DNA of 64,000 nt from Kangiella profundi (GTDB lineage: Bacteria; Pseudomonadota; Gammaproteobacteria; Enterobacterales; Kangiellaceae): the NCBI RefSeq assembly GCF_002838765.1, contig NZ_CP025120.1, forward strand, positions 2,108,001 through 2,172,000. The letters are read 5' to 3'. The number at the start of each line of letters is the position of its first letter. The stretch's first letter is position 1. Position numbers and translations under genes: made by a program. The notes under the pieces were generated by a model. The model was not told the origin of the DNA. It worked only from the letters and a program-made list of their open reading frames with translations, and ran no database searches. Shown piece by piece: positions 1 through 64,000 of this stretch.

Positions 1-15
1 AAACCCTTCGCTTTT

Positions 16-49
16 CTGTCATAGAAATGTCACAAAATCTCCGTAGAAT
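16..49 (+). promoter_or_regulatory. Pho box and -10 of the porin promoter
   Basis: Positions 16-33 read CTGTCATAGAAATGTCAC, matching 16 of 18 positions of the enterobacterial PhoB box (two CTGTCA-type direct repeats 11 bp apart). A -10-like TAGAAT follows at 44-49, ten bases after the box, the usual geometry where PhoB replaces a -35 element. The porin ATG is 40 bases further on. PhoB control of this gene is inferred. Confidence 0.8.
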
Positions 50-89
50 TGCCAGCGTCGATTAATTAAACCCCTTATTGGAGAAGACA

Positions 90-1223
90 ATGAAATTAAA
101 ACTAATCGCTGTAGCTGTTGCTACTGTAATCTCTGCACCGGCATTTGCCGAAGGCGAAGCTTCTGCCAAAGCTGGTAGTGGTTTTAAAGTTGAAACTAAT
201 GATGTAACTCTATCTGTTGGTGGTCGTTTGCAATATGACATCGACATGTTCGATGGCGAAGCATTCTCTGGCGCTGATGAGTCAGGTTCTGATTCTGAAT
301 TACGTCGTGCACGTATCTTTGTATCCGGCAAGATTGGCAAAGACTGGTCTGGTAAAGTTCAAGGTAACTTCAAAGACGACGGCACAACAAACCTTGAAGA
401 TGCTTATATCAAATATTCAGGTTGGGATGGTGTTGATCTAACTTTAGGTAAACACAAAGAGCCTTTTGGTCTAGAAGAAAATACTTCTTCAAAAGATATT
501 ACAGCTATCGAGCGTACCATGATTACCAACGCTTTGGCTCCAGGTAAAAACTATGGTGTTTCTTTAGGTGGCGGCAGCAACGACTTTACTTGGAAATTTG
601 GTGTATATGATCACGGTGATGAAGGCGGCAATATTGCTACTGGCTTCTCTGGTCGTGTAACTACTGCTCCAATCGCAACTAAAGATGAAGTTTTGCACTT
701 AGGTTTCGGTTATACGCAAAGCCGTTTAGCAGGCGACACATACGGTGAAGCTGACCAGCGTCTAGAAATCCACTTGGCTGATGAGAAAGTAGGTTCAGGT
801 TCAATCACTGGACAAAGCATCAACGCTTACAACTTAGAAGTTGCTTACTCAACAGGTCCATTCCACGCGCAAGCTGAATACTTCGATGGTGAGATCGACG
901 GTGGTAATTTCGCAGCGGATACAGACCTCGAAGGTTACTACGCTCAGGTAGGTTACATCATTACTGGCGAATCTCGCCCATACAGCAAAGGTGTATTCAA
1001 ACGCGTTAAGCCAAAAGGTGATGCAGGCGCATGGGAAGTATTTGGCCGTTTCAGCAGCTATGAGCCAGGCACTGACGAAGCCGAAGCATTCACTATTGGT
1101 CTTAACTACTATGCAAATGCAGCAGTTCGCATCGGCTTGAACTATGTTTCAGGTGACATGACTGAAGGCGGCGTAGACAAAGACGGTGACGCTTTAGCAG
1201 TACGTATCCAGTACGTATTCTAA
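90..1223 (+). CDS. OprO/OprP-type (phosphate-selective) porin
   Basis: Outer-membrane beta-barrel porin of the OprO/OprP (Porin_O_P) family, 377 residues. The signal peptide is clear (KLKLIAVAVATVISAPAFA, then EGEAS). The mature part alternates short beta-strands, carries the family's RRARIFVSGKIGKDW segment near the N-terminus, and ends in an aromatic residue (IQYVF) as expected for BAM recognition. I chose the ATG at 90 over an in-frame TTG at 78, because GGAG at 80-83 sits at the right distance. The Pho box directly upstream supports phosphate or polyphosphate uptake, although family members can also pass other anions. It is monocistronic, with a terminator 30 bases downstream. Confidence 0.9.
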   Translation: MKLKLIAVAVATVISAPAFAEGEASAKAGSGFKVETNDVTLSVGGRLQYDIDMFDGEAFSGADESGSDSELRRARIFVSGKIGKDWSGKVQGNFKDDGTTNLEDAYIKYSGWDGVDLTLGKHKEPFGLEENTSSKDITAIERTMITNALAPGKNYGVSLGGGSNDFTWKFGVYDHGDEGGNIATGFSGRVTTAPIATKDEVLHLGFGYTQSRLAGDTYGEADQRLEIHLADEKVGSGSITGQSINAYNLEVAYSTGPFHAQAEYFDGEIDGGNFAADTDLEGYYAQVGYIITGESRPYSKGVFKRVKPKGDAGAWEVFGRFSSYEPGTDEAEAFTIGLNYYANAAVRIGLNYVSGDMTEGGVDKDGDALAVRIQYVF

Positions 1224-1252
1224 GACTAACCACTTAAGTTAGTTAGAGTTTA

Positions 1253-1276
1253 AAGGGCGCTCAAGCGCCCTTTTTG
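1253..1276 (+). terminator. Rho-independent terminator after the porin
   Basis: AAGGGCGC and GCGCCCTT flank a 3-4 base loop and are followed by a T-run. This ends the porin transcript. Confidence 0.85.
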
Positions 1277-1303
1277 TTGTCTTACTACTCTCTAGTACGA
1301 CTT

Positions 1304-1331
1304 GTAGGGACAACTCATGAGTTGTCCCTAC
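1304..1331. repeat. 28-bp perfect palindrome, REP-like
   Basis: Both arms of GTAGGGACAACTCA and its exact reverse complement meet with no spacer, giving a 28-bp perfect palindrome. It lies between the porin terminator and the mscS leader and has no T-run, so it is not a second terminator. GTAGGGAC...GTCCCTAC ends are typical of REP/MITE-like elements mobilised by REP-associated tyrosine transposases. No such transposase is in the window. Confidence 0.6.
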
Positions 1332-1414
1332 TCAAACTTCTGAATAACTCTCGCACTCCTTGCATCACACCTGTAAACAATTATGATAAGAAGAAATTAC
1401 AAGGAGCAAATACC

Positions 1415-2500
1415 ATGTCTGACTTTCTCGGCTTTGATTGGACCAGCCTTTTTTGGCCAATTGCAGTACTCGTCATCGGCTTTTTTGCCTACCAACTCCT
1501 ACAGAAGTTCTTTTCACTAAGTAAAAATAAAAACACCAATGTGGTGTTGCAAAGACAGTTAACGAATATTGTCTTTATGCTGTTGCTTATTATCATTTTT
1601 GTTCTGGTCTTACCCATCAAGGATAGTTTAAAGAATCAGATTATTGGTCTAATCGGAATCGTACTGTCAGCTTCTATTGCCTTAAGCTCAGCAACATTTC
1701 TGGGCAATATCATGGCTGGGATCTGGTTACGCTCGGTAAGAAACTTCAGACTCGGTGATTTTATTGAAGTCAAAGGCATGTTTGGACGTGTCTCTGGACG
1801 TGGTCTATTACACACCGAACTGCAAGATCGGGAACGTGATCTGATCACCCTGCCCAACCTGTTTCTTGCTACCAATCCCGTCACCGTGATGCACAGTGAC
1901 GGCACCATCATTTCAACAGAAGTGTCCCTCGGTTACGACATGGATCATAAAGTTATAGAACCACTGCTTCTGCTGGCCGCAGAGCAAGCTGAGCTGGAAA
2001 AGCCCTTTGTTTACATCGAAAAGCTACTCGATCATGCCGTTGTTTATAAAGTTCATGGGCTAGCCACAGATATCAATACGTTACTATCCAGTCGCTCCAA
2101 ACTGAATGCCTGTGTTTTGGATAATCTGCATCAGGCTGATGTTGAAATCGTATCTCCCTCCTTCAGAAATCAACGTATGGTGGATGAAATCAACTTTATT
2201 CCAAAAGCTAAAAAATCAAAATCTGACAAAATAAAAAATGCTCAAAACGGGGAGCCAGAATCAGTGATATTCGACAAGGCGAATAAAGCCGAACTGGTAG
2301 ATCAAACGCGACAACAGATTGAGAAGCTTGAAGACTCAGTAGATGAAATGTCAAGACAGATCAAAGATTCAGAAAATAGTGAGCAAAAGGATAAACTTAA
2401 ATCCAAACAACAAAAAACTAAAGAAAAAATCGAGCGGCTAAAAGAGCAGCTGGTGATAGAGGAAACAGAGTTGAATAAAGAAGGGAAAGGTGAGGATTAA
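1415..2500 (+). CDS. MscS-family mechanosensitive ion channel with coiled-coil tail
   Basis: Small-conductance mechanosensitive channel family, 361 residues. There are two or three N-terminal membrane helices (about residues 10-30, 50-70 and 78-105). The MscS pore/beta-domain signature follows: a small-residue-rich helix, then GNIMAGIWLRSVRNFRLGDF, then a beta-rich region with LPNLFLATNPV. Beyond about residue 255 the chain becomes a Lys/Glu/Gln-rich coiled coil of about 100 residues not found in minimal MscS. The ATG at 1415 follows AAGGAG at 1401-1406. An upstream in-frame start at 1274 would lie inside the terminator and palindrome and is rejected. The role is release of osmolytes on hypo-osmotic shock; the function of the tail is unknown. 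Confidence 0.88.
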   Translation: MSDFLGFDWTSLFWPIAVLVIGFFAYQLLQKFFSLSKNKNTNVVLQRQLTNIVFMLLLIIIFVLVLPIKDSLKNQIIGLIGIVLSASIALSSATFLGNIMAGIWLRSVRNFRLGDFIEVKGMFGRVSGRGLLHTELQDRERDLITLPNLFLATNPVTVMHSDGTIISTEVSLGYDMDHKVIEPLLLLAAEQAELEKPFVYIEKLLDHAVVYKVHGLATDINTLLSSRSKLNACVLDNLHQADVEIVSPSFRNQRMVDEINFIPKAKKSKSDKIKNAQNGEPESVIFDKANKAELVDQTRQQIEKLEDSVDEMSRQIKDSENSEQKDKLKSKQQKTKEKIERLKEQLVIEETELNKEGKGED

Positions 2501-2510
2501 TACTTACAAA

Positions 2511-2536
2511 AAAAAGCGGCCGTAGCCGCTTTTTCT
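2511..2536. terminator. Bidirectional terminator between mscS and the BI-1 gene
   Basis: AAAAAGCGGC, a short loop and GCCGCTTTTT form a stem with A-run and T-run on opposite sides. It can end both converging transcripts. Confidence 0.85.
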
Positions 2537-2555
2537 TTATTAGACAATTTATCGG

Positions 2556-3257
2556 CTAGTCGTTACTAGACATAAATAGACGCAAAACATACCAGAACAT
2601 CATGGCGACACTGGCAAATAGTTGCAGTGCTGCACCAACGTAACGATCTTCCGGATAATGATGCAATACGTTTGACGTGTCGTATAAGATTGCTGCACCA
2701 GCAAAGCCAATCATAGCTACACTAAACCAGGTACCTAATTGGAAACCGAAAATAAATGCAGAAATAATTGCCACGATTGCCAAACCAAACATCCACATTA
2801 AAATGCCTCTCAGAAATGAGAAGTCTTTACGGGTGTAGAAAACAATCGCAGTCAAAACTGCAAAGCCTAGCAAGGTTACTGTCGCAGCACTCTTAATAAC
2901 ACCATCAGCCATCTGCGCAGCAATTAAGAGCAAAGGTGCAAAGATAATCGCCTCAGCAATAATAAAACCGGCAAGGCTCGAATACTGAGTGATTTTTGAC
3001 TGTGATGTATGGGCGATATGAGTTGCTGCCCATGACGCCGCAATGAAACCACCCATCAATACCATCCAGCCACCACCAAATGAAAATACCCACTCTGCGA
3101 TTGCTAGTGAAATACCAGATTGATAGAAATAAACACTGATCAATACAAATGCAAAGATTGCACCCAATAAATGGTTGTAGGTTTTGGTAATAAACTTTGC
3201 GCGATCGCCTAATCCACCACGAACGACGACTTGTTCTTCTGTTTGTTGATAGCTCAT
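2556..3257 (-). CDS. Bax inhibitor-1 (BI-1)/YccA family membrane protein
   Basis: Seven-helix inner-membrane protein of the BI-1/YccA/YbhL superfamily, 233 residues. Hydrophobic segments fill the sequence after residue 30, and the C-terminal region has the family's ILYDTSNVLHHYPEDRYVGAALQLF signature, including the acidic residues of the proposed Ca2+/H+ leak site. YccA relatives interact with FtsH and Sec; a similar role here is inference. ATG at 3257 is preferred to TTG at 3260, because AAAGGAG lies six bases before the ATG. It is followed on the same strand by nothing close, and ssb lies upstream 59 bases away. Confidence 0.9.
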   Translation of the reverse strand: MSYQQTEEQVVVRGGLGDRAKFITKTYNHLLGAIFAFVLISVYFYQSGISLAIAEWVFSFGGGWMVLMGGFIAASWAATHIAHTSQSKITQYSSLAGFIIAEAIIFAPLLLIAAQMADGVIKSAATVTLLGFAVLTAIVFYTRKDFSFLRGILMWMFGLAIVAIISAFIFGFQLGTWFSVAMIGFAGAAILYDTSNVLHHYPEDRYVGAALQLFASVAMMFWYVLRLFMSSND

Positions 3258-3315
3258 CAATGTCTCCTTTGTTTAAGCTTTAGTTATAACTTTTCAAATT
3301 TTTCTAAGATGGTCA

Positions 3316-3777
3316 CTAGAACGGAATATCATCGTCAAAATCATCATCCATTGCCGGAGCTGGCTGAGGTGATTGCTTTTGAGATTGGTTATTGTTGTTA
3401 CCGCCACCGAATGAGGCTTCGCCACCGCTACGGCCACCTAGCATTTGCATTTGACCATTAATATCAACAACCACTTCTGTCGTGTAACGGTCCTGGCCTG
3501 ACTGATCAGTCCATTTGCGAGTCTGCAATTTACCTTCAAAGTAAACTTGCGAGCCTTTTTTGAGGTATTCACCAGCAATTTCAGCTAACTTGCCGAAAAT
3601 GACAATGCGGTGCCACTCGGTTTTTTCCTGCTGCTGGCCAGTATTTTTATCTTTCCAGGTTTCAGAAGTCGCTAACGTAATGTTGGCAATCGCTCTACCG
3701 TCTGGTGTGTAACGAATTTCCGGATCCTTCCCTAAATTTCCTACTAAGATGACTTTGTTAATGCCGCGACTGGCCAT
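3316..3777 (-). CDS. ssb: Single-stranded DNA-binding protein
   Basis: SSB, 153 residues, which coats ssDNA in replication, repair and recombination. The OB fold covers residues 1-110 and begins with the typical [22 protein letters not shown] Gly/Gln/Asn-rich disordered linker follows, and the protein ends in the acidic tip [10 protein letters not shown] that docks partner proteins. AGGAG lies just before the ATG. The order ssb - MFS - (divergent) uvrA is a conserved gammaproteobacterial arrangement. Confidence 0.98.
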
Positions 3778-3831
3778 TGATTACTCCTGTCTTTGTCTTT
3801 TAATCGTCTAAAATCTTTAATTATCAATATA

Positions 3832-5196
3832 TTAGGCTTGAATTCGGCCTAATTTTTCTAATTCTTCACGCTCGATGGTCGAGTCGTCCACTCGCAAATA
3901 TACCTTGCCTTTATGGTCATCCGCAATGGCTTCAATGACGCCAGCCAACTTCAATGCCGATTCCTGTACTGCTTTTGCTGTATCAGCTTCGTCCAATTCC
4001 AGCACCCAGCGTTTGACTTCCGGTAACTTGCCTAACCATCCTAAAGCCAATCCAGCAACAACCATCAAGCCAATGTTTAGCAAGACAACACCATTAAAAC
4101 CAAGGCTTGGTAATAAATAGCCTGTTACGCTACCGCCCAGAAAAGCGCCCAGAAACTGGCTGGTTGAGAAAATACCCAAAGCCGTGCCACGGTATTGAGC
4201 ACCGAATAGGTTAGATACGGTGGAAGGAAGCTTGGCTTCCAATAAATTGAACCCTGCAAAGAATAAGGTCAGAACCAGTAGCCAGAACCATAAACTCTGC
4301 CAGTTAGTCAGTAAGGTCAGAAGAGATAGCGCTAATAGTAGAAATGCGGCCTGCATGACCTGACGGTGCCAACCTTTTCTCTCAGCGTTAATCATCATCG
4401 GCAACATGATGGCAATCGACAAGGCCAGCACCACCAAATAGATCCAGGAATGTTGCGACAGCTCAAAACCACTGGCAATCAACTTGTCTGGAACAACCAG
4501 AAATATCGCAACAAGTGCCCAGTGAATCACGAACACCGCCAACGCCAACACAAAAATTCGCCCTTTGGCCGTAACATAACGCCAGCGTTCGGCGAAGCTC
4601 AAGTTAATCTTTGGTACATCAATAGCGGGCACCGCTGGCACCACAAACGCAGCAACCAGTAGTGCTAAAAATGCCAGAACCGCAATCAGATAAAAAAGCC
4701 CCTGAAGATTCAGCCAATTAGACAGCAACGGCCCGAGTACCAACGACAAGGCAAAGGCCAGCCCGATACTGCCACCAATCATGGCCATCACTTTCGAACG
4801 CTGATGAGGACGACTCAAATCTGCCGCCAAGGCCATAACAGCACTGGCAATAGCTCCAGCGCCCTGCAGTGCTCGGCCAATGATCAGGCCCCAGACACTC
4901 TCAGAGTTTGCAGCCACCAAACTGCCCACGATAAACACCAATAATCCTGCGTAGATAACTGGCTTACGGCCAATTTTATCGGAGAGTAGTCCCAAAGGGA
5001 GTTGTAGAATTGCCTGCGATAGGCCATAAATGCCAATAGCCAGTCCTAACAGCGGTAAAGTCGCTCCTTCAAGACCTTCGCCGAGAATTCGTATAACGGG
5101 CAACAACATAAAAAGGCCAAACATACGTAAAGCAAAAATGCTGGCCAAGGAAATAGCGGATTTTTTTTCGAGCGTGGTCAATGAAGACGATTTCAT
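3832..5196 (-). CDS. YajR-like MFS transporter with C-terminal ferredoxin-like domain
   Basis: Major facilitator superfamily transporter, 454 residues, with twelve predicted helices. Motif A appears after TM2 as GLLSDKIGRKPVIYAG. After TM12 a soluble tail of about 65 residues ends in KVYLRVDDSTIEREELEKL, matching the YAM domain of E. coli YajR. The ATG at 5196 is chosen over an in-frame TTG two codons upstream; neither has a strong ribosome-binding site. The gene sits between ssb and the divergent uvrA, where YajR-like genes occur in Pseudomonas and relatives. The substrate is unknown. Confidence 0.85.
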   Translation of the reverse strand: MKSSSLTTLEKKSAISLASIFALRMFGLFMLLPVIRILGEGLEGATLPLLGLAIGIYGLSQAILQLPLGLLSDKIGRKPVIYAGLLVFIVGSLVAANSESVWGLIIGRALQGAGAIASAVMALAADLSRPHQRSKVMAMIGGSIGLAFALSLVLGPLLSNWLNLQGLFYLIAVLAFLALLVAAFVVPAVPAIDVPKINLSFAERWRYVTAKGRIFVLALAVFVIHWALVAIFLVVPDKLIASGFELSQHSWIYLVVLALSIAIMLPMMINAERKGWHRQVMQAAFLLLALSLLTLLTNWQSLWFWLLVLTLFFAGFNLLEAKLPSTVSNLFGAQYRGTALGIFSTSQFLGAFLGGSVTGYLLPSLGFNGVVLLNIGLMVVAGLALGWLGKLPEVKRWVLELDEADTAKAVQESALKLAGVIEAIADDHKGKVYLRVDDSTIEREELEKLGRIQA

Positions 5197-5485
5197 ACAC
5201 AATCCAATAGCTTAGGGCTTAACTGTTTAATTATTAGTCACTTTGGTTGACCATCAGCCCCAACAAACCTTTTCTGTTTAAGGCAATTCACGTTATAGTT
5301 AACGGTTTGCGATTTTCTCATTTTAAGCCGCAAAACCCAAATTTATTTTGACGTAGTGCCTGATAGCTTTTTGCTAATCGCAGGATTAGCTTCGAGCGAT
5401 AAGATATTGGCAATAAATTCACAGCCACAATGCATAATAGGCCACTTCTGTCATGAGCTCACACAAACGATATAATAGGAAACTG

Positions 5486-8308
5486 ATGGACAACATTGAT
5501 ATCCGCGGTGCCAAGACCCACAACCTGAAAAACATTGACCTGGTTCTACCTCGCGACAAATTAATCGTGATTACCGGCCTGTCCGGTTCAGGTAAATCCT
5601 CGCTGGCGTTCGATACACTGTATGCCGAGGGCCAGCGCCGATATGTGGAATCATTATCCGCTTATGCACGTCAGTTTTTGTCGCTGATGGAAAAACCTGA
5701 TGTCGAGCATATCGAAGGCTTGTCACCAGCAATCTCGATTGAGCAGAAATCCACTTCGCATAACCCACGCTCCACAGTGGGTACCATTACTGAGATATAC
5801 GACTACCTGCGTCTGTTGTTTGCCCGTGTCGGCACGCCACATTGCCCCACTCATCATTTACCACTGGAAGCTCAGACTATCAGCCAGATGGTGGATCATG
5901 TGCTGGAACAGCCCGAGGGTACCAAATTGATGTTACTGGCTCCGGTTATTAAAAACCGTAAAGGTGAACACATTCAATTACTGCAGGAACTTCAGGCCAA
6001 AGGTTTTGTTCGTGCACGTATCAACGGTGAAGTGTATGACTTGTCCGACGCACCCACCATGGAGCTGCATAAAAAGCACACCATTGAGGTGATTGTCGAT
6101 CGCTTCAAAGTGAAATCTGATTTACAGCAGCGCCTGGCGGAATCTTTTGAGACAGCGCTGGAGTTATCAGACGGAATTGCTCGTGTTGCGCCAATGGATG
6201 AAGACAGTGATCTCGAGGAAATGGTTTTCTCGGCCAAGTACGCCTGTCCTACCTGTGGCCACTCCATTTCCGAGCTTGAGCCACGCATTTTCTCCTTCAA
6301 CAATCCGGCTGGTGCCTGCCCTACCTGTGATGGTCTGGGTATCGATCAGTTTTTTGATCCCGACAAAATTATTACTAATGAAGATATTTCGTTAGCTGGT
6401 GGCGCCATTCGAGGCTGGGATCGCCGCAATGTGTATTACTTCCACATGCTGCAATCTTTGGCCAAGCACTACAAATTTGATGTGGAAGCACCCTGGAGCA
6501 GTTTGCCGAAAAAGATTCAGGATGTGGTGCTTTACGGTAGTGGCAAGACCCAGATTGATTTTGAATACAGTAATGACCGCGGTGATAAATACCAGCGTAA
6601 ACATCGCTTCGAAGGCATTATTCCAAACATGCAGCGCCGCTATCACGAGACTGAATCAGGTGCCGTACGTGAAGAACTGCAGAAGTACATGACTACTCAG
6701 TCCTGTAAAGATTGTGGCGGCACTCGTCTTAATGAAGATTCTCGTAACGTCTTTATTGATGGTACATCACTGCCACAAGTCACTCACTGGTCCATTGAAC
6801 AGGCTCATGACTATTTCAGCACGCTGGACCTGCCCGGAAAACGTGGTGAAATTGCCTCGAAGGTCCTCAAAGAAATTGGAGAGCGATTAAGCTTCCTGGT
6901 TAACGTTGGTCTTGATTATCTAACTCTTGAGCGAAGCGCCGATACCTTATCGGGCGGGGAAGCTCAACGAATCCGTCTGGCCAGTCAGATTGGCGCGGGG
7001 CTTGTCGGTGTGATGTATATTCTGGATGAGCCTTCGATTGGTCTTCATCAACGCGATAACGACCGCCTACTACAGACACTCACTCATCTTCGTGACCTAG
7101 GTAACACGGTGATTGTTGTTGAGCATGATGAAGATGCGATTCGCGCTGCCGACTTTATTGTTGATATCGGTCCAGGCGCAGGTGTCCACGGTGGTGAAAT
7201 TGTTGCCAAAGGGACACTGGCTGATATCAAAAAAGCCAAAGGCTCACTGACAGCTCAATACCTGACAGGCAAGCTTAAAATTGAAGTACCTGAGAAGCGC
7301 ACTCCTTACGATGCCAAAAAGACTATCAAGGTTCTTGGTGCCACAGGAAACAATCTTAATAACGTGGATCTGGAAATCCCGGTTGGACTGTTAACCTGTA
7401 TTACTGGTGTTTCCGGTTCGGGTAAATCGACTCTGATTAATGACACTCTCTACCCTATTGTGGCAAGAGATATTAATCGCTCCAGCTTACAGCCTAAGCC
7501 TTACAAGGAGATTCAAGGTCTCGATCATATTGATAAAGTGGTCGATATCGATCAAAGCCCAATCGGTCGTACGCCACGCTCAAACCCTGCGACCTATACC
7601 GGAATTTTTACACCGATTCGTGAATTATTCGCAGGTACCCAAGAGTCAAGAACTCGCGGTTATAAACCTGGCCGCTTTAGTTTCAATGTTAAAGGTGGAC
7701 GCTGCGAAGCCTGTCAGGGTGATGGCGTCATCAAAGTCGAAATGCACTTTCTTCCCGATGTGTATGTCGCCTGTGATGTCTGTAAAGGTAAGCGTTATAA
7801 TCGCGAAACTTTAGAGATTCTATACAAAGGTAAAAACATCAATGAAGTATTGGATCTGACGGTTGAAGATGCGCGCGAATTTTTCGACGCAATTCCAGCA
7901 GTGGCCCGCAAATTACAGACATTAATTGATGTCGGCTTGTCTTACATTACTTTGGGTCAGGCAGCTACCACGCTATCAGGCGGTGAAGCTCAGCGCGTTA
8001 AACTCTCCCGTGAATTGTCTAAACGCGATACTGGGCAGACGCTTTACATCCTGGATGAGCCAACCACTGGCCTACACTTCCACGACGTTAATCAATTGCT
8101 CAAAGTACTGCATCGCCTGCGCGATCACGGCAACACCGTTGTAGTGATTGAGCATAACCTCGACGTCATAAAAACTGCTGACTGGATAGTCGATCTCGGT
8201 CCAGAAGGTGGCAGCAAAGGTGGACAGATTATCGCAACCGGAACTCCAGAAGAGGTTGCAAAGGTCAAACAGTCTTACACTGGAAAATACCTGAAGCCGA
8301 TGTTATAG
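5486..8308 (+). CDS. uvrA: UvrABC excinuclease subunit A
   Basis: UvrA is the damage-recognition ABC-type ATPase of nucleotide excision repair; 940 residues, the same length as E. coli UvrA. The start at 5486 gives [17 protein letters not shown], aligning with the family N-terminus, and has AGGA five bases upstream; an extra 11 codons from 5453 are not used. Walker A motifs are GLSGSGKSS (residues 31-39) and GVSGSGKST in the second half. Two LSGGEAQR signatures and zinc-binding CPTCG/CPTCDG and [14 protein letters not shown] motifs are intact. I saw no LexA box (CTG-N10-CAG) in the 289-base upstream region, so SOS control is not evident. Confidence 0.98.
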
Positions 8309-8324
8309 AATAAAATTATGATAA

Positions 8325-8355
8325 TAGGTATGAGTGCTTTACGCGCTCGTACCTA
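8325..8355 (+). terminator. Hairpin after uvrA
   Basis: TAGGTATGAG and CTCGTACCTA pair over ten positions with one G-T wobble, 17 bases after the uvrA stop. The downstream tract is A-rich rather than T-rich, so termination is likely but not certain. Confidence 0.55.
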
Positions 8356-8374
8356 AAATAAAAAAGGAATGATG

Positions 8375-9568
8375 ATGTACAGGAAGACAAATACAAAAAG
8401 TTCTTTATTAATTGCAGGCATAATAATTTTTATTATTAACACCGTTATATTAGTAGGTTTTACTAAAAGTTTTTATAAATCATGGCAAAGTTTAAGCTGG
8501 ATTGAGTCAAGTGCACTCATAACTCAACTAGGTCAACCTGAAACATCACCATGGGAACAAAATAAGCACCCAAAATACATAGTCACTTATCAATACAACT
8601 ATGATGGTGAAGTCTATTCAAATGATACTATCAGCTATTTTAGTAACTATAAAAGCCAGTCTGGAAAGTGGGATACTGTAAGAAAAGAACTAGAAGAGGC
8701 CAATCAGAATAACACACCTATAACAGTGTTTATTAATCCCAACGATCCTAGCGAATCAATAATCGATAAATATTACAACTATTCACTGGTATTTGGGTTA
8801 TTAATCGGACTACTTAGCTTTTACTTACTAGCGTATTTGATCAGCAGAGATTGGCTAAACCGCTTTATTACCAATAAACATAGAAAAAGACAAATAGACA
8901 ATCACCCCCTCAAACCTTGGTTTTGGCGAAAAGAATGGATAAAAAAAACTATCTCACCTAATAACTCCATGGATTTAAAATTTGTCTTTTCAATAACCCT
9001 TCTGATAACTCTATTTACTGTTTCCCTCTTATTACTTCTAAAAGACAAAGATTCCAATTTAATGCTAGTTACTTTAAGTATAATTTTTTCGTCAGCTGGC
9101 ATCATCGCGTTAATTTATCTATTGTTTAGAAGAATGAAGTATGGGTATTCAGAGCTGGAATTAACTCCACACCCGTTTTTCACTGGCCAAACGAATCAGG
9201 GGCAACTCTTGGTCAAGAGAGGTAATCTAAAAGAACATGACATTATTGTCACTTTGGAGTGTCGTTTAGTCTCTATCGATTATTCGGGGATGAAGCCAAT
9301 GCCTAAGATTAAAGTTTTGTGGTCTGATAAAACTTATGCCAATATTGAGTCAGTTAATCACAAAGCATTTCTTCTTGAATTTAGTTTCACTATCCCTGCT
9401 GCACTACCTGATTCTGGTAATAACTTATCAGATGAATGCCACCAATGGGTATTAGAGGTCAAAGCAGATACACTTGGGATAGATTTATATAAACGATATG
9501 AAATTCCTGTGTTTAATTATTCTCATAGGAAGACATTTCTGAAGTTTAATCATGCTTTACAAGAATAA
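8375..9568 (+). CDS. DUF3592-like membrane protein of unknown function
   Basis: 397 residues. Membrane segments are predicted near residues 12-32, about 135-158, 205-225 and 235-255. The segment between the first two (WIESSALITQL... YIVTYQYNYDGEVYSNDTISY... ITVFINPNDPSESII) matches the DUF3592 pattern of a small beta domain between two helices. The last 130 residues look like a soluble beta-rich domain. The gene is clearly more AT-rich than uvrA and terC, which may mean recent acquisition. Of three consecutive ATGs, the third (8375) has the best distance to AAAAGGA. The function is unknown. Confidence 0.7.
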   Translation: MYRKTNTKSSLLIAGIIIFIINTVILVGFTKSFYKSWQSLSWIESSALITQLGQPETSPWEQNKHPKYIVTYQYNYDGEVYSNDTISYFSNYKSQSGKWDTVRKELEEANQNNTPITVFINPNDPSESIIDKYYNYSLVFGLLIGLLSFYLLAYLISRDWLNRFITNKHRKRQIDNHPLKPWFWRKEWIKKTISPNNSMDLKFVFSITLLITLFTVSLLLLLKDKDSNLMLVTLSIIFSSAGIIALIYLLFRRMKYGYSELELTPHPFFTGQTNQGQLLVKRGNLKEHDIIVTLECRLVSIDYSGMKPMPKIKVLWSDKTYANIESVNHKAFLLEFSFTIPAALPDSGNNLSDECHQWVLEVKADTLGIDLYKRYEIPVFNYSHRKTFLKFNHALQE

Positions 9569-9573
9569 AAACA

Positions 9574-9600
9574 AAAAAGCCCGCCTAATGCGGGCTTTGT
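9574..9600. terminator. Bidirectional terminator
   Basis: AAAGCCCGC, a CTAAT loop and GCGGGCTTT lie between the converging DUF3592-like gene and terC. The A-run and T-run suit both strands. Confidence 0.85.
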
Positions 9601-9614
9601 AATATCACTCAAAA

Positions 9615-10430
9615 TTACAATATTTCTTCCTGCGCTTCTTGTTCTAACTTTGCTCGAGCAGCCGCCTCTTTCTTCCGCATTAATTTCTTTTGATATTTTG
9701 ACTGCACAATATCGCTGAGAACCATTACTGCGATAACGAAGTAGAAAGTTGCTTTATTCATAGGCTCAATTGGGTAGCCGAATAATAATAGATGAGATTT
9801 GTGACCGCCGTCTGCCAGCAACATAATACCGACCACAAGCAGAATAAATAGGCCTAACACTTCGAACATACGATTCTTTTGCAGGAATTGTGAAACCGTA
9901 TCCGCTAGCCAGATCATCAACACACCACTGAAGACAATAGCAATTGCCATCACCCAGAAGTTATCCGTTAATGCCATGGCACTTAAAATCGAATCGAAAG
10001 AGAACACCAAGTTCATCAGTACAATTAATGCAATAACTTTTGCTGCGGACTGTGGCTTACGCTCATGAGCTTCACCAATTTCCAGCGCCATCATGTGCCA
10101 GATTTCTTTGACTGCGGTGTACATGATAAAAATACCACCCAATAACACAATGATGCTTTCAAAGGTGAAGGTTGCTTCAATAAACCCAGTCCATGGAATG
10201 GTAAACAATTCGCCTTGAACATACTTAATTAGTTCAATGAGAACAAACAGCAGAACGATCCTAAGCGCAACTGCCAGTCCAATCCCTAAACGACGAACCT
10301 GTTTTTGTTTTTCCAGTGGAGCACGCTTGGATTCCAGTGAGATATAAAGCAGGTTGTCGAAGCCAAGCACTGCCTGTAAAACAATTAACATTCCCAGCGT
10401 GAGTAAATTTTCTATTGTAAATAAGTCCAT
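9615..10430 (-). CDS. TerC family integral membrane protein
   Basis: TerC/Alx-family membrane protein, 271 residues, with about seven helices. The two family motifs with conserved acidic residues are present: GFDNLLYISLES in helix 1-2 and FSFDSILSAMA near residue 145. TerC-like proteins are implicated in tellurite resistance, Mn2+ export or metal loading of secreted proteins; which applies here cannot be told. The C-terminal tail is Lys/Glu-rich and cytoplasmic. It lies 15 bases downstream of the HEAT-cyclophilin gene on the same strand, so the two are probably co-transcribed. Confidence 0.88.
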   Translation of the reverse strand: MDLFTIENLLTLGMLIVLQAVLGFDNLLYISLESKRAPLEKQKQVRRLGIGLAVALRIVLLFVLIELIKYVQGELFTIPWTGFIEATFTFESIIVLLGGIFIMYTAVKEIWHMMALEIGEAHERKPQSAAKVIALIVLMNLVFSFDSILSAMALTDNFWVMAIAIVFSGVLMIWLADTVSQFLQKNRMFEVLGLFILLVVGIMLLADGGHKSHLLLFGYPIEPMNKATFYFVIAVMVLSDIVQSKYQKKLMRKKEAAARAKLEQEAQEEIL

Positions 10431-10445
10431 AATTAGCCCTTTAAT

Positions 10446-12158
10446 TTATTTATTAATTTTTTCTGAAATTTCTGCCTTGAGAATCTGATCATTCTGCTCA
10501 AGTGACATCACAATGTCCATCCCCGCCACTACTTCACCAAACACGGTGTAGTTACTGTCAAGATGTAGATTTGGAGCTAGATTAAAAAAGAACTGCGCAC
10601 CACCCGTGTCTTTACCAGCGGTTGCCATACCAATAGTTCCTTTGCGATGCGACCGCTGGTTAAGCTCTTCACGAATACTGTAACCAACGCTGCCTGAGCC
10701 ATCACCATATTTGCTGCCTCCTTGCGCTACAAAATTTGGAATGACACGGTGGAAGTAGGTGTTGTCATAAAAGCCTGATTCAACTAAGCGAATAAAGTTG
10801 GTTGATGTATATGGTGTGTCAGTAAATAACTTGATGACAATATCACCTTTGGTGGTAACGATTTTTACCCTTGATGGCCCCTCGCTTAATGAGGAAGGTA
10901 GTTCGGTAGGCGTTGCTATCGGTTCGTTTTTTGGTTCCTGATAAGTATTCAAAGCTCGCTGTGCACCGATGCGAATAATCTCTTTATCACTCTCTGCAAG
11001 TTGCTTTAAAACCGGTGGCATATTCAGTTCCGAAAAATACTGAATCACTGCCCGCTGATGATTCGGGTCATCTGATTCCAACCATGCTTTCACGAGTTTC
11101 TGTACATCAGGTTGGGTTTTATCGTTTGTTGCGAGGAAGGCTTCAGACTGCACCCAGGTGTTGTCACTCTCGCGCAAAGTTTTCAAAGTCTGAGGTGTCA
11201 TCCAGCGGCGACCAGATTGTAGTACCGTTACCTGCAATGCTGGATTATCTGCTAACGCTAATTCATTCAGCGCCTGAATCTGTTCGGTGCTTGTCAGTGT
11301 TCTAATTCCGAGCGCCTGAGCCACAGCAATTTGTATCGCTAAATTGTCACTGCGGACCTTTTCCCAAAGAAACGGTGTAATCTCTTTTTGTCCAAGCCGT
11401 GACAAAGCCCGAATTACAAAGGCCTGAGTTGCACTGTTCAATGAGGCATTCTTTTCTCTCAATAAGGCAATAACATCTGGAACCTGCGGGTCTCTTAGTA
11501 AAGGAACTCTCGCTAACAAAAAGCTCGCCATTAATGCAGTGTCTTCCTCATCTAATCGCTCAATCACCCGAGCAACTTCAATTTCAGTATCGCCCGTTAA
11601 CAGATGACGATGGAACACTGACATAATTCCTAGTCCCTGCATCGCGGCGTTAGCAACCTCTGGCTCGTCAGTTTCTTCAATCAACCTGGCCAGGGTTGGA
11701 ACCGATTGCTCCCCCCCCAGATTACCAATGGCCAGCACCATGGCAACTCTAACCTTGTTGTTCTTTTCTTGGCCCAGTCGCTCAATCAAATTAGCCGTTG
11801 CAGGTTTATGCAAACCGATACCTAAAGCAAAGGCAGCAGTTTCCCGAACGCTGTCTTGAGAATGATCAAGCGAAGGCAAAATAAGCTCACTGGCCTGCTC
11901 CCCGCCAATTCGTCCGAGATTAATCAAGGCTAGCTCCACGGTCTCAAGGTTGTCGCAAGCCAATGCCTTGTTGAAAGCAGACTCATTGATTTGACGCATA
12001 TCTGCCAACCGATAGAGTACCGCTGATTCAACACAGGGTGGCGATTTAGGGGTCAAAGCACTACAACTGGCCAAAAACACAGTGAAAAAGGCGAGTGTTA
12101 GCGGTTTTGCGAGCTTGCTACGGTGGCTTAGTCTAGTGAGGCAATGTAAAATGCGCAT
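10446..12158 (-). CDS. HEAT-repeat / cyclophilin-type peptidyl-prolyl isomerase lipoprotein
   Basis: 570 residues. The N-terminus carries a lipoprotein signal ending in a lipobox (FLASC, then SALTP). Residues about 55-395 form HEAT-like alpha-helical repeats (for example SVRETAAFALGIGLHKPATANLIERLG). Residues about 425-565 are a cyclophilin domain with YFHRVIPNFVAQGG and GGAQFFFNLAPNLHLDSNYTVFG, including the catalytic Arg and the QFF core. It would be a cell-envelope prolyl isomerase with a protein-binding scaffold. ATG at 12158 is preferred over TTG at 12170; AGGA lies 12 bases before it. The start faces ettA across 27 bases. The fusion of these two domains is uncommon. Confidence 0.85.
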   Translation of the reverse strand: MRILHCLTRLSHRSKLAKPLTLAFFTVFLASCSALTPKSPPCVESAVLYRLADMRQINESAFNKALACDNLETVELALINLGRIGGEQASELILPSLDHSQDSVRETAAFALGIGLHKPATANLIERLGQEKNNKVRVAMVLAIGNLGGEQSVPTLARLIEETDEPEVANAAMQGLGIMSVFHRHLLTGDTEIEVARVIERLDEEDTALMASFLLARVPLLRDPQVPDVIALLREKNASLNSATQAFVIRALSRLGQKEITPFLWEKVRSDNLAIQIAVAQALGIRTLTSTEQIQALNELALADNPALQVTVLQSGRRWMTPQTLKTLRESDNTWVQSEAFLATNDKTQPDVQKLVKAWLESDDPNHQRAVIQYFSELNMPPVLKQLAESDKEIIRIGAQRALNTYQEPKNEPIATPTELPSSLSEGPSRVKIVTTKGDIVIKLFTDTPYTSTNFIRLVESGFYDNTYFHRVIPNFVAQGGSKYGDGSGSVGYSIREELNQRSHRKGTIGMATAGKDTGGAQFFFNLAPNLHLDSNYTVFGEVVAGMDIVMSLEQNDQILKAEISEKINK

Positions 12159-12185
12159 AACTTTGATCAATCCTTTTGTATTTCA

Positions 12186-13853
12186 ATGGCTCAATATATT
12201 TATACGATGAATCGTGTGGGCAAGATTGTCCCGCCGAATAAAACTATTCTAAAAGATATTTCCCTATCATTCTTCCCTGGCGCCAAAATTGGTGTGTTAG
12301 GTCTTAATGGCGCGGGTAAATCGACTTTATTACGAATCATGGCTGGTGTCGACACCGATATCGAAGGTGAAGCGCGCCCTCAGCCTGGCATCAAAATAGG
12401 TTACCTGCCACAGGAACCGCAACTTGATGACAGCAAAACCGTTCGCGAAGTAGTTGAAGAGGCAGTATCTCATGTAAAAGAAGCTTTGGCTGAGCTTGAT
12501 CAGGTTTACGCAGCCTATGCCGATGCGGATGCCGACTTTGATGCACTGGCTAAACGCCAGGGCGAGTTGGAAGCCATTATTCAGGCGGCCGACGGTCATA
12601 ACCTTGAAAATGCTCTTGAGCGTGCCGCCGAAGCACTTCGTCTTCCACCTTGGGATGCGGAAGTGAAAAACTTGTCCGGGGGTGAACGTCGCCGTGTAGC
12701 TATCTGTCGTCTATTGCTTGAACATCCGGACATGCTATTGCTGGATGAGCCAACCAACCACCTTGATGCAGAATCAGTGGCCTGGCTTGAGCGCTTCCTG
12801 GTCGATTACAAAGGCACAGTGGTAGCCATTACCCACGACCGCTACTTCCTAGACAATGCAGCAGGCTGGATTCTTGAACTTGACCGCGGTTACGGTATTC
12901 CATGGGAAGGCAACTACTCTTCATGGCTGGAGCAAAAAGCAGCTCGTCTGGAAATTGAAGAAAAGCAGGAGCAGGCTCGCCAGAAAACCATGAAAGAAGA
13001 ATTGGAGTGGGTTCGCTCTAATGCCAAAGGCCGTCAGGCAAAGTCAAAAGCCCGTATGGCGCGCTTTGAAGAACTATCCAGCAAAGAATATCAGCAGCGT
13101 AATGAAACTAAGGAATTGTATATTCCACCAGGCCCACGCCTGGGTACTCAGGTCATTACCGCTAAGGGCCTGACTAAAGCCTTTGGCGACAAACTGCTTT
13201 ATAACGATCTCAACTTCAACTTACCGCAAGGTGGCATTGTTGGTGTAATCGGTCCAAACGGTGCCGGTAAATCAACTATGTTTAAATTGATCACTGGTCA
13301 GGAAACACCGGATTCAGGTGAGTTAATTGTTGGTGAAACGGTGGAGTTATCTTACGTTGATCAGAGCCGTGATTCACTGGATGACAGCAAAACTGTTTGG
13401 GAAGAAATTTCTGACGGCCTCGATTTGATTACAGTTGGAAACTACACCACTCCATCGCGCGCCTATGTTGGACGATTCAACTTTAGAGGTACCGATCAAC
13501 AAAAACGTATCGGACAACTATCAGGGGGTGAGCGTAACCGTGTGCACCTGGCGAAACTTCTTAAAAGTGGCGGCAATGTTCTGTTGCTGGATGAGCCAAC
13601 AAACGACCTTGATGTTGAAACCTTACGTGCACTGGAAGATGCTCTATTAGCATTCCCTGGTTGTGCGGTTGTAATCTCGCATGACCGTTGGTTCCTTGAC
13701 CGTGTTGCCACACATATTCTTGCCTTTGAGGGTGATAGTGAAACCGTTTGGTTCGAAGGTAACTACCAGGAATATGAAGCCGATCGCAAACGCCGACTTG
13801 GCGCAGAAGCTGATCAACCGCATCGTATTAAGTATCGTAAGATCTCAAAATAG
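12186..13853 (+). CDS. ettA: Energy-dependent translational throttle protein EttA (ABC-F ATPase)
   Basis: ABC-F protein, 555 residues, the same length as E. coli EttA. EttA binds the ribosomal E site and gates the first peptide bond according to the ADP/ATP ratio. There are two ABC domains with no membrane part: Walker A GLNGAGKST (residues 39-47) and GPNGAGKST (about 356-364), signatures LSGGERRR and LSGGERNR, and Walker B LLLDEPTNHLD and LLLDEPTNDLD. The inter-domain linker is charged and arm-like (about 240-325). It is divergent from the cyclophilin gene. Confidence 0.97.
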   Translation: MAQYIYTMNRVGKIVPPNKTILKDISLSFFPGAKIGVLGLNGAGKSTLLRIMAGVDTDIEGEARPQPGIKIGYLPQEPQLDDSKTVREVVEEAVSHVKEALAELDQVYAAYADADADFDALAKRQGELEAIIQAADGHNLENALERAAEALRLPPWDAEVKNLSGGERRRVAICRLLLEHPDMLLLDEPTNHLDAESVAWLERFLVDYKGTVVAITHDRYFLDNAAGWILELDRGYGIPWEGNYSSWLEQKAARLEIEEKQEQARQKTMKEELEWVRSNAKGRQAKSKARMARFEELSSKEYQQRNETKELYIPPGPRLGTQVITAKGLTKAFGDKLLYNDLNFNLPQGGIVGVIGPNGAGKSTMFKLITGQETPDSGELIVGETVELSYVDQSRDSLDDSKTVWEEISDGLDLITVGNYTTPSRAYVGRFNFRGTDQQKRIGQLSGGERNRVHLAKLLKSGGNVLLLDEPTNDLDVETLRALEDALLAFPGCAVVISHDRWFLDRVATHILAFEGDSETVWFEGNYQEYEADRKRRLGAEADQPHRIKYRKISK

Positions 13854-13920
13854 TGCCAAGCTTATTAATTTAACAAGAACTTCCAACAAATAAAGAAGTT
13901 ACAGGTAAGTGCTCTTTACT

Positions 13921-14330
13921 ACCCTTTTGATTGAGCTGAGTAGTAGACAAGGCATAGCAATTCAAAACAGGACGTTTTGAATAGTAAAATTCGGGCAGGT
14001 GACCGAAGGAAATCCCTTTAGGGAGATGGAACGTATTTTACGGTACCCAAGGGGGCAGACCCTGCGTTAAGTGGCTTGGTGGATACGAAGGAAGTTGAAC
14101 GAAGTGAAACCTCAATCACGGGGTGGTCTTCTTTTATGAAGTACATCCCTGTACTTCACCTTGCAGGCTAGCTTCGCTATTCAAAATCGTTCCAGACGAT
14201 TTTGTGGTTACTTAAGGCAAGACAAATTTGTCTGGAACAAATTTGAACAGTGGAGTGAAGCGACGCTGGCTTCAGCAGAATACAAGGATGTATTCTGTAA
14301 AAGTAACTCGCTGAGTAGCGAAACCACAAT
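13921..14330 (+). repeat. Modular intergenic repeat, copy A (long form)
   Basis: No gene is visible between 13854 and 14505. This stretch shares blocks in the same order with 41318-41545: CATAGCAATTCAAAA, GTTTTGAATAGTAAAAT, GATGGAACGTATTTTACGGT, GAAACCTCAATCACGGGGTG, and an end block AAAGTAA(C/T)TCGC. Relative to copy B it carries two short insertions (near 14000-14030 and 14045-14065) and a roughly 145-bp palindrome-rich interior. It behaves like a dispersed, non-coding, modular repeat. Confidence 0.75.
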
Positions 14331-14374
14331 ATAAAGCGTAAAAGTCACTGGATACCGCGGTCAAGCCGCGGTAT
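14137..14374. repeat. Cluster of five short palindromes
   Basis: Perfect inverted repeats occur at 14137-14158 (arms TGAAGTACA, loop TCCC), 14182-14204 (CAAAATCGT, loop TCCAG), 14220-14233 (AGACAAATTTGTCT, no loop), 14276-14297 (CAGAATACA, loop AGGA) and 14352-14374 (ATACCGCGG, loop TCAAG). A further hairpin with an AGGAC loop lies at 13961-13981. Stems differ while three of the loops keep GGA or its complement. The last one resembles the common dispersed CTGGATACC...GGTATGACA palindromes of proteobacteria. Confidence 0.7.
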
Positions 14375-14505
14375 GACAGATAATGAATTTTGGTACTTCC
14401 AATAAGAATTAAGCAAAGCGCTATACACTACAAATTCCCTTAGACAAGCCAAAAGCCATCTGCTACTTTAGAATTATCATAACGTAATGATTCAGGACTA
14501 AACTG

Positions 14506-14898
14506 GTGTCAGAACAGGACCGACGCAACTTTTCACGCATTGAATACAATGCCAAAGTATTAATTGAGCAGGGAGAGCACAAATCAGTGGGCTCTGTCAT
14601 TGAACTGTCTTTGAATGGTGTTTTAATAGACTCGAAGTCAAAACTGGACGTTACGCAGCCTGTTGACATTCAAATCATCATTGACGAATTTTCTCCAGCC
14701 ATACATCAAAAAGCTGAAATTGTTCATCATCAGGATCAGCAATATGGGCTTAAAACTTTAGAGATCGATATAGACAGCATGCTACAGCTTAGAACTATCA
14801 TCAGCATGCACAATGACGATCCTGATGATATTCACAGAGAATCAAAAGCACTCTGGGAAATTAAAGTCGAAGAAAAAGATAGTGAAATAAAAAACTAG
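14506..14898 (+). CDS. PilZ-domain protein
   Basis: 130 residues with a single PilZ domain, the usual c-di-GMP receptor fold. The arginine motif is RxxxR at residues 7-11 (RNFSR) in the flexible N-terminus. The second motif reads ELSLNG (33-38), where the usual D/N of (D/N)xSxxG is Glu, so ligand binding may be altered. It starts with GTG at 14506, eight bases after AGGA. It ends two bases from the convergent TrmB-like gene. Its target process is not shown by the context. Confidence 0.85.
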   Translation: MSEQDRRNFSRIEYNAKVLIEQGEHKSVGSVIELSLNGVLIDSKSKLDVTQPVDIQIIIDEFSPAIHQKAEIVHHQDQQYGLKTLEIDIDSMLQLRTIISMHNDDPDDIHRESKALWEIKVEEKDSEIKN

Positions 14899-14900
14899 CC

Positions 14901-15524
14901 TTACTCTTTAACCCAATCATCAAATCGAGTTTGATATCCTTCTGGCTTGATTAAATCCATCTGCCAACAGGTCTCGCCTCTAGCCAAATACTTGACTTCA
15001 AAATGAGTTCGCTGAGAACTCTTATCTACTGCAAACACACTTGGCTCTAATTGCCACTGATTTCTGGCCAACTGTTCGGCCTCCTCAATGTATGACTGAA
15101 TGTTTGTTGCCAATACCAATTTGGCTTTGTCCTGCATTCTTGAAAGTAAAAATTCAAAAAAAGGCATATTCAACCAGCGCTGGCTGGGATTTTTTGGTTC
15201 CGGATTGGGATACAGCAAAAAAACACCTGCAAGAGATTTGGGCTCTAGTGCATGCACCACCCAGGGAATGGCATCGGCATGAACAGCCTTTAAATTGTTT
15301 AAAGACAACTGCTCAGCTTTTTCGGCAAAGTCATTAAACTTATTTCGAGTTCGTTCAATCGCAATCAAATGCTTATTCGGATTATCCTGCGCAAACATCA
15401 GCGCGTGCTTGCCTCTACCTGCACCAATTTCTAGATATTGGGGTGATTCTATTTGTGGTTTAACAAATCCCCGAGGAGCAAATAGTTTTTCTGGCTTGAA
15501 CTGGCGTAAATTGACATCCGTCAT
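14901..15524 (-). CDS. TrmB-like SAM-dependent methyltransferase (divergent)
   Basis: 207 residues. The SAM-binding motif I is YLEIGAGRGKHALMFA (30-45), followed by the acidic end of beta-2 in IAIERTRNK. The region LLYPNPEPKNPSQRW occupies the place of TrmB's FPDPWHKxRHxKRR, and the C-terminal SSQRTHFEVKYLARG resembles TrmB's TxFExxxxxxG. The overall fold points to the tRNA m7G46 methyltransferase family, but the catalytic-loop residues differ. It may be a paralogue with another RNA substrate, so I give no gene symbol. Confidence 0.7.
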   Translation of the reverse strand: MTDVNLRQFKPEKLFAPRGFVKPQIESPQYLEIGAGRGKHALMFAQDNPNKHLIAIERTRNKFNDFAEKAEQLSLNNLKAVHADAIPWVVHALEPKSLAGVFLLYPNPEPKNPSQRWLNMPFFEFLLSRMQDKAKLVLATNIQSYIEEAEQLARNQWQLEPSVFAVDKSSQRTHFEVKYLARGETCWQMDLIKPEGYQTRFDDWVKE

Positions 15525-15612
15525 AATATATTAAGTTTTTCTGATGTTAGCTTTAAGATGAGCTTTCCAAGCGGTAGTATAAAGCGTTATCAGAAACGGT
15601 AAAGGAAACACC

Positions 15613-16194
15613 ATGAAAAAAGTTTTAATCATTCTCGTTGTATTGTTGGTAGTCGCAGGTGCGGGCTACTACGCGTGGCAAGAGTACCAAAAAGCAAAAA
15701 TGCAGCAATGGGAAGAAAAAGCACAGCTGGCCGAAGCAACACTTAAGCCCATTAAAATACAATTTAAAGAAACCTTGATGAATGGCATGCAGCAAGGCGT
15801 CGTTGAAGCGATAAATTATTGCAATCTAGAAGCGCCAGAAATCGCTGCAAAAGTGCCTGCCGGTGTCGAGGTGGGACGAACTAGCCATAAAGTACGTAAT
15901 CCAGACAATGAACCTTCCGAATTATTAAAGGGTCCTCTCGGTTATTACCTTGATCAGGAAAGCAATGGAAACAAAGCTGGTGGTAATATTACTCAGCTTC
16001 CCAGCGGTGAATGGCTTTACGTTGAGCCTATCTATACTCAGGCAGTTTGCCTTGCCTGTCATGGGCCAAACATTGCTCCTGAAGTGCAAGCGGCAATCAA
16101 TGAAAAATACCCTAACGATCAGGCCACAGGATTTAAAGAAGGTGAACTGCGAGGAATGTTCTGGCTTAAATTAGCAGAAGATTTTGGCGAGTAG
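15613..16194 (+). CDS. Membrane-anchored haem-binding DUF3365 (Tll0287-like) protein
   Basis: 193 residues. An uncleaved N-terminal helix (residues 4-22) anchors a periplasmic domain of the DUF3365/Tll0287-like family. One c-type haem motif, CLACH, is at 146-150, so haem should be attached by the Ccm system. Family members occur as stand-alone proteins or as sensory input domains; a redox or gas-sensing role is inferred. AAAGGA precedes the ATG. A 10-bp stem-loop separates its end from the converging radA. Confidence 0.82.
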   Translation: MKKVLIILVVLLVVAGAGYYAWQEYQKAKMQQWEEKAQLAEATLKPIKIQFKETLMNGMQQGVVEAINYCNLEAPEIAAKVPAGVEVGRTSHKVRNPDNEPSELLKGPLGYYLDQESNGNKAGGNITQLPSGEWLYVEPIYTQAVCLACHGPNIAPEVQAAINEKYPNDQATGFKEGELRGMFWLKLAEDFGE

Positions 16195-16196
16195 CC

Positions 16197-16235
16197 ATTG
16201 AGTGACCCGCATTGCTATTGCGATAGTCACTCAAT
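16197..16235. terminator. Stem-loop between DUF3365 gene and radA
   Basis: ATTGAGTGAC at 16197-16206 pairs perfectly with GTCACTCAAT at 16226-16235 around a 19-base loop. It begins two bases after the DUF3365 stop and sits between convergent genes. T-runs are short, so strength is uncertain. Confidence 0.55.
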
Positions 16236-16255
16236 CTAAAGACTTTAAAGACTTG

Positions 16256-17623
16256 CTAGATCAGTTGAATGAACTGAGCCATTCGACTGACACCTATAAC
16301 CTCCATGCCATCAAAGGGTTTTGGAGGTTTATTACCCTCAGGAACGATTGCTCGTTTAAAACCATGCTTAGCTGCTTCCTTTAAGCGCTCCTGACCATTG
16401 GGCACCGGACGAATTTCACCCGCCAAACCAATTTCGCCAAAGATGACGGTATGCTCTTCCAGCGGACGGTTCCGTAAACTAGAAATGATCGATGCCACTA
16501 ACGCCAAGTCGGAGCTGGTTTCCATAACCCTGACACCACCTACCACGTTGGCAAACACATCCTGATCATAAGTTGCAATTCCGGCGTGACGATTGAGCAC
16601 CGCCAGTAACATGGCAATTCGCTGGTGATCGAGACCCACTGCGATACGGCGTGGTTGAGGTGCATGCGAAGTATCTACCAGCGCCTGAATCTCCACCAAC
16701 ATAGGTCGTGTACCCTCCCAGGTTGCCATCACCGCACTTCCAGCCACAGGGTCTTGGTATTTGGATAAAAAGATCGCGGAAGGATTTTTGACTTGTTTCA
16801 AACCTTCGTCGGTCATGGCAAATACACCCAGCTCATTAACCGCACCAAAACGATTTTTTACAGCACGTAGTAGTCTCAAGCGTCCATCTCGCTCGCCTTC
16901 AAAATAGAGAACTGCATCTACCATGTGCTCAAGTACACGCGGTCCAGCCAAAGCACCATCTTTAGTTACATGACCCACAACTAATAACGTAATTCCGGTT
17001 TGCTTGGCAAAGCGCACCAATTGAGCAGCACTTTCACGCACCTGAGCAACACCGCCTGGCGCTGACTGCAACATTTCAGTGTAGATAGTCTGAATGGAAT
17101 CAACCACCATGACTTTCGGCTTTTGCATCAAGGCTTGCGTGGTAATTTGTTCCACCTGTGTTTCGGTCAGCAATGAAAAATCACCGGTCGCCAGTCCCAA
17201 ACGTTGAGCTCGCATGGTTACCTGCTGCAACGACTCCTCACCGGTCACATATAAAACCGATTCAGTTTCGCTGATTTTGCATAGACTCTGTAACAGTATG
17301 GTTGATTTACCAATTCCCGGATCACCGCCCATCAGAACTACCGAGCCAGGTACTAAACCACCGCCCAGTACCCGATCAAGTTCAGATAAACCCGATGACA
17401 TGCGCGGTAGCTCAGACAGATCCACCTTGTCCATCTTAACCACTTTGGAATCCTGTCCAGCATAACCAGTAAACCGCGAGCTTTTAGCAGTGCTGCTGGT
17501 TTTTTTGGCATCCACTTGCTCTACCATGGAATTCCATGCTTTACATGCGCCACATTGCCCTGCCCATTGCGGAGTTTCAGAGCCGCACTCTTGGCAAACA
17601 TATATTGTTTTTACTTTTCCCAT
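16256..17623 (-). CDS. radA: DNA repair protein RadA
   Basis: RadA/Sms, 455 residues, a RecA-like helicase that extends recombination intermediates. In order: a four-cysteine zinc finger (C10, C13, C24, C27), a RecA-like ATPase with Walker A GGDPGIGKST (99-108), the diagnostic KNRFG motif (VKNRFGAVNELGVF) and a C-terminal Lon-protease-like domain without catalytic residues (LRNRPLEEHTVIFGEIGLAGEIRPV). No close same-strand neighbour is present, and the leader region is shared with the DAHP synthase gene. Confidence 0.97.
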   Translation of the reverse strand: MGKVKTIYVCQECGSETPQWAGQCGACKAWNSMVEQVDAKKTSSTAKSSRFTGYAGQDSKVVKMDKVDLSELPRMSSGLSELDRVLGGGLVPGSVVLMGGDPGIGKSTILLQSLCKISETESVLYVTGEESLQQVTMRAQRLGLATGDFSLLTETQVEQITTQALMQKPKVMVVDSIQTIYTEMLQSAPGGVAQVRESAAQLVRFAKQTGITLLVVGHVTKDGALAGPRVLEHMVDAVLYFEGERDGRLRLLRAVKNRFGAVNELGVFAMTDEGLKQVKNPSAIFLSKYQDPVAGSAVMATWEGTRPMLVEIQALVDTSHAPQPRRIAVGLDHQRIAMLLAVLNRHAGIATYDQDVFANVVGGVRVMETSSDLALVASIISSLRNRPLEEHTVIFGEIGLAGEIRPVPNGQERLKEAAKHGFKRAIVPEGNKPPKPFDGMEVIGVSRMAQFIQLI

Positions 17624-17982
17624 AATTACCTTACTTTCAAACGTTCTGAGCGTCTGCCTGACTTTGTTAGAATGTGCTTAGTTGTCAGTCATTTATTTTT
17701 TATAAACTTCCTCCAACACGCACATTCTGCCGCGTCAGACAATTGCTCAGTCCGTTTTCTTATTGATGTGCCGGTTTTGCCTTGATTAGCGTTATCTCAA
17801 CTTTTCTACCGTTGTACTTTTTGCTTGGTTTAATTTTCAGCTGAAATGATCACTGATCATTGCGATAAACAATGTCGTATATCATTGCTATTTTCAGATT
17901 ATCATCCGAATCACGCTTCTATTCGCCAGCGCCTATCTTATGAGATAGAATAGCTTTATTGAAGCAGATATCTGAATAAATC
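17624..17982. other. Gene-free divergent region between radA and DAHP synthase
   Basis: These 359 bases hold no ORF, RNA gene or strong palindrome that I can support. They must carry the promoters of radA (minus) and the DAHP synthase gene (plus). I did not find a convincing TyrR or TrpR operator. Confidence 0.6.
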
Positions 17983-19362
17983 ATGAGTAACAGTTCCGCT
18001 GACCAATGGACTCCAGACAGCTGGAAGCGTAAACCAGTCAGTCAGCAAATCAAATATGGTGATAGTGAAGCCTTGGCGCAGGTTATTGATAAGTTACGTC
18101 AATTACCGCCTTTGGTTTCTGCCAGTGAAGTGGATAGCTTAAAAAGTCATATTGCCGATGCGCAGGAAGGCAGAGCCTTCATCCTGCAAGGCGGTGACTG
18201 CGCTGAATCATTTTCTGACTGCAATGCCGAAGCCATTTCACAAAAAGTTCGTCTGCTCATGAGCTTAAGCCTGCTGGTTAGTCAGCAAACTCAAAAGCCG
18301 GTGATTCGTATCGGTCGAATCGCAGGCCAATATGCCAAACCCCGCTCCGAACTGACTGAAACTCAGGACCAAACCACTTTACCCAGCTATCGTGGCGACC
18401 TGGTTAACCATGTTCATTTCAGCGAGTCCGCGCGGATGCCAGATCCGGCCCGCATGCTCCAAGGCTATAGCTATGCTTCATTAACGATCAACTACATCCG
18501 CTCTCTGCTTGAAGGCGATATCAGTGATCTGTTCCAACTGGAGCAAGAGTCACAAGACCTATTGTCGCTAAAAACTAATGCCAAGTTGCACAAGAGCCTT
18601 GATCAGTTCCGAGAGGCAATGCGTCTGTTCCATCAGGCCAATGGCCCGCAGCATAACAGTCGTCACTGGCTGGAGTTCTTTACCAGCCACGAAGCACTGC
18701 ATCTGCATTATGAAGAAGCGCTGACCCGCAAAGCCAACAATGGCAAGTGGTACAATTTATCGACTCACTATCCCTGGGTTGGTATGAGGACCACTATTCA
18801 GGACAGCGCCCATATCGAATATCTTCGCGGTATCGCTAATCCAATTGCGATTAAGGTTGGTAAAGATCTGTCACCAGAAACACTGGTTCAGTTATGTAAA
18901 GTACTCAATCCCAATAACGAAGCTGGGCGCTTAACCCTGATTCAACGATTTGGTCATCAGCATATCACTCAGGTCTTGCCGGATATGATCAAGGCCGTGC
19001 AGGCAGCTGGACTCAAAGTACTCTGGAGCTGCGACCCAATGCATGGCAATACTCGGGTAAGTTCACAAGGCATCAAAACACGTGATTTCCAGCATATCCA
19101 AAGTGAACTGCAACAAGCCTTCGAAATTCATGCTGCCCATAACACCCATCTTGGCGGCGTGCATCTTGAAATGACGGCTGAGGCAGTTATGGAATGCATT
19201 GGCGGTACCTACGGGGTGACAGAGCAGGAGCTCGACAAAGCCTACACAAGCCTGGTCGACCCACGCCTCAATGTGGCTCAAGTATTTGAATTAATTGATT
19301 CCCTTGAAGAAAAGCAGCAACATTTACATAAAATTGACACAAAACACGTATCATCTTCTTGA
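17983..19362 (+). CDS. Class II 3-deoxy-7-phosphoheptulonate (DAHP) synthase
   Basis: Type II DAHP synthase (EC 2.5.1.54), 459 residues, joining phosphoenolpyruvate and erythrose 4-phosphate as the first step of the shikimate pathway. It starts with the family's WTPDSWKRKPVSQQ. The metal-site residues are recognisable: Cys73 in LQGGDCAESF, His in WSCDPMHGNT, Glu in GGVHLEMTAEA and Asp in DPRLN. It is unrelated in sequence to E. coli AroF/G/H. The ribosome-binding site is weak (AGATA). It is apparently monocistronic. Confidence 0.95.
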   Translation: MSNSSADQWTPDSWKRKPVSQQIKYGDSEALAQVIDKLRQLPPLVSASEVDSLKSHIADAQEGRAFILQGGDCAESFSDCNAEAISQKVRLLMSLSLLVSQQTQKPVIRIGRIAGQYAKPRSELTETQDQTTLPSYRGDLVNHVHFSESARMPDPARMLQGYSYASLTINYIRSLLEGDISDLFQLEQESQDLLSLKTNAKLHKSLDQFREAMRLFHQANGPQHNSRHWLEFFTSHEALHLHYEEALTRKANNGKWYNLSTHYPWVGMRTTIQDSAHIEYLRGIANPIAIKVGKDLSPETLVQLCKVLNPNNEAGRLTLIQRFGHQHITQVLPDMIKAVQAAGLKVLWSCDPMHGNTRVSSQGIKTRDFQHIQSELQQAFEIHAAHNTHLGGVHLEMTAEAVMECIGGTYGVTEQELDKAYTSLVDPRLNVAQVFELIDSLEEKQQHLHKIDTKHVSSS

Positions 19363-19469
19363 ATTGTAACCAAATGTTCACGTATATTAGGCAGATATGT
19401 TCGCCCGAATGGGTAAACTAGGTCTATGGAAAGCGTGTTCGACCCAGATGGAAAGTATGAGGAGCAATG

Positions 19470-19784
19470 ATGAAAATGACTAAAGCTGTTAAAAAGTACA
19501 TGACTGTTTCAGTTTTTGTGGCCGGTTCATTCCTGTCAGGTCAGGCTTTTGCCAATGCTCAAATGTGCTCCAATGTACAATACTCTCCAACGGACGACAC
19601 ACAACTTCACGTTCTAACTCAGCTTGAACCTGAATTGGTTCAGCCAGCTCCTCAACAAAAAGCCAAAAAAGACGAAAAAAAATCCGAACAGTCAGTTAGC
19701 TGGTTTTCATGGCTAACAGAATCTCATACAATGCCAAGTCTGCATTTTATCGATATTCTCGAACTGTTTGGCGGTGATGAATGA
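19470..19784 (+). CDS. Small exported protein of unknown function
   Basis: 104 residues with a signal peptide cleaved after about residue 29 (GSFLSGQAFA, then NAQ). The short mature part has a Lys/Glu/Gln-rich middle (QQKAKKDEKKSEQ) and a hydrophobic C-terminal stretch containing WFSWLTES and HFIDILELFGGDE. ATG at 19470 is five bases from GGAG; the ATG one codon earlier is too close. Its end overlaps the next start (ATGA), so the pair is translationally coupled. I do not recognise the family. Confidence 0.7.
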   Translation: MKMTKAVKKYMTVSVFVAGSFLSGQAFANAQMCSNVQYSPTDDTQLHVLTQLEPELVQPAPQQKAKKDEKKSEQSVSWFSWLTESHTMPSLHFIDILELFGGDE

Positions 19785-20068
19785 GCAAGCAACACACTTC
19801 TACCCAAAAAAATCTTTCTAGTAATACCCAGAGCAACACTAACGACAACAATCAGCAGCCAGAGCATGAAGGCACAGGTTTCTGGTCAACCGTAAAAAGT
19901 GTTGTTGGCGCCATGTTTGGTGTTCAATCCGAAGAACAACGTCAGAAAGACTTCGAAAAAGGTAACGCCCTACACTTCATCATCGGCGGCCTGGTTTTCA
20001 CCATCGTATTTATTTTCACCATTCTTTACTTCGTTAATTCAGCACTGGAAAGCGCTGGGCAAGGTTAA
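19781..20068 (+). CDS. DUF2970 membrane protein
   Basis: 95 residues. A Gln/Asn/Ser-rich N-terminus is followed by FWSTVKSVVGAMFGVQSEEQRQKDFEKG and a single C-terminal transmembrane helix (about 65-88), the hallmark of DUF2970. Function unknown. The start overlaps the upstream small exported protein by four bases. The stop overlaps the end of the converging gene at 20065. Confidence 0.8.
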   Translation: MSKQHTSTQKNLSSNTQSNTNDNNQQPEHEGTGFWSTVKSVVGAMFGVQSEEQRQKDFEKGNALHFIIGGLVFTIVFIFTILYFVNSALESAGQG

Positions 20069-20988
20069 TTACATAAGTTTTGTAAATCCGTGTACTCCTT
20101 AGGTACCTCCATTTCAAACCTACTCAACCCTAACTTAACTCTTTCCTTTTGATAGTTATCAACTAGCTGGAGCAAAGCTTTATCAAACTCCTGTTGCCAC
20201 TCCTGCCTTGGTTCTCCCTGATAAGTATTTTTATGTAATCCGTGAATGAGTTTTTCGGGCAACTCCCCGTAAATATAGGCTTCTAACCTTAGTTCTTTAT
20301 CACGTTCAGGCGTTAAAAGCTTATTCTGTTCTAAATATATTCTCTCGAAGCTGGCAACACGTGCGAGATTGTGAGAGGTATAAATACTGCCATAAAGAAC
20401 TGCTCGATATAACCAATACCGAGCTTCCTTGAGTGCACTTTTATCAATAAATGATGTAATTTCAGGATAAGCCCAACCTTCACTTAATGCTGGAGACAGC
20501 TCTTCATCAGTAAATGCTTTCCATAACATATTTTGACCATAAGCATACATTGCAAACCTATCACCATTTTTTGCCATTACAAGCAAATCTGAATTTTTGT
20601 AATACTTATAGGGATGGTCAATAAAGAGAGAGGAATGTCTGTTTTGCCAATCCATTGATGGCATCCCTAAACTTTCTTGCCATTCGATAACTGCTCTACC
20701 CTTAGCTGAATCAAGATAATCTAAAACCAGACTATTGCAATCTTCTACTTCCGGCTTAGGCTCTGACAAATTATCAAGCTGTAATATTTCTACATTAGAG
20801 CTGACATTTGCTGAATTTTTATCTGTTACCGAATCATTCACCTTTATGCCATTGATATCTTTGAAGAAAGTTTGCTTATTTACATTTTTTTTACTTGATT
20901 CAGCAAGAATATAACTCAAGCTGAAATAGACTAAACTACAGATGAATATGAGCGCAACAGAGATAAGGATTAGTATTTTTTTATTCAT
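20065..20988 (-). CDS. Membrane-anchored protein of unknown function, possibly Sel1-like
   Basis: 307 residues. One N-terminal helix (residues 5-28) anchors an exported domain. Residues about 130-215 are helical and contain segments reminiscent of Sel1/TPR-like repeats (AKNGDRFAMYAYGQNML; ALKEARYWLYRAVLYGSIYTSHNLA), but the consensus is loose. The gene is AT-rich. It overlaps the dam 3' end by eight bases on the same strand, so it is co-transcribed with and probably translationally coupled to dam. The function cannot be stated. Confidence 0.65.
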   Translation of the reverse strand: MNKKILILISVALIFICSLVYFSLSYILAESSKKNVNKQTFFKDINGIKVNDSVTDKNSANVSSNVEILQLDNLSEPKPEVEDCNSLVLDYLDSAKGRAVIEWQESLGMPSMDWQNRHSSLFIDHPYKYYKNSDLLVMAKNGDRFAMYAYGQNMLWKAFTDEELSPALSEGWAYPEITSFIDKSALKEARYWLYRAVLYGSIYTSHNLARVASFERIYLEQNKLLTPERDKELRLEAYIYGELPEKLIHGLHKNTYQGEPRQEWQQEFDKALLQLVDNYQKERVKLGLSRFEMEVPKEYTDLQNLCN

Positions 20989-21811
20989 AAACCACTATCA
21001 ACTCCTGTGCATTATTGCGCCCTGCTCCATCGCAGGAGATAAAGCGTCGCACGGGGAAGGATTGTAAATCTTTGGCTTTGGCGTAGATTAGGCGGGAGAA
21101 GTCGGTGTCATGATTAGAAATCACAACCGGCACGCCACGCTTGGCGAGTTTCTGTGCTTCAAGTGCCAGCTCACGCTGATTGTCGAGTGAAAACTCCTGC
21201 TGGCTGTAGCTTGCAAAGTTGGCAGTTAATGACCAGGGAACGTAGGGTGGATCACAATAAACCACATTGCCTTTCCTTGTATGACTCATGGTTTTGCTAA
21301 AGCTTTGACATCGAAATTCCGCACGCTTTGCTTTTGCAGCAAAAAACTCCATTTCACGTCCAGGAAAATAAGGCTTTTTATAGCGTCCAAATGGCACGTT
21401 AAAGCCACCGGAACGATTATATCGGCATAAGCCGTTGTAACCATGGCGGTTGAAGTAAACGAATAATGCCGCTCGTTCTTTTCCTGGCTTCAACTGATTG
21501 AAGTATTCGCGTAATTCGTAAAAGGTTTTCTGGTTATTATATTGGTCAGTAAAAAAACTGGCACAGTAATCAATAAATGTCGTTTTGCCCTTTTTAAGCT
21601 GGTTAAAAACATCGATCAGATCGGGATTAATATCAGCAAGCAAATATCGATCATAATCTGCATTAAGAAACAGTGCACCTGAACCTGCGAACGGCTCAAT
21701 CAACTTATTGCCCTCGGGTAAAACGTTTAAAATTCTTGGCAGTAATCGGAACTTACCACCCGCCCACTTAAGGAAAGGTCTTTGATAAGAAGTGGGCTTT
21801 AGTGCAGACAT
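20981..21811 (-). CDS. dam: DNA adenine methyltransferase (GATC-specific)
   Basis: Dam, 276 residues, N6-adenine methyltransferase acting at GATC; it would mark strands for mismatch repair and time replication initiation. Motif order is of the alpha group: FLKWAGGKFRLLP near the N-terminus, the SAM motif LIEPFAGSGALF, and the catalytic DPPY followed by VPWSLTANFASYSQQEFSLDNQ, as in E. coli Dam. No restriction endonuclease gene is adjacent, which fits a housekeeping orphan enzyme. The downstream gene overlaps its end by eight bases. Confidence 0.95.
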   Translation of the reverse strand: MSALKPTSYQRPFLKWAGGKFRLLPRILNVLPEGNKLIEPFAGSGALFLNADYDRYLLADINPDLIDVFNQLKKGKTTFIDYCASFFTDQYNNQKTFYELREYFNQLKPGKERAALFVYFNRHGYNGLCRYNRSGGFNVPFGRYKKPYFPGREMEFFAAKAKRAEFRCQSFSKTMSHTRKGNVVYCDPPYVPWSLTANFASYSQQEFSLDNQRELALEAQKLAKRGVPVVISNHDTDFSRLIYAKAKDLQSFPVRRFISCDGAGRNNAQELIVVYE

Positions 21812-21912
21812 AGTCGGTTTTTATTCTTACAATTGCTGCCTAGTGTATCAAAACCGATCACGATTGAAAGTTAAAATTCAATTCAAATGCAGTAACTGCA
21901 ATTAGGAAAGGC

Positions 21913-22536
21913 ATGACTCAAAACCAAGATTCAAACAATCAAAACATTTCACAAGCTGTTTTTATTTTTGCACATGGTGCAGGTGCTGACTCTAGCTCTG
22001 AATTCATGCAGAGCATGGCTAAGCTCATTAGCCATCCCGATATTGAAGTGGTGCTGTTTGATTTTCCTTATATGCTTAAACGCCAGCAGACTGGTAAAAA
22101 GTCACCACCAGATCGTATGCCTAAACTGCTAGAAGCCTATAAACAGCAGATTCTTGAGCTCGGCAAAGGAAGGAAAATTTTTATTGGGGGTAAGTCTATG
22201 GGTGGCCGTGTGGCCAGTATGATCGCTGATGACGAACAGGTCTCTGGCTTAATCTGCATGGGCTACCCGTTTCACCCGCCTGGTAAGCCTGACAAGCTAA
22301 GAACCGAGCATCTACAGAGTCTAAGGACGCCTACATTGATATTGCAAGGAACACGCGATCCTTTCGGTAAACCTGACGAAGTTGCCAGTTATGATTTATC
22401 TCCAACCATCAAGGTTCAATGGCTGGAAAATGGAAATCATAGTCTGGAAACGTTAAAGCGCTCTGAGATCAGCACAGAAGAAAGCTGGCAGATAGCTGCC
22501 AAATTCGCTCAGGACTTTATATTGAACCAGCTCTAG
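21913..22536 (+). CDS. Alpha/beta hydrolase of the KANL3/Tex30 family
   Basis: 207 residues, small alpha/beta hydrolase. The oxyanion strand reads FIFAHGAGADSSSEFM, the nucleophile elbow GGKSMGGRVAS has Ser95, and LQGTRDPFG and NGNHSLE supply the Asp and His of the triad. This is the KANL3/Tex30 (dienelactone-hydrolase-related) group found in many gammaproteobacteria, substrate unknown. It stands alone between divergent dam and convergent dgkA. Confidence 0.85.
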   Translation: MTQNQDSNNQNISQAVFIFAHGAGADSSSEFMQSMAKLISHPDIEVVLFDFPYMLKRQQTGKKSPPDRMPKLLEAYKQQILELGKGRKIFIGGKSMGGRVASMIADDEQVSGLICMGYPFHPPGKPDKLRTEHLQSLRTPTLILQGTRDPFGKPDEVASYDLSPTIKVQWLENGNHSLETLKRSEISTEESWQIAAKFAQDFILNQL

Positions 22537-22557
22537 AGATTGAGCTGGTCATTAAGC

Positions 22558-22938
22558 TTATGAGAAGAAATTGAAGTAGCAGACAGTGCCCCAGACGATA
22601 CCTGTAAACAGTAAAGCGACAAACACCATCGCTGAGCCGATATCTTTTGCACGTCCAGACAATGGATGTCTTTCAGAACCAATGCGATCAACTACCGCTT
22701 CAATCGCTGAGTTAGCAAGCTCCGCCATCAGCACGATACCCAGTGTAAGCAGCAAAATCGCAATTTCGGCGGTGGTGTTACCAATGACAAAAGCCAGAGG
22801 AATGAGGATTATGGCCAGAACCAGCTCCTGACGGAAAGCAGCTTCATTAAGCCATGCGCCTTTCAGGCCCTGCAAAGAATACTTTGTGGCATCAATAATG
22901 CGAGGAATACCTGTTTTACTGGGTTTCATAAGTGACAT
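22558..22938 (-). CDS. dgkA: Diacylglycerol kinase
   Basis: Small integral-membrane diacylglycerol kinase, 126 residues, phosphorylating diacylglycerol to phosphatidic acid to recycle lipid released by osmoglucan synthesis. There are three membrane helices. The active-site motif MAELANSAIEAVVDRIG includes Glu73 and Glu80, and RAKDIGSAMVF precedes the last helix. It converges with the hydrolase gene and is 85 bases from the divergent lipoprotein gene. Confidence 0.96.
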   Translation of the reverse strand: MSLMKPSKTGIPRIIDATKYSLQGLKGAWLNEAAFRQELVLAIILIPLAFVIGNTTAEIAILLLTLGIVLMAELANSAIEAVVDRIGSERHPLSGRAKDIGSAMVFVALLFTGIVWGTVCYFNFFS

Positions 22939-23023
22939 TGTGACTGACTTAATAGATTAGGCTTATGCACTGATACTACTGTATGCTAGCCTTTTGAGCA
23001 AACTGACAAAAATTGGCAATATT

Positions 23024-23434
23024 ATGAAAATCAAACACTTAAAATATATCATTGCTTTGGCTTTAGCCCCACTAGTTGCCTGCTCACAAGCTGGCAATCA
23101 GGACAATTCAGAAAACCCTGACATAAAACCTGTGGATTTTCAGCAGCAAATCCAGACAGCCATTGCTGACAAAAGCTGCAACTCGGATGCCGACTGTGCC
23201 CTGGTTGAAGTAGGAGCCAAACCTTGTGGCGGTCCGGAATCTTATGAGCCCTACTCAAAACCTAACGTTGACGAAGCCAGACTTCTAGAGCTGGCGACGG
23301 CTTATAAAAAAGAGCGACAGGATTACTTCAAAGAAAACCAGATCATGGGAATTTGCGTGGTAACACCAGAACCCCATGTTAGTTGCGTCAACAATCAGTG
23401 TGTTGCCTCAGAGCAAAGCCTTAAGGTCCAATAA
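23024..23434 (+). CDS. Cysteine-rich putative lipoprotein
   Basis: 136 residues from the ATG at 23024. A short signal ends in the lipobox LVAC, then SQAGN. The mature part has six cysteines in pairs (SCNSDADCALVEVGAKPCGG; GICVV; SCVNNQC), likely disulfide-bonded in the periplasm. The motif C-N-S-D-x-D-C with GAKPCGGP recurs in uncharacterised secreted proteins. A TTG start ten codons upstream would spoil the signal peptide. Its last 27 bases overlap the end of the converging bioD. Function unknown. Confidence 0.7.
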   Translation: MKIKHLKYIIALALAPLVACSQAGNQDNSENPDIKPVDFQQQIQTAIADKSCNSDADCALVEVGAKPCGGPESYEPYSKPNVDEARLLELATAYKKERQDYFKENQIMGICVVTPEPHVSCVNNQCVASEQSLKVQ

Positions 23435-24103
23435 CTCACTGGCTTTTTCATAATCAGCGCCTTCTTGCTTGCTCACCACGCCAAGACAAGGCGCTGAAAT
23501 ATTCTTCTTCAACCAATCTAGGTTTTGCTCACTTCGATTCATATCGCCAAACACAAAATTGGCGACCCAGCCTCTTAGCTTTAGTCCGCGGCGCTCTATA
23601 TCGCGTACGGTCAACATGGCATGATTAAGACAGCCCAGCTTCATTCCTATCACCAAAATCACATCCATTCTTTTCTGCTCAACCCAGTCTGCATAAGTTT
23701 CGGTGTCATTGAGCGGTGTTAACCAGCCACCCGCACCTTCAACCAGCAAGTGTTCGCTATCAGGAAATTTAAGCAACCTGTTGAGTTCAGCGATTGATAA
23801 CTCAACTCCAGCTTCCTGAGCGGCAATATGTGGCGCGATCGCGGGCTCGAAGCACAGAGGATTAATATCGGAGTAGCTGATTTGCTCAAAACCTGGGCTT
23901 TTTTTCGAAAGCTCGTGGATTTTCAGACCATCTTCATTGCGCCACTCTCCAGCTTCCAGCTCGGCGCCTGAAGCGACCGGTTTTAGCCCAACAACCTGCT
24001 CTTCACAATGCAACAATGCATTGATAAGCGCCTGAGTAATAAAGGTTTTTCCAACCTCGGTATCAGTGCCTGCAATGAATAATATTTCTCTTGTTTTGTT
24101 CAT
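23408..24103 (-). CDS. bioD: Dethiobiotin synthase
   Basis: ATP-dependent dethiobiotin synthetase (EC 6.3.3.3), 231 residues, closing the ureido ring of dethiobiotin from DAPA and CO2. The P-loop GTDTEVGKT (12-20) and VEGAGGWLTPL are typical. I chose ATG at 24103, with GAGG about nine bases upstream, over an in-frame start 7 codons earlier. It is separated from the rest of the biotin genes by a divergent coiled-coil gene, so it needs its own promoter; I saw no BirA box there. Its 3' end overlaps the lipoprotein gene. Confidence 0.95.
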   Translation of the reverse strand: MNKTREILFIAGTDTEVGKTFITQALINALLHCEEQVVGLKPVASGAELEAGEWRNEDGLKIHELSKKSPGFEQISYSDINPLCFEPAIAPHIAAQEAGVELSIAELNRLLKFPDSEHLLVEGAGGWLTPLNDTETYADWVEQKRMDVILVIGMKLGCLNHAMLTVRDIERRGLKLRGWVANFVFGDMNRSEQNLDWLKKNISAPCLGVVSKQEGADYEKASELLDLKALL

Positions 24104-24214
24104 TTTGTTACCCCTCGCACACATCGCTCTATAATGGTTACGCTATAATTTGATACAAAGTTGCTACATTTTGGCGTAGCATAGAATCATAGTCCGTTTT
24201 TCAGGTGACTTAAT

Positions 24215-24919
24215 TTGGCTGGCGACAACACTATCATACTCACTCTGGCGATTATCGCCCTGGTAGTCCTTTTGGTAGCAGTAGTGACTGCTGCTCTAAA
24301 GCATGCCGTGGTCAGACAGCTTGAGTCTAAAAACGAAGAACTCAAAAAAGTCCTCGAAGAAAATACTCGTAATATTGCCGGCAAAGCCCAGCGTATCAAA
24401 GAGCTGGAATCCACCCGAGATGACTTAAAACACTCTTTGCAAAGCCTTTCTGAGCGCAATACAGCTCTTACTCAAGAACACAGAGAGCTGAAAGGCAAAT
24501 ATAAGCAGGCACAAACCTCATACGAAGAAGCCCAGCAGAATTATCTCAATGCCTTACAATCCATTGCCGATACCAAGCGTGAACTTGATGACGAAATGGA
24601 TCAGCTTCGCGAAGAGTGCGATGCCCGAGTTCGCACCATTCGCCAGGATGCTCTCGATGAAAAAGAACGTTTCAAAGAAAGCTTGGGGTCCGAATTCGAA
24701 CACCTTAAAAAGAGTCATAAAAGACTCGTTCAGGCCAATGCCACTTTAAGCCGCAACATCGATAACTTACGCGATGAACGCGACTTCTATCGTACTGAGT
24801 TTGAAACTCTGCGCGACTTCCTGCACGAAGCGCAAATGAAAAATGTTAAACAAACGCTTGAGCAGAAAGAAGAAGAGTTAAAAGAAAAAATCGTTAACTT
24901 TGAAAACAAAAAAAATTAA
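24215..24919 (+). CDS. Membrane-anchored coiled-coil protein of unknown function
   Basis: 234 residues. One transmembrane helix near the N-terminus (residues 7-29) is followed by a nearly uninterrupted coiled coil rich in Glu, Lys, Arg and Gln (from about 35 to 225). It starts with TTG at 24215, seven bases after AGGTG. It lies between bioD and bioC on the opposite strand and converges with bioC. There are no catalytic motifs; a structural or scaffolding role is possible but not shown. Confidence 0.7.
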   Translation: MAGDNTIILTLAIIALVVLLVAVVTAALKHAVVRQLESKNEELKKVLEENTRNIAGKAQRIKELESTRDDLKHSLQSLSERNTALTQEHRELKGKYKQAQTSYEEAQQNYLNALQSIADTKRELDDEMDQLREECDARVRTIRQDALDEKERFKESLGSEFEHLKKSHKRLVQANATLSRNIDNLRDERDFYRTEFETLRDFLHEAQMKNVKQTLEQKEEELKEKIVNFENKKN

Positions 24920-24939
24920 CGCCTTTCCCGATTAAAGAT

Positions 24940-25797
24940 TTACCCAATTTCTACCGCATAGTCATGGTAACCGACAGCCGCACCGGCTTCGGTACCAAAT
25001 GCGTGCCCATAAACCAACTCATAAGTTGCCGGCAACTGGCCATCATCCATTCTAAATTTACTGTATTCCTGCTCCAGCTTACGTAGCTGACGCGGACTGG
25101 TTAAGCCATGGTTTCTGCTAGAATCAATATTATGAGCACCAATATTTTTTAAATCACGCATTAGCTCTGTGGCGCGGTTATAACCAATAACTACTGGCTC
25201 ATTATCAACCACAGGATCAGACATGCGGGCACTTAGCATGGCATCACCCACATGATGCATATCAATAAAGTTGTTCACATGCTGATAGTCATTTAGAGCT
25301 GCCCAGCTTTGCTTCAATTCATACAAGGTGTCAGGTCCCAATGTCGTAAATAACAATAAACCTTCTGGCTTTAACACACGATTGAGTTCCTGAAACAGTT
25401 GTGGCAACTCTTCAATCCACTGGATGGTCAGGTTTGAAAATACAAAATCAAAGCTATTAGTGTCAAAAGGCAGCTGCAGTGCATCAGCACATACATAGTC
25501 TTCCTGATTCGATTGAGCTCGACAGAAATCGATCATCCCTTTCGCCAAATCTGCGCCTGTTACTTTGGCGTTCGGGAATCGACCACTCAATTCGCGGGTA
25601 AAATATCCGGTACCACAACCCAGATCTAGAATATTGGTCGGTTGCAGTTTGAAATACTGTAAGCGCTCAAGCAATCGTTCACCGGCCAATTTCTGAAAGA
25701 AAGCGGCATCATCATAGGTCTTCGCTGCTCGGCTAAAAGAGCGGGCGATATCCTCTTTTGAAATCTGATTGATTCTTGCCTGCGGTGCTTTACTCAT
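24940..25797 (-). CDS. bioC: Malonyl-ACP O-methyltransferase
   Basis: BioC, 285 residues, methylates the free carboxyl of malonyl-ACP with SAM, disguising it so that fatty acid synthesis can build pimeloyl-ACP methyl ester. The N-terminal DIARSFSRAAKTYDDAAFFQ is characteristic, followed by the SAM motif ILDLGCGTGYFTREL and the FSNLTIQWIEELP segment. It overlaps bioH by eight bases. It is the last gene of the bioBFHC operon. Confidence 0.95.
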   Translation of the reverse strand: MSKAPQARINQISKEDIARSFSRAAKTYDDAAFFQKLAGERLLERLQYFKLQPTNILDLGCGTGYFTRELSGRFPNAKVTGADLAKGMIDFCRAQSNQEDYVCADALQLPFDTNSFDFVFSNLTIQWIEELPQLFQELNRVLKPEGLLLFTTLGPDTLYELKQSWAALNDYQHVNNFIDMHHVGDAMLSARMSDPVVDNEPVVIGYNRATELMRDLKNIGAHNIDSSRNHGLTSPRQLRKLEQEYSKFRMDDGQLPATYELVYGHAFGTEAGAAVGYHDYAVEIG

Positions 25798-26566
25798 GCA
25801 AAAACTCTTTAACGTCGTTTACGAATAGTGGCTTATGAGACAGAAAAGGCGCATGGCTGGCTTTTGGATAAACCTTGTGCTGACTATGCGGAATCAGTTC
25901 GGCAACCTGCTCTGCAGTCTTGGCAGGCACCAGAGAATCCAGTCTGCCATAAAGGCGCAACATTGGTGCTTTCACCTTGCTCAACTCATTGCGCAAATCA
26001 ACCTCATTCAGTAACGCCAAACCACCACGTAGCGCCTTGCCGGCTGGAACGCCATGAATAAATACTGTATCTCTTAATCGACGAATATCGTCTTTCTGGG
26101 TTTCGCTGCCTATGGCCTGTATCGCCAGAAAGCGAATAATGGTTCCTTGGTAATCTTCTTCCAGATAGCGACAGAAGCTGTCCATGATGTTGGCTTTCAT
26201 GGCATGTTGCCAGTCGTCCTCCTGAACAAAGCGAGGATTACTAGCCACCGTAATAAGTTTATTGACTCTTTCAGGCGTTTCGATGGCAATGTTGGTAGCA
26301 ATCAGGCCGCCCAGTGACCAGCCGAGATAGTGTGCATTGTCTGGTGCAACCTTTAGCACTTGCTCGGTGAGCAAATCCAAGGTGTAAGGATCGCCGGGAA
26401 TGGGTGAACGTCCGAAGCCTGGCAAATCAATCATATGCAAGGTGAAGTGCTCAGCCAGGTCATCGGCCAGCATCTCCCAGATACCTGAGTGTAATCCCCA
26501 GCCATGCAGCAGAACCAGATCGGGCCCTTGCCCGGTACTCTCTATATAAGGTTGTAACTTACTCAC
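25790..26566 (-). CDS. bioH: Pimeloyl-ACP methyl ester carboxylesterase
   Basis: BioH, 258 residues, alpha/beta hydrolase that removes the methyl group put on by BioC and so ends pimelate elongation. LLHGWGLHSGIW forms the oxyanion region, GWSLGG has the nucleophile Ser84, RLDSLVP the Asp and KASHAPFLSHP-like KASHAPFLSHK the His. The position between bioF and bioC supports BioH rather than a generic esterase. Confidence 0.95.
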   Translation of the reverse strand: MSKLQPYIESTGQGPDLVLLHGWGLHSGIWEMLADDLAEHFTLHMIDLPGFGRSPIPGDPYTLDLLTEQVLKVAPDNAHYLGWSLGGLIATNIAIETPERVNKLITVASNPRFVQEDDWQHAMKANIMDSFCRYLEEDYQGTIIRFLAIQAIGSETQKDDIRRLRDTVFIHGVPAGKALRGGLALLNEVDLRNELSKVKAPMLRLYGRLDSLVPAKTAEQVAELIPHSQHKVYPKASHAPFLSHKPLFVNDVKEFLHE

Positions 26567-26581
26567 CCATTACCTCTACAA

Positions 26582-27751
26582 TCATACTTGTGCATTTGCC
26601 TGCTTTAACTCATCGGAGAGCTTTTCAAGCAAAAAATCTATGTCGTCAGTGCTGTGCTCAGCGGTTAATGTCACCCGTAACCGGGCACTGTTTTCCGGAA
26701 CCGTTGGCGGCCTGATGGCTACCAGTAAAATGCCAGCCTCTTTTAAGGCACGGCTAATGGCCAATGTTTTGTCATTACGGCCTATCAGTACAGGCTGAAT
26801 AGCAGTTTCAGAAGGCATCAATGGAATATCGTGTTCACTGGCCAGTCGGCGGAAATAATCAATATTCTTCTTCAATTGCTGGCGACGCCAAGCCTCTTCC
26901 TGGAACAGTTTCAGTCCGGCTCGATTAGCTGCTGCTACTGCCGCCGGCATGGCTGTAGTGTAGATATAACTGCGGCCAAACTGAATCAGGCTTTCAATCA
27001 AGAGTTCACTGCCGGCTACAACAGCCCCAAAGCCACCAAGCGCCTTACCCAGTGTAGCCATATAAATAGCTGCTGACTGCTGCGCTAATCCAAAGTGCTC
27101 AAGGCTTCCTTTACCCTGCTCACCCAAAACGCCAAAGCCATGCGCATCATCCACCATCAATGAGGCTTTATGCTTGTTGCAGCTGCTAACCAATTCGGGC
27201 AGCGGAGCAATATCGCCATCCATGCTGAAGACGCCATCGGTTACTACCAGTCGACTATCAGCAGGCTGTTTCATCTGACGCTCAAAAGAATCCATATCGG
27301 CGTGTGCGTAGCGCAGCATTTTGGCCGCGCTAGCCATACCGCCATCAATCAAGGATGCATGATTCAGTTTGTCCTGAATAATCAGATCATTCTTTTCAGG
27401 CAAACAGGTTAGCACCCCATAATTCGCCATATAGCCTGTCGAAAACAGCAGCGCCCTTTCGGCCCCTAAAAAGTCAGCGATTTCTTCTTCCAGCGCATGA
27501 TGTTGGTCACTATGACCGATAATCAAATGCGATGCGCCACTGCCAACACCATATTGTTTTGCAGCCCTTTGCATCGCTTCGATTAATTTTGGATGATTAG
27601 CCAGCCCCAGATAGTCATTGCTGCTGAAGTTCAGATATTCTTTACCTTCAGCCTGAATGCGTACACCCTGCGCCCCCTCAAGGGTCAGACGGTGGCGTAA
27701 CAGGTCCTGAGCTTTGCGCTGCTCAAGTCTGGCTTGCAGTTTTTGCCACAT
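26582..27751 (-). CDS. bioF: 8-amino-7-oxononanoate synthase
   Basis: BioF (EC 2.3.1.47), 389 residues, PLP-dependent condensation of pimeloyl-ACP with alanine. NFSSNDYLGLANHP, VDDAHGFGVLG and the PLP-lysine motif ATLGKALGGFG are all intact. The start at 27751 (MWQKLQARLE) matches the family N-terminus better than a TTG five codons earlier. It is 23 bases downstream of bioB and 15 bases upstream of bioH. Confidence 0.96.
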   Translation of the reverse strand: MWQKLQARLEQRKAQDLLRHRLTLEGAQGVRIQAEGKEYLNFSSNDYLGLANHPKLIEAMQRAAKQYGVGSGASHLIIGHSDQHHALEEEIADFLGAERALLFSTGYMANYGVLTCLPEKNDLIIQDKLNHASLIDGGMASAAKMLRYAHADMDSFERQMKQPADSRLVVTDGVFSMDGDIAPLPELVSSCNKHKASLMVDDAHGFGVLGEQGKGSLEHFGLAQQSAAIYMATLGKALGGFGAVVAGSELLIESLIQFGRSYIYTTAMPAAVAAANRAGLKLFQEEAWRRQQLKKNIDYFRRLASEHDIPLMPSETAIQPVLIGRNDKTLAISRALKEAGILLVAIRPPTVPENSARLRVTLTAEHSTDDIDFLLEKLSDELKQANAQV

Positions 27752-27774
27752 GGCAATAGATCTCAATTAACAAT

Positions 27775-28869
27775 CTAGTGAGTTTTGGTTGCGTCGTAGA
27801 ATAACGATTTGGCCGGTTGCTGCTCTTCAACTTTAGGCGTTTCTTCAATCAGCTCTTCCTGATCCATCTCACGGCGCTCAGGCTGAATGCCCAGACGTTT
27901 GAACAGCTGCATATCCGCTTCTGCTTCCGGGTTAGCAGTAGTAAGCAATTTCTCACCATAGAAAATGGAGTTAGCACCCGCCAGATAGCATAGAGTTTGG
28001 GTTTCCTGATTCATGTCTTCGCGACCTGCAGACAGGCGTACATAAGACTGAGGCATCATGATTCGAGCAGTAGCAATCATGCGCACAAATTCTATTGAAT
28101 CAAGTTTCTCAACGTCGCCCAATGGCGTACCTTCAACCGCAACCAACATATTAATCGGCACGCTTTGCGGATGCTCTGGCATATTGGCCAACTGTTGCAA
28201 CAGGCCATAACGATCATTGGTTTGTTCACCCATACCGATAATGCCGCCACTGCACACATTAATTCCAGCATCGCGAACGTGCTGCAAAGTATCTAAACGA
28301 TTTTTGTAGGTACGGGTAGTAATAATTTGCTGATAATATTCAGGCGATGTATCAAGATTGTGGTTGTAATAGTCCAGACCCGCTTCAGCTAACTTTTGTG
28401 CCTGCTCATCGGTCAACATGCCGAGGGTCACGCAGGTTTCCAGGCCCATATCTTTAACCTGACGAACCATTTCCAGCACTACATCAAGATCTTTTTCACG
28501 TGGTGAACGCCATGCCGCGCCCATACAAAAACGGGTCGCACCATTTTTCTTAGCTTGCTGAGCTTTGGTCACCACTTCTTCGACCGCCATTAACTGTTCC
28601 TTGGAAAGGCCTGTGTTGTAATGGCCAGACTGTGGGCAATAAGCGCAATCTTCAGGACAGGCACCGGTTTTGATGCTCAATAAAGTGCTGGTTTGGACCT
28701 GATTAGGATTGAAATGCTGGCGATGAATATTCTGTGCGGCGAACAACAGATCATTGAAAGGTTGGTTATAAATAGCTTCGACTTCTGCCAATGTCCAGTC
28801 ATGGCGAACCTGACCACTATTCAATTTCTCTAAACTGGTTAATGTTTGACCGTTATTTTGATTGCTCAT
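27775..28869 (-). CDS. bioB: Biotin synthase
   Basis: Radical-SAM enzyme (EC 2.8.1.6), 364 residues, inserting sulfur into dethiobiotin. The [4Fe-4S] motif is C71-x3-C75-x2-C78 (CPEDCAYC); downstream Cys residues in FCMGAA and CVTLGM plus an Arg in VRLSAGRE supply the auxiliary [2Fe-2S] site. It is the first gene of the operon. The BirA-like operator and promoter lie 64-118 bases upstream. The C-terminal tail (about 45 residues, Glu-rich) is somewhat longer than in E. coli. Confidence 0.98.
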
Positions 28870-28932
28870 TATTTTAAAAACCCTTATAGTCTATGGCTTC
28901 GCGCACAGCAAGATTCAGGAAGAATAGCGTGA

Positions 28933-28987
28933 AGTTTACGGTTTCATCACTCACTGTCAACCAATTAAAGGGAATTATGGTTTACAA
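28933..28987 (-). promoter_or_regulatory. bioB promoter with BirA operator
   Basis: Half-sites CTGTCAACC (28954-28962) and GGTTTACAA (28979-28987) are separated by exactly 16 bases, the spacing of the E. coli bioO operator (TTGTAAACC/GGTTTACAA). On the minus strand the altered half-site contains a perfect -35 TTGACA (28960-28955), followed after 16 bases by -10 TAAACT (28938-28933), aimed at bioB. The other half-site overlaps the comF start codon at 28977. BirA-biotin binding would block RNA polymerase directly. Confidence 0.82.
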
Positions 28988-29684
28988 TCTATTTTCAATT
29001 GTTCGCAAGAATAATCCTCAAGACTCCGTCAATTGCTCCTTATGTGGTTTAGGAAGCGATTACTCGGGCTTTTGTGACCCCTGTCTTTCTGCGGTTCAAC
29101 GCCAAGGTCAATACTGCCAGCAATGCGGCAATAGCCTTGGAAAACAACCGATTGGTGCTGTTTGTGGGCAGTGTCTTAAAAAACCACCCCGTTATCAGGC
29201 GCTAATTGCAGCCACTCATTATGAATTTCCGGTCAATCATGCCATCAGCGAAATGAAGTTTGAAAAACAACTGCATCATATTCGTAGCTTCAGCAACTTA
29301 CTGCTTGATGAACTGATTACCTATTATCAGGACATTCCGCTTCCTCAGGCCATTGTGCCCATTCCTCTGCACTCTAACCGCTTACGAGAACGCGGCTTTA
29401 ATCAATCACAACTGATTGCCAAACATCTAACTCGTAAATTAGAAATACCTATGCTCGAAGATGCACTGCTCCGCATTAAGGACACCCCGCATCAGATTGG
29501 GCTTAAAGCTATCGAGCGGCGGAAAAACCTGAAGCGTGCTTTTTCTGTCAAACAGGAACTACCCAAGCATATTGCCCTAGTTGATGATGTGGTCACCACC
29601 GGCTCGACCATTCAGGAAGCCTCGAAACAATGCCTAAAACATGGTGTTGATCGCATTGATGTCTGGTGTCTGGCCAAGACTTGA
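28977..29684 (+). CDS. comF: ComF family phosphoribosyltransferase-like protein
   Basis: 235 residues. Two zinc-ribbon-like cysteine clusters (C20, C23, C33, C36; C47, C50, C63, C66) precede a type I phosphoribosyltransferase domain with the PRPP loop ALVDDVVTTGST. ComF is needed for DNA uptake in naturally competent bacteria, probably in internalising ssDNA. ATG at 28977 is preceded by AAAGGG; a longer reading from 28893 has no support. The start codon lies inside the BirA operator of bioB. Confidence 0.92.
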   Translation: MVYNLFSIVRKNNPQDSVNCSLCGLGSDYSGFCDPCLSAVQRQGQYCQQCGNSLGKQPIGAVCGQCLKKPPRYQALIAATHYEFPVNHAISEMKFEKQLHHIRSFSNLLLDELITYYQDIPLPQAIVPIPLHSNRLRERGFNQSQLIAKHLTRKLEIPMLEDALLRIKDTPHQIGLKAIERRKNLKRAFSVKQELPKHIALVDDVVTTGSTIQEASKQCLKHGVDRIDVWCLAKT

Positions 29685-29797
29685 GCGGGCTGAAAAGTTT
29701 GCAGCTTTGTACTAAGTCCTATATAGTTACAAAAGTGTCAAAAAAACTGACACCTTTAAGTAAAATTATATAGAAAACAATAAAATAGGAGTTTCTC

Positions 29798-29959
29798 ATG
29801 TCTGCAACTTTTACTATTCCATGCCCTAAGTGTGGCTCGGTTTCAACCTTCAAGACGGGTGTTTCCAGAAGCGGAACGGGTGTAGGTACTTGTCGTAATT
29901 GCCATAAGTCTGTGCGTATCCAGGTCGATGGTAAAGGAAATATCGTAAGAACCTCTTAA
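29798..29959 (+). CDS. 53-residue zinc-ribbon protein
   Basis: A short gene that a 60-residue cutoff would miss. ATG at 29798 follows AGGAG at the correct distance, and the frame is open to TAA at 29957-29959. The protein starts MSATFTIPCPKCGSVSTF, has a second pair TCRNCHKSV and ends in a basic tail (VDGKGNIVRTS). The two CxxC knuckles about 23 residues apart define a zinc ribbon, possibly nucleic-acid- or protein-binding. Flanking stem-loops (29731-29756 and 29970-30002) suggest its own transcription unit. Confidence 0.75.
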   Translation: MSATFTIPCPKCGSVSTFKTGVSRSGTGVGTCRNCHKSVRIQVDGKGNIVRTS

Positions 29960-29969
29960 GTAAGCAATA

Positions 29970-30002
29970 ACAGACAAATGCACAGTCCGTACATTTGTCT
30001 GT
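29970..30002 (+). terminator. Stem-loop after the zinc-ribbon gene
   Basis: ACAGACAAATG (29970-29980) pairs perfectly with CATTTGTCTGT (29992-30002) around an 11-base loop, starting 11 bases past the stop codon. No T-run follows, so termination is only probable. Confidence 0.5.
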
Positions 30003-30102
30003 AAACCCTCCTGATCGGGATCAAGTCCCTGAACATCTGTCCATTGTGATATTGACTCTTAACTCCTAGATTGAAGTTACATTCATTCGGAGGAGCAATC
30101 CC

Positions 30103-30657
30103 ATGAACACAGAAACCTTTAATCGTAGGTCGCAGCTATTACACTGGGGACTGGCTCTTTTCGGAATTGCCGCCTGGCTGACCGGGGAAAATGCCGATGA
30201 TGGCTTTAACTCCAATGGTTTTCTACTACACCTTTATCTTGGTCTTGCCGTATTGGCGTTCATCCTGACCCGCTTCGGGGCAGGTCTTTTGAGCAAAGGG
30301 AAACTGAGTTTCAAAGGATGGACTTACTTTAACAGAGCGCAATGGCGTTTGGCCGCACAGGATATTGGACAACTTTTACGTTTTAAACTTCCACAAAGAG
30401 AAATACATCAGGGGCTGGCAGGTCTGGTGCAGTTTTCTGGATTGTTACTGTTTCTGTGGATGGCTATTTCCGGTACAGCAATATTTTTGCTGCAAAACAG
30501 CGCTGGCTCTGCGGTGTTTGAAGCAGTAGAAGAAGGCCATGAGGTTGGCGAAGCCCTTATCCCTCTATTCCTGATTCTGCACATTGGCGCCGTGATTGTG
30601 CATACCCTTAGCGGTGATCCTGTTTGGAAAAGCATGATGAAAAAAGACACTCCATAA
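30103..30657 (+). CDS. Cytochrome b561-type membrane protein
   Basis: 184 residues, four transmembrane helices, di-haem cytochrome b family (Ni/Fe-hydrogenase b-type / b561 group). Candidate axial histidines are in QLLHWGLALFG, LLHLYLGLA, EIHQGLAGL and LILHIGAVIVHTL. It would pass electrons between the quinone pool and a periplasmic partner, which is not encoded nearby. AGGAG lies before the ATG. Confidence 0.85.
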   Translation: MNTETFNRRSQLLHWGLALFGIAAWLTGENADDGFNSNGFLLHLYLGLAVLAFILTRFGAGLLSKGKLSFKGWTYFNRAQWRLAAQDIGQLLRFKLPQREIHQGLAGLVQFSGLLLFLWMAISGTAIFLLQNSAGSAVFEAVEEGHEVGEALIPLFLILHIGAVIVHTLSGDPVWKSMMKKDTP

Positions 30658-30740
30658 ATCTTCACAACTCTTTCATCTGAGCAGAGATAAGGTTTTAGAG
30701 TTTTTAACAAACTACTAAACCGATGTTGAGGATAAAGATT

Positions 30741-31172
30741 ATGCTTGTGCAACTAACCTATGCTAGCCGAGTAAGCAGGACGCTAAGCTCAGATGATATC
30801 AAGAACATCCTGAGCAGCTCTCAAAAAAATAACAAAGCCGATGGTGTAACTGGTGCTTTGTGTTTATCGAATGGTATTTTTCTTCAAATACTGGAAGGTG
30901 ATCGCCAAAAAGTGAATAAAGCCTACCATAAGATATTGGCTGATGCTCGCCACAAAGATCCAGCCATATTAGATTACAGAGAAGTGATTTCGCGCAAATT
31001 CAGCGAATGGTCAATGGGATTAATCACTCGATCTGATGATAACAGACAGCTTTTCTTAAAGTACTCTTCAAGCTCAGACTTTGACCCTTATAGTATGAGC
31101 GGTGAAACCTTAAGGGGCTTTTTCTCAGAAGTAGTCGATAACGTACGTTGGCTGCGCAAAAGCCCAGATTAA
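30741..31172 (+). CDS. Short BLUF-domain blue-light photoreceptor
   Basis: 143 residues, a stand-alone BLUF flavoprotein without an effector domain. All key flavin-site residues appear at the spacing of AppA: Tyr7, Asn31, Gln49, Trp90 and Met92 correspond to AppA Y21, N45, Q63, W104 and M106 (constant offset of 14). FLQILEGD is the family signature. ATG at 30741 has AGGA eight bases upstream; a start 6 codons earlier is less likely. Short BLUF proteins signal by partner binding. The partner is unknown; the b561 gene just upstream is a neighbour on the same strand. Confidence 0.9.
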   Translation: MLVQLTYASRVSRTLSSDDIKNILSSSQKNNKADGVTGALCLSNGIFLQILEGDRQKVNKAYHKILADARHKDPAILDYREVISRKFSEWSMGLITRSDDNRQLFLKYSSSSDFDPYSMSGETLRGFFSEVVDNVRWLRKSPD

Positions 31173-31319
31173 TTATTTCCCCAGCAAGGATGCTACCCTC
31201 CTTCCATTTCAATTTAGCTTCCGCACAATCAAGCCATATAAGAGAAAGCACTCTGGCCCTTTGAGCAATACCTGATACAATGCGCATCATAAAATCCCGC
31301 TGCGCTCGGACATTCCGCT

Positions 31320-32648
31320 TTGCTTAATAAAGACCGTTCACAACAAGTTCTGCAGATATCGCTGCCCATCGTTGGGGGCATGATTTCGCAAAATGTTTTG
31401 AATCTGGTCGATGCAGCGATGGTTGGTACTCAGGGCAGCGCGGCAATTGCAGCAATTGGTATTGCTGGCTTTATAAATTTCATGGCAGTGGCCTTCTTTA
31501 TTGGCTTTGCCGCGGGCGTACAGGCCATGGTTTCGCGCCGTATGGGCGAAGGGCGAGACAGTGAAGCCGCTTATCCTCTTAACGCAGCCCTCTTAATCAT
31601 AGGGCTGTTGGCGGTCCCAACCAGCATCATTCTATTTTTCCTGGCTCCGGATATTCTTAGCGCCCTTAATAGTGATCCTGAGTTGCTAGAAGAAGGTATC
31701 CCTTACCTTCAAGCCCGCTTCGCTGGCATTTTAGCCATAGGTCTTAATTTCAACTATCGAAGTTATTGGAGCGCCATTAAGCAAACTGGCTACTATCTGC
31801 GTACCCTCTTGATTATGCACTCGCTGAATATCGTGCTTAACTACGCGCTGATCTTTGGTAACTTTGGCATGCCTGAACTAGGGACTTTAGGAGCCGGTAT
31901 TGGCACCAGCATTTCTCTGGCGATGGGTTCGATTTACTACCACATATTGGCGACCAGACACACCAAACAATTTGGCTATATGGAAAGGCTGGCGACTTGG
32001 ACAACCATTAAGTCTATTTTCAGAATTTCATTTCCATCATCAATCCAGCAACTTTTCTTCGCTGGTGGCTTTACTGCTTTATTCTGGATCATTGGCCAGG
32101 TAGGTATTCACCAACTGGCAGCGGCAAATGCCATTACCAATGTGATGCTGGTTGCCATTCTGCCCTGCATTGCTCTGGGCATAGGTGCAGCAACCATGGT
32201 AGGTCAGTCACTTGGCAGACAGGATCCCGATGATGCTTATTTATGGGGTTGGGATGTTGCTAAAATGGCACTGATATTTGCAATCGCTTTGGCAACGTTG
32301 TTCTTTATCTTCACTGATCCCATTATGGGCATCTTTCTGAAGGAGCAGACTGCGCTCGAAATAGCTCATTGGCCATTTAAATTATCTGCAGGCATTATCA
32401 TTATTGATGCGATGGGGCTGGTATTTCTCAATGCATTGAATGGTGCCGGTTACACCAAGCCACCGATGTACGTTTCCCTGCTCTCTCAGTGGCTAATATT
32501 CCTGCCTGTGGCTTGGCTACTGGGTCCCTATTTTGGCTTCGGGCTCATGACAATTTGGTTAGCTTACGCTGCTTACCGTGTGTTACAGACAGGTGCATTT
32601 ATCTGGCTATGGCAGCGTCGAACCTGGGCCGATTCGGTTGTTGACTAA
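31320..32648 (+). CDS. MATE family efflux transporter
   Basis: 442 residues, twelve transmembrane helices in two homologous halves. The first helix has SLPIVGGMISQNVLNLVDAAMVG and the second half AAANAITNVMLVAILPCIALGIGAATMVGQSLG, typical of NorM/DinF-type Na+- or H+-coupled drug exporters. It begins with TTG at 31320 without a good ribosome-binding site, so the start is uncertain. Its stop codon overlaps that of the converging NhaC-family gene. Confidence 0.88.
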   Translation: MLNKDRSQQVLQISLPIVGGMISQNVLNLVDAAMVGTQGSAAIAAIGIAGFINFMAVAFFIGFAAGVQAMVSRRMGEGRDSEAAYPLNAALLIIGLLAVPTSIILFFLAPDILSALNSDPELLEEGIPYLQARFAGILAIGLNFNYRSYWSAIKQTGYYLRTLLIMHSLNIVLNYALIFGNFGMPELGTLGAGIGTSISLAMGSIYYHILATRHTKQFGYMERLATWTTIKSIFRISFPSSIQQLFFAGGFTALFWIIGQVGIHQLAAANAITNVMLVAILPCIALGIGAATMVGQSLGRQDPDDAYLWGWDVAKMALIFAIALATLFFIFTDPIMGIFLKEQTALEIAHWPFKLSAGIIIIDAMGLVFLNALNGAGYTKPPMYVSLLSQWLIFLPVAWLLGPYFGFGLMTIWLAYAAYRVLQTGAFIWLWQRRTWADSVVD

Positions 32649-34027
32649 ATACCTTTTCTGAACAGCAAATTAATAATCACGACGGCTAATAAAATAGGTA
32701 AATACCAAACATACTGCACCGGCTCCAAAGGGGATATCCCAAAGCTGGCCCCAAGTAACAGACACTGAGCACCATAAGGTAATATCCCTTGAGTTGAGCA
32801 TGCACCGATATCGACCAGACTTGCGCTTTGCTTCGGCCGAATAGCACCCTGCTCAGCTAAAGACTTGGTTACTTTACCGGTCAAAATGATACTAACCGTA
32901 TTATTGGCAATCGCCAGGTTAGTTACCGCGGCAGTACTTAATACAGCAAGTTGCGCTCTCAGTTTAGACTGACTCGCGGCAAACAACTGACTTATTTTAT
33001 TGACCAGCCATTGCAAGCCACCCTGCTGTTCTATCAAAGCCCCAAGACCACCAATCAATAACGACAACAGAAAAATTTCCTGCATATTGCTGAAGCCTTT
33101 ATAGATGGTCTGTGCAACTGAGTTTTCAGCTGTGAAACTTCCACCAATAAGACCTATAGCTATACTAATGATGATACCGGCAGGCAAAATGATGAAAACA
33201 TTCAATCCAATTAATGCCAGAACCACGATTGCCAGATAGGGAATCACTTTATAGAGCTGATAATCAGCAACCACTGCTTGCGAGGGCTCGGTTGTAATTA
33301 AGGAGAATAAGGTAATGGTTATGATTGCAGCGGGAATTGCCCAGCGAGCATTCTGACGCAATTTTTCGCCAACTGTTGCGCCCTGGGTGCGCGTTGCAGC
33401 AATGGAAGTATCTGAAGTCACAGACAGGTTATCACCAAACATGGCGCCGCTTAGCAATATTCCAGCTACAATCGCAGGCTCAAACCCAGCTGTTTGCGAC
33501 AAGCCAAAGCCAATTGGCGCAAGTGCTGCAAGAGTTCCCATCGAAGTGCCCATGGCAAACGACACCAGCGCAGCTATGACAAATAAGCCCGGCAACACAA
33601 ATCCCGGAGGAATCCAGTACAGTCCAAAATTGACCACCGCATCAATCGCGCCGATAACGCCAGTTAGCGCCGCAAATGCGCCTGCCAGCAGATATATTAG
33701 ACACATGGCAACAATATTACTGTCACCAATACCATTGAATAAGGTTGCGATCCTGCTCTCAAAGCTTCCTTTGGCCAGATACAGTGAAACAGCAATCGCT
33801 GGCAATACCGCTACTGGAGCGGGTAACTGATAGAAAGCATAGTCGACTCCAATCACAGTGTAGTAAATGCCAGAGCCCAGAAATAAAACCATAAATAACA
33901 GCAATGGCAATAATGACAGCCAATGAGCAGGGTTGTGGCTAGAGACCTTTGGGTGGCGAGTATCAGTGATTGATTCGGAAGAGCCAACTGATGATAGGCC
34001 AGGAGCAGTAGCAAGCTTTTTGGACAT
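32645..34027 (-). CDS. NhaC-family transporter, possibly methionine-related
   Basis: 460 residues, about 11-12 transmembrane helices. VSFAMGTSMGTLAALAPIG and AGILLSGAMFGDNLSVTSDTSIAATRTQGA are hallmark NhaC-family sequences. Family members exchange Na+/H+ or transport amino acids and organic acids; comparative genomics has assigned NhaC-type proteins to methionine and lysine uptake. The leader contains a probable SAM-II riboswitch, which favours methionine or a methionine-cycle substrate. GAAGGTTA precedes the ATG. The stop overlaps that of the MATE gene by three bases. Confidence 0.85.
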   Translation of the reverse strand: MSKKLATAPGLSSVGSSESITDTRHPKVSSHNPAHWLSLLPLLLFMVLFLGSGIYYTVIGVDYAFYQLPAPVAVLPAIAVSLYLAKGSFESRIATLFNGIGDSNIVAMCLIYLLAGAFAALTGVIGAIDAVVNFGLYWIPPGFVLPGLFVIAALVSFAMGTSMGTLAALAPIGFGLSQTAGFEPAIVAGILLSGAMFGDNLSVTSDTSIAATRTQGATVGEKLRQNARWAIPAAIITITLFSLITTEPSQAVVADYQLYKVIPYLAIVVLALIGLNVFIILPAGIIISIAIGLIGGSFTAENSVAQTIYKGFSNMQEIFLLSLLIGGLGALIEQQGGLQWLVNKISQLFAASQSKLRAQLAVLSTAAVTNLAIANNTVSIILTGKVTKSLAEQGAIRPKQSASLVDIGACSTQGILPYGAQCLLLGASFGISPLEPVQYVWYLPILLAVVIINLLFRKGI

Positions 34028-34045
34028 AAATAACCTTCAAAAATA

Positions 34046-34128
34046 GCTTGCGGACGAAATGATACGTTTCAGAGTCACTCTTTAGCGGAATTTTTAGTGC
34101 GCCCGCAAGCGGTACAAATCAGCGCAGG
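34046..34128 (-). promoter_or_regulatory. Candidate SAM-II (metA-type) riboswitch
   Basis: Read on the minus strand, 34127-34076 aligns without gaps to the SAM-II aptamer as I remember it. P1 is UGCGCU (34126-34121) with GGCGCA (34103-34098), followed at once by GAUUUG, then CCGCUUGC in the loop, an A-rich linker after P1, and CGCUAAAG 11 bases after P1. P2a can form as UAC with GUG. GCUUGCGG in the aptamer is exactly complementary to CCGCAAGC (34053-34046), which lies just before UAUUUUUGAAGG, giving a plausible expression platform. P2b is weaker than in alphaproteobacterial examples. Confidence 0.6.
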
Positions 34129-34194
34129 TGGCAACTATACCTGAGTTGCCACGGAAGTCCAAACGGCTAAACGTATAGTCGTTATAACAATTTG

Positions 34195-34668
34195 TTATTT
34201 GAGCATTTTGGAAGCTATGTCCTGCTCATTCACACGCAGGAAGTAATAATCGTATTTATAGTCTTTTTCAAAACCATAGTCGCGGTAAATCTTGTGCAAA
34301 CGATGATTCTCTTTGCGGGTAGTCACCTCAATTCGAATAGCATCGGTTTCCTTGCACAAATCTTTGGCAGCATTCAACAATGCCTCAGCTGTTTGCTTAC
34401 GCCCAGTACCGCCAAATACGTAAAAGTCATTCAGCGTCCAGATTGGAGCCAGACCAATACTTGAATAAGAAGGGTAAAGTTGTATGAAACCTGTCAACTC
34501 ATCTCCCTCATAGGATAAAAATATGGTTGAAGTCTGTTGTTCCAGCATTTGTCGCAAAAACTGCTCAATTTTCTGTGGCTCAGAGGGTTGTTTGTAGCGC
34601 TGGCGATAACTATCAAAGGCAGGCACAAGCTGTTCTAAGTCTTTGATTTCACAAATCTTAATTTTCAA
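34195..34668 (-). CDS. GNAT family N-acetyltransferase
   Basis: 157 residues, single GNAT domain. TIFLSYEGDELTGFIQLYPSYSS forms beta-2 to beta-4, LNDFYVFGGTGRKQTAEALLNAAKD the acetyl-CoA-binding motif A, and IRIEVTTRKENHRLHKIYRDYGFEKD motif B with the usual N...Y..GF pattern. The substrate is unknown. It is upstream of the NhaC-family gene on the same strand, 167 bases apart, with a 9-bp hairpin (34128-34152) and the riboswitch between them. Confidence 0.85.
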   Translation of the reverse strand: MKIKICEIKDLEQLVPAFDSYRQRYKQPSEPQKIEQFLRQMLEQQTSTIFLSYEGDELTGFIQLYPSYSSIGLAPIWTLNDFYVFGGTGRKQTAEALLNAAKDLCKETDAIRIEVTTRKENHRLHKIYRDYGFEKDYKYDYYFLRVNEQDIASKMLK

Positions 34669-34812
34669 AGCAGTATCCTTATGCGATTTTTCTTAGGTAT
34701 TCAGTAAGAATTCAGTTTACAAGCGGTAAAGTTGTGACTAATGAATGTTATTGAGCCTTGAGCGCCCAATATCCACTCAGTTGGTATTATAGTGAATCCT
34801 AAGGAGTTATCC

Positions 34813-35352
34813 ATGAATAAAATGATAACCACAGCACTGATCATGACATTGGGCCTGGGCCTTTCGCAGGCTGGTTTTGCCAAAGAACATAAAGGTCCTC
34901 AGTCAAATAATGCACGCAGTCATGCCTCGGTTGAAAAAAGACATGATGCGAATCGTTTTGAGCAGCGTCATAACCGCGACAACCGTTTTGAACACCGTCG
35001 CGATGATCGCAGAGATGATAGATGGCGTGACCACAGACGTGATGATCGTAGAGATCATCATCGCCACAGCGATTCGCGTGGACATGACCGTCATTACGGA
35101 TCACACGATCGCTATCGTGATAACTATCATCCAAGACCGAAGCATACCTACTATCGTGTGTACCATGATCGTTATTACCCACGATACAGAACTTACCCGA
35201 CAACGGTTTATTACTTAGGTCAGGACTGGTACTACTATGGCGGTTACTACCACCCATACCCACGTGGCCACATCCATACCCATTATTGTGACCACCGCTA
35301 TTGGGAACCGCTTGCAGTAGGCATCATTCTAGGTAGCGTACTCGGCTGGTAA
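34813..35352 (+). CDS. His/Arg/Asp/Tyr-rich periplasmic protein
   Basis: 179 residues. A signal peptide is cleaved after AGFA (about residue 23). Residues 35-110 are dominated by Arg, Asp and His in irregular repeats (RRDDRRDDRWRDHRRDD), then a Tyr/His/Pro-rich part (YYRVYHDRYYPRYRTYPTTVYYLG), and a hydrophobic end WEPLAVGIILGSVLGW. It recalls RcnB-like or other metal-linked periplasmic proteins, but I cannot assign a family. AAGGAG at 34801-34806 fixes the ATG at 34813. Two terminators follow. Confidence 0.7.
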   Translation: MNKMITTALIMTLGLGLSQAGFAKEHKGPQSNNARSHASVEKRHDANRFEQRHNRDNRFEHRRDDRRDDRWRDHRRDDRRDHHRHSDSRGHDRHYGSHDRYRDNYHPRPKHTYYRVYHDRYYPRYRTYPTTVYYLGQDWYYYGGYYHPYPRGHIHTHYCDHRYWEPLAVGIILGSVLGW

Positions 35353-35362
35353 AACTTTCTTC

Positions 35363-35436
35363 CTGACCCTGGGCATTCTAAACACAACTACCCCTTAGTG
35401 TTTATTCTTCCTCTCCTGAGCCCAGGGTCAGTTTTT
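35363..35436 (+). terminator. Nested stem-loop with T-run
   Basis: CTGACCCTGGGC (35363-35374) pairs perfectly with GCCCAGGGTCAG (35420-35431), followed by TTTTTC. Inside the 45-base loop a second hairpin forms (TAAACAC 35379-35385 with GTGTTTA 35398-35404). It probably ends the His-rich gene's transcript; the nested form is unusual for a plain terminator. Confidence 0.65.
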
Positions 35437-35443
35437 CTACAAT

Positions 35444-35473
35444 AAAAAAGCGAGCTTAATGCTCGCTTTTTTT
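35444..35473. terminator. Bidirectional terminator
   Basis: AAAAAAGCGAGC, loop TTAAT, GCTCGCTTTTTTT. It lies between the converging His-rich gene and the metallopeptidase gene and works on both strands. Confidence 0.9.
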
Positions 35474-35487
35474 ATATACACTCTCCG

Positions 35488-37875
35488 TCAGGAACCAATC
35501 GGTGAACCCGGTGGAATTGGCAGTGTCTGAACGTCTTCCTCAGGCTTAAAGTTACCATTTAGATATTGCACCACCAGATCCTTCAACCAGGCATAACGAA
35601 CTGAATTGCGTTTTGACTGAGTGGTCAACCATCCGTCAAGTTTACCTATCTCATTATGCAGATGGGCTCTTACCTCTGGCGAAGCCTGTTGGTTAGATGC
35701 CACGCTCAAAAGTTGCATCACGGTCAGATAATCGACACGCTGTTGAATTAAGCCATTTAATCCGGACTGCTCGGGGCTACGCAAAGTAGTTGTCAGTAGT
35801 TGAGTCACCACTTCTTCCAGCCCCGGCAAGTCTGCAGTTTGTGCTTTTTGTTGCAACAAACGCGCCAACCTCTCAGGATTTAATAACAATTGCAGAGTAT
35901 GCTTGGCAGAGGCTTCAGCCATGGATACCGGATCAAGAGTTAATCCAGTGTAACCATTAAAGCTCTCACGGTTTTTATAATAACCATAGGCTTTCGGCGG
36001 AATTACTTCCAACACCGACGCAGGTACCGCTAACTGTTCTACTGATAAGGTAGATAGTAGCGTGCTGATAGCCTGCCGCTGTAATCCATCTTCAACGGCA
36101 CGAACGGGACGATAAGTGTCGCCTTTAACGCTATATTCGTAATTAACACCGCCCACCAGTTTCACAGCCGCTTCGACCTGGTAACGATGGAATAAATATA
36201 ATGGCACCAGAGTTTCAGCAAGCTCAGAATAGGGAGCACCATCGGCTAAATTATTGTGGCCAAAGTTATTCAAAGCGGTCTGTCTGATTTCCAAAACTCT
36301 TTCTAATTCCACAGCAGGATTTTGTAGGTTATCCCACAAGTGTGCAGAAGGATGGGCTCCGCTTGCGGGACGAGCATCTGCGTCAGAAATGAACATTAGT
36401 CCTTTGGCGCTGGCATTACGCACAATATTTCGTAATGCTTCTTCTTCGTTCTCTTCCTCAATCTCAGTATAGCCATAACGCACAGCTTCAATATCCCACT
36501 GACCAATACCTTCAGCATAAGCATTTTTCAGGTTGATGTTTTTACCGTCCAGTGAAACCAGTGGGTGCGGATAATCCATCACAGAAGCGCGATTCGTTGG
36601 ACTTGCTGCAAAGTTATGAGCAATGCCCAAAGTATGGCCCACTTCATGTGCCGACAATTGGCGAATTCGGGCTAATGCCATATCCATTGCAGCCTGCTTG
36701 TCGCCATCTTTGCCATGTACGCCAGTTAGGGCATTAGCAATCAGCAGATCCTGTCTTACTCGTAATGAGCCCAATGTGACATGCCCTTTGATAATTTCGC
36801 CCGTTCTCGGGTCAGCCATTGCCATACCGTATGACCAGCCACGCGTGGCACGATGAACCCACTGAATGACGTTGTAGCGAACATCCATCGGATCAGCATC
36901 GGACGGCAAATCTCGAACTTCATAAGCACCTTCAAGCCCAATTGCTGCGAAGGCCTGTTCCCACCAGCGAGCACCTTCCAATAAAGCAGTGCGAACTGGC
37001 TCAGGTGCACCCGGGTCGAGGTAATAGATGATCGGTTTTATCTTGCCGTCTTTGTCGCGCTCGATGCGATGGCGATAAATCAGTTTCTTCTCAATCGGCT
37101 GGTCAATCGGTGAAGCATAATCGGCATAAGTCAGTTCAAAGAAACCACTTTTCGGATGGAATACTCTCGGCTCATAGTTATCATCAGGCAAAGCAACAAA
37201 AGACACATGCTGATGCACCGTTATAGCGTCAGGAGTTGGAACAACCTGTCTTACATAGTCGCCTGCTGCGGAGCCGTTAAAAGTCAGTACACTCTCGAAC
37301 AGAGTATTTTTAGGGAAATTTTTGACTTTGTCAGCCACCAAAGCAGAACGATTTCGATCAATACTATAGGTGCCCTGATTAGTAGCCTTTAGCCTGTTAC
37401 TAACGCCATGCAAATCCTGTTGCAGGTATGCTGTTAAGTCGATCAGGTAACGGTTACCTGACTTGGCATCAACCTCAAAGCCATATAATACTGAGCTGGC
37501 AAACGCTTCATTGACCGAGTTCTTTTCTGCCTGATTGTCAGTATCTGCGCGATATCGTGTATTCAGGTGCTTCAGGAAAATCTTATTGCCATAACGTTCG
37601 AACTGAACCAGCTTCGACTCGCCAAGTTGGCCACGATCAAGTCCAATATCATTCGAGCCGATACCAAACGGCAATCCCGTATACATGATAAATGGCTGTT
37701 CAAACTTACTGACTTCAAGCCAAACCTTACCCTCATTACTACTTACGTAGATAGGCATAAAGCCATTAATACGACGGCTTTTATTTTCAATTACAGACCA
37801 GCTTGCTGCGTTAGCAGTTAATACCACTGCCAGCAGACAAACTCCCCCAATCAGACCTTGAACAGCTTTTAACAT
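35488..37875 (-). CDS. Secreted zinc metallopeptidase (DUF5117/DUF4953 type)
   Basis: 795 residues with a signal peptide (GLIGGVCLLAVVLTANAA). The N-terminal third resembles DUF5117. The catalytic part contains AHEVGHTLGIAHNFAAS near residue 410, an extended metzincin-type HExxHxxGxxH zinc site, with SVMDYPHPLV (the Met-turn region) shortly after. WVHRATRGWSYGMAMADPRTGEI is characteristic of this family. It is 36 bases downstream of the M14 peptidase gene on the same strand, so the two form an operon for periplasmic or extracellular protein breakdown. Confidence 0.88.
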   Translation of the reverse strand: MLKAVQGLIGGVCLLAVVLTANAASWSVIENKSRRINGFMPIYVSSNEGKVWLEVSKFEQPFIMYTGLPFGIGSNDIGLDRGQLGESKLVQFERYGNKIFLKHLNTRYRADTDNQAEKNSVNEAFASSVLYGFEVDAKSGNRYLIDLTAYLQQDLHGVSNRLKATNQGTYSIDRNRSALVADKVKNFPKNTLFESVLTFNGSAAGDYVRQVVPTPDAITVHQHVSFVALPDDNYEPRVFHPKSGFFELTYADYASPIDQPIEKKLIYRHRIERDKDGKIKPIIYYLDPGAPEPVRTALLEGARWWEQAFAAIGLEGAYEVRDLPSDADPMDVRYNVIQWVHRATRGWSYGMAMADPRTGEIIKGHVTLGSLRVRQDLLIANALTGVHGKDGDKQAAMDMALARIRQLSAHEVGHTLGIAHNFAASPTNRASVMDYPHPLVSLDGKNINLKNAYAEGIGQWDIEAVRYGYTEIEEENEEEALRNIVRNASAKGLMFISDADARPASGAHPSAHLWDNLQNPAVELERVLEIRQTALNNFGHNNLADGAPYSELAETLVPLYLFHRYQVEAAVKLVGGVNYEYSVKGDTYRPVRAVEDGLQRQAISTLLSTLSVEQLAVPASVLEVIPPKAYGYYKNRESFNGYTGLTLDPVSMAEASAKHTLQLLLNPERLARLLQQKAQTADLPGLEEVVTQLLTTTLRSPEQSGLNGLIQQRVDYLTVMQLLSVASNQQASPEVRAHLHNEIGKLDGWLTTQSKRNSVRYAWLKDLVVQYLNGNFKPEEDVQTLPIPPGSPIGS

Positions 37876-37911
37876 GGGTTGATTCCCTACCTGATAATTA
37901 ACATTAAATTC

Positions 37912-40446
37912 TTATAGCGCCTTATTAAAATATAAACTATTGATGTATGGGCGCATCGAGCCTAGCCAATAACCACGGAAATTAGGATTATCACTAAACA
38001 TAATGATACTGCCACGACCGTACTCTTGTGCCAAGATTGCTGGCGTATTTTTAATGCGATCAACATTGGTTTGTGACGAATACCCCGCAACTAGCGGACT
38101 TTCGGTATAGGTTGCGACAGTCACAAAATCCTCAGTTGCTGGCTTAAAGACCATAGTGCCAGCCTTGGTGAACGCCAATTTATCCAGCTCAAGACCAAAT
38201 GCCAGCGGGTGACTCAAATCCAGATTGGCCTCAAAAATAGCCCCACCAATGATATGCTCGGCGCGCGCATCATCACGTTCTGAAAATGGTCGATTTTGAT
38301 TCTGTGGAGCCTCTGGTTCCAGCAACTCAAAATTCACAAGTCCCTGCTGCACTAACCATGGGTTGGCCCCGCGTGTAGCGACAATGGTTCCACCATCACT
38401 AACCCAGGACTTAATAACATCCAACTCTTTTTCATCAAGTGCAGGATAACGCCCACTGACCATCAGCAAGTGGGTATAGTCTGACAGATTAATCCGGCCA
38501 AGATCTTGTGCGTGTTGCATCGAAACAGGCAACTCAAGACGCGTATCCAGTAAATGCCAGACCTCGCCAGCTTCATAAGAATATACCCCATCACCGATCA
38601 GTAATAGAGGCTTAGGCATTTCAAGGTCACTGACTGTTGGACTACCTAAATCAGCACCTTGTCCGCTATAACCTGAATCAACGCCATAAACAGTCAATCC
38701 CAGATCAGCAACGGTATCATTCACCTGCTGCATCAGTGCATCACGCTCAGCGGTTTCAGCTGGTAGGGGAACGGTAAAAGTTCCCGCCATGAATTCGCGA
38801 GGCTCACCGTTAACAGGCAAGCGAGAACCTTTTTCCAGCAACTTAGCATCGATATCAGCTTCGAGTAATCGCGTTAAAGCTGTAGCCGCTCGGAAGTCCT
38901 GCCACTCAACCAACAGAGCAACCGGGGTTTCACTACCCACATACGAACTTGCTGTTGAAACCTCAACTGACTCTAGCGGTAAGCGCTGCAATTCGTCTTT
39001 GTTCAAATGATGAAAATCAAGGTTAAATGCCAAAGGGAAAGTCCAAGCCGACACGTCATAGAAGGTGTTATCAGTGAACTCAGTGCGCGTCTCGAACATG
39101 GCTTTAATCAGGCCATATTGTGGCTGCTTAAAATTTACCACATAGGATGTTTTTGCAGGCCATTCTCTGCCTGCAATTTTTCTAGGACCTGCCAATTGCT
39201 CAACTTCAATTTGGTGGCTATTCAAGATCCGCAGAAACTCTTTAATGCGGCCATCATCTTCGGAACTGAAGATCACGCCTTTTTCCAGATCACTACTGGC
39301 TTTAGCTGGCCACTGCTGGAAGAAATCTCTTTGGTAGTCCAGCAACTCCTCACTTAGCTCAAGTGCAGCCTGTAAGGTTGAAAATGAGGTTGTTGCCTGA
39401 TTTCGAATGGAAAATGGAAAGCTGACATCGCCATTAACCGACTCCTGCAAATGACCACGCGAACTGGCCTGCTCGAACAGGATGCCTATTCCGCCATTGA
39501 TATCAGGGAAGGTTGAGCCTTTGCCATAGTAGAAGTCATCAAAGCTTTCCTGACTGTAATAGCGTGAACCAATCGCATCCAGAGCCTTGGCATGATAGCG
39601 ACCAATTCTTTCAGTCAGCTCAAAGTTTAATTCGGACGTTAGAGGGTTTTGACGTGTTGGAACTCCAGGTTGAAAGAAGAAAGTTGCATTAGTGCCCATC
39701 TCGTGGAAATCACCAACGATATGTGGACGCCACTCATAAAAGTGCTTAATTCGTGCTTGGCTTTCCGGATGCTGTAACAACAACCAGTCTCGATTTAAAT
39801 CAAACCAGTAATGGTTAGTACGCCCGCGTGGCCAGGCTTCGTTATGCTCAATCGACTCTGAATCAGCGACCAGCTCCTTACCCTTATAACGATTCACCCA
39901 GCCCGCAAAACGCCCCATGCCATCAGGATTCAACATGGGATCTATCATGACAATAGTATTGGCCAATAACTCCTGAATCCAAGCCTCATCAGAAGCAGCC
40001 AATCTATAGGCAACCAATAAAGCAGCATTAGTACCACTCGGCTCATTACCATGCACCGAATAGCCCAACCAGACTATCGCAGGCCCTTTATACTCAGTTA
40101 AATTCTCGCGCTGCCGTTTAATCTCATCAAGACGTGCCAAATTCTCAGGTGACGAGATATAAGCAGTGATCAAAGGTCGGTTTTCATGAGTTCGACCAAT
40201 TTCAGTCACATTCACTCGCTCAGAGCTTTGCGCCAAAGCTGTGAAAAACGCAACCGACTGATCGGGGCGGACATGCCACTCCCCCACGGGGTTTCCCAAT
40301 ATTTCATTAGGCGTAACAACATCCGGCTGAAACTGAATATTCTGATTGAAATAATAATCAAATGAAGTGTTATTTTCCTGAGCTAGACCTAGCACGGGAA
40401 GGCCAGCGGAAACCGATAAAAAAGCAGCAAGCAGTAATTGTTTCAT
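37912..40446 (-). CDS. Secreted M14 family zinc carboxypeptidase-like protein
   Basis: 844 residues with a signal peptide (LLLAAFLSVSAGLPVLGLA). The M14 zinc site appears as WLGYSVHGNEPSG (HxxE) near residue 130 and the third ligand as GDFHEMGTNATFFFQPG near 245; a Glu in GGIGILFEQASSRG is the likely general base region. The C-terminal 350 residues contain a GATase/ThuA-like stretch (HLLMVSGRYPALDEKELDVIKSWVSDGGTIVATRGA). It is the first gene of the two-peptidase operon. Confidence 0.87.
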   Translation of the reverse strand: MKQLLLAAFLSVSAGLPVLGLAQENNTSFDYYFNQNIQFQPDVVTPNEILGNPVGEWHVRPDQSVAFFTALAQSSERVNVTEIGRTHENRPLITAYISSPENLARLDEIKRQRENLTEYKGPAIVWLGYSVHGNEPSGTNAALLVAYRLAASDEAWIQELLANTIVMIDPMLNPDGMGRFAGWVNRYKGKELVADSESIEHNEAWPRGRTNHYWFDLNRDWLLLQHPESQARIKHFYEWRPHIVGDFHEMGTNATFFFQPGVPTRQNPLTSELNFELTERIGRYHAKALDAIGSRYYSQESFDDFYYGKGSTFPDINGGIGILFEQASSRGHLQESVNGDVSFPFSIRNQATTSFSTLQAALELSEELLDYQRDFFQQWPAKASSDLEKGVIFSSEDDGRIKEFLRILNSHQIEVEQLAGPRKIAGREWPAKTSYVVNFKQPQYGLIKAMFETRTEFTDNTFYDVSAWTFPLAFNLDFHHLNKDELQRLPLESVEVSTASSYVGSETPVALLVEWQDFRAATALTRLLEADIDAKLLEKGSRLPVNGEPREFMAGTFTVPLPAETAERDALMQQVNDTVADLGLTVYGVDSGYSGQGADLGSPTVSDLEMPKPLLLIGDGVYSYEAGEVWHLLDTRLELPVSMQHAQDLGRINLSDYTHLLMVSGRYPALDEKELDVIKSWVSDGGTIVATRGANPWLVQQGLVNFELLEPEAPQNQNRPFSERDDARAEHIIGGAIFEANLDLSHPLAFGLELDKLAFTKAGTMVFKPATEDFVTVATYTESPLVAGYSSQTNVDRIKNTPAILAQEYGRGSIIMFSDNPNFRGYWLGSMRPYINSLYFNKAL

Positions 40447-40562
40447 ATGACTCAGTTTTTCGTGGTTTTCTCCATTCTATAGGTTGTAAATTTAGCTGCA
40501 AGCCCAATGATAGGTTATAATAGAACCCATCAAAGCAACATGCTGAGGCATTGAACGTTATT

Positions 40563-41141
40563 ATGATTACTATTTCAGAAGCTGCTCAAGAGCATTTTCG
40601 CCGTTTACTAGCCGGTCAGGAAGAGCCTGATACCGGTATTCGTGTATTTGTCGTGAACCCAGGTACCAGCCATGCTGAGTGCGGCGTTTCATACTGCCCG
40701 CCAGATGCCATTGAAGATACCGACACAGAATTGAAATTTGATGGCTTTTCAGCCTTTATCGACGAAGATAGCGCACCTTATCTGGAAGAAGCTGAAATCG
40801 ACTACCAGAAAGAACAAACTGGCGGTCAGCTGACACTTCGCGCACCAAACGCTAAAGCTCGTAAAGTTGATGACGACGCACCAGCTTCGGATCGCATTCG
40901 CTATTATCTTGAATCAGAAATTAACCCAGAGCTTGCAAATCATGGCGGCCAGGTATCATTGGTTGAATTCACACAAAGCGGTATCGCCGTTCTACAATTC
41001 GGCGGAGGTTGCCAAGGCTGCGGTATGGTCGACGTGACATTGAAAGAAGGCATTGAGAAAACCTTGATTGAACGTGTTCCGGAAGTTAAAGGCGTTAAAG
41101 ACGTCACCGAACACGCAGAAGGTGAAAATCCTTATTACTAA
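40563..41141 (+). CDS. nfuA: Fe/S biogenesis protein NfuA
   Basis: 192 residues (E. coli NfuA has 191). An N-terminal degenerate A-type domain ([20 protein letters not shown]) is fused to a Nfu domain with the cluster-binding C150-x2-C153 (GGGCQGCGM). It carries and delivers [4Fe-4S] clusters, notably under iron or oxidative stress. ATG at 40563 matches the family start ([12 protein letters not shown]); a TTG four codons earlier is possible. A -10-like TATAAT is at 40516-40521. In E. coli it is next to comF; here it is 11 kb away. Confidence 0.97.
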
Positions 41142-41160
41142 TTCAGTAGAGAATACCGCA

Positions 41161-41190
41161 AAAAAAAAGGCGCTTTATGCGCCTTTTTTA
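41161..41190 (+). terminator. Terminator after nfuA
   Basis: A-run, GGCGC, loop TTTAT, GCGCC and six Ts, 20 bases past the nfuA stop. Confidence 0.9.
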
Positions 41191-41317
41191 GTGTCTACCA
41201 ATCGTAGGGTGCGTCGCAACAAAGAGCCTAGCCCATTGGCTACCCAACAAAAACTATGGACAAATAGACATCGAATGCTTCTTGTTGCTAACTTCCTATC
41301 GGTCTTGCACCAATACC

Positions 41318-41545
41318 CCCTTTGATTGAGTCGAGTATGAACCAAACCATAGCAATTCAAAATAGGAAGTTTTGAATAGTAAAATCCGGGCCATGGATGG
41401 AACGTATTTTACGGTGCGTTAAATGGATTGGTGAGTACGAGAGGAGTTAAGCATAGCGAAACCTCAATCACGGGGTGGCCTTCTCTTTGATTACTTTCTC
41501 TTGGCCACTCAAGAGAAAGTAATTCGCCGAGGGGCGAAAAAATAA
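41318..41545 (+). repeat. Modular intergenic repeat, copy B (short form)
   Basis: There is no gene between 41142 and 41671. This copy shares block order with 13921-14330: CATAGCAATTCAAAA, GTTTTGAATAGTAAAAT, GATGGAACGTATTTTACGGT, GAAACCTCAATCACGGGGTG and AAAGTAATTCGC. Its interior is a single hairpin with 14-bp perfect arms (ATTACTTTCTCTTG 41490-41503; CAAGAGAAAGTAAT 41510-41523), where copy A has a larger palindrome cluster. Confidence 0.75.
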
Positions 41546-41612
41546 ATTAAGGAATGTAGGAAGTTACTCCAACCCTACTACTTTGAGGACCCGTCACTGA
41601 TATTAATATTTT

Positions 41613-41644
41613 GTTGGGTTACAAGGCAAAGCCTCTAACCCAAC
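41613..41644. repeat. REP-like hairpin
   Basis: GTTGGGTTA (41613-41621) and TAACCCAAC (41636-41644) enclose a second pair AGGC/GCCT. The GTTGGGTTA...TAACCCAAC layout is a common dispersed intergenic palindrome in proteobacteria. It lies 27 bases beyond the aspartokinase stop and might also act as its transcript end. Confidence 0.55.
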
Positions 41645-41671
41645 CTATAATGATTACTTTAAAACAGACTC

Positions 41672-43054
41672 TTACTTAATCAAATTATCATGCAACAACT
41701 GCAGTATTTTTAATGCATCATCATCATTAACCAGGAAGGACAAATGATGGTCGCCTGTGGCATGGCTGAGTAATAACCATTGTTCTGGAAGATCCGCATC
41801 AATTTGCAATAAGTGCCACAATGCCTGGCTGGCGTCACATCCAATTAAAGTCAGCATTGCGCTATGTGAAGTAAACACACTGCGACAGACTTCAGCTAGC
41901 TTTTCAGAAAGTTTCTGCAAAATCGAATCAGAATAAATACTGTTGTTGGTTTCAATCGCCATGACCAACGAATTTTTAGTTGAGGCCATTAATTCACTGC
42001 TTAAGCCAAACTCATTGATAATGGCAAATACTTTTTGCAAGGTGTCTGGCTGTTGACCCCGACGACCAAGTAGCAATGTAATGATTGGAATCTGTTGCTT
42101 AAGCGCTATCGCTTTAACCCATTTTGAAGCTTCATAGTCGCTGGTGATTAAGGTTCCAGTCTCATCAGGTTTATGGGTATTGCGAATTTCGATGGGTATG
42201 TTGTAAGCCATGACTGCGCTTAGGCATCTCGGGTGCAGCACTTTTGCACCCGCTTCCGCCATATCAAAAGCTTCGTTGTAACTGATAGTTTCTAGCTTTT
42301 TTGCGCTACTGATTTTATTGGGATCAGTGCTGAACATCCCCGCAACATCGGTCCAAATTTCAAGTTTGTCAGCCTGCAATAATGCCGCAAAATAGGCAGC
42401 AGATGTATCAGAGCCCTCGCGTCCTAACAGCACCGTCTGTCCATCTTCATTGGCAGCTATAAAACCCTGACTCAATATCACATCAGCTTCACTTGCCCAT
42501 TGACTGGTTAATTCCTGATTGGGTCTTGGGTGACAAACAGCATTTAAAAAGCGGTCATTGACATTCTGATGCTGGCCGGACTCTGAGGTTAATATTTGAC
42601 GAGCATCCAGCCACTCAACTCGATGATCTTCTCCTAATACTTTGCGCAGAAATTCTGCACCAAGTACTGAAGAAAGAAGCTCACCATGCGATACAACCTG
42701 AGCTCTATCCATGGCAGTCAGTTGTTCTTTATGACGGATATCGGCAATGGCCATTTGAAGTGAATCAAACCAAGGATCCAACAAGGTGGCATCAACTTCC
42801 AATTCATGCGCCATCGCTTTGTGTTTGTTTAACAGTTGGTTTAAGGCATCGTCACTTTCATCACTAACTGCCAGTTGTGCAATAGCTTCCAGCTCATTGG
42901 TCACGTTCTTAAAAGCAGAGTGTATTACCGCAACTTTTTTGCCGCTTTCGATATTACTTTTGACAATGGAGGCAATGTTGTCCCAATCATTTTGACTGGA
43001 AACACTTGAGCCGCCAAATTTTAATACCACCCAGGAATTTGTTTGGTTTGTCAT
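41672..43054 (-). CDS. Aspartokinase
   Basis: Aspartate kinase (EC 2.7.2.4), 460 residues, first step towards lysine, threonine, methionine and diaminopimelate. The kinase domain starts with VLKFGGSSVSS and contains LLGREGSDTSAAYFA, WTDVAGMFSTDPN and EAGAKVLHPRC. The last 150 residues are ACT-type regulatory domains (IITLLLGRRGQQPD...; SLVMAIETNNS). It is monofunctional, with no homoserine dehydrogenase or LysA part. It follows glnE and the zf-CHCC gene on the same strand; the 43-base gap leaves no room for a lysine riboswitch. Confidence 0.93.
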   Translation of the reverse strand: MTNQTNSWVVLKFGGSSVSSQNDWDNIASIVKSNIESGKKVAVIHSAFKNVTNELEAIAQLAVSDESDDALNQLLNKHKAMAHELEVDATLLDPWFDSLQMAIADIRHKEQLTAMDRAQVVSHGELLSSVLGAEFLRKVLGEDHRVEWLDARQILTSESGQHQNVNDRFLNAVCHPRPNQELTSQWASEADVILSQGFIAANEDGQTVLLGREGSDTSAAYFAALLQADKLEIWTDVAGMFSTDPNKISSAKKLETISYNEAFDMAEAGAKVLHPRCLSAVMAYNIPIEIRNTHKPDETGTLITSDYEASKWVKAIALKQQIPIITLLLGRRGQQPDTLQKVFAIINEFGLSSELMASTKNSLVMAIETNNSIYSDSILQKLSEKLAEVCRSVFTSHSAMLTLIGCDASQALWHLLQIDADLPEQWLLLSHATGDHHLSFLVNDDDALKILQLLHDNLIK

Positions 43055-43097
43055 GATTTATCCAATGAATCGTTTTTATAAATTTAATTGGTAGAGA

Positions 43098-43292
43098 TTA
43101 CTTGATGAGCTGGTAACGATTACCACAGTAGGGACAGCTAGCGCGCCCTTCTTTATCAAACGCCATAAAAACTCGCGGGTGCTGATTCCATAAAGTCTGA
43201 TCGGGCATTGGGCAATGTAATGGTAAATCACTGTCTTTTACCTTAATCACTTCCTGGTTTTCAACAGACTGCTTAGCCACCTGACTGGTCAT
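43098..43292 (-). CDS. zf-CHCC zinc-finger protein
   Basis: 64 residues with the NDUFS6-like zf-CHCC motif: C27, H38, C53 and C56 (LHCPMP, QHPRVFMAF, SCPYCGNRY). Function in bacteria is unclear; a metal-binding accessory role is inferred. AAAGGAG six bases before the ATG at 43292 decides this start; an earlier ATG at 43328 overlaps the glnE stop (ATGA) but has no ribosome-binding site. It sits between glnE and aspartokinase in one operon. Confidence 0.85.
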   Translation of the reverse strand: MTSQVAKQSVENQEVIKVKDSDLPLHCPMPDQTLWNQHPRVFMAFDKEGRASCPYCGNRYQLIK

Positions 43293-43324
43293 AACCGACT
43301 CCTTTGTTGACTCTATATCTATAT

Positions 43325-46204
43325 TCATTCTACATCGCTGTGCTTAAATGTCGATTGCCATAAAACGACAATCGCCTGGCGCTGTTCGGTTAGCTCATCT
43401 TTAGGCAACAGCGCAGGTTGATTCTGTAGCGCCCTCGCATTAGCAATATCTCTGAGTAATCGATAATTCTCCATCATACAATCACGGGTACTCTTATCGA
43501 TAAGGTCATTTCCTGCCAGCAACTGTAGCCAGTCCACATTATTAAAAGGCAACTCGTTGACCGAGTGCTTCTCCAATAACTGCTTTGAGTATTTCAAAGC
43601 CCAATATTGAACCAGAAACTCTATATCAACCAGTCCTCCAGAACCTTGCTTAATATCCCAAAGTCGCGCATCGGTTTTATCCAGATTGTCGCGCATTTTT
43701 TTACGCATTTTTATGACGTCTTTAGCAAGATGCTCCCTTTTATCACAACTTAAGACTTTGCTTCGCAGATGGAGATAACTGTCCTTTAAGCCGCTGTCGC
43801 CGGCAACTGGTCGCGCTCTGACCAAGGCCTGATGCTCCCAGGTCCAGGCCTCGCCAAGCTGATACTTTTCAAAGGCATCAATATGACTTACTAACATGCC
43901 AGCTCTGCCAGAAGGCCGCAACCGCGTATCAACTTCATACATGATTCCCTGCTGAGTGCGCGTTCCCAGGTAATGAACTAATCGTTGGGCTAACCGTGTA
44001 TAGAACTGATGCAGCTCCAATGGTTTACCCTGCTCTCCGGTAAGCTCAGTCATTGAATCTGGCTCACCCTGATATAAAAACACCAGATCAAGATCCGAGC
44101 CATAGCCCAATTCATCACCACCAAGTTTGCCGTAACCCAGCACCAGAAAATCCTTCACCAATTCGCCAGCATCCTGCTTTGGTCGACCATGCTTGGCAGT
44201 GACCTCATTCCAGGCCAACTGAAGCAGATACTCCATAATGACTTCCGCAAGATCCGTTAACTGTTGCGACACTTCACTGATATCAAAACGGCGGGTTAAA
44301 TCTCCGGCAGCAATTTTAAACTGACTTGATTGTTTGAATCGGCTCAAGGCTAGCAACTGCTCTTCGGTCTGATTCATTTCGATACGCATCATGGCCTGCT
44401 GTAATTGATTGGCTAAATTATCTTTGGTCAGCTGCTTGCCAAAATTACTGGGGAATAAAAGTTCGTCCAGAAGTGAAGGATAAATCGCTAACTGCCGAGC
44501 TAACCAGCTGGAGCGCGATACTAGCTGTACCAAAAATTCGAGTACGGGAATATTCTCGGCTAACATTTCAAAATAAGCAGTGCGTCGGCCAATGCCTTGT
44601 AAAACCTCTAAACTTCTAATCAAGGTTTTATCGGTATCTTTCTGCTTGCTGGCTTGGATAACCAGATGAGGAAGCAATTGCTCTAGACGGGCAAAACCTC
44701 TGGCTCCAATTTTGCGCTCTGAAAATTCCTGCCTGAACCTCTGCAGCTCCTTCAAGGTTTCTTCTGATAGATGATATTGCACTAACGTTTTGCTTTGCTG
44801 TTCGCTATCGAGCTGACCCTGTAATAACTGTTCGAGAACCGGTATGGCATCATTATGGCTATGCTCTTCTTTAGGATCATGGAACAGACCCTTAAAAAAG
44901 TTGGCGACTATCTTCTGATGCTGCTCCAGTTCCTGTTGAACACCTTGCCAATCGGTAAAGCCCATCAGCAATGCAATTGCCTGCATTTCTTCGTCACTAT
45001 CGGGTAAATCCTGGGTTTGTTTGTCAGCACGAATCTGCAAGCAGTTTTCCAGTTTACGCAGAAACTCGTAAGCTGTTTTTAGTTCGTCAGCATCTTCTTG
45101 TTTAAGCAGATTCTGCTGCACTAAAGCTTCAAGTGCCTGCCACCAGTTTTTAGCCTGCAACTGAGGATGACGGCCACCACTGATTAGCTGCAAGCTCTGC
45201 ACAATAAATTCCAACTCGCGGATACCGCCATCACCTAGCTTGATATTGTTTTGCGCATCTTTACGTAATAGTTCCGCGCTGATTTTCTGCTTTAACTGGC
45301 GAATCGATTCGAGGACACTGAAATCAATATACCGCCTAAAACTGAAGGGGCGAATGATATTAACCAGCTGTTCGCGGAAATGAGGATGAGCCTGCAGGAT
45401 TCGCGCCTTAATCATGGCGAAGCGTTCCCACTCACGCCCCTGCTCCAGATAGTAATCCTGCAGTGCATTAAAGTTGGCTACCAAAGCGCCACTTTGGCCA
45501 TAGGGTCGTAAACGCATATCGACCCTGTAAACGAATCCATCGGCAGTATTGTCGGACAACAAACTGATCAGCTTTTGCCCGTGGCGCATGAAGAACACCT
45601 GATTCTCAATCGACTTGCGTTGCTCTTCGCTGATTCGCGTTTCGCCATCTTCGGGGTAACCGAAAATCAGATCCACATCAGATGAAAAGTTAAGTTCCTC
45701 ACCGCCCAGCTTACCCATCGCCAATACCAGCAAATGCTGCTGTTCACCGGTTTCGGAAACCGGCACACCATATTGCTGACAGGTTTGATGATAACTCCAG
45801 TCCTGCGCACAGTTAATCAACTGCTCTGCCAGGACTGACTGCAAATAACAGATCTGACGGATGGGCAGCAATTGCAGAATATCGGCCACTGCAATTTGCA
45901 TGGACCAGTAATGACGTTGATGACGCAAAAATTGTTTTACTTCGTATTCAGGCCAGCTGGTATCCAGGTTCTGCTGAATATTCAGGATATGAGAGGACAG
46001 GCTACTCAAGTCAGCAGCCAATGCATCCACCAACCACTGAGGCTTTCGTTTCGCCCAGTGATACAGATAATCACTGCCGCAAAGTATGCGCTTAACCTGA
46101 TCCATATCACCGGAATAGGCAGTTTCCAATGCCTCAAGCCATTGTGAAGTTCTCTTTTCCGCTTCTGCTTTCAGTGCTTCTGGAATAGGTGCTATCTGCA
46201 TCAT
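43325..46204 (-). CDS. glnE: Glutamine synthetase adenylyltransferase/deadenylase
   Basis: GlnE (EC 2.7.7.42/89), 959 residues. It sets glutamine synthetase activity in response to PII. Two nucleotidyltransferase halves are seen: the N-terminal adenylyl-removing domain with MGKLGGEELNFSSDVDLIFGY and the C-terminal adenylyl-transferase domain with YGKLGGDELGYGSDLDLVFLY; helical regulatory segments lie after each. The start may be either of two adjacent ATGs (46204 or 46201). It heads a probable operon with the zf-CHCC and aspartokinase genes. Confidence 0.97.
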   Translation of the reverse strand: MMQIAPIPEALKAEAEKRTSQWLEALETAYSGDMDQVKRILCGSDYLYHWAKRKPQWLVDALAADLSSLSSHILNIQQNLDTSWPEYEVKQFLRHQRHYWSMQIAVADILQLLPIRQICYLQSVLAEQLINCAQDWSYHQTCQQYGVPVSETGEQQHLLVLAMGKLGGEELNFSSDVDLIFGYPEDGETRISEEQRKSIENQVFFMRHGQKLISLLSDNTADGFVYRVDMRLRPYGQSGALVANFNALQDYYLEQGREWERFAMIKARILQAHPHFREQLVNIIRPFSFRRYIDFSVLESIRQLKQKISAELLRKDAQNNIKLGDGGIRELEFIVQSLQLISGGRHPQLQAKNWWQALEALVQQNLLKQEDADELKTAYEFLRKLENCLQIRADKQTQDLPDSDEEMQAIALLMGFTDWQGVQQELEQHQKIVANFFKGLFHDPKEEHSHNDAIPVLEQLLQGQLDSEQQSKTLVQYHLSEETLKELQRFRQEFSERKIGARGFARLEQLLPHLVIQASKQKDTDKTLIRSLEVLQGIGRRTAYFEMLAENIPVLEFLVQLVSRSSWLARQLAIYPSLLDELLFPSNFGKQLTKDNLANQLQQAMMRIEMNQTEEQLLALSRFKQSSQFKIAAGDLTRRFDISEVSQQLTDLAEVIMEYLLQLAWNEVTAKHGRPKQDAGELVKDFLVLGYGKLGGDELGYGSDLDLVFLYQGEPDSMTELTGEQGKPLELHQFYTRLAQRLVHYLGTRTQQGIMYEVDTRLRPSGRAGMLVSHIDAFEKYQLGEAWTWEHQALVRARPVAGDSGLKDSYLHLRSKVLSCDKREHLAKDVIKMRKKMRDNLDKTDARLWDIKQGSGGLVDIEFLVQYWALKYSKQLLEKHSVNELPFNNVDWLQLLAGNDLIDKSTRDCMMENYRLLRDIANARALQNQPALLPKDELTEQRQAIVVLWQSTFKHSDVE

Positions 46205-46381
46205 GAATAAGTCGACTATAAGTGGTTATTTATGCTCTGGGCCCGCTTATCCTAACGTATTTGCCCGAATTTAAGCTATTGATGTTGTAAGATTTATTAC
46301 ATTTTAATGCAAACTAATAATTTATCACTCAGATAAACATTGATAGGATAGGCTGATAACAATGAATAAGGAGCATCTTAC

Positions 46382-46969
46382 ATGGGTACCATTATCACTT
46401 TAGTCATCATCGTCGCGTTAATCCTGTTTGTAGTCGGGATTTACAATAAGCTGGTCAGTCTGCGCAATCGTTTCAAAAACGCCTACGCACAAATCGATGT
46501 ACAGCTTAATCGTCGTTATGACTTAATCCCTAATTTAGTTGAAACAGCCAAAGGTTACATGAAGCATGAGCGTGAAACGCTTGAAGCCGTAATCAATGCA
46601 CGAAATATGGCGGTCTCTGCCAACCAGGCAGCCGCAGATCACCCTGAAGATCCTAATGCCATCAAAAACATAAATCAGGCAGAAGGTCAGTTAACCGGTG
46701 CCTTAGGTCGTTTATTCGCCCTATCAGAGAATTACCCTGATCTGAAAGCCAACCAGAATATGGCACAGTTGATGGAAGAGTTAAGCACCACCGAAAACAA
46801 AATAGCATTCGCACGTCAGGCCTATAATGATGCGGTCATGCAATACAACACATACCGTGAGCAGGTACCTAATAACTTTATTGCTAATCCATTTGGTTTC
46901 CAGGAAGCCGAACTGTTTGAAGTTGAAAACGAGGAAGCCAGAGAAGCCGTTAAAGTTTCTTTTGATTAA
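46382..46969 (+). CDS. LemA family protein
   Basis: 195 residues. One N-terminal transmembrane helix (3-22) is followed by the LemA helical domain, recognised by NRFKNAYAQIDVQLNRRYDLIPNLVETAKGYMKHE and ENKIAFARQAYNDAVMQYN. AAGGAG precedes the ATG. It is 37 bases upstream of the M48 protease gene, a recurrent LemA-M48 pairing in bacteria. The function is uncertain; membrane or envelope stress has been suggested for such pairs. Confidence 0.92.
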   Translation: MGTIITLVIIVALILFVVGIYNKLVSLRNRFKNAYAQIDVQLNRRYDLIPNLVETAKGYMKHERETLEAVINARNMAVSANQAAADHPEDPNAIKNINQAEGQLTGALGRLFALSENYPDLKANQNMAQLMEELSTTENKIAFARQAYNDAVMQYNTYREQVPNNFIANPFGFQEAELFEVENEEAREAVKVSFD

Positions 46970-47006
46970 ACCTTTCCTTTTCATCAACTGATAAGCAATA
47001 ACAAGA

Positions 47007-48944
47007 ATGGACTTTTTTGAGCATCAAGAAGCAGCCAGGAAGAAAACCCGGCTGCTTGTTTTTTACTTTCTTATGGCTGTGATACTGATTATCGCAGTAC
47101 TCAATCTGATTGGTTTCCTGATTGTTCGATCGCAGACATCTCCGGAATACCCTTTCTCCATAACAGACTGGTTTCAACACTCCTGGTTTTATGCCGTTAC
47201 CATAGGTACTTTACTACTGATTGTGATGGGCTCTCTGTTCCGCTGGTTCCAGCTCAGTGCTGGAGGCAAAGCAGTTGCCTCAATGGTTAAGGCTCGCGAA
47301 ATCCTGCCTGATACCAATGACCTACTGGAACGACGCCTGCTTAACGTAGTGGAAGAAATGTCCATCGCCTCGGGGACTTCAGTACCTACGGTCTATGTGA
47401 TGGATGAAGAAGAAACCATCAATGCCTTCGTCGCAGGATTGGAAACCAGCGATACGGTACTGGTGGTTACACGTGGCGCGCTTGAGAACCTGAGTCGTCA
47501 GGAACTTCAGGGCGTTGTAGCGCATGAATTCAGTCATATTTTTAATTCTGATATGCGTATCAATGTGCGACTGATAGCGGTTCTGGCAGGCATTTTGTTA
47601 ATTGGTCAGGCAGGGTATTTTGTCATGCGATACATTCGCTATGGAAATATTCGAAGCAGTAACAAAGATAGCGGCAATGCGGTAGTTGCGATTTTTGTCA
47701 TTGGTATATCACTATTCATTATCGGCTATATAGGACTCTTCTTTGGTCGCCTGATTAAAGCAGCTATTTCTCGACAACGTGAATTTCTGGCAGATGCTTC
47801 AGCGGTTCAATATGCCCGCGACAATGAAGGTCTAGCCGGAGCCTTTATTAAAATCAGGCAACAAGGCTCCTTGCTGAAAAACTCACATGCGGAAGAAACC
47901 AGCCATATGTGTATTTCGGAGCCGATTAAGTTGAATTTCAGCGGTCTTGCCTCGCACCCTCCGATTGAAAAGCGCCTGACGGCGATTATGCCGGGCTGGC
48001 GCAATTTGGCGAAACAGATTGAAGAACAGCGCCTGCGTGAAATGGCCCAGCAGCAAGAATACGAAGATATCGAGCTGGAAAAAGAAGAAAAACCCGCCAT
48101 GGATTTTGGTTTTGACGCCATTGTAGAAACTATCGGCCAGCCGACGACTTTGCACCAACATGCTGCCGGAGCTTTATTGCTGGCGTTACCCGAAGTGATT
48201 CGACAAGCTGCCCATAGCCATCACTCCAATAATCATGCCATGCATCTGGCTTTAGCTTTATTGCTGAGTGACGATAATCAGATGTCGGAACCTGTGTTGA
48301 ATCTTATTGCCGAAAAGACTAGTCAAAAAGATGCTGACCAGGTCCTTGAGCTAGCCCGACATATCACCAAGGAACAGCGCCATTTACGTCTGGCCATTCT
48401 GGATATTTCCATACCGAGTCTACGTCGATTAAGCGCTACCGAGCGCAAAGGCTTTCTCAGCTTATTACGACAAGCTATTCATCTGGATAGTCACATATCT
48501 GAGTTTGAATATGTGCTGTATTCGATCTTGCAAAAAAACCTCAGTGACAGCGGGCAAGGATCAAGCAATAGCATCAAGAGATTTAGTGCGGTTACTCATG
48601 AGATCGAAGTGATTCTTTCCGCCACTATCCACAGCACAGGGCAAAGTGACGAAGACAAGAAAGCGCTGTATTCAAAACTGATTCAGCCTTTTGTCAAAGA
48701 CCCGTCACCATTGCTTGATAAGACCTTTGACGCTGAATCCTTCCACCAGGCATTGAAGCGCCTCAATCAATTAACACCAATGCTGAAAAAGCCATTGATA
48801 CAAGCACTCGAAGACGCTGTGACCCATGATGGCAAAGTGAACCCTCGAGAAATTGAATTACTGCGTGCAATTGCCGAGTGTTTGAACTGCCCTATTCCAC
48901 CAATCTTGGAACAGGCGCAGAAGAAGTTGGTTAAGGAACAATAA
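47007..48944 (+). CDS. M48 family membrane metallopeptidase with TerB-like tail
   Basis: 645 residues. Four membrane helices (about 17-40, 60-77, 190-210, 225-250) surround a cytoplasm-facing HtpX-like protease domain with the zinc motif H173-E174-x2-H177 (VAHEFSH) and the downstream QREFLADASAVQYAR. After the protease (about residue 330) there are 300 additional residues. The last 70 (QALEDAVTHDGKVNPREIELLRAIAECL) look like a TerB-like acidic helical domain. It is probably membrane-protein quality control. It overlaps the next gene by one base (TAATG). Confidence 0.88.
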   Translation: MDFFEHQEAARKKTRLLVFYFLMAVILIIAVLNLIGFLIVRSQTSPEYPFSITDWFQHSWFYAVTIGTLLLIVMGSLFRWFQLSAGGKAVASMVKAREILPDTNDLLERRLLNVVEEMSIASGTSVPTVYVMDEEETINAFVAGLETSDTVLVVTRGALENLSRQELQGVVAHEFSHIFNSDMRINVRLIAVLAGILLIGQAGYFVMRYIRYGNIRSSNKDSGNAVVAIFVIGISLFIIGYIGLFFGRLIKAAISRQREFLADASAVQYARDNEGLAGAFIKIRQQGSLLKNSHAEETSHMCISEPIKLNFSGLASHPPIEKRLTAIMPGWRNLAKQIEEQRLREMAQQQEYEDIELEKEEKPAMDFGFDAIVETIGQPTTLHQHAAGALLLALPEVIRQAAHSHHSNNHAMHLALALLLSDDNQMSEPVLNLIAEKTSQKDADQVLELARHITKEQRHLRLAILDISIPSLRRLSATERKGFLSLLRQAIHLDSHISEFEYVLYSILQKNLSDSGQGSSNSIKRFSAVTHEIEVILSATIHSTGQSDEDKKALYSKLIQPFVKDPSPLLDKTFDAESFHQALKRLNQLTPMLKKPLIQALEDAVTHDGKVNPREIELLRAIAECLNCPIPPILEQAQKKLVKEQ

Positions 48945-49417
48945 TGATTTTTCGAATTCTAATAATTCTTGCAGTTCATCTTTATAGCCAAGTCGGACAC
49001 GCCTATAAAGACGACAATAAAACAGAAAGAACTTACAAAGGGTTTATCAGCGCCACACTAAATAGCGATAAGAGTATTCACAAACAAATGTTTGTAAGAG
49101 AGTACTTTGATAAGTTCAACCCAACTAAGGATTCTTTTAACTTTACGGGTGATAAAGACCCCGAAGTCAGTTTTAGACTTTGGTTCCAAGTACTAGACCT
49201 ATCAGGAGAGCTCTTCAACGTTAATATTATTTTAGAATCAAAGAAGCGTGATAGCATTAATGGATGGAATGTTGTTTATGATGAAACTGTAAGTGGTATT
49301 CTTTATGGAAAGAACAAATATGACTTAGCAACGGTTGATTTACCCACTTTAAATATTGAAATTGATATTGATAAGAATTTTATTGCAGAAGAATTAAAAG
49401 AAAGATTTAACAACTAG
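48944..49417 (+). CDS. Exported protein of unknown function
   Basis: 157 residues with a short signal peptide (ILIILAVHLYSQVGHA). The rest is beta-rich with no motif I recognise. It is AT-rich compared with its neighbours. The start overlaps the M48 stop, so it is translationally coupled to the LemA-M48 pair, perhaps as a later addition. Confidence 0.65.
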   Translation: MIFRILIILAVHLYSQVGHAYKDDNKTERTYKGFISATLNSDKSIHKQMFVREYFDKFNPTKDSFNFTGDKDPEVSFRLWFQVLDLSGELFNVNIILESKKRDSINGWNVVYDETVSGILYGKNKYDLATVDLPTLNIEIDIDKNFIAEELKERFNN

Positions 49418-49450
49418 CTTAAAACCAATTCCTTATTCAAACATAACTCC

Positions 49451-49559
49451 GTCATTGCGAGGAATGAGGTCGACTTTATTGACCTAATGGCGAAGCAATC
49501 TCGATAAAGTTATTCAAAGCTTAACCAGATTGCCGCGTCGCTTCACTCCTCGCAATGAC
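49451..49559. repeat. Dispersed palindromic element, MITE-like
   Basis: Perfect 13-bp terminal inverted repeats GTCATTGCGAGGA (49451-49463) and TCCTCGCAATGAC (49547-49559) bound a 109-bp non-coding element with internal CGAAGCAATCTC and GATTGCCGCGTCGCTTC. This arrangement is a widespread intergenic repeat type in proteobacteria. It ends four bases from the CYTH-CHAD stop. Confidence 0.8.
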
Positions 49560-49562
49560 AGC

Positions 49563-51059
49563 CTAATTCCAATACGGGTTTTCTTCTAACGCTCTGGTAC
49601 GCATAGTGAATAAGGCATCAAGAATATCTTTTTCGGTGCGTTCCAAACGCTCATCCACACGGTCTTCGGTTTTTAACGCTCGACGGATAAACTCGAGCTG
49701 TTTGAAGAGCTCAATGCTCGCAACAAGATCGACCCATCTTTGGCGATAGGCTTTGCGTTTTTTGTTTTCAAACAAGCTACCGAAAAACAAACCAATATCC
49801 AGAGTTCGATACATTCTTGGCAGGTAGGCCAGATAATCATTTTCGGTCAGTTCTTCTTTACCCGTTAAATGACGTTTTATATCAAAGAGCTGGTGCTGCA
49901 ACTGACGGATGGCGAATGGGAAAATTTCTTTCTTGAGTCTTTGACCGCCCCCATTTTTAAATGCATTACGCCATTCTTTTAAATACAGCCAACGCGAAAA
50001 ATGTAATAACTTTAAGTTATAGGAGGATGATTTGAGATATTCAGTAAACTGGTTGCCCTCTCGTTGAAAAGCTTTGCGTAACCCCTTTTCGAAATCTGAC
50101 AGTTCTTCATAGGTAAAACCATACAGCTTTCCGTTATTGAGCCAGTTAATTTCTTGAGCAACTTTTAATAATTTGGAAAAGTTTTTAGTGATTTCACGCC
50201 AGTCACTGCGCAAGCTACTGAGAGCATGACGAGGAATCATCGGTGCAAATACCGAGTACATGTGTTGCATAAACATCAGTGCTCGGTTGAGCTGCAGGAC
50301 ATGATCAATGGTCACTTCACGTTTAATCTGTTTGATATAATGCTGCCAATGTCCGAGACCAGTATGTGCAATAGTTTCAAATGCCGCTTCGGCAGAGGAT
50401 TTAGCGGTTAATTCAACCACTCTCAACTGCCTTAGGTAAGGAGAAGGTCTTTGACACAGACTATAGCCGCGTTCAGCCTTACTGGCGCTATCTAAGACCA
50501 GATCAAACTTTTCGATTAATTCCTGACACAGACTGAATAATGCTGAGGGTTCACCTTCTTTGAGCTCAAGCTCTACTTCGCAGATATCCAGCTTATGGTC
50601 TTTACAACGAATGGAGCCGACATCCAGCGCGATTTCTATCTGGCTTTCGCCTTCTTTGACAAATATCTGACGTCTTAAAAAGTCGGTGTTAAAGGCTGGC
50701 TGAACAGGCCCATCTTCTTCTTCAGCCTCTTCCAGCAGAATCATGAGATAAGGCTCGTCGACTGCCTGCAGGTCAAGTTCATTGGTCGGAAGTTCAACCT
50801 CAGACTCATTGCGCTGAAACAGACCACCAACCACCCTACCGGCAGATTTTACCGACTGGATGAATTTATCGCCGTCCCGACGTATTCTGAGCCCGATTTC
50901 CATCTCTCTGAGCTTGTGATTCTCCGTGTCGAAATAGGTGTTGGCCAGCTGCTTTTCCTGCCAATCACCCTCTCCCGAGAATCTATCGCTAACCCATTGT
51001 TTTATATCACTAATTTTGTCGGGCGTCGCTGATAGTTTTATTTCTATTTCGATCGACAT
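49563..51059 (-). CDS. CYTH and CHAD domain protein
   Basis: 498 residues. The N-terminal CYTH (triphosphate tunnel) domain begins with the ExExK motif (E4, E6, K8) and runs to about 205, with RRDGDKFIQSVKSAG and other charged strands; related proteins are inorganic triphosphatases (E. coli YgiF). A helical CHAD domain rich in His and Lys/Arg follows (about 220-495), which binds polyphosphate in known cases. Triphosphate or polyphosphate metabolism is inferred and fits the phosphate transport genes nearby. Confidence 0.9.
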   Translation of the reverse strand: MSIEIEIKLSATPDKISDIKQWVSDRFSGEGDWQEKQLANTYFDTENHKLREMEIGLRIRRDGDKFIQSVKSAGRVVGGLFQRNESEVELPTNELDLQAVDEPYLMILLEEAEEEDGPVQPAFNTDFLRRQIFVKEGESQIEIALDVGSIRCKDHKLDICEVELELKEGEPSALFSLCQELIEKFDLVLDSASKAERGYSLCQRPSPYLRQLRVVELTAKSSAEAAFETIAHTGLGHWQHYIKQIKREVTIDHVLQLNRALMFMQHMYSVFAPMIPRHALSSLRSDWREITKNFSKLLKVAQEINWLNNGKLYGFTYEELSDFEKGLRKAFQREGNQFTEYLKSSSYNLKLLHFSRWLYLKEWRNAFKNGGGQRLKKEIFPFAIRQLQHQLFDIKRHLTGKEELTENDYLAYLPRMYRTLDIGLFFGSLFENKKRKAYRQRWVDLVASIELFKQLEFIRRALKTEDRVDERLERTEKDILDALFTMRTRALEENPYWN

Positions 51060-51210
51060 GCCTTAATTTATACTCAGGTTCGTTTGAGTGATTCAATGCA
51101 GTTTACAGCGCGAATTGGGAATTGCCAATCGTTAAGTCTGGTATGCAAGTGCTCGCTTGCTTATAATGTGCACCTTTACTTGTTGGCCCAGACAATCCAT
51201 TGGGGGATAC

Positions 51211-51885
51211 ATGGCTAATTCGATTCTTGACCTTTTTGCGTCATCACCGATTCGTCCTATGCAGGATCATATGGAGAAAGTTCATGAGTGTGCTTCTGAA
51301 CTGAAAAACTTTTTCCAGGCTACTATTGAAGGCAACTGGGATAAGGCTGACCAGCTAAGAACCCGCATCCGTGAACTGGAAAATGAAGCGGATGACTTAA
51401 AGCATGACCTTCGCATGCACCTGCCAAAAGGCTTATTCCTTCCTGTTGCCCGTACCGACCTCCTCGCCCTTCTCAGTAAACAAGACAAAATTGCCAATAT
51501 CGCTCGCGATATTTCAGGCCTTGTTTTTGGTCGTAAGATGCAATTCCCGTCGAACGTAAATGATGACCTGATGGGTCTATTACAGCGTTCATTGGATGCG
51601 TCAGCTCAGGCGTTCAAGGCGATCAATGAGCTTGATGAACTATTAGCTACCGGCTTTAGAGGCCGTGAAGCCAGTCTGGTTGAAGAAATGATTGATCAAC
51701 TGGACATGATCGAAAACGACACAGACGAATTACAACGTGAGCTTCTGTTCAAGATTTTTGAACAGGAAAACGAATTACCGCCAGTACAGGTCATGTTTAT
51801 GTATAAGGTAGTTCAACAAATCGGTGATTTAGCTGACAGCGCTCAAAGCGTCGGTTCACGCCTTGAAATGATGATAGCTCGATAA
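51211..51885 (+). CDS. DUF47 (PhoU-like) phosphate transport regulator
   Basis: 224 residues, all-helical PhoU-like DUF47 family (TIGR00153 type). Typical segments are MANSILDLFASSPIRPMQDHM and KLQDKIANIARDISGLV-like KQDKIANIARDISGLVFG. It is 13 bases upstream of the PiT transporter gene, the usual pairing, and probably modulates it. ATG at 51211 is preceded by GGGG; a start 18 codons upstream is rejected. A -10-like TATAAT is at 51162-51167; I found no Pho box. Confidence 0.92.
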   Translation: MANSILDLFASSPIRPMQDHMEKVHECASELKNFFQATIEGNWDKADQLRTRIRELENEADDLKHDLRMHLPKGLFLPVARTDLLALLSKQDKIANIARDISGLVFGRKMQFPSNVNDDLMGLLQRSLDASAQAFKAINELDELLATGFRGREASLVEEMIDQLDMIENDTDELQRELLFKIFEQENELPPVQVMFMYKVVQQIGDLADSAQSVGSRLEMMIAR

Positions 51886-51898
51886 ACCGGGGGAACTT

Positions 51899-53179
51899 GT
51901 GGATTTTATATTACAAAATGCCGATACCTTTATCTGGATAGCGGTCGCGTTTGGTTTCTTAATGGCGTTTGGTATTGGCGCCAACGATGTTGCCAACGCA
52001 ATGGGGACGTCTGTAGGCGCCAAGGCACTGACACTTAAGCAGGCCATTTTTGTCGCAGCGATTTTTGAATTTGCCGGTGCATACCTGGCAGGTGGTGAGG
52101 TAACTCAGACCATTCGTAAAGGAATCATTGATTCCAGTTACTTTGAGGGAACACCTGAGCTGCTGATTATTGGTATGATGGCCTCGCTACTGGCGGCGGG
52201 CATCTGGCTGGTTCTAGCTTCTAGATTTGGCTGGCCAGTATCAACCACCCACTCAATCATTGGTGCTATCGTTGGTTTCGCAGCGGTTGGTGTCAGTATT
52301 GATGCAGTTAGCTGGGGCAAAGTTGGCTCAATTGTTGGGAGCTGGGTTATTACGCCATTCATTGCAGGTGTGATTGCTTTCCTGATTGTCCTGAGCGTAC
52401 AGAAGCTGATTCTTAACACCCAGAATCCTTTTGATATGGCCAAGCGTTATGTTCCTTTCTATATGTTCCTGGCCGGTTTCGTGATGGCATTGGTTACCAT
52501 CATGAAAGGCTTAAAACATATCTTCAAAGACAAAGACATTTCCTTGAGCCTGACTGAAACCTACCTGATTGCAATTGGCATTGGTGCCATCATTGCAATC
52601 ATTGGTGCAATTTTCATCAGCCGCATCAAGATGGAAAAAGAAGCCGATAAAGACTACCACTTTGCCAACGTAGAGAAAGTGTTTGCAGTGTTAATGATTG
52701 TTACTGCATGTGGCATGGCTTTTGCTCACGGCTCAAATGATGTTGCGAATGCGATTGGACCTTTGGCTGCAGTTGTTAGCGTTATCCAGAACGGTGGTGA
52801 AATTGGTGCTAAAGCATCAGTTGACCCTCGTATCCTGTTAGTCGGTGCAATTGGTATCGTGATTGGTCTGATCGTGCTTGGAAGCCGAGTAATGGCCACC
52901 ATCGGTAAAAAGATTACTCACCTGACACCAAGCCGTGGTTTTGCGGCTGAATTAGCAGCGGCTTCAACGGTTATTATCGCCAGTGGTGCTGGTCTGCCAA
53001 TTTCAACCACACAGACTCTGGTCGGTGCGGTTCTTGGTGTTGGTATGGCACGCGGAATCGCGGCTCTGAACTTAGGTGTTGTCCGTAACATCTTTGTCTC
53101 CTGGGTTGTAACACTACCTGCGGGCGCGATCCTATCGGTTACCTTCTTCTTTATCTTTAAGGCGTTGTTTGTAGCCTGA
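51899..53179 (+). CDS. Inorganic phosphate transporter, PiT family
   Basis: 426 residues, about ten to eleven helices. It has the two inverted-repeat signatures GANDVANAMGTSVGAKAL near the N-terminus and AHGSNDVANAIGPLAA in the second half, plus FGWPVSTTHSIIGAIVG and LPISTTQTLVGAVLGVG. It is a low-affinity metal-phosphate/H+ or Na+ symporter. It begins with GTG at 51899 after GGGGGAA. It is in an operon with the DUF47 gene and ends at a strong terminator. Confidence 0.95.
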   Translation: MDFILQNADTFIWIAVAFGFLMAFGIGANDVANAMGTSVGAKALTLKQAIFVAAIFEFAGAYLAGGEVTQTIRKGIIDSSYFEGTPELLIIGMMASLLAAGIWLVLASRFGWPVSTTHSIIGAIVGFAAVGVSIDAVSWGKVGSIVGSWVITPFIAGVIAFLIVLSVQKLILNTQNPFDMAKRYVPFYMFLAGFVMALVTIMKGLKHIFKDKDISLSLTETYLIAIGIGAIIAIIGAIFISRIKMEKEADKDYHFANVEKVFAVLMIVTACGMAFAHGSNDVANAIGPLAAVVSVIQNGGEIGAKASVDPRILLVGAIGIVIGLIVLGSRVMATIGKKITHLTPSRGFAAELAAASTVIIASGAGLPISTTQTLVGAVLGVGMARGIAALNLGVVRNIFVSWVVTLPAGAILSVTFFFIFKALFVA

Positions 53180-53233
53180 TAAGACAAAAAGAGTGTTTTC
53201 TGGTTGATTTGTTAGCCAGTTAACAGACTGATT

Positions 53234-53283
53234 AAAACGGCTTTAAGTCTTCTTTATCAATGACTTAAGGCCGTTTTTTTATT
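53234..53283 (+). terminator. Strong terminator after the PiT gene
   Basis: A 16-bp stem (AAAACGGCTTTAAGTC with GACTTAAGGCCGTTTT, one G-T wobble), 12-base loop and T-run. The remaining bases to 53411 hold only the promoter region of the SH3 gene. Confidence 0.92.
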
Positions 53284-53411
53284 TCCATTAGAATAGCTTG
53301 CAGTTATAAGCCAATAAGTCTTAATTCTGCCCCTTCCCCCCTCCGAATACCTGCTATATACTTGCCCCTTTATTTACGATTAAGCTCAAAATTTAACCGT
53401 TAGGAAAGTTT

Positions 53412-54002
53412 ATGTTTCGTCTACTATTAGTGTTTTTATTGCTGACCACCAACCAGTTTGCACAAGCAGCTGATCCAGCTCAAAACACAGCCGCACAAAG
53501 CAACTATTATGTATCCGATGATATTGGCGTAGTTATGCGAAGCGGCCCGACCAATCGTTATCGTGTCATTGGTCGAGTAGTTGCCGGAACCCCTATCGAA
53601 GTTTTGGCTTCCGACGTTGAAAATAAAAGTAGCCAGGTGCGTACTGCCGATGGTGACGAAGGCTGGATCCAAACCGAATACATTACCGACCAGCCAACGG
53701 TACAGGCCCTATATTCAGCACTACAGGTTGAGCACGATGCACTGAAACAGGAGCTTGCTCAGACCAAACAGCAGATTGCTGATAAAGAGAATGTCATTGC
53801 GCTGAATGATCAGCTGCAACAACAGGTTTCCGAACTGCAAAACGAGTCGGATAAACTTCGCCAGCAAAACGAACTGCTAAAAGATCGTTTTCACAGCGAT
53901 GTGTTTTACGCAGGCGCATTAGTCCTGCTAGTGGGCATGCTAATCAGCTGGGTATTATCCCGTGTTAGCATGAAACGCCGTCAGCGCTCCGGTTGGCGTT
54001 GA
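53412..54002 (+). CDS. SH3-domain membrane protein (TIGR04211/YgiM type)
   Basis: 196 residues. In order: signal peptide (FLLLTTNQFAQAA), bacterial SH3 domain (residues about 30-90, VVMRSGPTNRYRVIGRVVAGTPIEVL), coiled coil (about 100-155) and a C-terminal transmembrane helix (164-183) with a basic tail. This matches the YgiM layout. AGGA precedes the ATG. It may bind peptidoglycan; the exact role is unknown. It stands alone before putA, with 67 bases between. Confidence 0.88.
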   Translation: MFRLLLVFLLLTTNQFAQAADPAQNTAAQSNYYVSDDIGVVMRSGPTNRYRVIGRVVAGTPIEVLASDVENKSSQVRTADGDEGWIQTEYITDQPTVQALYSALQVEHDALKQELAQTKQQIADKENVIALNDQLQQQVSELQNESDKLRQQNELLKDRFHSDVFYAGALVLLVGMLISWVLSRVSMKRRQRSGWR

Positions 54003-54069
54003 CGTTTTCAGGTTGTACTTTAGGTTCTGATAAACCTAACCAGTACATTGTTATTAGGTAATTGCCGTA

Positions 54070-57000
54070 ATGTTTAAAGCCAGTCAAATCCTGTCAGATT
54101 CCTATCAGCAACTCTCGCTGAGCGAGTGGCAGGAAATTATCACCCAAAACTACTCTGTCGATGAATCGGGCTACTTACAAGAATTGTTAGAGCTCGCTAC
54201 TCCAGACGACAAAACCGTAAATATCATTACTCATCAGGCTTCGCAACTGGTTGAAGAAATTCGCCAGAGCAGTAAGTCGCGAGAAGGTGTTGAAGCCTTT
54301 TTGCAGCAATATAGTCTGAGTACCAAGGAGGGTGTGATTCTGATGTGCCTGGCGGAAGCGCTGTTGCGTATTCCTGATGCCAATGTTGCTAATGCGTTAA
54401 TTCGAGACAAACTCAGTGCTGCTGAGTGGAAAAAACATACCGGTCAAAGTGAGTCTATTCTGGTTAACGCTTCGACCTGGGGCTTAATGCTAACCGGTAA
54501 AATTGTCGACGTTGATCAGGACGGCGATGGTAAACCTGATACTTTATTAAAAGGTCTGATTGCCAAGTTTGGTGAGCCGGTCATTCGTCAGGCTATGAAC
54601 CAGGCGATGCGTCTAATGGGTCGCCAATTCGTTTTAGGCCGCAGCATCAAAGAAGCCATGAAGCGTGGCGCTAAAAGTGTTGAGAAAGGCTATACCCACT
54701 CGTTTGATATGTTGGGTGAAGCGGCTTATACCGCCCATGATGCGCAACGTTATTACGAAGCCTACAGCAAAGCCATTTCTGAAATTGGTCAGGTTAAAGT
54801 TAAAGAAGGCCAGTTAGCTCCTAGTATTTCAATCAAGCTATCAGCACTGCATCCGCGTTATGAAGTCGGCCAGAAAGACCGCGTCATGACGGAGATGGTT
54901 GATACCTTGCTAAAACTGGTCAAGCAGGCTCGTGAACTGGATGTTGCAGTAACCATCGATGCCGAAGAAGCTGATCGCCTGGAATTATCTCTGGATATTT
55001 TTGAAGCGCTTTACACTTCGGAAATATGTCAGGGCTGGGCAGGGCTGGGCATGGTAGTTCAGGCTTACTCTAAACGAGCACTGCCAGTACTTGGCTGGTT
55101 GGATGCATTATCCCGCAAGCATGGTCGTCGTATTCCAATCCGACTGGTAAAAGGTGCTTACTGGGACTCAGAGATTAAATGGTCGCAACAGGCTGGCCTG
55201 AGCAACTACCCTGTCTTTACCCGTAAAGCCGGAACAGATGTGTCCTACCTGGCCTGTGCTCGCTTTATCATGAGCACCAAAGATAGCTTCTACCCACAGT
55301 TTGCGACTCATAACGCGCAAACCGTTTTCAGCATTATGGAGATGGCGGGCGAACGTCGTGACTTTGAATTCCAACGCTTGCATGGCATGGGTGAGATTCT
55401 GTATGACAAAGTACTGGAACGCTATCCGGGTTTGAAATGCCGTATTTATGCACCAGTAGGGAACCATAAAGATTTGCTTCCTTACCTGGTACGTCGCTTA
55501 TTGGAAAATGGTGCCAATACTTCCTTCGTTCATCAGCTGGTGGATAAAGCCACTCCGGTGATGAGCCTGGTTGAACATCCGTGTCTTGTGCTAAAGCGTT
55601 ACCCGACCTTGCACAATGATCGGATTCCGTTGCCACCACATATCTATGGTCCTGACCGTGTGAATTCAGCAGGTACTAATCTCCACATTAACAGCCAGAT
55701 CGAGCCTTTTATGCAAAACGTACAACAGTATTTAGACAATCAATGGCACGCTAAGCCCATTATTGACGGTAAAGAAATTACCACTAACGAAGAAGCCGTA
55801 TTCTGCCCTTATGACAACACTCATCAGATTGGTACAGTGCATAAGGTCAGTGAAGAATTGGCTTTGGATGCTCTTACAATTGCCCATAAGAACTTCATTG
55901 CATGGGATATGACGCCAGTTGAGCAGCGCGCTCAAATTCTTGAGAAAATTGCTGACGTTTTCGAAGAAAACGAAGCTGAGCTGATTGCTTTATGTAGTCG
56001 TGATGGCGGCAAGACGATGCAGGACGGTATTGATGAAGTTCGCGAAGCAGTCGATTTCTGTCGCTACTATGCCAATAACGCACGTAAAGATTTTGGCCAG
56101 GAAATCACTCTTCCGGGACCTACTGGTGAGAGTAACCACCTTTACCTTCAAGGCCGCGGCGTGTTTGCCTGTATCAGTCCGTGGAACTTCCCACTGGCCA
56201 TTTTTACGGGTCAGGTGGTAGCGGCATTGGTTGCCGGTAACACCGTTCTGGCTAAACCAGCCGATCAAACGACTCTGGTAGCCTATCGTGCGGTGCAATT
56301 AATGCATCAGGCTGGCGTACCAACCAGCGTGCTGCAGTTTGTTCCTTGCCGTGGCTCAACTTTCGGTAAAGTCATTTTATCTGACATTCGAATTGCTGGT
56401 GTTGCCTTCACCGGTTCAACTTCAACTGCGCAAACCATTAACCGTACTCTGGCGACTCGTGACGGCATGTTATCACCACTGATTGCTGAAACCGGTGGTC
56501 AGAATGCCATGATCGTGGACAGCTCGGCATTACCAGAGCAGGTTGTTGCTGATGTCATTCAATCGGCATTCACCAGTGCCGGTCAGCGTTGTTCTGCCTT
56601 GCGCGTACTGTACGTACAGGAAGATGTCGCAGACCGCATTCTGGAAGTGCTTTCTGGCGCCATGCAGGAACTGAAACTGGGCGATCCGACTGATTTATCG
56701 ACTGATGTTGGTCCTGTGATTGATGCTGTTGCGCGTGAAGAGTTAGCAGGTCATGTTGAGCAACTACGTGCTACCGGCAACCTGATTGCTGAAACACCAA
56801 TGCCAGCTGGTCTTGAGAAAGGCTGCTTCCTTGCTCCAACAGCCTTCTTTATCAATCATATCAATGACTTGACTCAAGAATGGTTCGGCCCGATTCTGCA
56901 CGTCATCAAATACAAGTCTAAAGAGCTGGATCAGGTTATCGATCAGATCAACGGCTATGGCTTTGGTTTGACGCTAGGTATCCACTCACGCAACGAAAGC

Positions 57001-57228
57001 ACAGCCACTTACATTGATAAGCGTGCACGCGTGGGCAATGTCTATATCAACCGCAACATGATTGGTGCAACCGTTGGTGTGCAGCCATTTGGTGGTCAAG
57101 GTCTGTCAGGCACTGGTCCTAAAGCAGGTGGCCCATTCTATCTGCACCGCTTTGCGACTGAGCATACTCGCACCAACAACACTGCGGCGATTGGCGGTAA
57201 CGCTACCCTGCTGTCGTTAGGCGATTAA
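54070..57228 (+). CDS. putA: Bifunctional proline dehydrogenase / L-glutamate-gamma-semialdehyde dehydrogenase
   Basis: PutA, 1052 residues, oxidising proline to glutamate in two steps with substrate channelling; the first step feeds FAD and the quinone pool. The PRODH barrel contains AVTIDAEEADRLELSLDIFE, RLVKGAYWDSEIKW and YATHNAQT-like FATHNAQTV. The ALDH part has CISPWNFPLAIFTGQ, AETGGQNAMIVDSSALPEQV and the catalytic Cys in FTSAGQRCSALRV. It lacks the N-terminal ribbon-helix-helix repressor domain of E. coli PutA and the long C-terminal domain, so it is a short, non-regulatory PutA. Confidence 0.97.
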   Translation: MFKASQILSDSYQQLSLSEWQEIITQNYSVDESGYLQELLELATPDDKTVNIITHQASQLVEEIRQSSKSREGVEAFLQQYSLSTKEGVILMCLAEALLRIPDANVANALIRDKLSAAEWKKHTGQSESILVNASTWGLMLTGKIVDVDQDGDGKPDTLLKGLIAKFGEPVIRQAMNQAMRLMGRQFVLGRSIKEAMKRGAKSVEKGYTHSFDMLGEAAYTAHDAQRYYEAYSKAISEIGQVKVKEGQLAPSISIKLSALHPRYEVGQKDRVMTEMVDTLLKLVKQARELDVAVTIDAEEADRLELSLDIFEALYTSEICQGWAGLGMVVQAYSKRALPVLGWLDALSRKHGRRIPIRLVKGAYWDSEIKWSQQAGLSNYPVFTRKAGTDVSYLACARFIMSTKDSFYPQFATHNAQTVFSIMEMAGERRDFEFQRLHGMGEILYDKVLERYPGLKCRIYAPVGNHKDLLPYLVRRLLENGANTSFVHQLVDKATPVMSLVEHPCLVLKRYPTLHNDRIPLPPHIYGPDRVNSAGTNLHINSQIEPFMQNVQQYLDNQWHAKPIIDGKEITTNEEAVFCPYDNTHQIGTVHKVSEELALDALTIAHKNFIAWDMTPVEQRAQILEKIADVFEENEAELIALCSRDGGKTMQDGIDEVREAVDFCRYYANNARKDFGQEITLPGPTGESNHLYLQGRGVFACISPWNFPLAIFTGQVVAALVAGNTVLAKPADQTTLVAYRAVQLMHQAGVPTSVLQFVPCRGSTFGKVILSDIRIAGVAFTGSTSTAQTINRTLATRDGMLSPLIAETGGQNAMIVDSSALPEQVVADVIQSAFTSAGQRCSALRVLYVQEDVADRILEVLSGAMQELKLGDPTDLSTDVGPVIDAVAREELAGHVEQLRATGNLIAETPMPAGLEKGCFLAPTAFFINHINDLTQEWFGPILHVIKYKSKELDQVIDQINGYGFGLTLGIHSRNESTATYIDKRARVGNVYINRNMIGATVGVQPFGGQGLSGTGPKAGGPFYLHRFATEHTRTNNTAAIGGNATLLSLGD

Positions 57229-57246
57229 GCCGTTTCAAGGTAAACT

Positions 57247-57279
57247 AAAGGGCATCACCATTTGATGCCCTTTTTTTTG
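57247..57279 (+). terminator. Terminator after putA
   Basis: AAAGGGCATCA, loop CCATT, TGATGCCC and eight Ts, starting 19 bases after the putA stop. Confidence 0.93.
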
Positions 57280-57324
57280 CCAGCTTTACAGCCTGCTATG
57301 GCTAAGCTTTATGGCCACTGCATT

Positions 57325-58764
57325 ATGACGAACATTTCACAAGATTTTATTCAGCACATTGCGCAGCAGCTCAATGATCCGGACGCCTTGCAGGCACTGC
57401 TAGACTTTAGCCAGAAGCCATTACGTAAAAGTATTCGTATCAATTCATTACGGGCCGATAGAGAAACCTTTATCCAGCAATGGAAAGTAGCTGGCTATCA
57501 GTTGGAACCCATTCCCTGGTGTGATGATGGCTTCTGGATTGATGAAACCCATAAGCCTCTTCCCGAAGGATTCGGTAACTACCTGCCTCATCTGGCAGGA
57601 CAGTTTTATATTCAGGAAGCGAGCTCCATGTTACCTGTCACAGCATTGTTCGCAGCCAATCCTGAACCGATGATGGTATTGGATGTAGCGGCGGCACCAG
57701 GTTCCAAAACCACCCAGATTGCCGCCCGTATGCAAAATCAGGGGCTGGTGGTTGCCAACGAGCTATCATCATCACGCCTCAAAACGCTTTACGGCAGCCT
57801 TGAGCGCACCGGAGTCAGTAATGGGGTTCTATGTCATTATGACGGACGTCAGTTCGGAGAGCTGACTCCCGAAACCTTTGATGCGATATTGCTGGATGCT
57901 CCCTGTGGCGGCGAAGGTACCGTTCGTAAGGATCCTGAAGCCTTGGTCAATTGGTCATTAGACAGTGTACTGAGCATGTCAGACCTTCAGAAAGAACTGA
58001 TCGTCAGTGCCTATAAAGCCCTCAAGCCCGGCGGTACTCTGGTCTACTCCACCTGCACTCTGTCCAAAGAAGAAAATCAGCTGGTCTGTCAGCACCTGCT
58101 AGACCTATACCCTGATGACATGAGCGTTTTCCCGCTCGACCAACTATTTGCCGGCGCAGACAACGTTACCACCGAAGAGGGATACCTGCACGTCTACCCA
58201 CACCTGTTCGACAGCGAGGGATTCTTTGTAGCCTGTTTTAAGAAAAAGGAAGCTACCATTGAGGAAGAATTAGCGCTTGATAGTGACCTGGGTGCACGCT
58301 TTCCATTCACCCAACTATCAAAAAAAGACTACAAGGATTTGGCAAAACACTGCGCAGAACTTGGCTGGCAGCTAGACCCTATCAAACATCTTCTTTGGCA
58401 ACGTTCTAAAGAGATCTGGTATTTCCCGCAGGGTATTGAAAAGCTGATTGGCAAGATCCGCATGGACAGGATAGGTGTTAAACTGGCAGAAAGTCACCGC
58501 AGTGGTTTTCGCTTACAGCACCAGGCCGTTACCGCTTTTGGTCATGAATTTACTCAGCAAACCTATGAACTCAATAGCGAACAGGCTGTCGAGTATTATC
58601 AGGGGCGAGATATTTCAATAAGCAAATCTGAAGCTCTGCAAAAAGGCGAGGTTGCGATTCATTACCAAGGAGTTGTCATTGGCTTGGCAAAAAATCTGGG
58701 AAACAAGTTGAAGAATTCACTGCCCCGATATCTGGTCAACGATATTCCATTTTCCGAGCTTTAG
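57325..58764 (+). CDS. rsmF: 16S rRNA (cytosine(1407)-C5)-methyltransferase RsmF
   Basis: 479 residues, the same length as E. coli RsmF. The RNA m5C methyltransferase core contains LDVAAAPGSKTTQIAARM (SAM), LLDAPCGGEGTVRKDP with the PC-motif Cys and LVYSTCTLSKEENQ with the catalytic TC Cys; a PUA-like C-terminal domain follows. ATG at 57325 (MTNISQDF) fits family length; an upstream start at 57262 would overlap the putA terminator. The ribosome-binding site is not obvious. Confidence 0.93.
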   Translation: MTNISQDFIQHIAQQLNDPDALQALLDFSQKPLRKSIRINSLRADRETFIQQWKVAGYQLEPIPWCDDGFWIDETHKPLPEGFGNYLPHLAGQFYIQEASSMLPVTALFAANPEPMMVLDVAAAPGSKTTQIAARMQNQGLVVANELSSSRLKTLYGSLERTGVSNGVLCHYDGRQFGELTPETFDAILLDAPCGGEGTVRKDPEALVNWSLDSVLSMSDLQKELIVSAYKALKPGGTLVYSTCTLSKEENQLVCQHLLDLYPDDMSVFPLDQLFAGADNVTTEEGYLHVYPHLFDSEGFFVACFKKKEATIEEELALDSDLGARFPFTQLSKKDYKDLAKHCAELGWQLDPIKHLLWQRSKEIWYFPQGIEKLIGKIRMDRIGVKLAESHRSGFRLQHQAVTAFGHEFTQQTYELNSEQAVEYYQGRDISISKSEALQKGEVAIHYQGVVIGLAKNLGNKLKNSLPRYLVNDIPFSEL

Positions 58765-58827
58765 CAGATAAGAATTTAATAGCAGTAAAACGCGAGATAA
58801 CACATTTAAACAATTGAGGTTAAAAAC

Positions 58828-61692
58828 TTGAGTTCCAAAATCAGCAAAACAAGATTCAGTTTGTTACTTCTGTGCATCAGTTTTCTGATCTCATGTCAGA
58901 CTCTTGCTCCGGAAAAAGATAACAATCGACTTCCATTATCGCCAGAAGTGACAACCGGTGAGCTGAAAAATGGTATCCGCTACTATATTCACCCTAATGG
59001 AAAACCTGAAGAAAGAGCTTACATCACACTACTGCTAAACGTCGGCTCGTTGCAGGAAGAAGAACATGAACGTGGTGCTGCTCATTTCGTTGAGCACATG
59101 GCTTTTAATGGCTCAACTCACTTTAATAAAAATGATCTGGTCACCACACTGGAAAGTCTGGGCATGAGCTTTGGCTCGGATATTAACGCCTTTACCAGTT
59201 TTGACAGTACTCGATACCATTTAGAAATCCCTACCGACAATCCAGATAACTGGTCAACCATAGCTTTGATTCTTGATGACTGGATTACAGGCATCAAATT
59301 TGAGCCAGAAGAAGTCGAGAAAGAACGCAAAGTCATCCTCTCGGAAAAACGTGCTCGTAAAGGATTAGGTGAGCGACTCTCTGAAGTGCTGACACCCATC
59401 AATTTTGGTGATGCTAGACATGGCAAGAGAATGCCCATCGGCACCGACGAGACTCTTAACGCCATGACTGCGGATGACCTGAGAGATTTTTATCAGAAGT
59501 GGTATCAACCCCACAATATGGCTCTAATCATTACTGGAGATGTTGATCCTGAAAATGCCGTTAAATTTTTTAATAACACCATCGGTCAGATTAAACCCTC
59601 CAATGCCATAAAACCTCAGGAATATTTAATTCCAGCAAAACAGGAGCCTGATTTTGAAATCATTACCGATCAGGAGATTCTCAGCAGTTCCCTGAATATT
59701 CGCTACCAAACCCATAGTGTCACCCTTGATGACTATGATGCACTGCGCTATCGACTACTTAATCAGATTGTTGTCAGTCTTTTTAATAAAAGAATGTATG
59801 AGCTGGCGGAAAGTGCTGAGAAGCCTTTTGAAAATGCCGGACTTGGCTATTCTCAATTAGGAAATGACAAATTACTGTTTAATTTTTCGGTCACACCTAA
59901 AGATGGTTATTTCAGTCAGGGTTACACTCGTCTGATTGAAGAAATGAAGCGTGTGGAACAGCATGGTTTTCTGGATACTGAACTTGAGCGTTATCGCAAA
60001 GAAGTCCTTAACGGCAGTTTACTCGCAGTAGAAGACATGGACTCCACTCACTCCAGTCATCTAACTGAACAATATATGTCACACTTCCTATATGGTGAAC
60101 ATTATTTCTCAACCATTCAGCGCCATTTGTTATTGGAGGCTGTGTTACCAACCATAAGTGCGTCTGAAATATCCGAACACTTTAAGCGACTGCTCTCCAA
60201 TCCACTACACTCAACTATCGTCTATGCTCCAGTGAATGAAGCGCCAGCTAAAGATCTAAAAAATGACCTTTATACAAAGCTGGAACAATCTGTTCAGGTT
60301 GAACCTTACCAGGAAGCTGAACTCGATGCTCCACTGATGGTAGCTCTACCCGAAAAAGGCAGTATTGTTGATCAGTCCTCAATAGAAGCGGTTGAAGCCA
60401 CAAAATATCAGTTGAGTAATGGTGCCACCGTAATCATTCGACCCAGTGATTTGTCAAACACTGAAGTATTGCTGGTAGCTTATGCACCGGGGGGATACTC
60501 GCTTGCCAGTAAGCAACAGCAGCGCTCTGCAATGGAATCAGCGAAACTGGTAGCTTCTTCCGGCATTGGCAGTTACACCCGTACTGATCTTGGTAAAAAG
60601 CTTCAGGATAAAACGGTGCAACTTAATTTGAATGTGGGACGTTACTATTCTCAACTATCCGCCAGTAGCGCGCCCAAGGATCTGGAGTTGTTGTTTCAGT
60701 TGATTCATCTCTATTTTACCGAGCCAAAAATTGATCCGGTTGTTGCTCAAAATTATAAAGAGTCTGTTATTCAATATCAGCGCAATCGTCTTAATGATCC
60801 AGAGCAGCGCTACGCAGATGAGTTACACTTATTGGTCACTGACAACCACCCAAAATCACAACCCTGGTCAGTTGAAGAGGCTGAACAAATTGATCCGAAA
60901 ATTGCTTTAGATTTCTACAAACAACGATTTTCAAAAGCGAATAATTTTACCTTCGTTATTACCGGCAATATCAAGGAAGAAGAAATTAAGCCGCTAATTG
61001 AGCAATACATTGCAAGTCTACCTGCAACCGATAACACTGAAACTTGGCGTGATGAAAAAATTAGAACAGTTGAACGCAATATCCATTTCTCACGTAATAC
61101 AGCTTTAGATGAAAAAACTAAGGTTAACTTGCAATTTCATAAACCTATTGAGAACTACATTTCCGAAACTCGATTCCGTTTGGGACTATATGAGGAACTA
61201 CTTCAACAAGAATTGCAGGCCAAGCTTAGAGAGGAATTAGGCGAGGTGTACTCTATTGGTGTTAATGCCAGCATCGATCGCTATCCAACTGAGTGGTTCA
61301 ATCTGCTTATCAGTTTCAACGCTGAGCCTGGACATGAAAATAATTTAATTGAAGTTATCCAGCAAGTTATTAAGAAAAGTCTTAGTGAGCCTTTATCACA
61401 AGATAAGCTGGATAACATCAAGCAACAGCGACGCATGACATTTACTGAGGGTCAACAAAGTAATCAGTTCTGGCTGGGACAAATTGTTTTATATGAACGC
61501 GAAAATATAGACTATTATTATTTAACTCACTATATGGAGCGTTTAGATGCGGTTACTGCTAAGCAAATTCAGGAAACTGCCAATATGCTTTTTAAAGACA
61601 GTTACCTGATTACAAGTATCATGCGACCTGACGATGGCGCCGATATCGTTGATAAAGTCGAGCAAAAATCCGAACAGGCAATTACGGATTAA
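58828..61692 (+). CDS. M16 family zinc peptidase lipoprotein
   Basis: 954 residues. The signal ends in lipobox LISC (Cys23), so it is probably lipid-anchored in the envelope. The inverted zinc motif H86-x2-E89-H90 (AAHFVEHMAFNG) and the downstream EKERKVILSEKRAR Glu are intact in the first half. The second half is the usual inactive M16 repeat (about 520-930). This is the long pitrilysin/PqqL-like form. It starts with TTG at 58828, eight bases after GAGG. Its end overlaps gspB on the other strand by 11 bases. Confidence 0.9.
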   Translation: MSSKISKTRFSLLLLCISFLISCQTLAPEKDNNRLPLSPEVTTGELKNGIRYYIHPNGKPEERAYITLLLNVGSLQEEEHERGAAHFVEHMAFNGSTHFNKNDLVTTLESLGMSFGSDINAFTSFDSTRYHLEIPTDNPDNWSTIALILDDWITGIKFEPEEVEKERKVILSEKRARKGLGERLSEVLTPINFGDARHGKRMPIGTDETLNAMTADDLRDFYQKWYQPHNMALIITGDVDPENAVKFFNNTIGQIKPSNAIKPQEYLIPAKQEPDFEIITDQEILSSSLNIRYQTHSVTLDDYDALRYRLLNQIVVSLFNKRMYELAESAEKPFENAGLGYSQLGNDKLLFNFSVTPKDGYFSQGYTRLIEEMKRVEQHGFLDTELERYRKEVLNGSLLAVEDMDSTHSSHLTEQYMSHFLYGEHYFSTIQRHLLLEAVLPTISASEISEHFKRLLSNPLHSTIVYAPVNEAPAKDLKNDLYTKLEQSVQVEPYQEAELDAPLMVALPEKGSIVDQSSIEAVEATKYQLSNGATVIIRPSDLSNTEVLLVAYAPGGYSLASKQQQRSAMESAKLVASSGIGSYTRTDLGKKLQDKTVQLNLNVGRYYSQLSASSAPKDLELLFQLIHLYFTEPKIDPVVAQNYKESVIQYQRNRLNDPEQRYADELHLLVTDNHPKSQPWSVEEAEQIDPKIALDFYKQRFSKANNFTFVITGNIKEEEIKPLIEQYIASLPATDNTETWRDEKIRTVERNIHFSRNTALDEKTKVNLQFHKPIENYISETRFRLGLYEELLQQELQAKLREELGEVYSIGVNASIDRYPTEWFNLLISFNAEPGHENNLIEVIQQVIKKSLSEPLSQDKLDNIKQQRRMTFTEGQQSNQFWLGQIVLYERENIDYYYLTHYMERLDAVTAKQIQETANMLFKDSYLITSIMRPDDGADIVDKVEQKSEQAITD

Positions 61693-62488
61693 CATCACTC
61701 AAGCCGGGGACAATGACCTTCTGTCCCTGGTACTCCACCAATAAATCATTCTCCAGAATATCAGCAACCACCATTCCTTTAGTAATCGTATCGCCAATAC
61801 TATATGCCTTACCATTTAGCATCACAAAACGGTCATCGGGATCTGTGGCATAAATATGGGTGGTATAAATCAACGTTGGCCAATGATCATGATCAATAGC
61901 TGCTAGAAAGACAGGTTCGTCATTAGTTCTTACGGGTTGTTGCATAGATTGTTGCACTGGTTTCTGAACACTTCCAGAATCTTGAACTACTTCAGTTACC
62001 GGCCTTGTGTTGATCGTTTCAACTACCTTTTGCGGCTGTCTCTGAGGTTGAACCTGCACTACAGGCTGTTGTAGTTCTAATGGCGCTTTTTTAATGATAA
62101 CTCCAGACTGACTCGAGGCAATGTCTGATGATGGCTCAGTTGTTTCAGTTACGGTGTCTATATCAACCTGCGATTTAGCTTGTGCTGAAAATGGCTGTTG
62201 ACTATTAAGTGATGTCTGAGAGTTTTCTTGTACGTTTTCTTGTAAGTTATCTTGAGAGCTTTGACTGGGTATAGCTTGAACGCTCTCTTGAAGATTTGCA
62301 GGCTTTAATAATAACCAGATGACCACTGATAATAATATACCTATCACTACCAGCATCGGAATTAACCAACGTCTGCTTTCATCATCTTCGACAAAAGCTG
62401 TATGTTGATGTTCACTGTTTAAATTCGGAACATCACCGTCCTTCTCGCCTGATTCTGTTTTTTTAATTGCATCCAGTATATAAGACAT
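61682..62488 (-). CDS. gspB: General secretion pathway protein B
   Basis: 268 residues. The cytoplasmic N-terminus MSYILDAIKKTESG is typical of GspB. One transmembrane helix (about 48-65) is followed by a long Gln/Ser/Val/Pro-rich periplasmic linker (70-195) and the conserved C-terminal domain (AAIDHDHWPTLIYTTHIYATDPDDRFVMLNG, then SIGDTITKGMVVADIL). With GspA it helps the type II secretin GspD cross the peptidoglycan. It overlaps the gspA stop by one base. Confidence 0.9.
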   Translation of the reverse strand: MSYILDAIKKTESGEKDGDVPNLNSEHQHTAFVEDDESRRWLIPMLVVIGILLSVVIWLLLKPANLQESVQAIPSQSSQDNLQENVQENSQTSLNSQQPFSAQAKSQVDIDTVTETTEPSSDIASSQSGVIIKKAPLELQQPVVQVQPQRQPQKVVETINTRPVTEVVQDSGSVQKPVQQSMQQPVRTNDEPVFLAAIDHDHWPTLIYTTHIYATDPDDRFVMLNGKAYSIGDTITKGMVVADILENDLLVEYQGQKVIVPGLSDVNP

Positions 62489-64000
62489 TAATTTTCCACC
62501 TGCAAACTTTCGACAAACAACTTTGGAATACTCGGCTCAGCAGAATTGTTAATCATCATGATCGAGTGCTTGCCAAGAATGCCATCTGATATCAGACCAT
62601 GCTCCATTTGGAACAATGCCAACCAGTCTGCAACCTGTTCTGAAAACACATTATCAGGTTCAATGGTAATCCCTTCCGACATTTCGATGAAATTAGTCAG
62701 CCATATAACTTCCGCACCACGACTGCCTACCCCTACCGGATCCCTAAATCCTGCAGGTTTTTTCCAGAACAATCGGTATTCACCAGTCCACATCGGATTG
62801 AGTTTTTTACGCTCGATCGTCACCTGATTTTCACCAAACTGCATAACCACTGACTGATTCTGAATCTCAATCAAGGTTCCCCAGAAATCCCCACCCTGTG
62901 AGGTTGTAAATTTTAAATTTGCAGGACGATTGAGCTGGCTTAAGAGTTTCCAGTCAGCCATTCCCTGATCGCAGCCTAAACTATAATTTGCCGCAAAATT
63001 GCAGGCGTCTGCTGATTGAAATGGCAGGTAACTGACACCCCATAGAGCCAACAAATTTTGGCTCGCTATCGCACCACTGCGATCCCAGCTTTGCTCACCC
63101 CAGAACTCTTCGGCTAGCTCGCTTGGACTTTTGGGAATTTTCTCAAGGATATTTCCGCTATCAGCCTCATTGGTATTAAGAGCTGAGTTATCCGAACTTT
63201 CAAACTCTGGTGTTTGTTGATTAATTAATATGGTTTCTGTGTTATCTGAAAGTTGCACATTTTGCTTAACTGTTTGCTCATTCTGAATTCCAACAGAATC
63301 ATTGAACAAACCAAATGACCAGGCGGTGACACCTAAAGTTAGTCCAATCAATAGCGTTGGTACAGCCCATTTCCAATGATTAATGACCGAGCCACTTTCA
63401 GCCATATCAGCTTTTTCACCTAAAACTTCAGCAACCGCTTTATTGACTGTCCTAACATCCACATGATGAAGATTTTCAGCAAAAGCACCTAACATTGCCC
63501 GGTCACTGATCACGTTAATCAGGCGCGGAATACCACCACTGGCCTTGTGAATCAGTTTTATGGCCTTGCCTTTAAAAACCGGGCGCATAACACCGGCAAT
63601 TCTTAAGCGATGTTCTAGATAGGATTTGGTTTCATTTAGCGATAAGGGACGTAGGTGGTATCGTGCAGTAATTCGCTGAGCCAACTGACGGAGTTCTTTT
63701 TTGGCAAGTAACTCCTGTAATTCTGGCTGACCAATTAAAATAATCTGTAGAAGTTTTTTCTGGTTGGTTTCGAGGTTGGTCAATAAGCGTATCTGCTCCA
63801 GAACCTCGACACTTAGATTCTGAGCCTCATCAATCATCAGCACGGTATTTAACCCCTGCTCATGATTGTCCAGCAAACGACCGCTTAGTAAATCGGTAAA
63901 GGTTTTTAAGCTCGATTCTTTGGGATCATACTCAATACCCAGTTCATCGCACATGGTCGCCATCAGCTCAATGGCATTCAACTTAGGATTTAGGATATAG
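62488..64000 (-). CDS. gspA: GspA/ExeA-type ATPase (5' end outside window)
   Basis: At least 503 residues; the frame is open to the right edge. The N-terminal part with Walker A lies beyond 64000. Present are ILNPKLNAIELMATMCDELG, Walker B TVLMIDEAQNLS, QIILIGQPELQELL and the AAA lid ITARYHLRPLSLNE. A membrane helix (about residue 205 in the visible part) leads to a periplasmic region ending in a peptidoglycan-binding domain (GVGSRGAEVIWLTNFIE... VADWLALFQMEHGLISDGILG). It acts with GspB in secretin assembly. Confidence 0.92.
   Translation of the reverse strand, partial: YILNPKLNAIELMATMCDELGIEYDPKESSLKTFTDLLSGRLLDNHEQGLNTVLMIDEAQNLSVEVLEQIRLLTNLETNQKKLLQIILIGQPELQELLAKKELRQLAQRITARYHLRPLSLNETKSYLEHRLRIAGVMRPVFKGKAIKLIHKASGGIPRLINVISDRAMLGAFAENLHHVDVRTVNKAVAEVLGEKADMAESGSVINHWKWAVPTLLIGLTLGVTAWSFGLFNDSVGIQNEQTVKQNVQLSDNTETILINQQTPEFESSDNSALNTNEADSGNILEKIPKSPSELAEEFWGEQSWDRSGAIASQNLLALWGVSYLPFQSADACNFAANYSLGCDQGMADWKLLSQLNRPANLKFTTSQGGDFWGTLIEIQNQSVVMQFGENQVTIERKKLNPMWTGEYRLFWKKPAGFRDPVGVGSRGAEVIWLTNFIEMSEGITIEPDNVFSEQVADWLALFQMEHGLISDGILGKHSIMMINNSAEPSIPKLFVESLQVEN

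Follow-up and report, generated by a model that had tools for sequence, protein, structure and literature searches.

The metT gene of Kangiella profundi, on the minus strand of the 64,000-nucleotide stretch of DNA that was analysed as a whole (the window), is preceded by a leader that is almost certainly a member of the SAM-II riboswitch class, and repression of the gene by SAM is very likely. In the likely mechanism that we propose, a SAM-II switch with which the metT mRNA begins would shut off a predicted methionine importer when SAM is plentiful, with MetJ acting in parallel. At low SAM, GCUUGCGGGC of the aptamer would pair with GUCCGCAAGC of the linker, leaving the ribosome-binding site (RBS) and AUG free for MetT to be made; at high SAM, the pseudoknot would be locked by SAM and the anti-aptamer helix blocked, and the freed linker sequence GCAAGCU would form a hairpin with AGCUUGC of the first codons, closed over the start site. 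In the parallel arm, SAM-loaded MetJ would repress the promoter via met boxes just upstream. We infer that the ligand is SAM, that control runs in this direction and acts on translation, and that MetJ binds.

When the complete 64-kb window was searched with cmscan against 4227 Rfam families, RF00521 (SAM_alpha) was the sole match over a gathering cut-off, at 34135-34060 on the minus strand with 36.9 bits (E 1.1e-4). The first-pass annotation had proposed the SAM-II class and suggested an Infernal search with the Rfam SAM-II model, and the leader indeed scored above the cut-off of 36 bits; because the margin is small, membership was settled by conservation in 11/11 orthologous leaders, which also ruled out a chance match. 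Membership of RF01726 was rejected (14.1 bits against a cut-off of 44), and no second RF00521 match was found at E<=1e-3 in the 2,653,010-base genome (one contig).

The aptamer (34080..34126; this and the other leader, promoter and metT features lie on the minus strand) was placed by the Rfam alignment and a letter-by-letter coordinate check, which agreed with the positions previously assigned to P1 and the core motifs. It comprises a P1 of six pairs (UGCGCU 34126-34121 / GGCGCA 34103-34098), GAUUUG (34120-34115), GCUUGC (34110-34105), L3 (34097-34087) and GCUAAAG (34086-34080), with the core GAUUUG, CUUGC and GCUAAAG at standard SAM-II spacing in the RF00521 alignment. P2b pairing, described as weak in the first pass, is weak here too; the P2 candidate positions scarcely vary in the alignments, the RF00521 model as printed is without P2 pairs, and a compensatory change in P2 was sought and none found. 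Two paired changes had been put forward as covariation, which was not supported, both changes being one-sided within the genus: the inner P1 closing pair goes from U-G to U-A in genome G016 on one side only, and in G009 a C of the P2 strand has become A with no change in its partner.

The comparison across related genomes that had been recommended placed the aptamer beside 11/11 Kangiella metT copies (pattern scan of gene flanks), metT being present in 11/20 Kangiella genomes searched and not found in the other nine. RF00521 itself matched 6/11 of these leaders at E<=1e-3 under strict filters, with three over the cut-off. The other ten Kangiella MetT proteins are 61-90% identical to that of the window, and the aptamer core columns are nearly invariant over the 11 leaders while MetT identity drops to 61%; the exceptions are a C to A change in CUUGC of G009 and an A for the G following GCUAAA in G006 and G016. 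The inner five P1 pairs are standard in all 11 leaders, and the outermost pair is absent in G005 and G010 and requires a bulge in G009. In five leaders (G001, G005, G015, G007 and G009), none of which gave a SAM-family Rfam match, a hairpin separates P1 from the A-rich part of L3. A sequence-only model, R1, built from the Kangiella leaders and run over 295 genomes of the order under strict filters, matched the 11 Kangiella genomes and G478, a count that is a lower bound.

The aptamer arm of the anti-aptamer helix, GCUUGCGGGC (34101..34110), recognised by its complementarity with the linker, and the linker arm, GUCCGCAAGC (34046..34055), form 10 bp including one G-U (34110-34101 with 34055-34046); the aptamer-linker complementarity pointed out in the first pass is real, and longer than claimed. 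Over the 11 leaders, 97.3% of 110 cells of this helix are paired, and shifting the register by 1-3 lowers this figure to 15-47%. The helix has its full set of ten standard pairs in 9/11 leaders, with nine in G006 and eight in G009, the aptamer of which reads GAUUGC. One pair is compensatory (G-C to A-U in G016) and two pairs stay standard via one-sided changes; the covariation score was matched by 57/500 shuffles and is not decisive alone. In G006, G012, G005 and G009 the anti-aptamer ensemble lies 2.4-4.7 kcal/mol above the free ensemble in energy, so that a switch in these 4/11 genomes would need kinetic (co-transcriptional) control, and the free fold of the G006 and G012 leaders closes the start site.

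Folding and complementarity also point to a candidate sequestering stem, with one arm in the linker (GCAAGCU, 34045..34051) and the other in the first codons (AGCUUGC, 34011..34017), on either side of the RBS GAAGG identified from sequence (34034..34038). With the aptamer barred from pairing, linker and first codons paired over the RBS and AUG in 10/11 leaders, the folding runs treating the aptamer simply as barred or occupied. In the window, G006 and G012, GCAAGCU pairs with AGCUUGC of codons 4-6, the first codons thus imitating the aptamer, and this length was reached by 27, 138 and 54 of 2000 shuffles, respectively. In seven other leaders, UU(UU)CUGUC, adjacent to the anti-aptamer, forms 7-9 bp with GACAGAA(AA) at the start codon, a length equalled in 10 to 117 of 2000 shuffles; G016 showed no linker-codon complementarity (longest 4 bp). 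We lean towards reading the first codons as a decoy for the linker.

For opening positions -15..+13 around the AUG, the calculated cost was 3.9-7.6 kcal/mol in the anti-aptamer state and 9.5-15.1 kcal/mol when the aptamer was occupied, the latter being the higher in 11/11 leaders (4.4 vs 10.1 kcal/mol in the window). With a narrow footprint (-13..+6), the three-genome clade of the window gave no clear state difference (3.1/4.2, 4.1/3.2, 4.0/4.2). The first codons were then recoded synonymously 100 times per genome with a wider footprint, and the number of recodings reaching the real state difference was 2 in G000, 0 in G006, 1 in G012, 6 in G001, 6 in G005, 0 in G015, 40 in G007, 0 in G009, 0 in G010, 10 in G019 and 29 in G016. 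At most 2/100 recodings therefore matched the real difference in 6/11 genomes, the real sequence being favoured only mildly in G001, G005 and G019 and not favoured in G007 or G016.

The predicted promoter, TTGGAC - 17 - TATAGT (34134..34162), has a -35 TTG and a TATAGT that are invariant and 17 nt apart in ten aligned leaders (G016 left out), with TATAGT ending 7-8 nt 5' of P1; transcription should begin near 34127, where the aptamer has its 5' end. A neighbouring -35 (9/12) from the promoter scan scored no better than shuffles. Hairpin P0 (GTGGCAAC / GTTGCCAC, 9-nt loop, 34128..34152) was recognised from covariation, 3/8 of its pairs being changed on both sides and 96.3% of 80 cells paired in the ten aligned leaders; since it spans the predicted -10, P0 should be absent from the RNA. 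By eye, the MetJ-less G016 has no counterpart of P0.

Three tandem candidate met boxes, ATACGTTT AGCCGTTT GGACTTCC (34153..34176), assigned by consensus score, overlap the -35, and the best two carry 12/16 letters of the tandem AGACGTCT consensus, a score as high being found in 1/500 shuffles. Tandem met-box-like sites (10-13 of 16 letters) lie upstream of the aptamer in 10/11 Kangiella metT leaders, with scores as high in at most 13/500 shuffles for nine leaders and in 49/500 for G007; the three-box scores of G001, G015 and G007 were not above shuffles (62, 230 and 408 of 500). A MetJ gene is present in 15/20 Kangiella genomes, that of the window included, and in 10/11 metT-bearing genomes; G016 is the sole metT-bearing genome without MetJ, and its leader is without met boxes (7/16 letters). 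The window's metT can be assigned to the MetJ regulon on two features, the candidate tandem met boxes and the presence of MetJ in the genome, and MetJ would quite likely act on the same promoter as the riboswitch. This pattern suggests two sensors for SAM, one a protein and one an RNA. Neither the met boxes nor the pairing of the linker with the first codons had been noted in the first pass.

The leader sits between a GNAT gene (ending at 34195) and metT (32645..34027), which encodes a 460-aa NhaC-superfamily transporter of the MetT type, a methionine permease as predicted from PF03553 and homology. The PF03553 match confirms the NhaC-family target of the first-pass annotation, with the riboswitch ahead of an NhaC-superfamily gene. 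NCBIfam matches to NhaC (TIGR00931) and ArcD were both far under their cut-offs, that of TIGR00931 being an equivalog cut-off, and a PDB sequence search with MetT gave no match at E<=0.001. Homologues of NhaC include Na+/H+ and arginine/ornithine antiporters. Among the best 80 of 264 homologous loci, 78 outside Kangiella encode proteins with 47-54% identity to the window MetT; they belong to Shewanella, Pseudoalteromonas, Idiomarina and others, and most have met-box-like sites.

The methionine role suggested in the first pass is supported, although its basis is not the riboswitch alone, since the family is MetT, which is MetJ-repressed elsewhere: the available text of PMC3228920 describes repression by MetJ of metT of Vibrio and Shewanella (ratios 0.08 and 0.21). 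MetT is a predicted sodium-dependent methionine permease in the accessible part of PMC4239095, and an S-box ahead of Clostridium metT is described in that of PMC2940859; Kangiella is named among species without a methionine-specific transporter in the available text of PMC3228920. We infer methionine as the cargo of the window MetT, which would give a Kangiella protein otherwise labelled only as a generic 'Na+/H+ antiporter' a part in methionine/SAM metabolism. The neighbouring MATE transporter gene (31320-32648) is convergent with metT, their 3' ends overlapping by 4 bases, and a BLUF blue-light sensor gene (PF04940) lies at 30723-31172.

A pattern search of leaders at the best 80 of 264 confirmed homologous metT loci revealed the SAM-II core in 42, two from Kangiella and 40 from Pseudoalteromonas; the remaining 38 include 8 Pseudoalteromonas loci without the core and L079, which holds 48 nt of leader only and is too short to judge. 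The Pseudoalteromonas leaders fall into type A (n=26; GAUUUG, CUUGC and a hairpin inserted in L3) and type B (n=14; GAUUUA or GAUUUC, AUUGC and GCUAAU). In the 23 distinct type A sequences, 4/4 basal stem pairs of the L3 insertion are changed on both sides and 87% of cells are paired, and P1 has one compensatory pair (C-G to U-A). Type B leaders (L006, L014, L042, L050 and L053 included) have GCUAAU for the conserved GCUAAA and GAUUUA/C for GAUUUG, core letters that possibly reflect an altered ligand contact. Rfam gave no SAM-family match in the 12 examined of the 40 Pseudoalteromonas leaders, nor in the L146 leader (genome G740).

A second model, R2, built from the 23 type A Pseudoalteromonas leaders only, found 11/11 Kangiella leaders (E 3e-6 to 0.014), 9/9 type B leaders examined and 0/7 leaders without a SAM-II core, with one stray match to L059 (E 0.041). 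It matched 71/108 genomes of the genus of G740 (taken as Pseudoalteromonas from sequence; these are model matches only), and five were found when it was run over 394 genomes with strict filters. Because of these filters the R1 and R2 counts are lower bounds, R2 there missing 8/11 known Kangiella leaders. In G478, which belongs to a third family of the order, a SAM-II match of 30.2 bits, below the cut-off, is accompanied by met boxes of 13/16 letters and a MetT homologue downstream; R2 found the element in 1/5 genomes of that genus. The G093 match L089 (99 nt, E 2.2e-4) was judged by eye only and is unproven. Best two-box met scores of 11-15 of 16 were obtained in 79/80 of the best loci (28 of these scoring 11), and of 1560 shuffles of 78 loci, 1451 scored 8-10 and none exceeded 12. 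When 65 MetT proteins (reduced from 90) were placed in a tree, the Kangiella genes formed one clade and the placement of G478 was unsure; SAM-II-bearing and SAM-II-less genes were intermixed in Pseudoalteromonas, so that several gains or losses of SAM-II are needed.

All 40 SAM-II-bearing Pseudoalteromonas metT genes have CAGCC within the first 14 nt of an in-frame ATG (all in-frame ATGs being allowed) and 39/40 of their linkers contain GGCUG, whereas CAGCC was so placed in 0/8 Pseudoalteromonas metT genes without SAM-II (Fisher p 2.7e-9, kinship ignored). Pseudoalteromonas thus appears, from these sequence patterns, to reuse the codon trick independently with different letters. The linker UUUGGCUG matches CAGCUAAA of the aptamer 3' strand, with 97.3% of cells paired over the 23 type A sequences; this helix hardly varies, shows no covariation and needs one U-G pair. 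Under strict Watson-Crick scoring the linker-aptamer matches were mostly not significant, and none of the 6-bp linker-codon matches was significant taken singly. Opening energies (-15..+13) showed a clear state difference in part of type A and less than 1 kcal/mol between states in 13/14 type B leaders. These energy and match runs used the first in-frame ATG, and in L020, L021, L030, L035 and L041 this ATG lies too far upstream. Our broader proposal, a double lock on metT in several marine gammaproteobacteria (MetJ-SAM and a SAM-II variant) with a three-way exchange between codons, aptamer and linker, in different letters in Kangiella (aptamer 5' strand) and Pseudoalteromonas (3' strand), and with a hairpin-bearing subgroup unseen by Rfam, is one for which we find belief and doubt evenly balanced.

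Control of metT might instead be transcriptional, the anti-aptamer stem and UAUUUUU acting as an intrinsic terminator, a reading that we consider distinctly unlikely. A U-run does follow the stem in the window, G006, G012 and G016, SAM-II often precedes terminators according to the available text of PMC2258182, and U-runs were seen by eye after hairpins in many SAM-II loci of the class; however, the other 7/11 Kangiella leaders are without a U-run of five after the stem, the helix arms lie 45 nt apart, the U-run ends at the RBS, and a terminator scan, allowing loops of 3-8 only, found none at the leader. The sign may also be reversed under a terminator, SAM then permitting read-through, and an importer induced by SAM makes poor sense. 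We retain the translational switch. A transporter cargo other than methionine, to which the NCBIfam matches to NhaC and ArcD, both far under their cut-offs, might point, is rather unlikely given the met-box-like sites across orthologues, the MetJ repression of metT in two genera (PMC3228920, available text) and the S-box ahead of Clostridium metT (PMC2940859, accessible part). With MetJ, S-box and SAM-II, three methionine-pathway regulators therefore converge on the MetT family, transport itself being predicted.

Were the aptamer a relic, or an element with another role (5' stabiliser, or small-RNA or protein site), MetJ alone would control metT, and both the met boxes and the Shewanella and 8 Pseudoalteromonas metT loci with met-box-like sites and no SAM-II core fit such a situation. 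Nevertheless, the core is retained in 11/11 Kangiella leaders with MetT identity down to 61%, and G016 keeps it though without MetJ and boxes, making this explanation very improbable. We give just as little credence to SAH or another SAM relative as the ligand in place of SAM: the type B Pseudoalteromonas aptamers do have GCUAAU instead of GCUAAA, yet the window carries the conserved core of the SAM-binding family, none of the Rfam families for SAH, SAM/SAH or SAM-V matched its leader even up to E 10, and SAM is a sensible end product for an importer to answer to. SAM-dependent repression through the SAM-II aptamer, with MetJ in parallel, is thus the account we prefer.

Across the window's class (GTDB Gammaproteobacteria, which includes the betaproteobacteria), RF00521 matched 118/369 genomes at E<=1e-3 and 31/369 over the cut-off, so that the first-pass description of SAM-II as mainly alphaproteobacterial is outdated. 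In the parts of the sources available, PMC2258182 (2007) mentions sporadic SAM-II in gammaproteobacteria, PMC2704228 gives SAM-II as commonest in the alpha, beta and gamma groups, and PMC4239095 describes SAM_alpha as restricted to Rhizobiales and Rhodobacterales among about 200 proteobacterial genomes. Two SAM-II loci of the class, L113 and L122, have two tandem SAM-II cores in the leader (pattern and eye). Judged by eye from the N-terminus, the next gene at loci L102-L130 encodes what we take to be a MetY/MetZ-type enzyme in 22/29 and, presumably, SAM synthetase in two (L111 and L124), five being unreadable this way. Finally, a SAM-II-like element (GAUUUG..AUUGC..GCUAAA) in L085, L086 (1516 on) and L082 (reverse strand), scoring 35.2, 35.2 and 36.8 bits, precedes a membrane protein gene, AlkB-like by eye, in three Kangiella genomes without MetJ; in L085 this gene matches PF00487 (fatty-acid desaturase), and the one after it is ferredoxin-like (PF00111).

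Compared with SAM-II as represented by RF00521, the window leader shares P1, GAUUUG, GCUUGC, the A-rich L3, GCUAAAG, their spacing and an over-cut-off score. The target here is a transporter, whereas the known targets given in the available text of PMC4239095 are metY, metA, metX, hom, metC and metW. In the metA SAM-II of S. meliloti the RBS lies inside P2 (PMC9373788, accessible part), in contrast to the separate anti-aptamer and first-codon stem predicted here, an arrangement that also differs from the terminator-like hairpins at many SAM-II loci of the class. L3 contains an inserted hairpin in 5/11 Kangiella and 26/40 Pseudoalteromonas leaders. RF01726 (SAM-II long loop) likewise covers SAM-II with longer loops, from Bacteroidetes and marine samples (PMC2864571, available text), but the five L3-hairpin Kangiella leaders and the Pseudoalteromonas leaders examined did not match it at E up to 0.1 or 0.5. 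As current models overlook SAM-II with such a hairpin, counts of the class in marine bacteria are probably too low.

The Clostridium perfringens metT riboswitch is an S-box (SAM-I), a class unrelated to SAM-II, and we know of no MetJ in that system; the likeness is that of a SAM riboswitch before an NhaC-superfamily methionine transporter gene (PMC2940859, accessible part). An open-licence literature search found neither MetJ together with SAM-II in Pseudoalteromonas nor a SAM-II riboswitch there. The btuB riboswitch reads a cobalamin, and protein and RNA at btuB read different molecules, whereas at metT both would read SAM. The two genes are alike in having a MetJ operator followed by a riboswitch, and the available text of PMC3228920, which has Pseudoalteromonas among its species, suggests that btuB is the sole gene of its study also under a riboswitch. 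The metT leader would accordingly be a natural case in which a single gene has both a repressor protein and a riboswitch responding to one metabolite, and since G016 has the RNA half only, it can be asked what the second sensor adds. In the metT SAM-II both the target and the control region are new, relatives add a new variant of the aptamer, and a probable MetJ operator accompanies the switch; the system is known in kind and new in arrangement.
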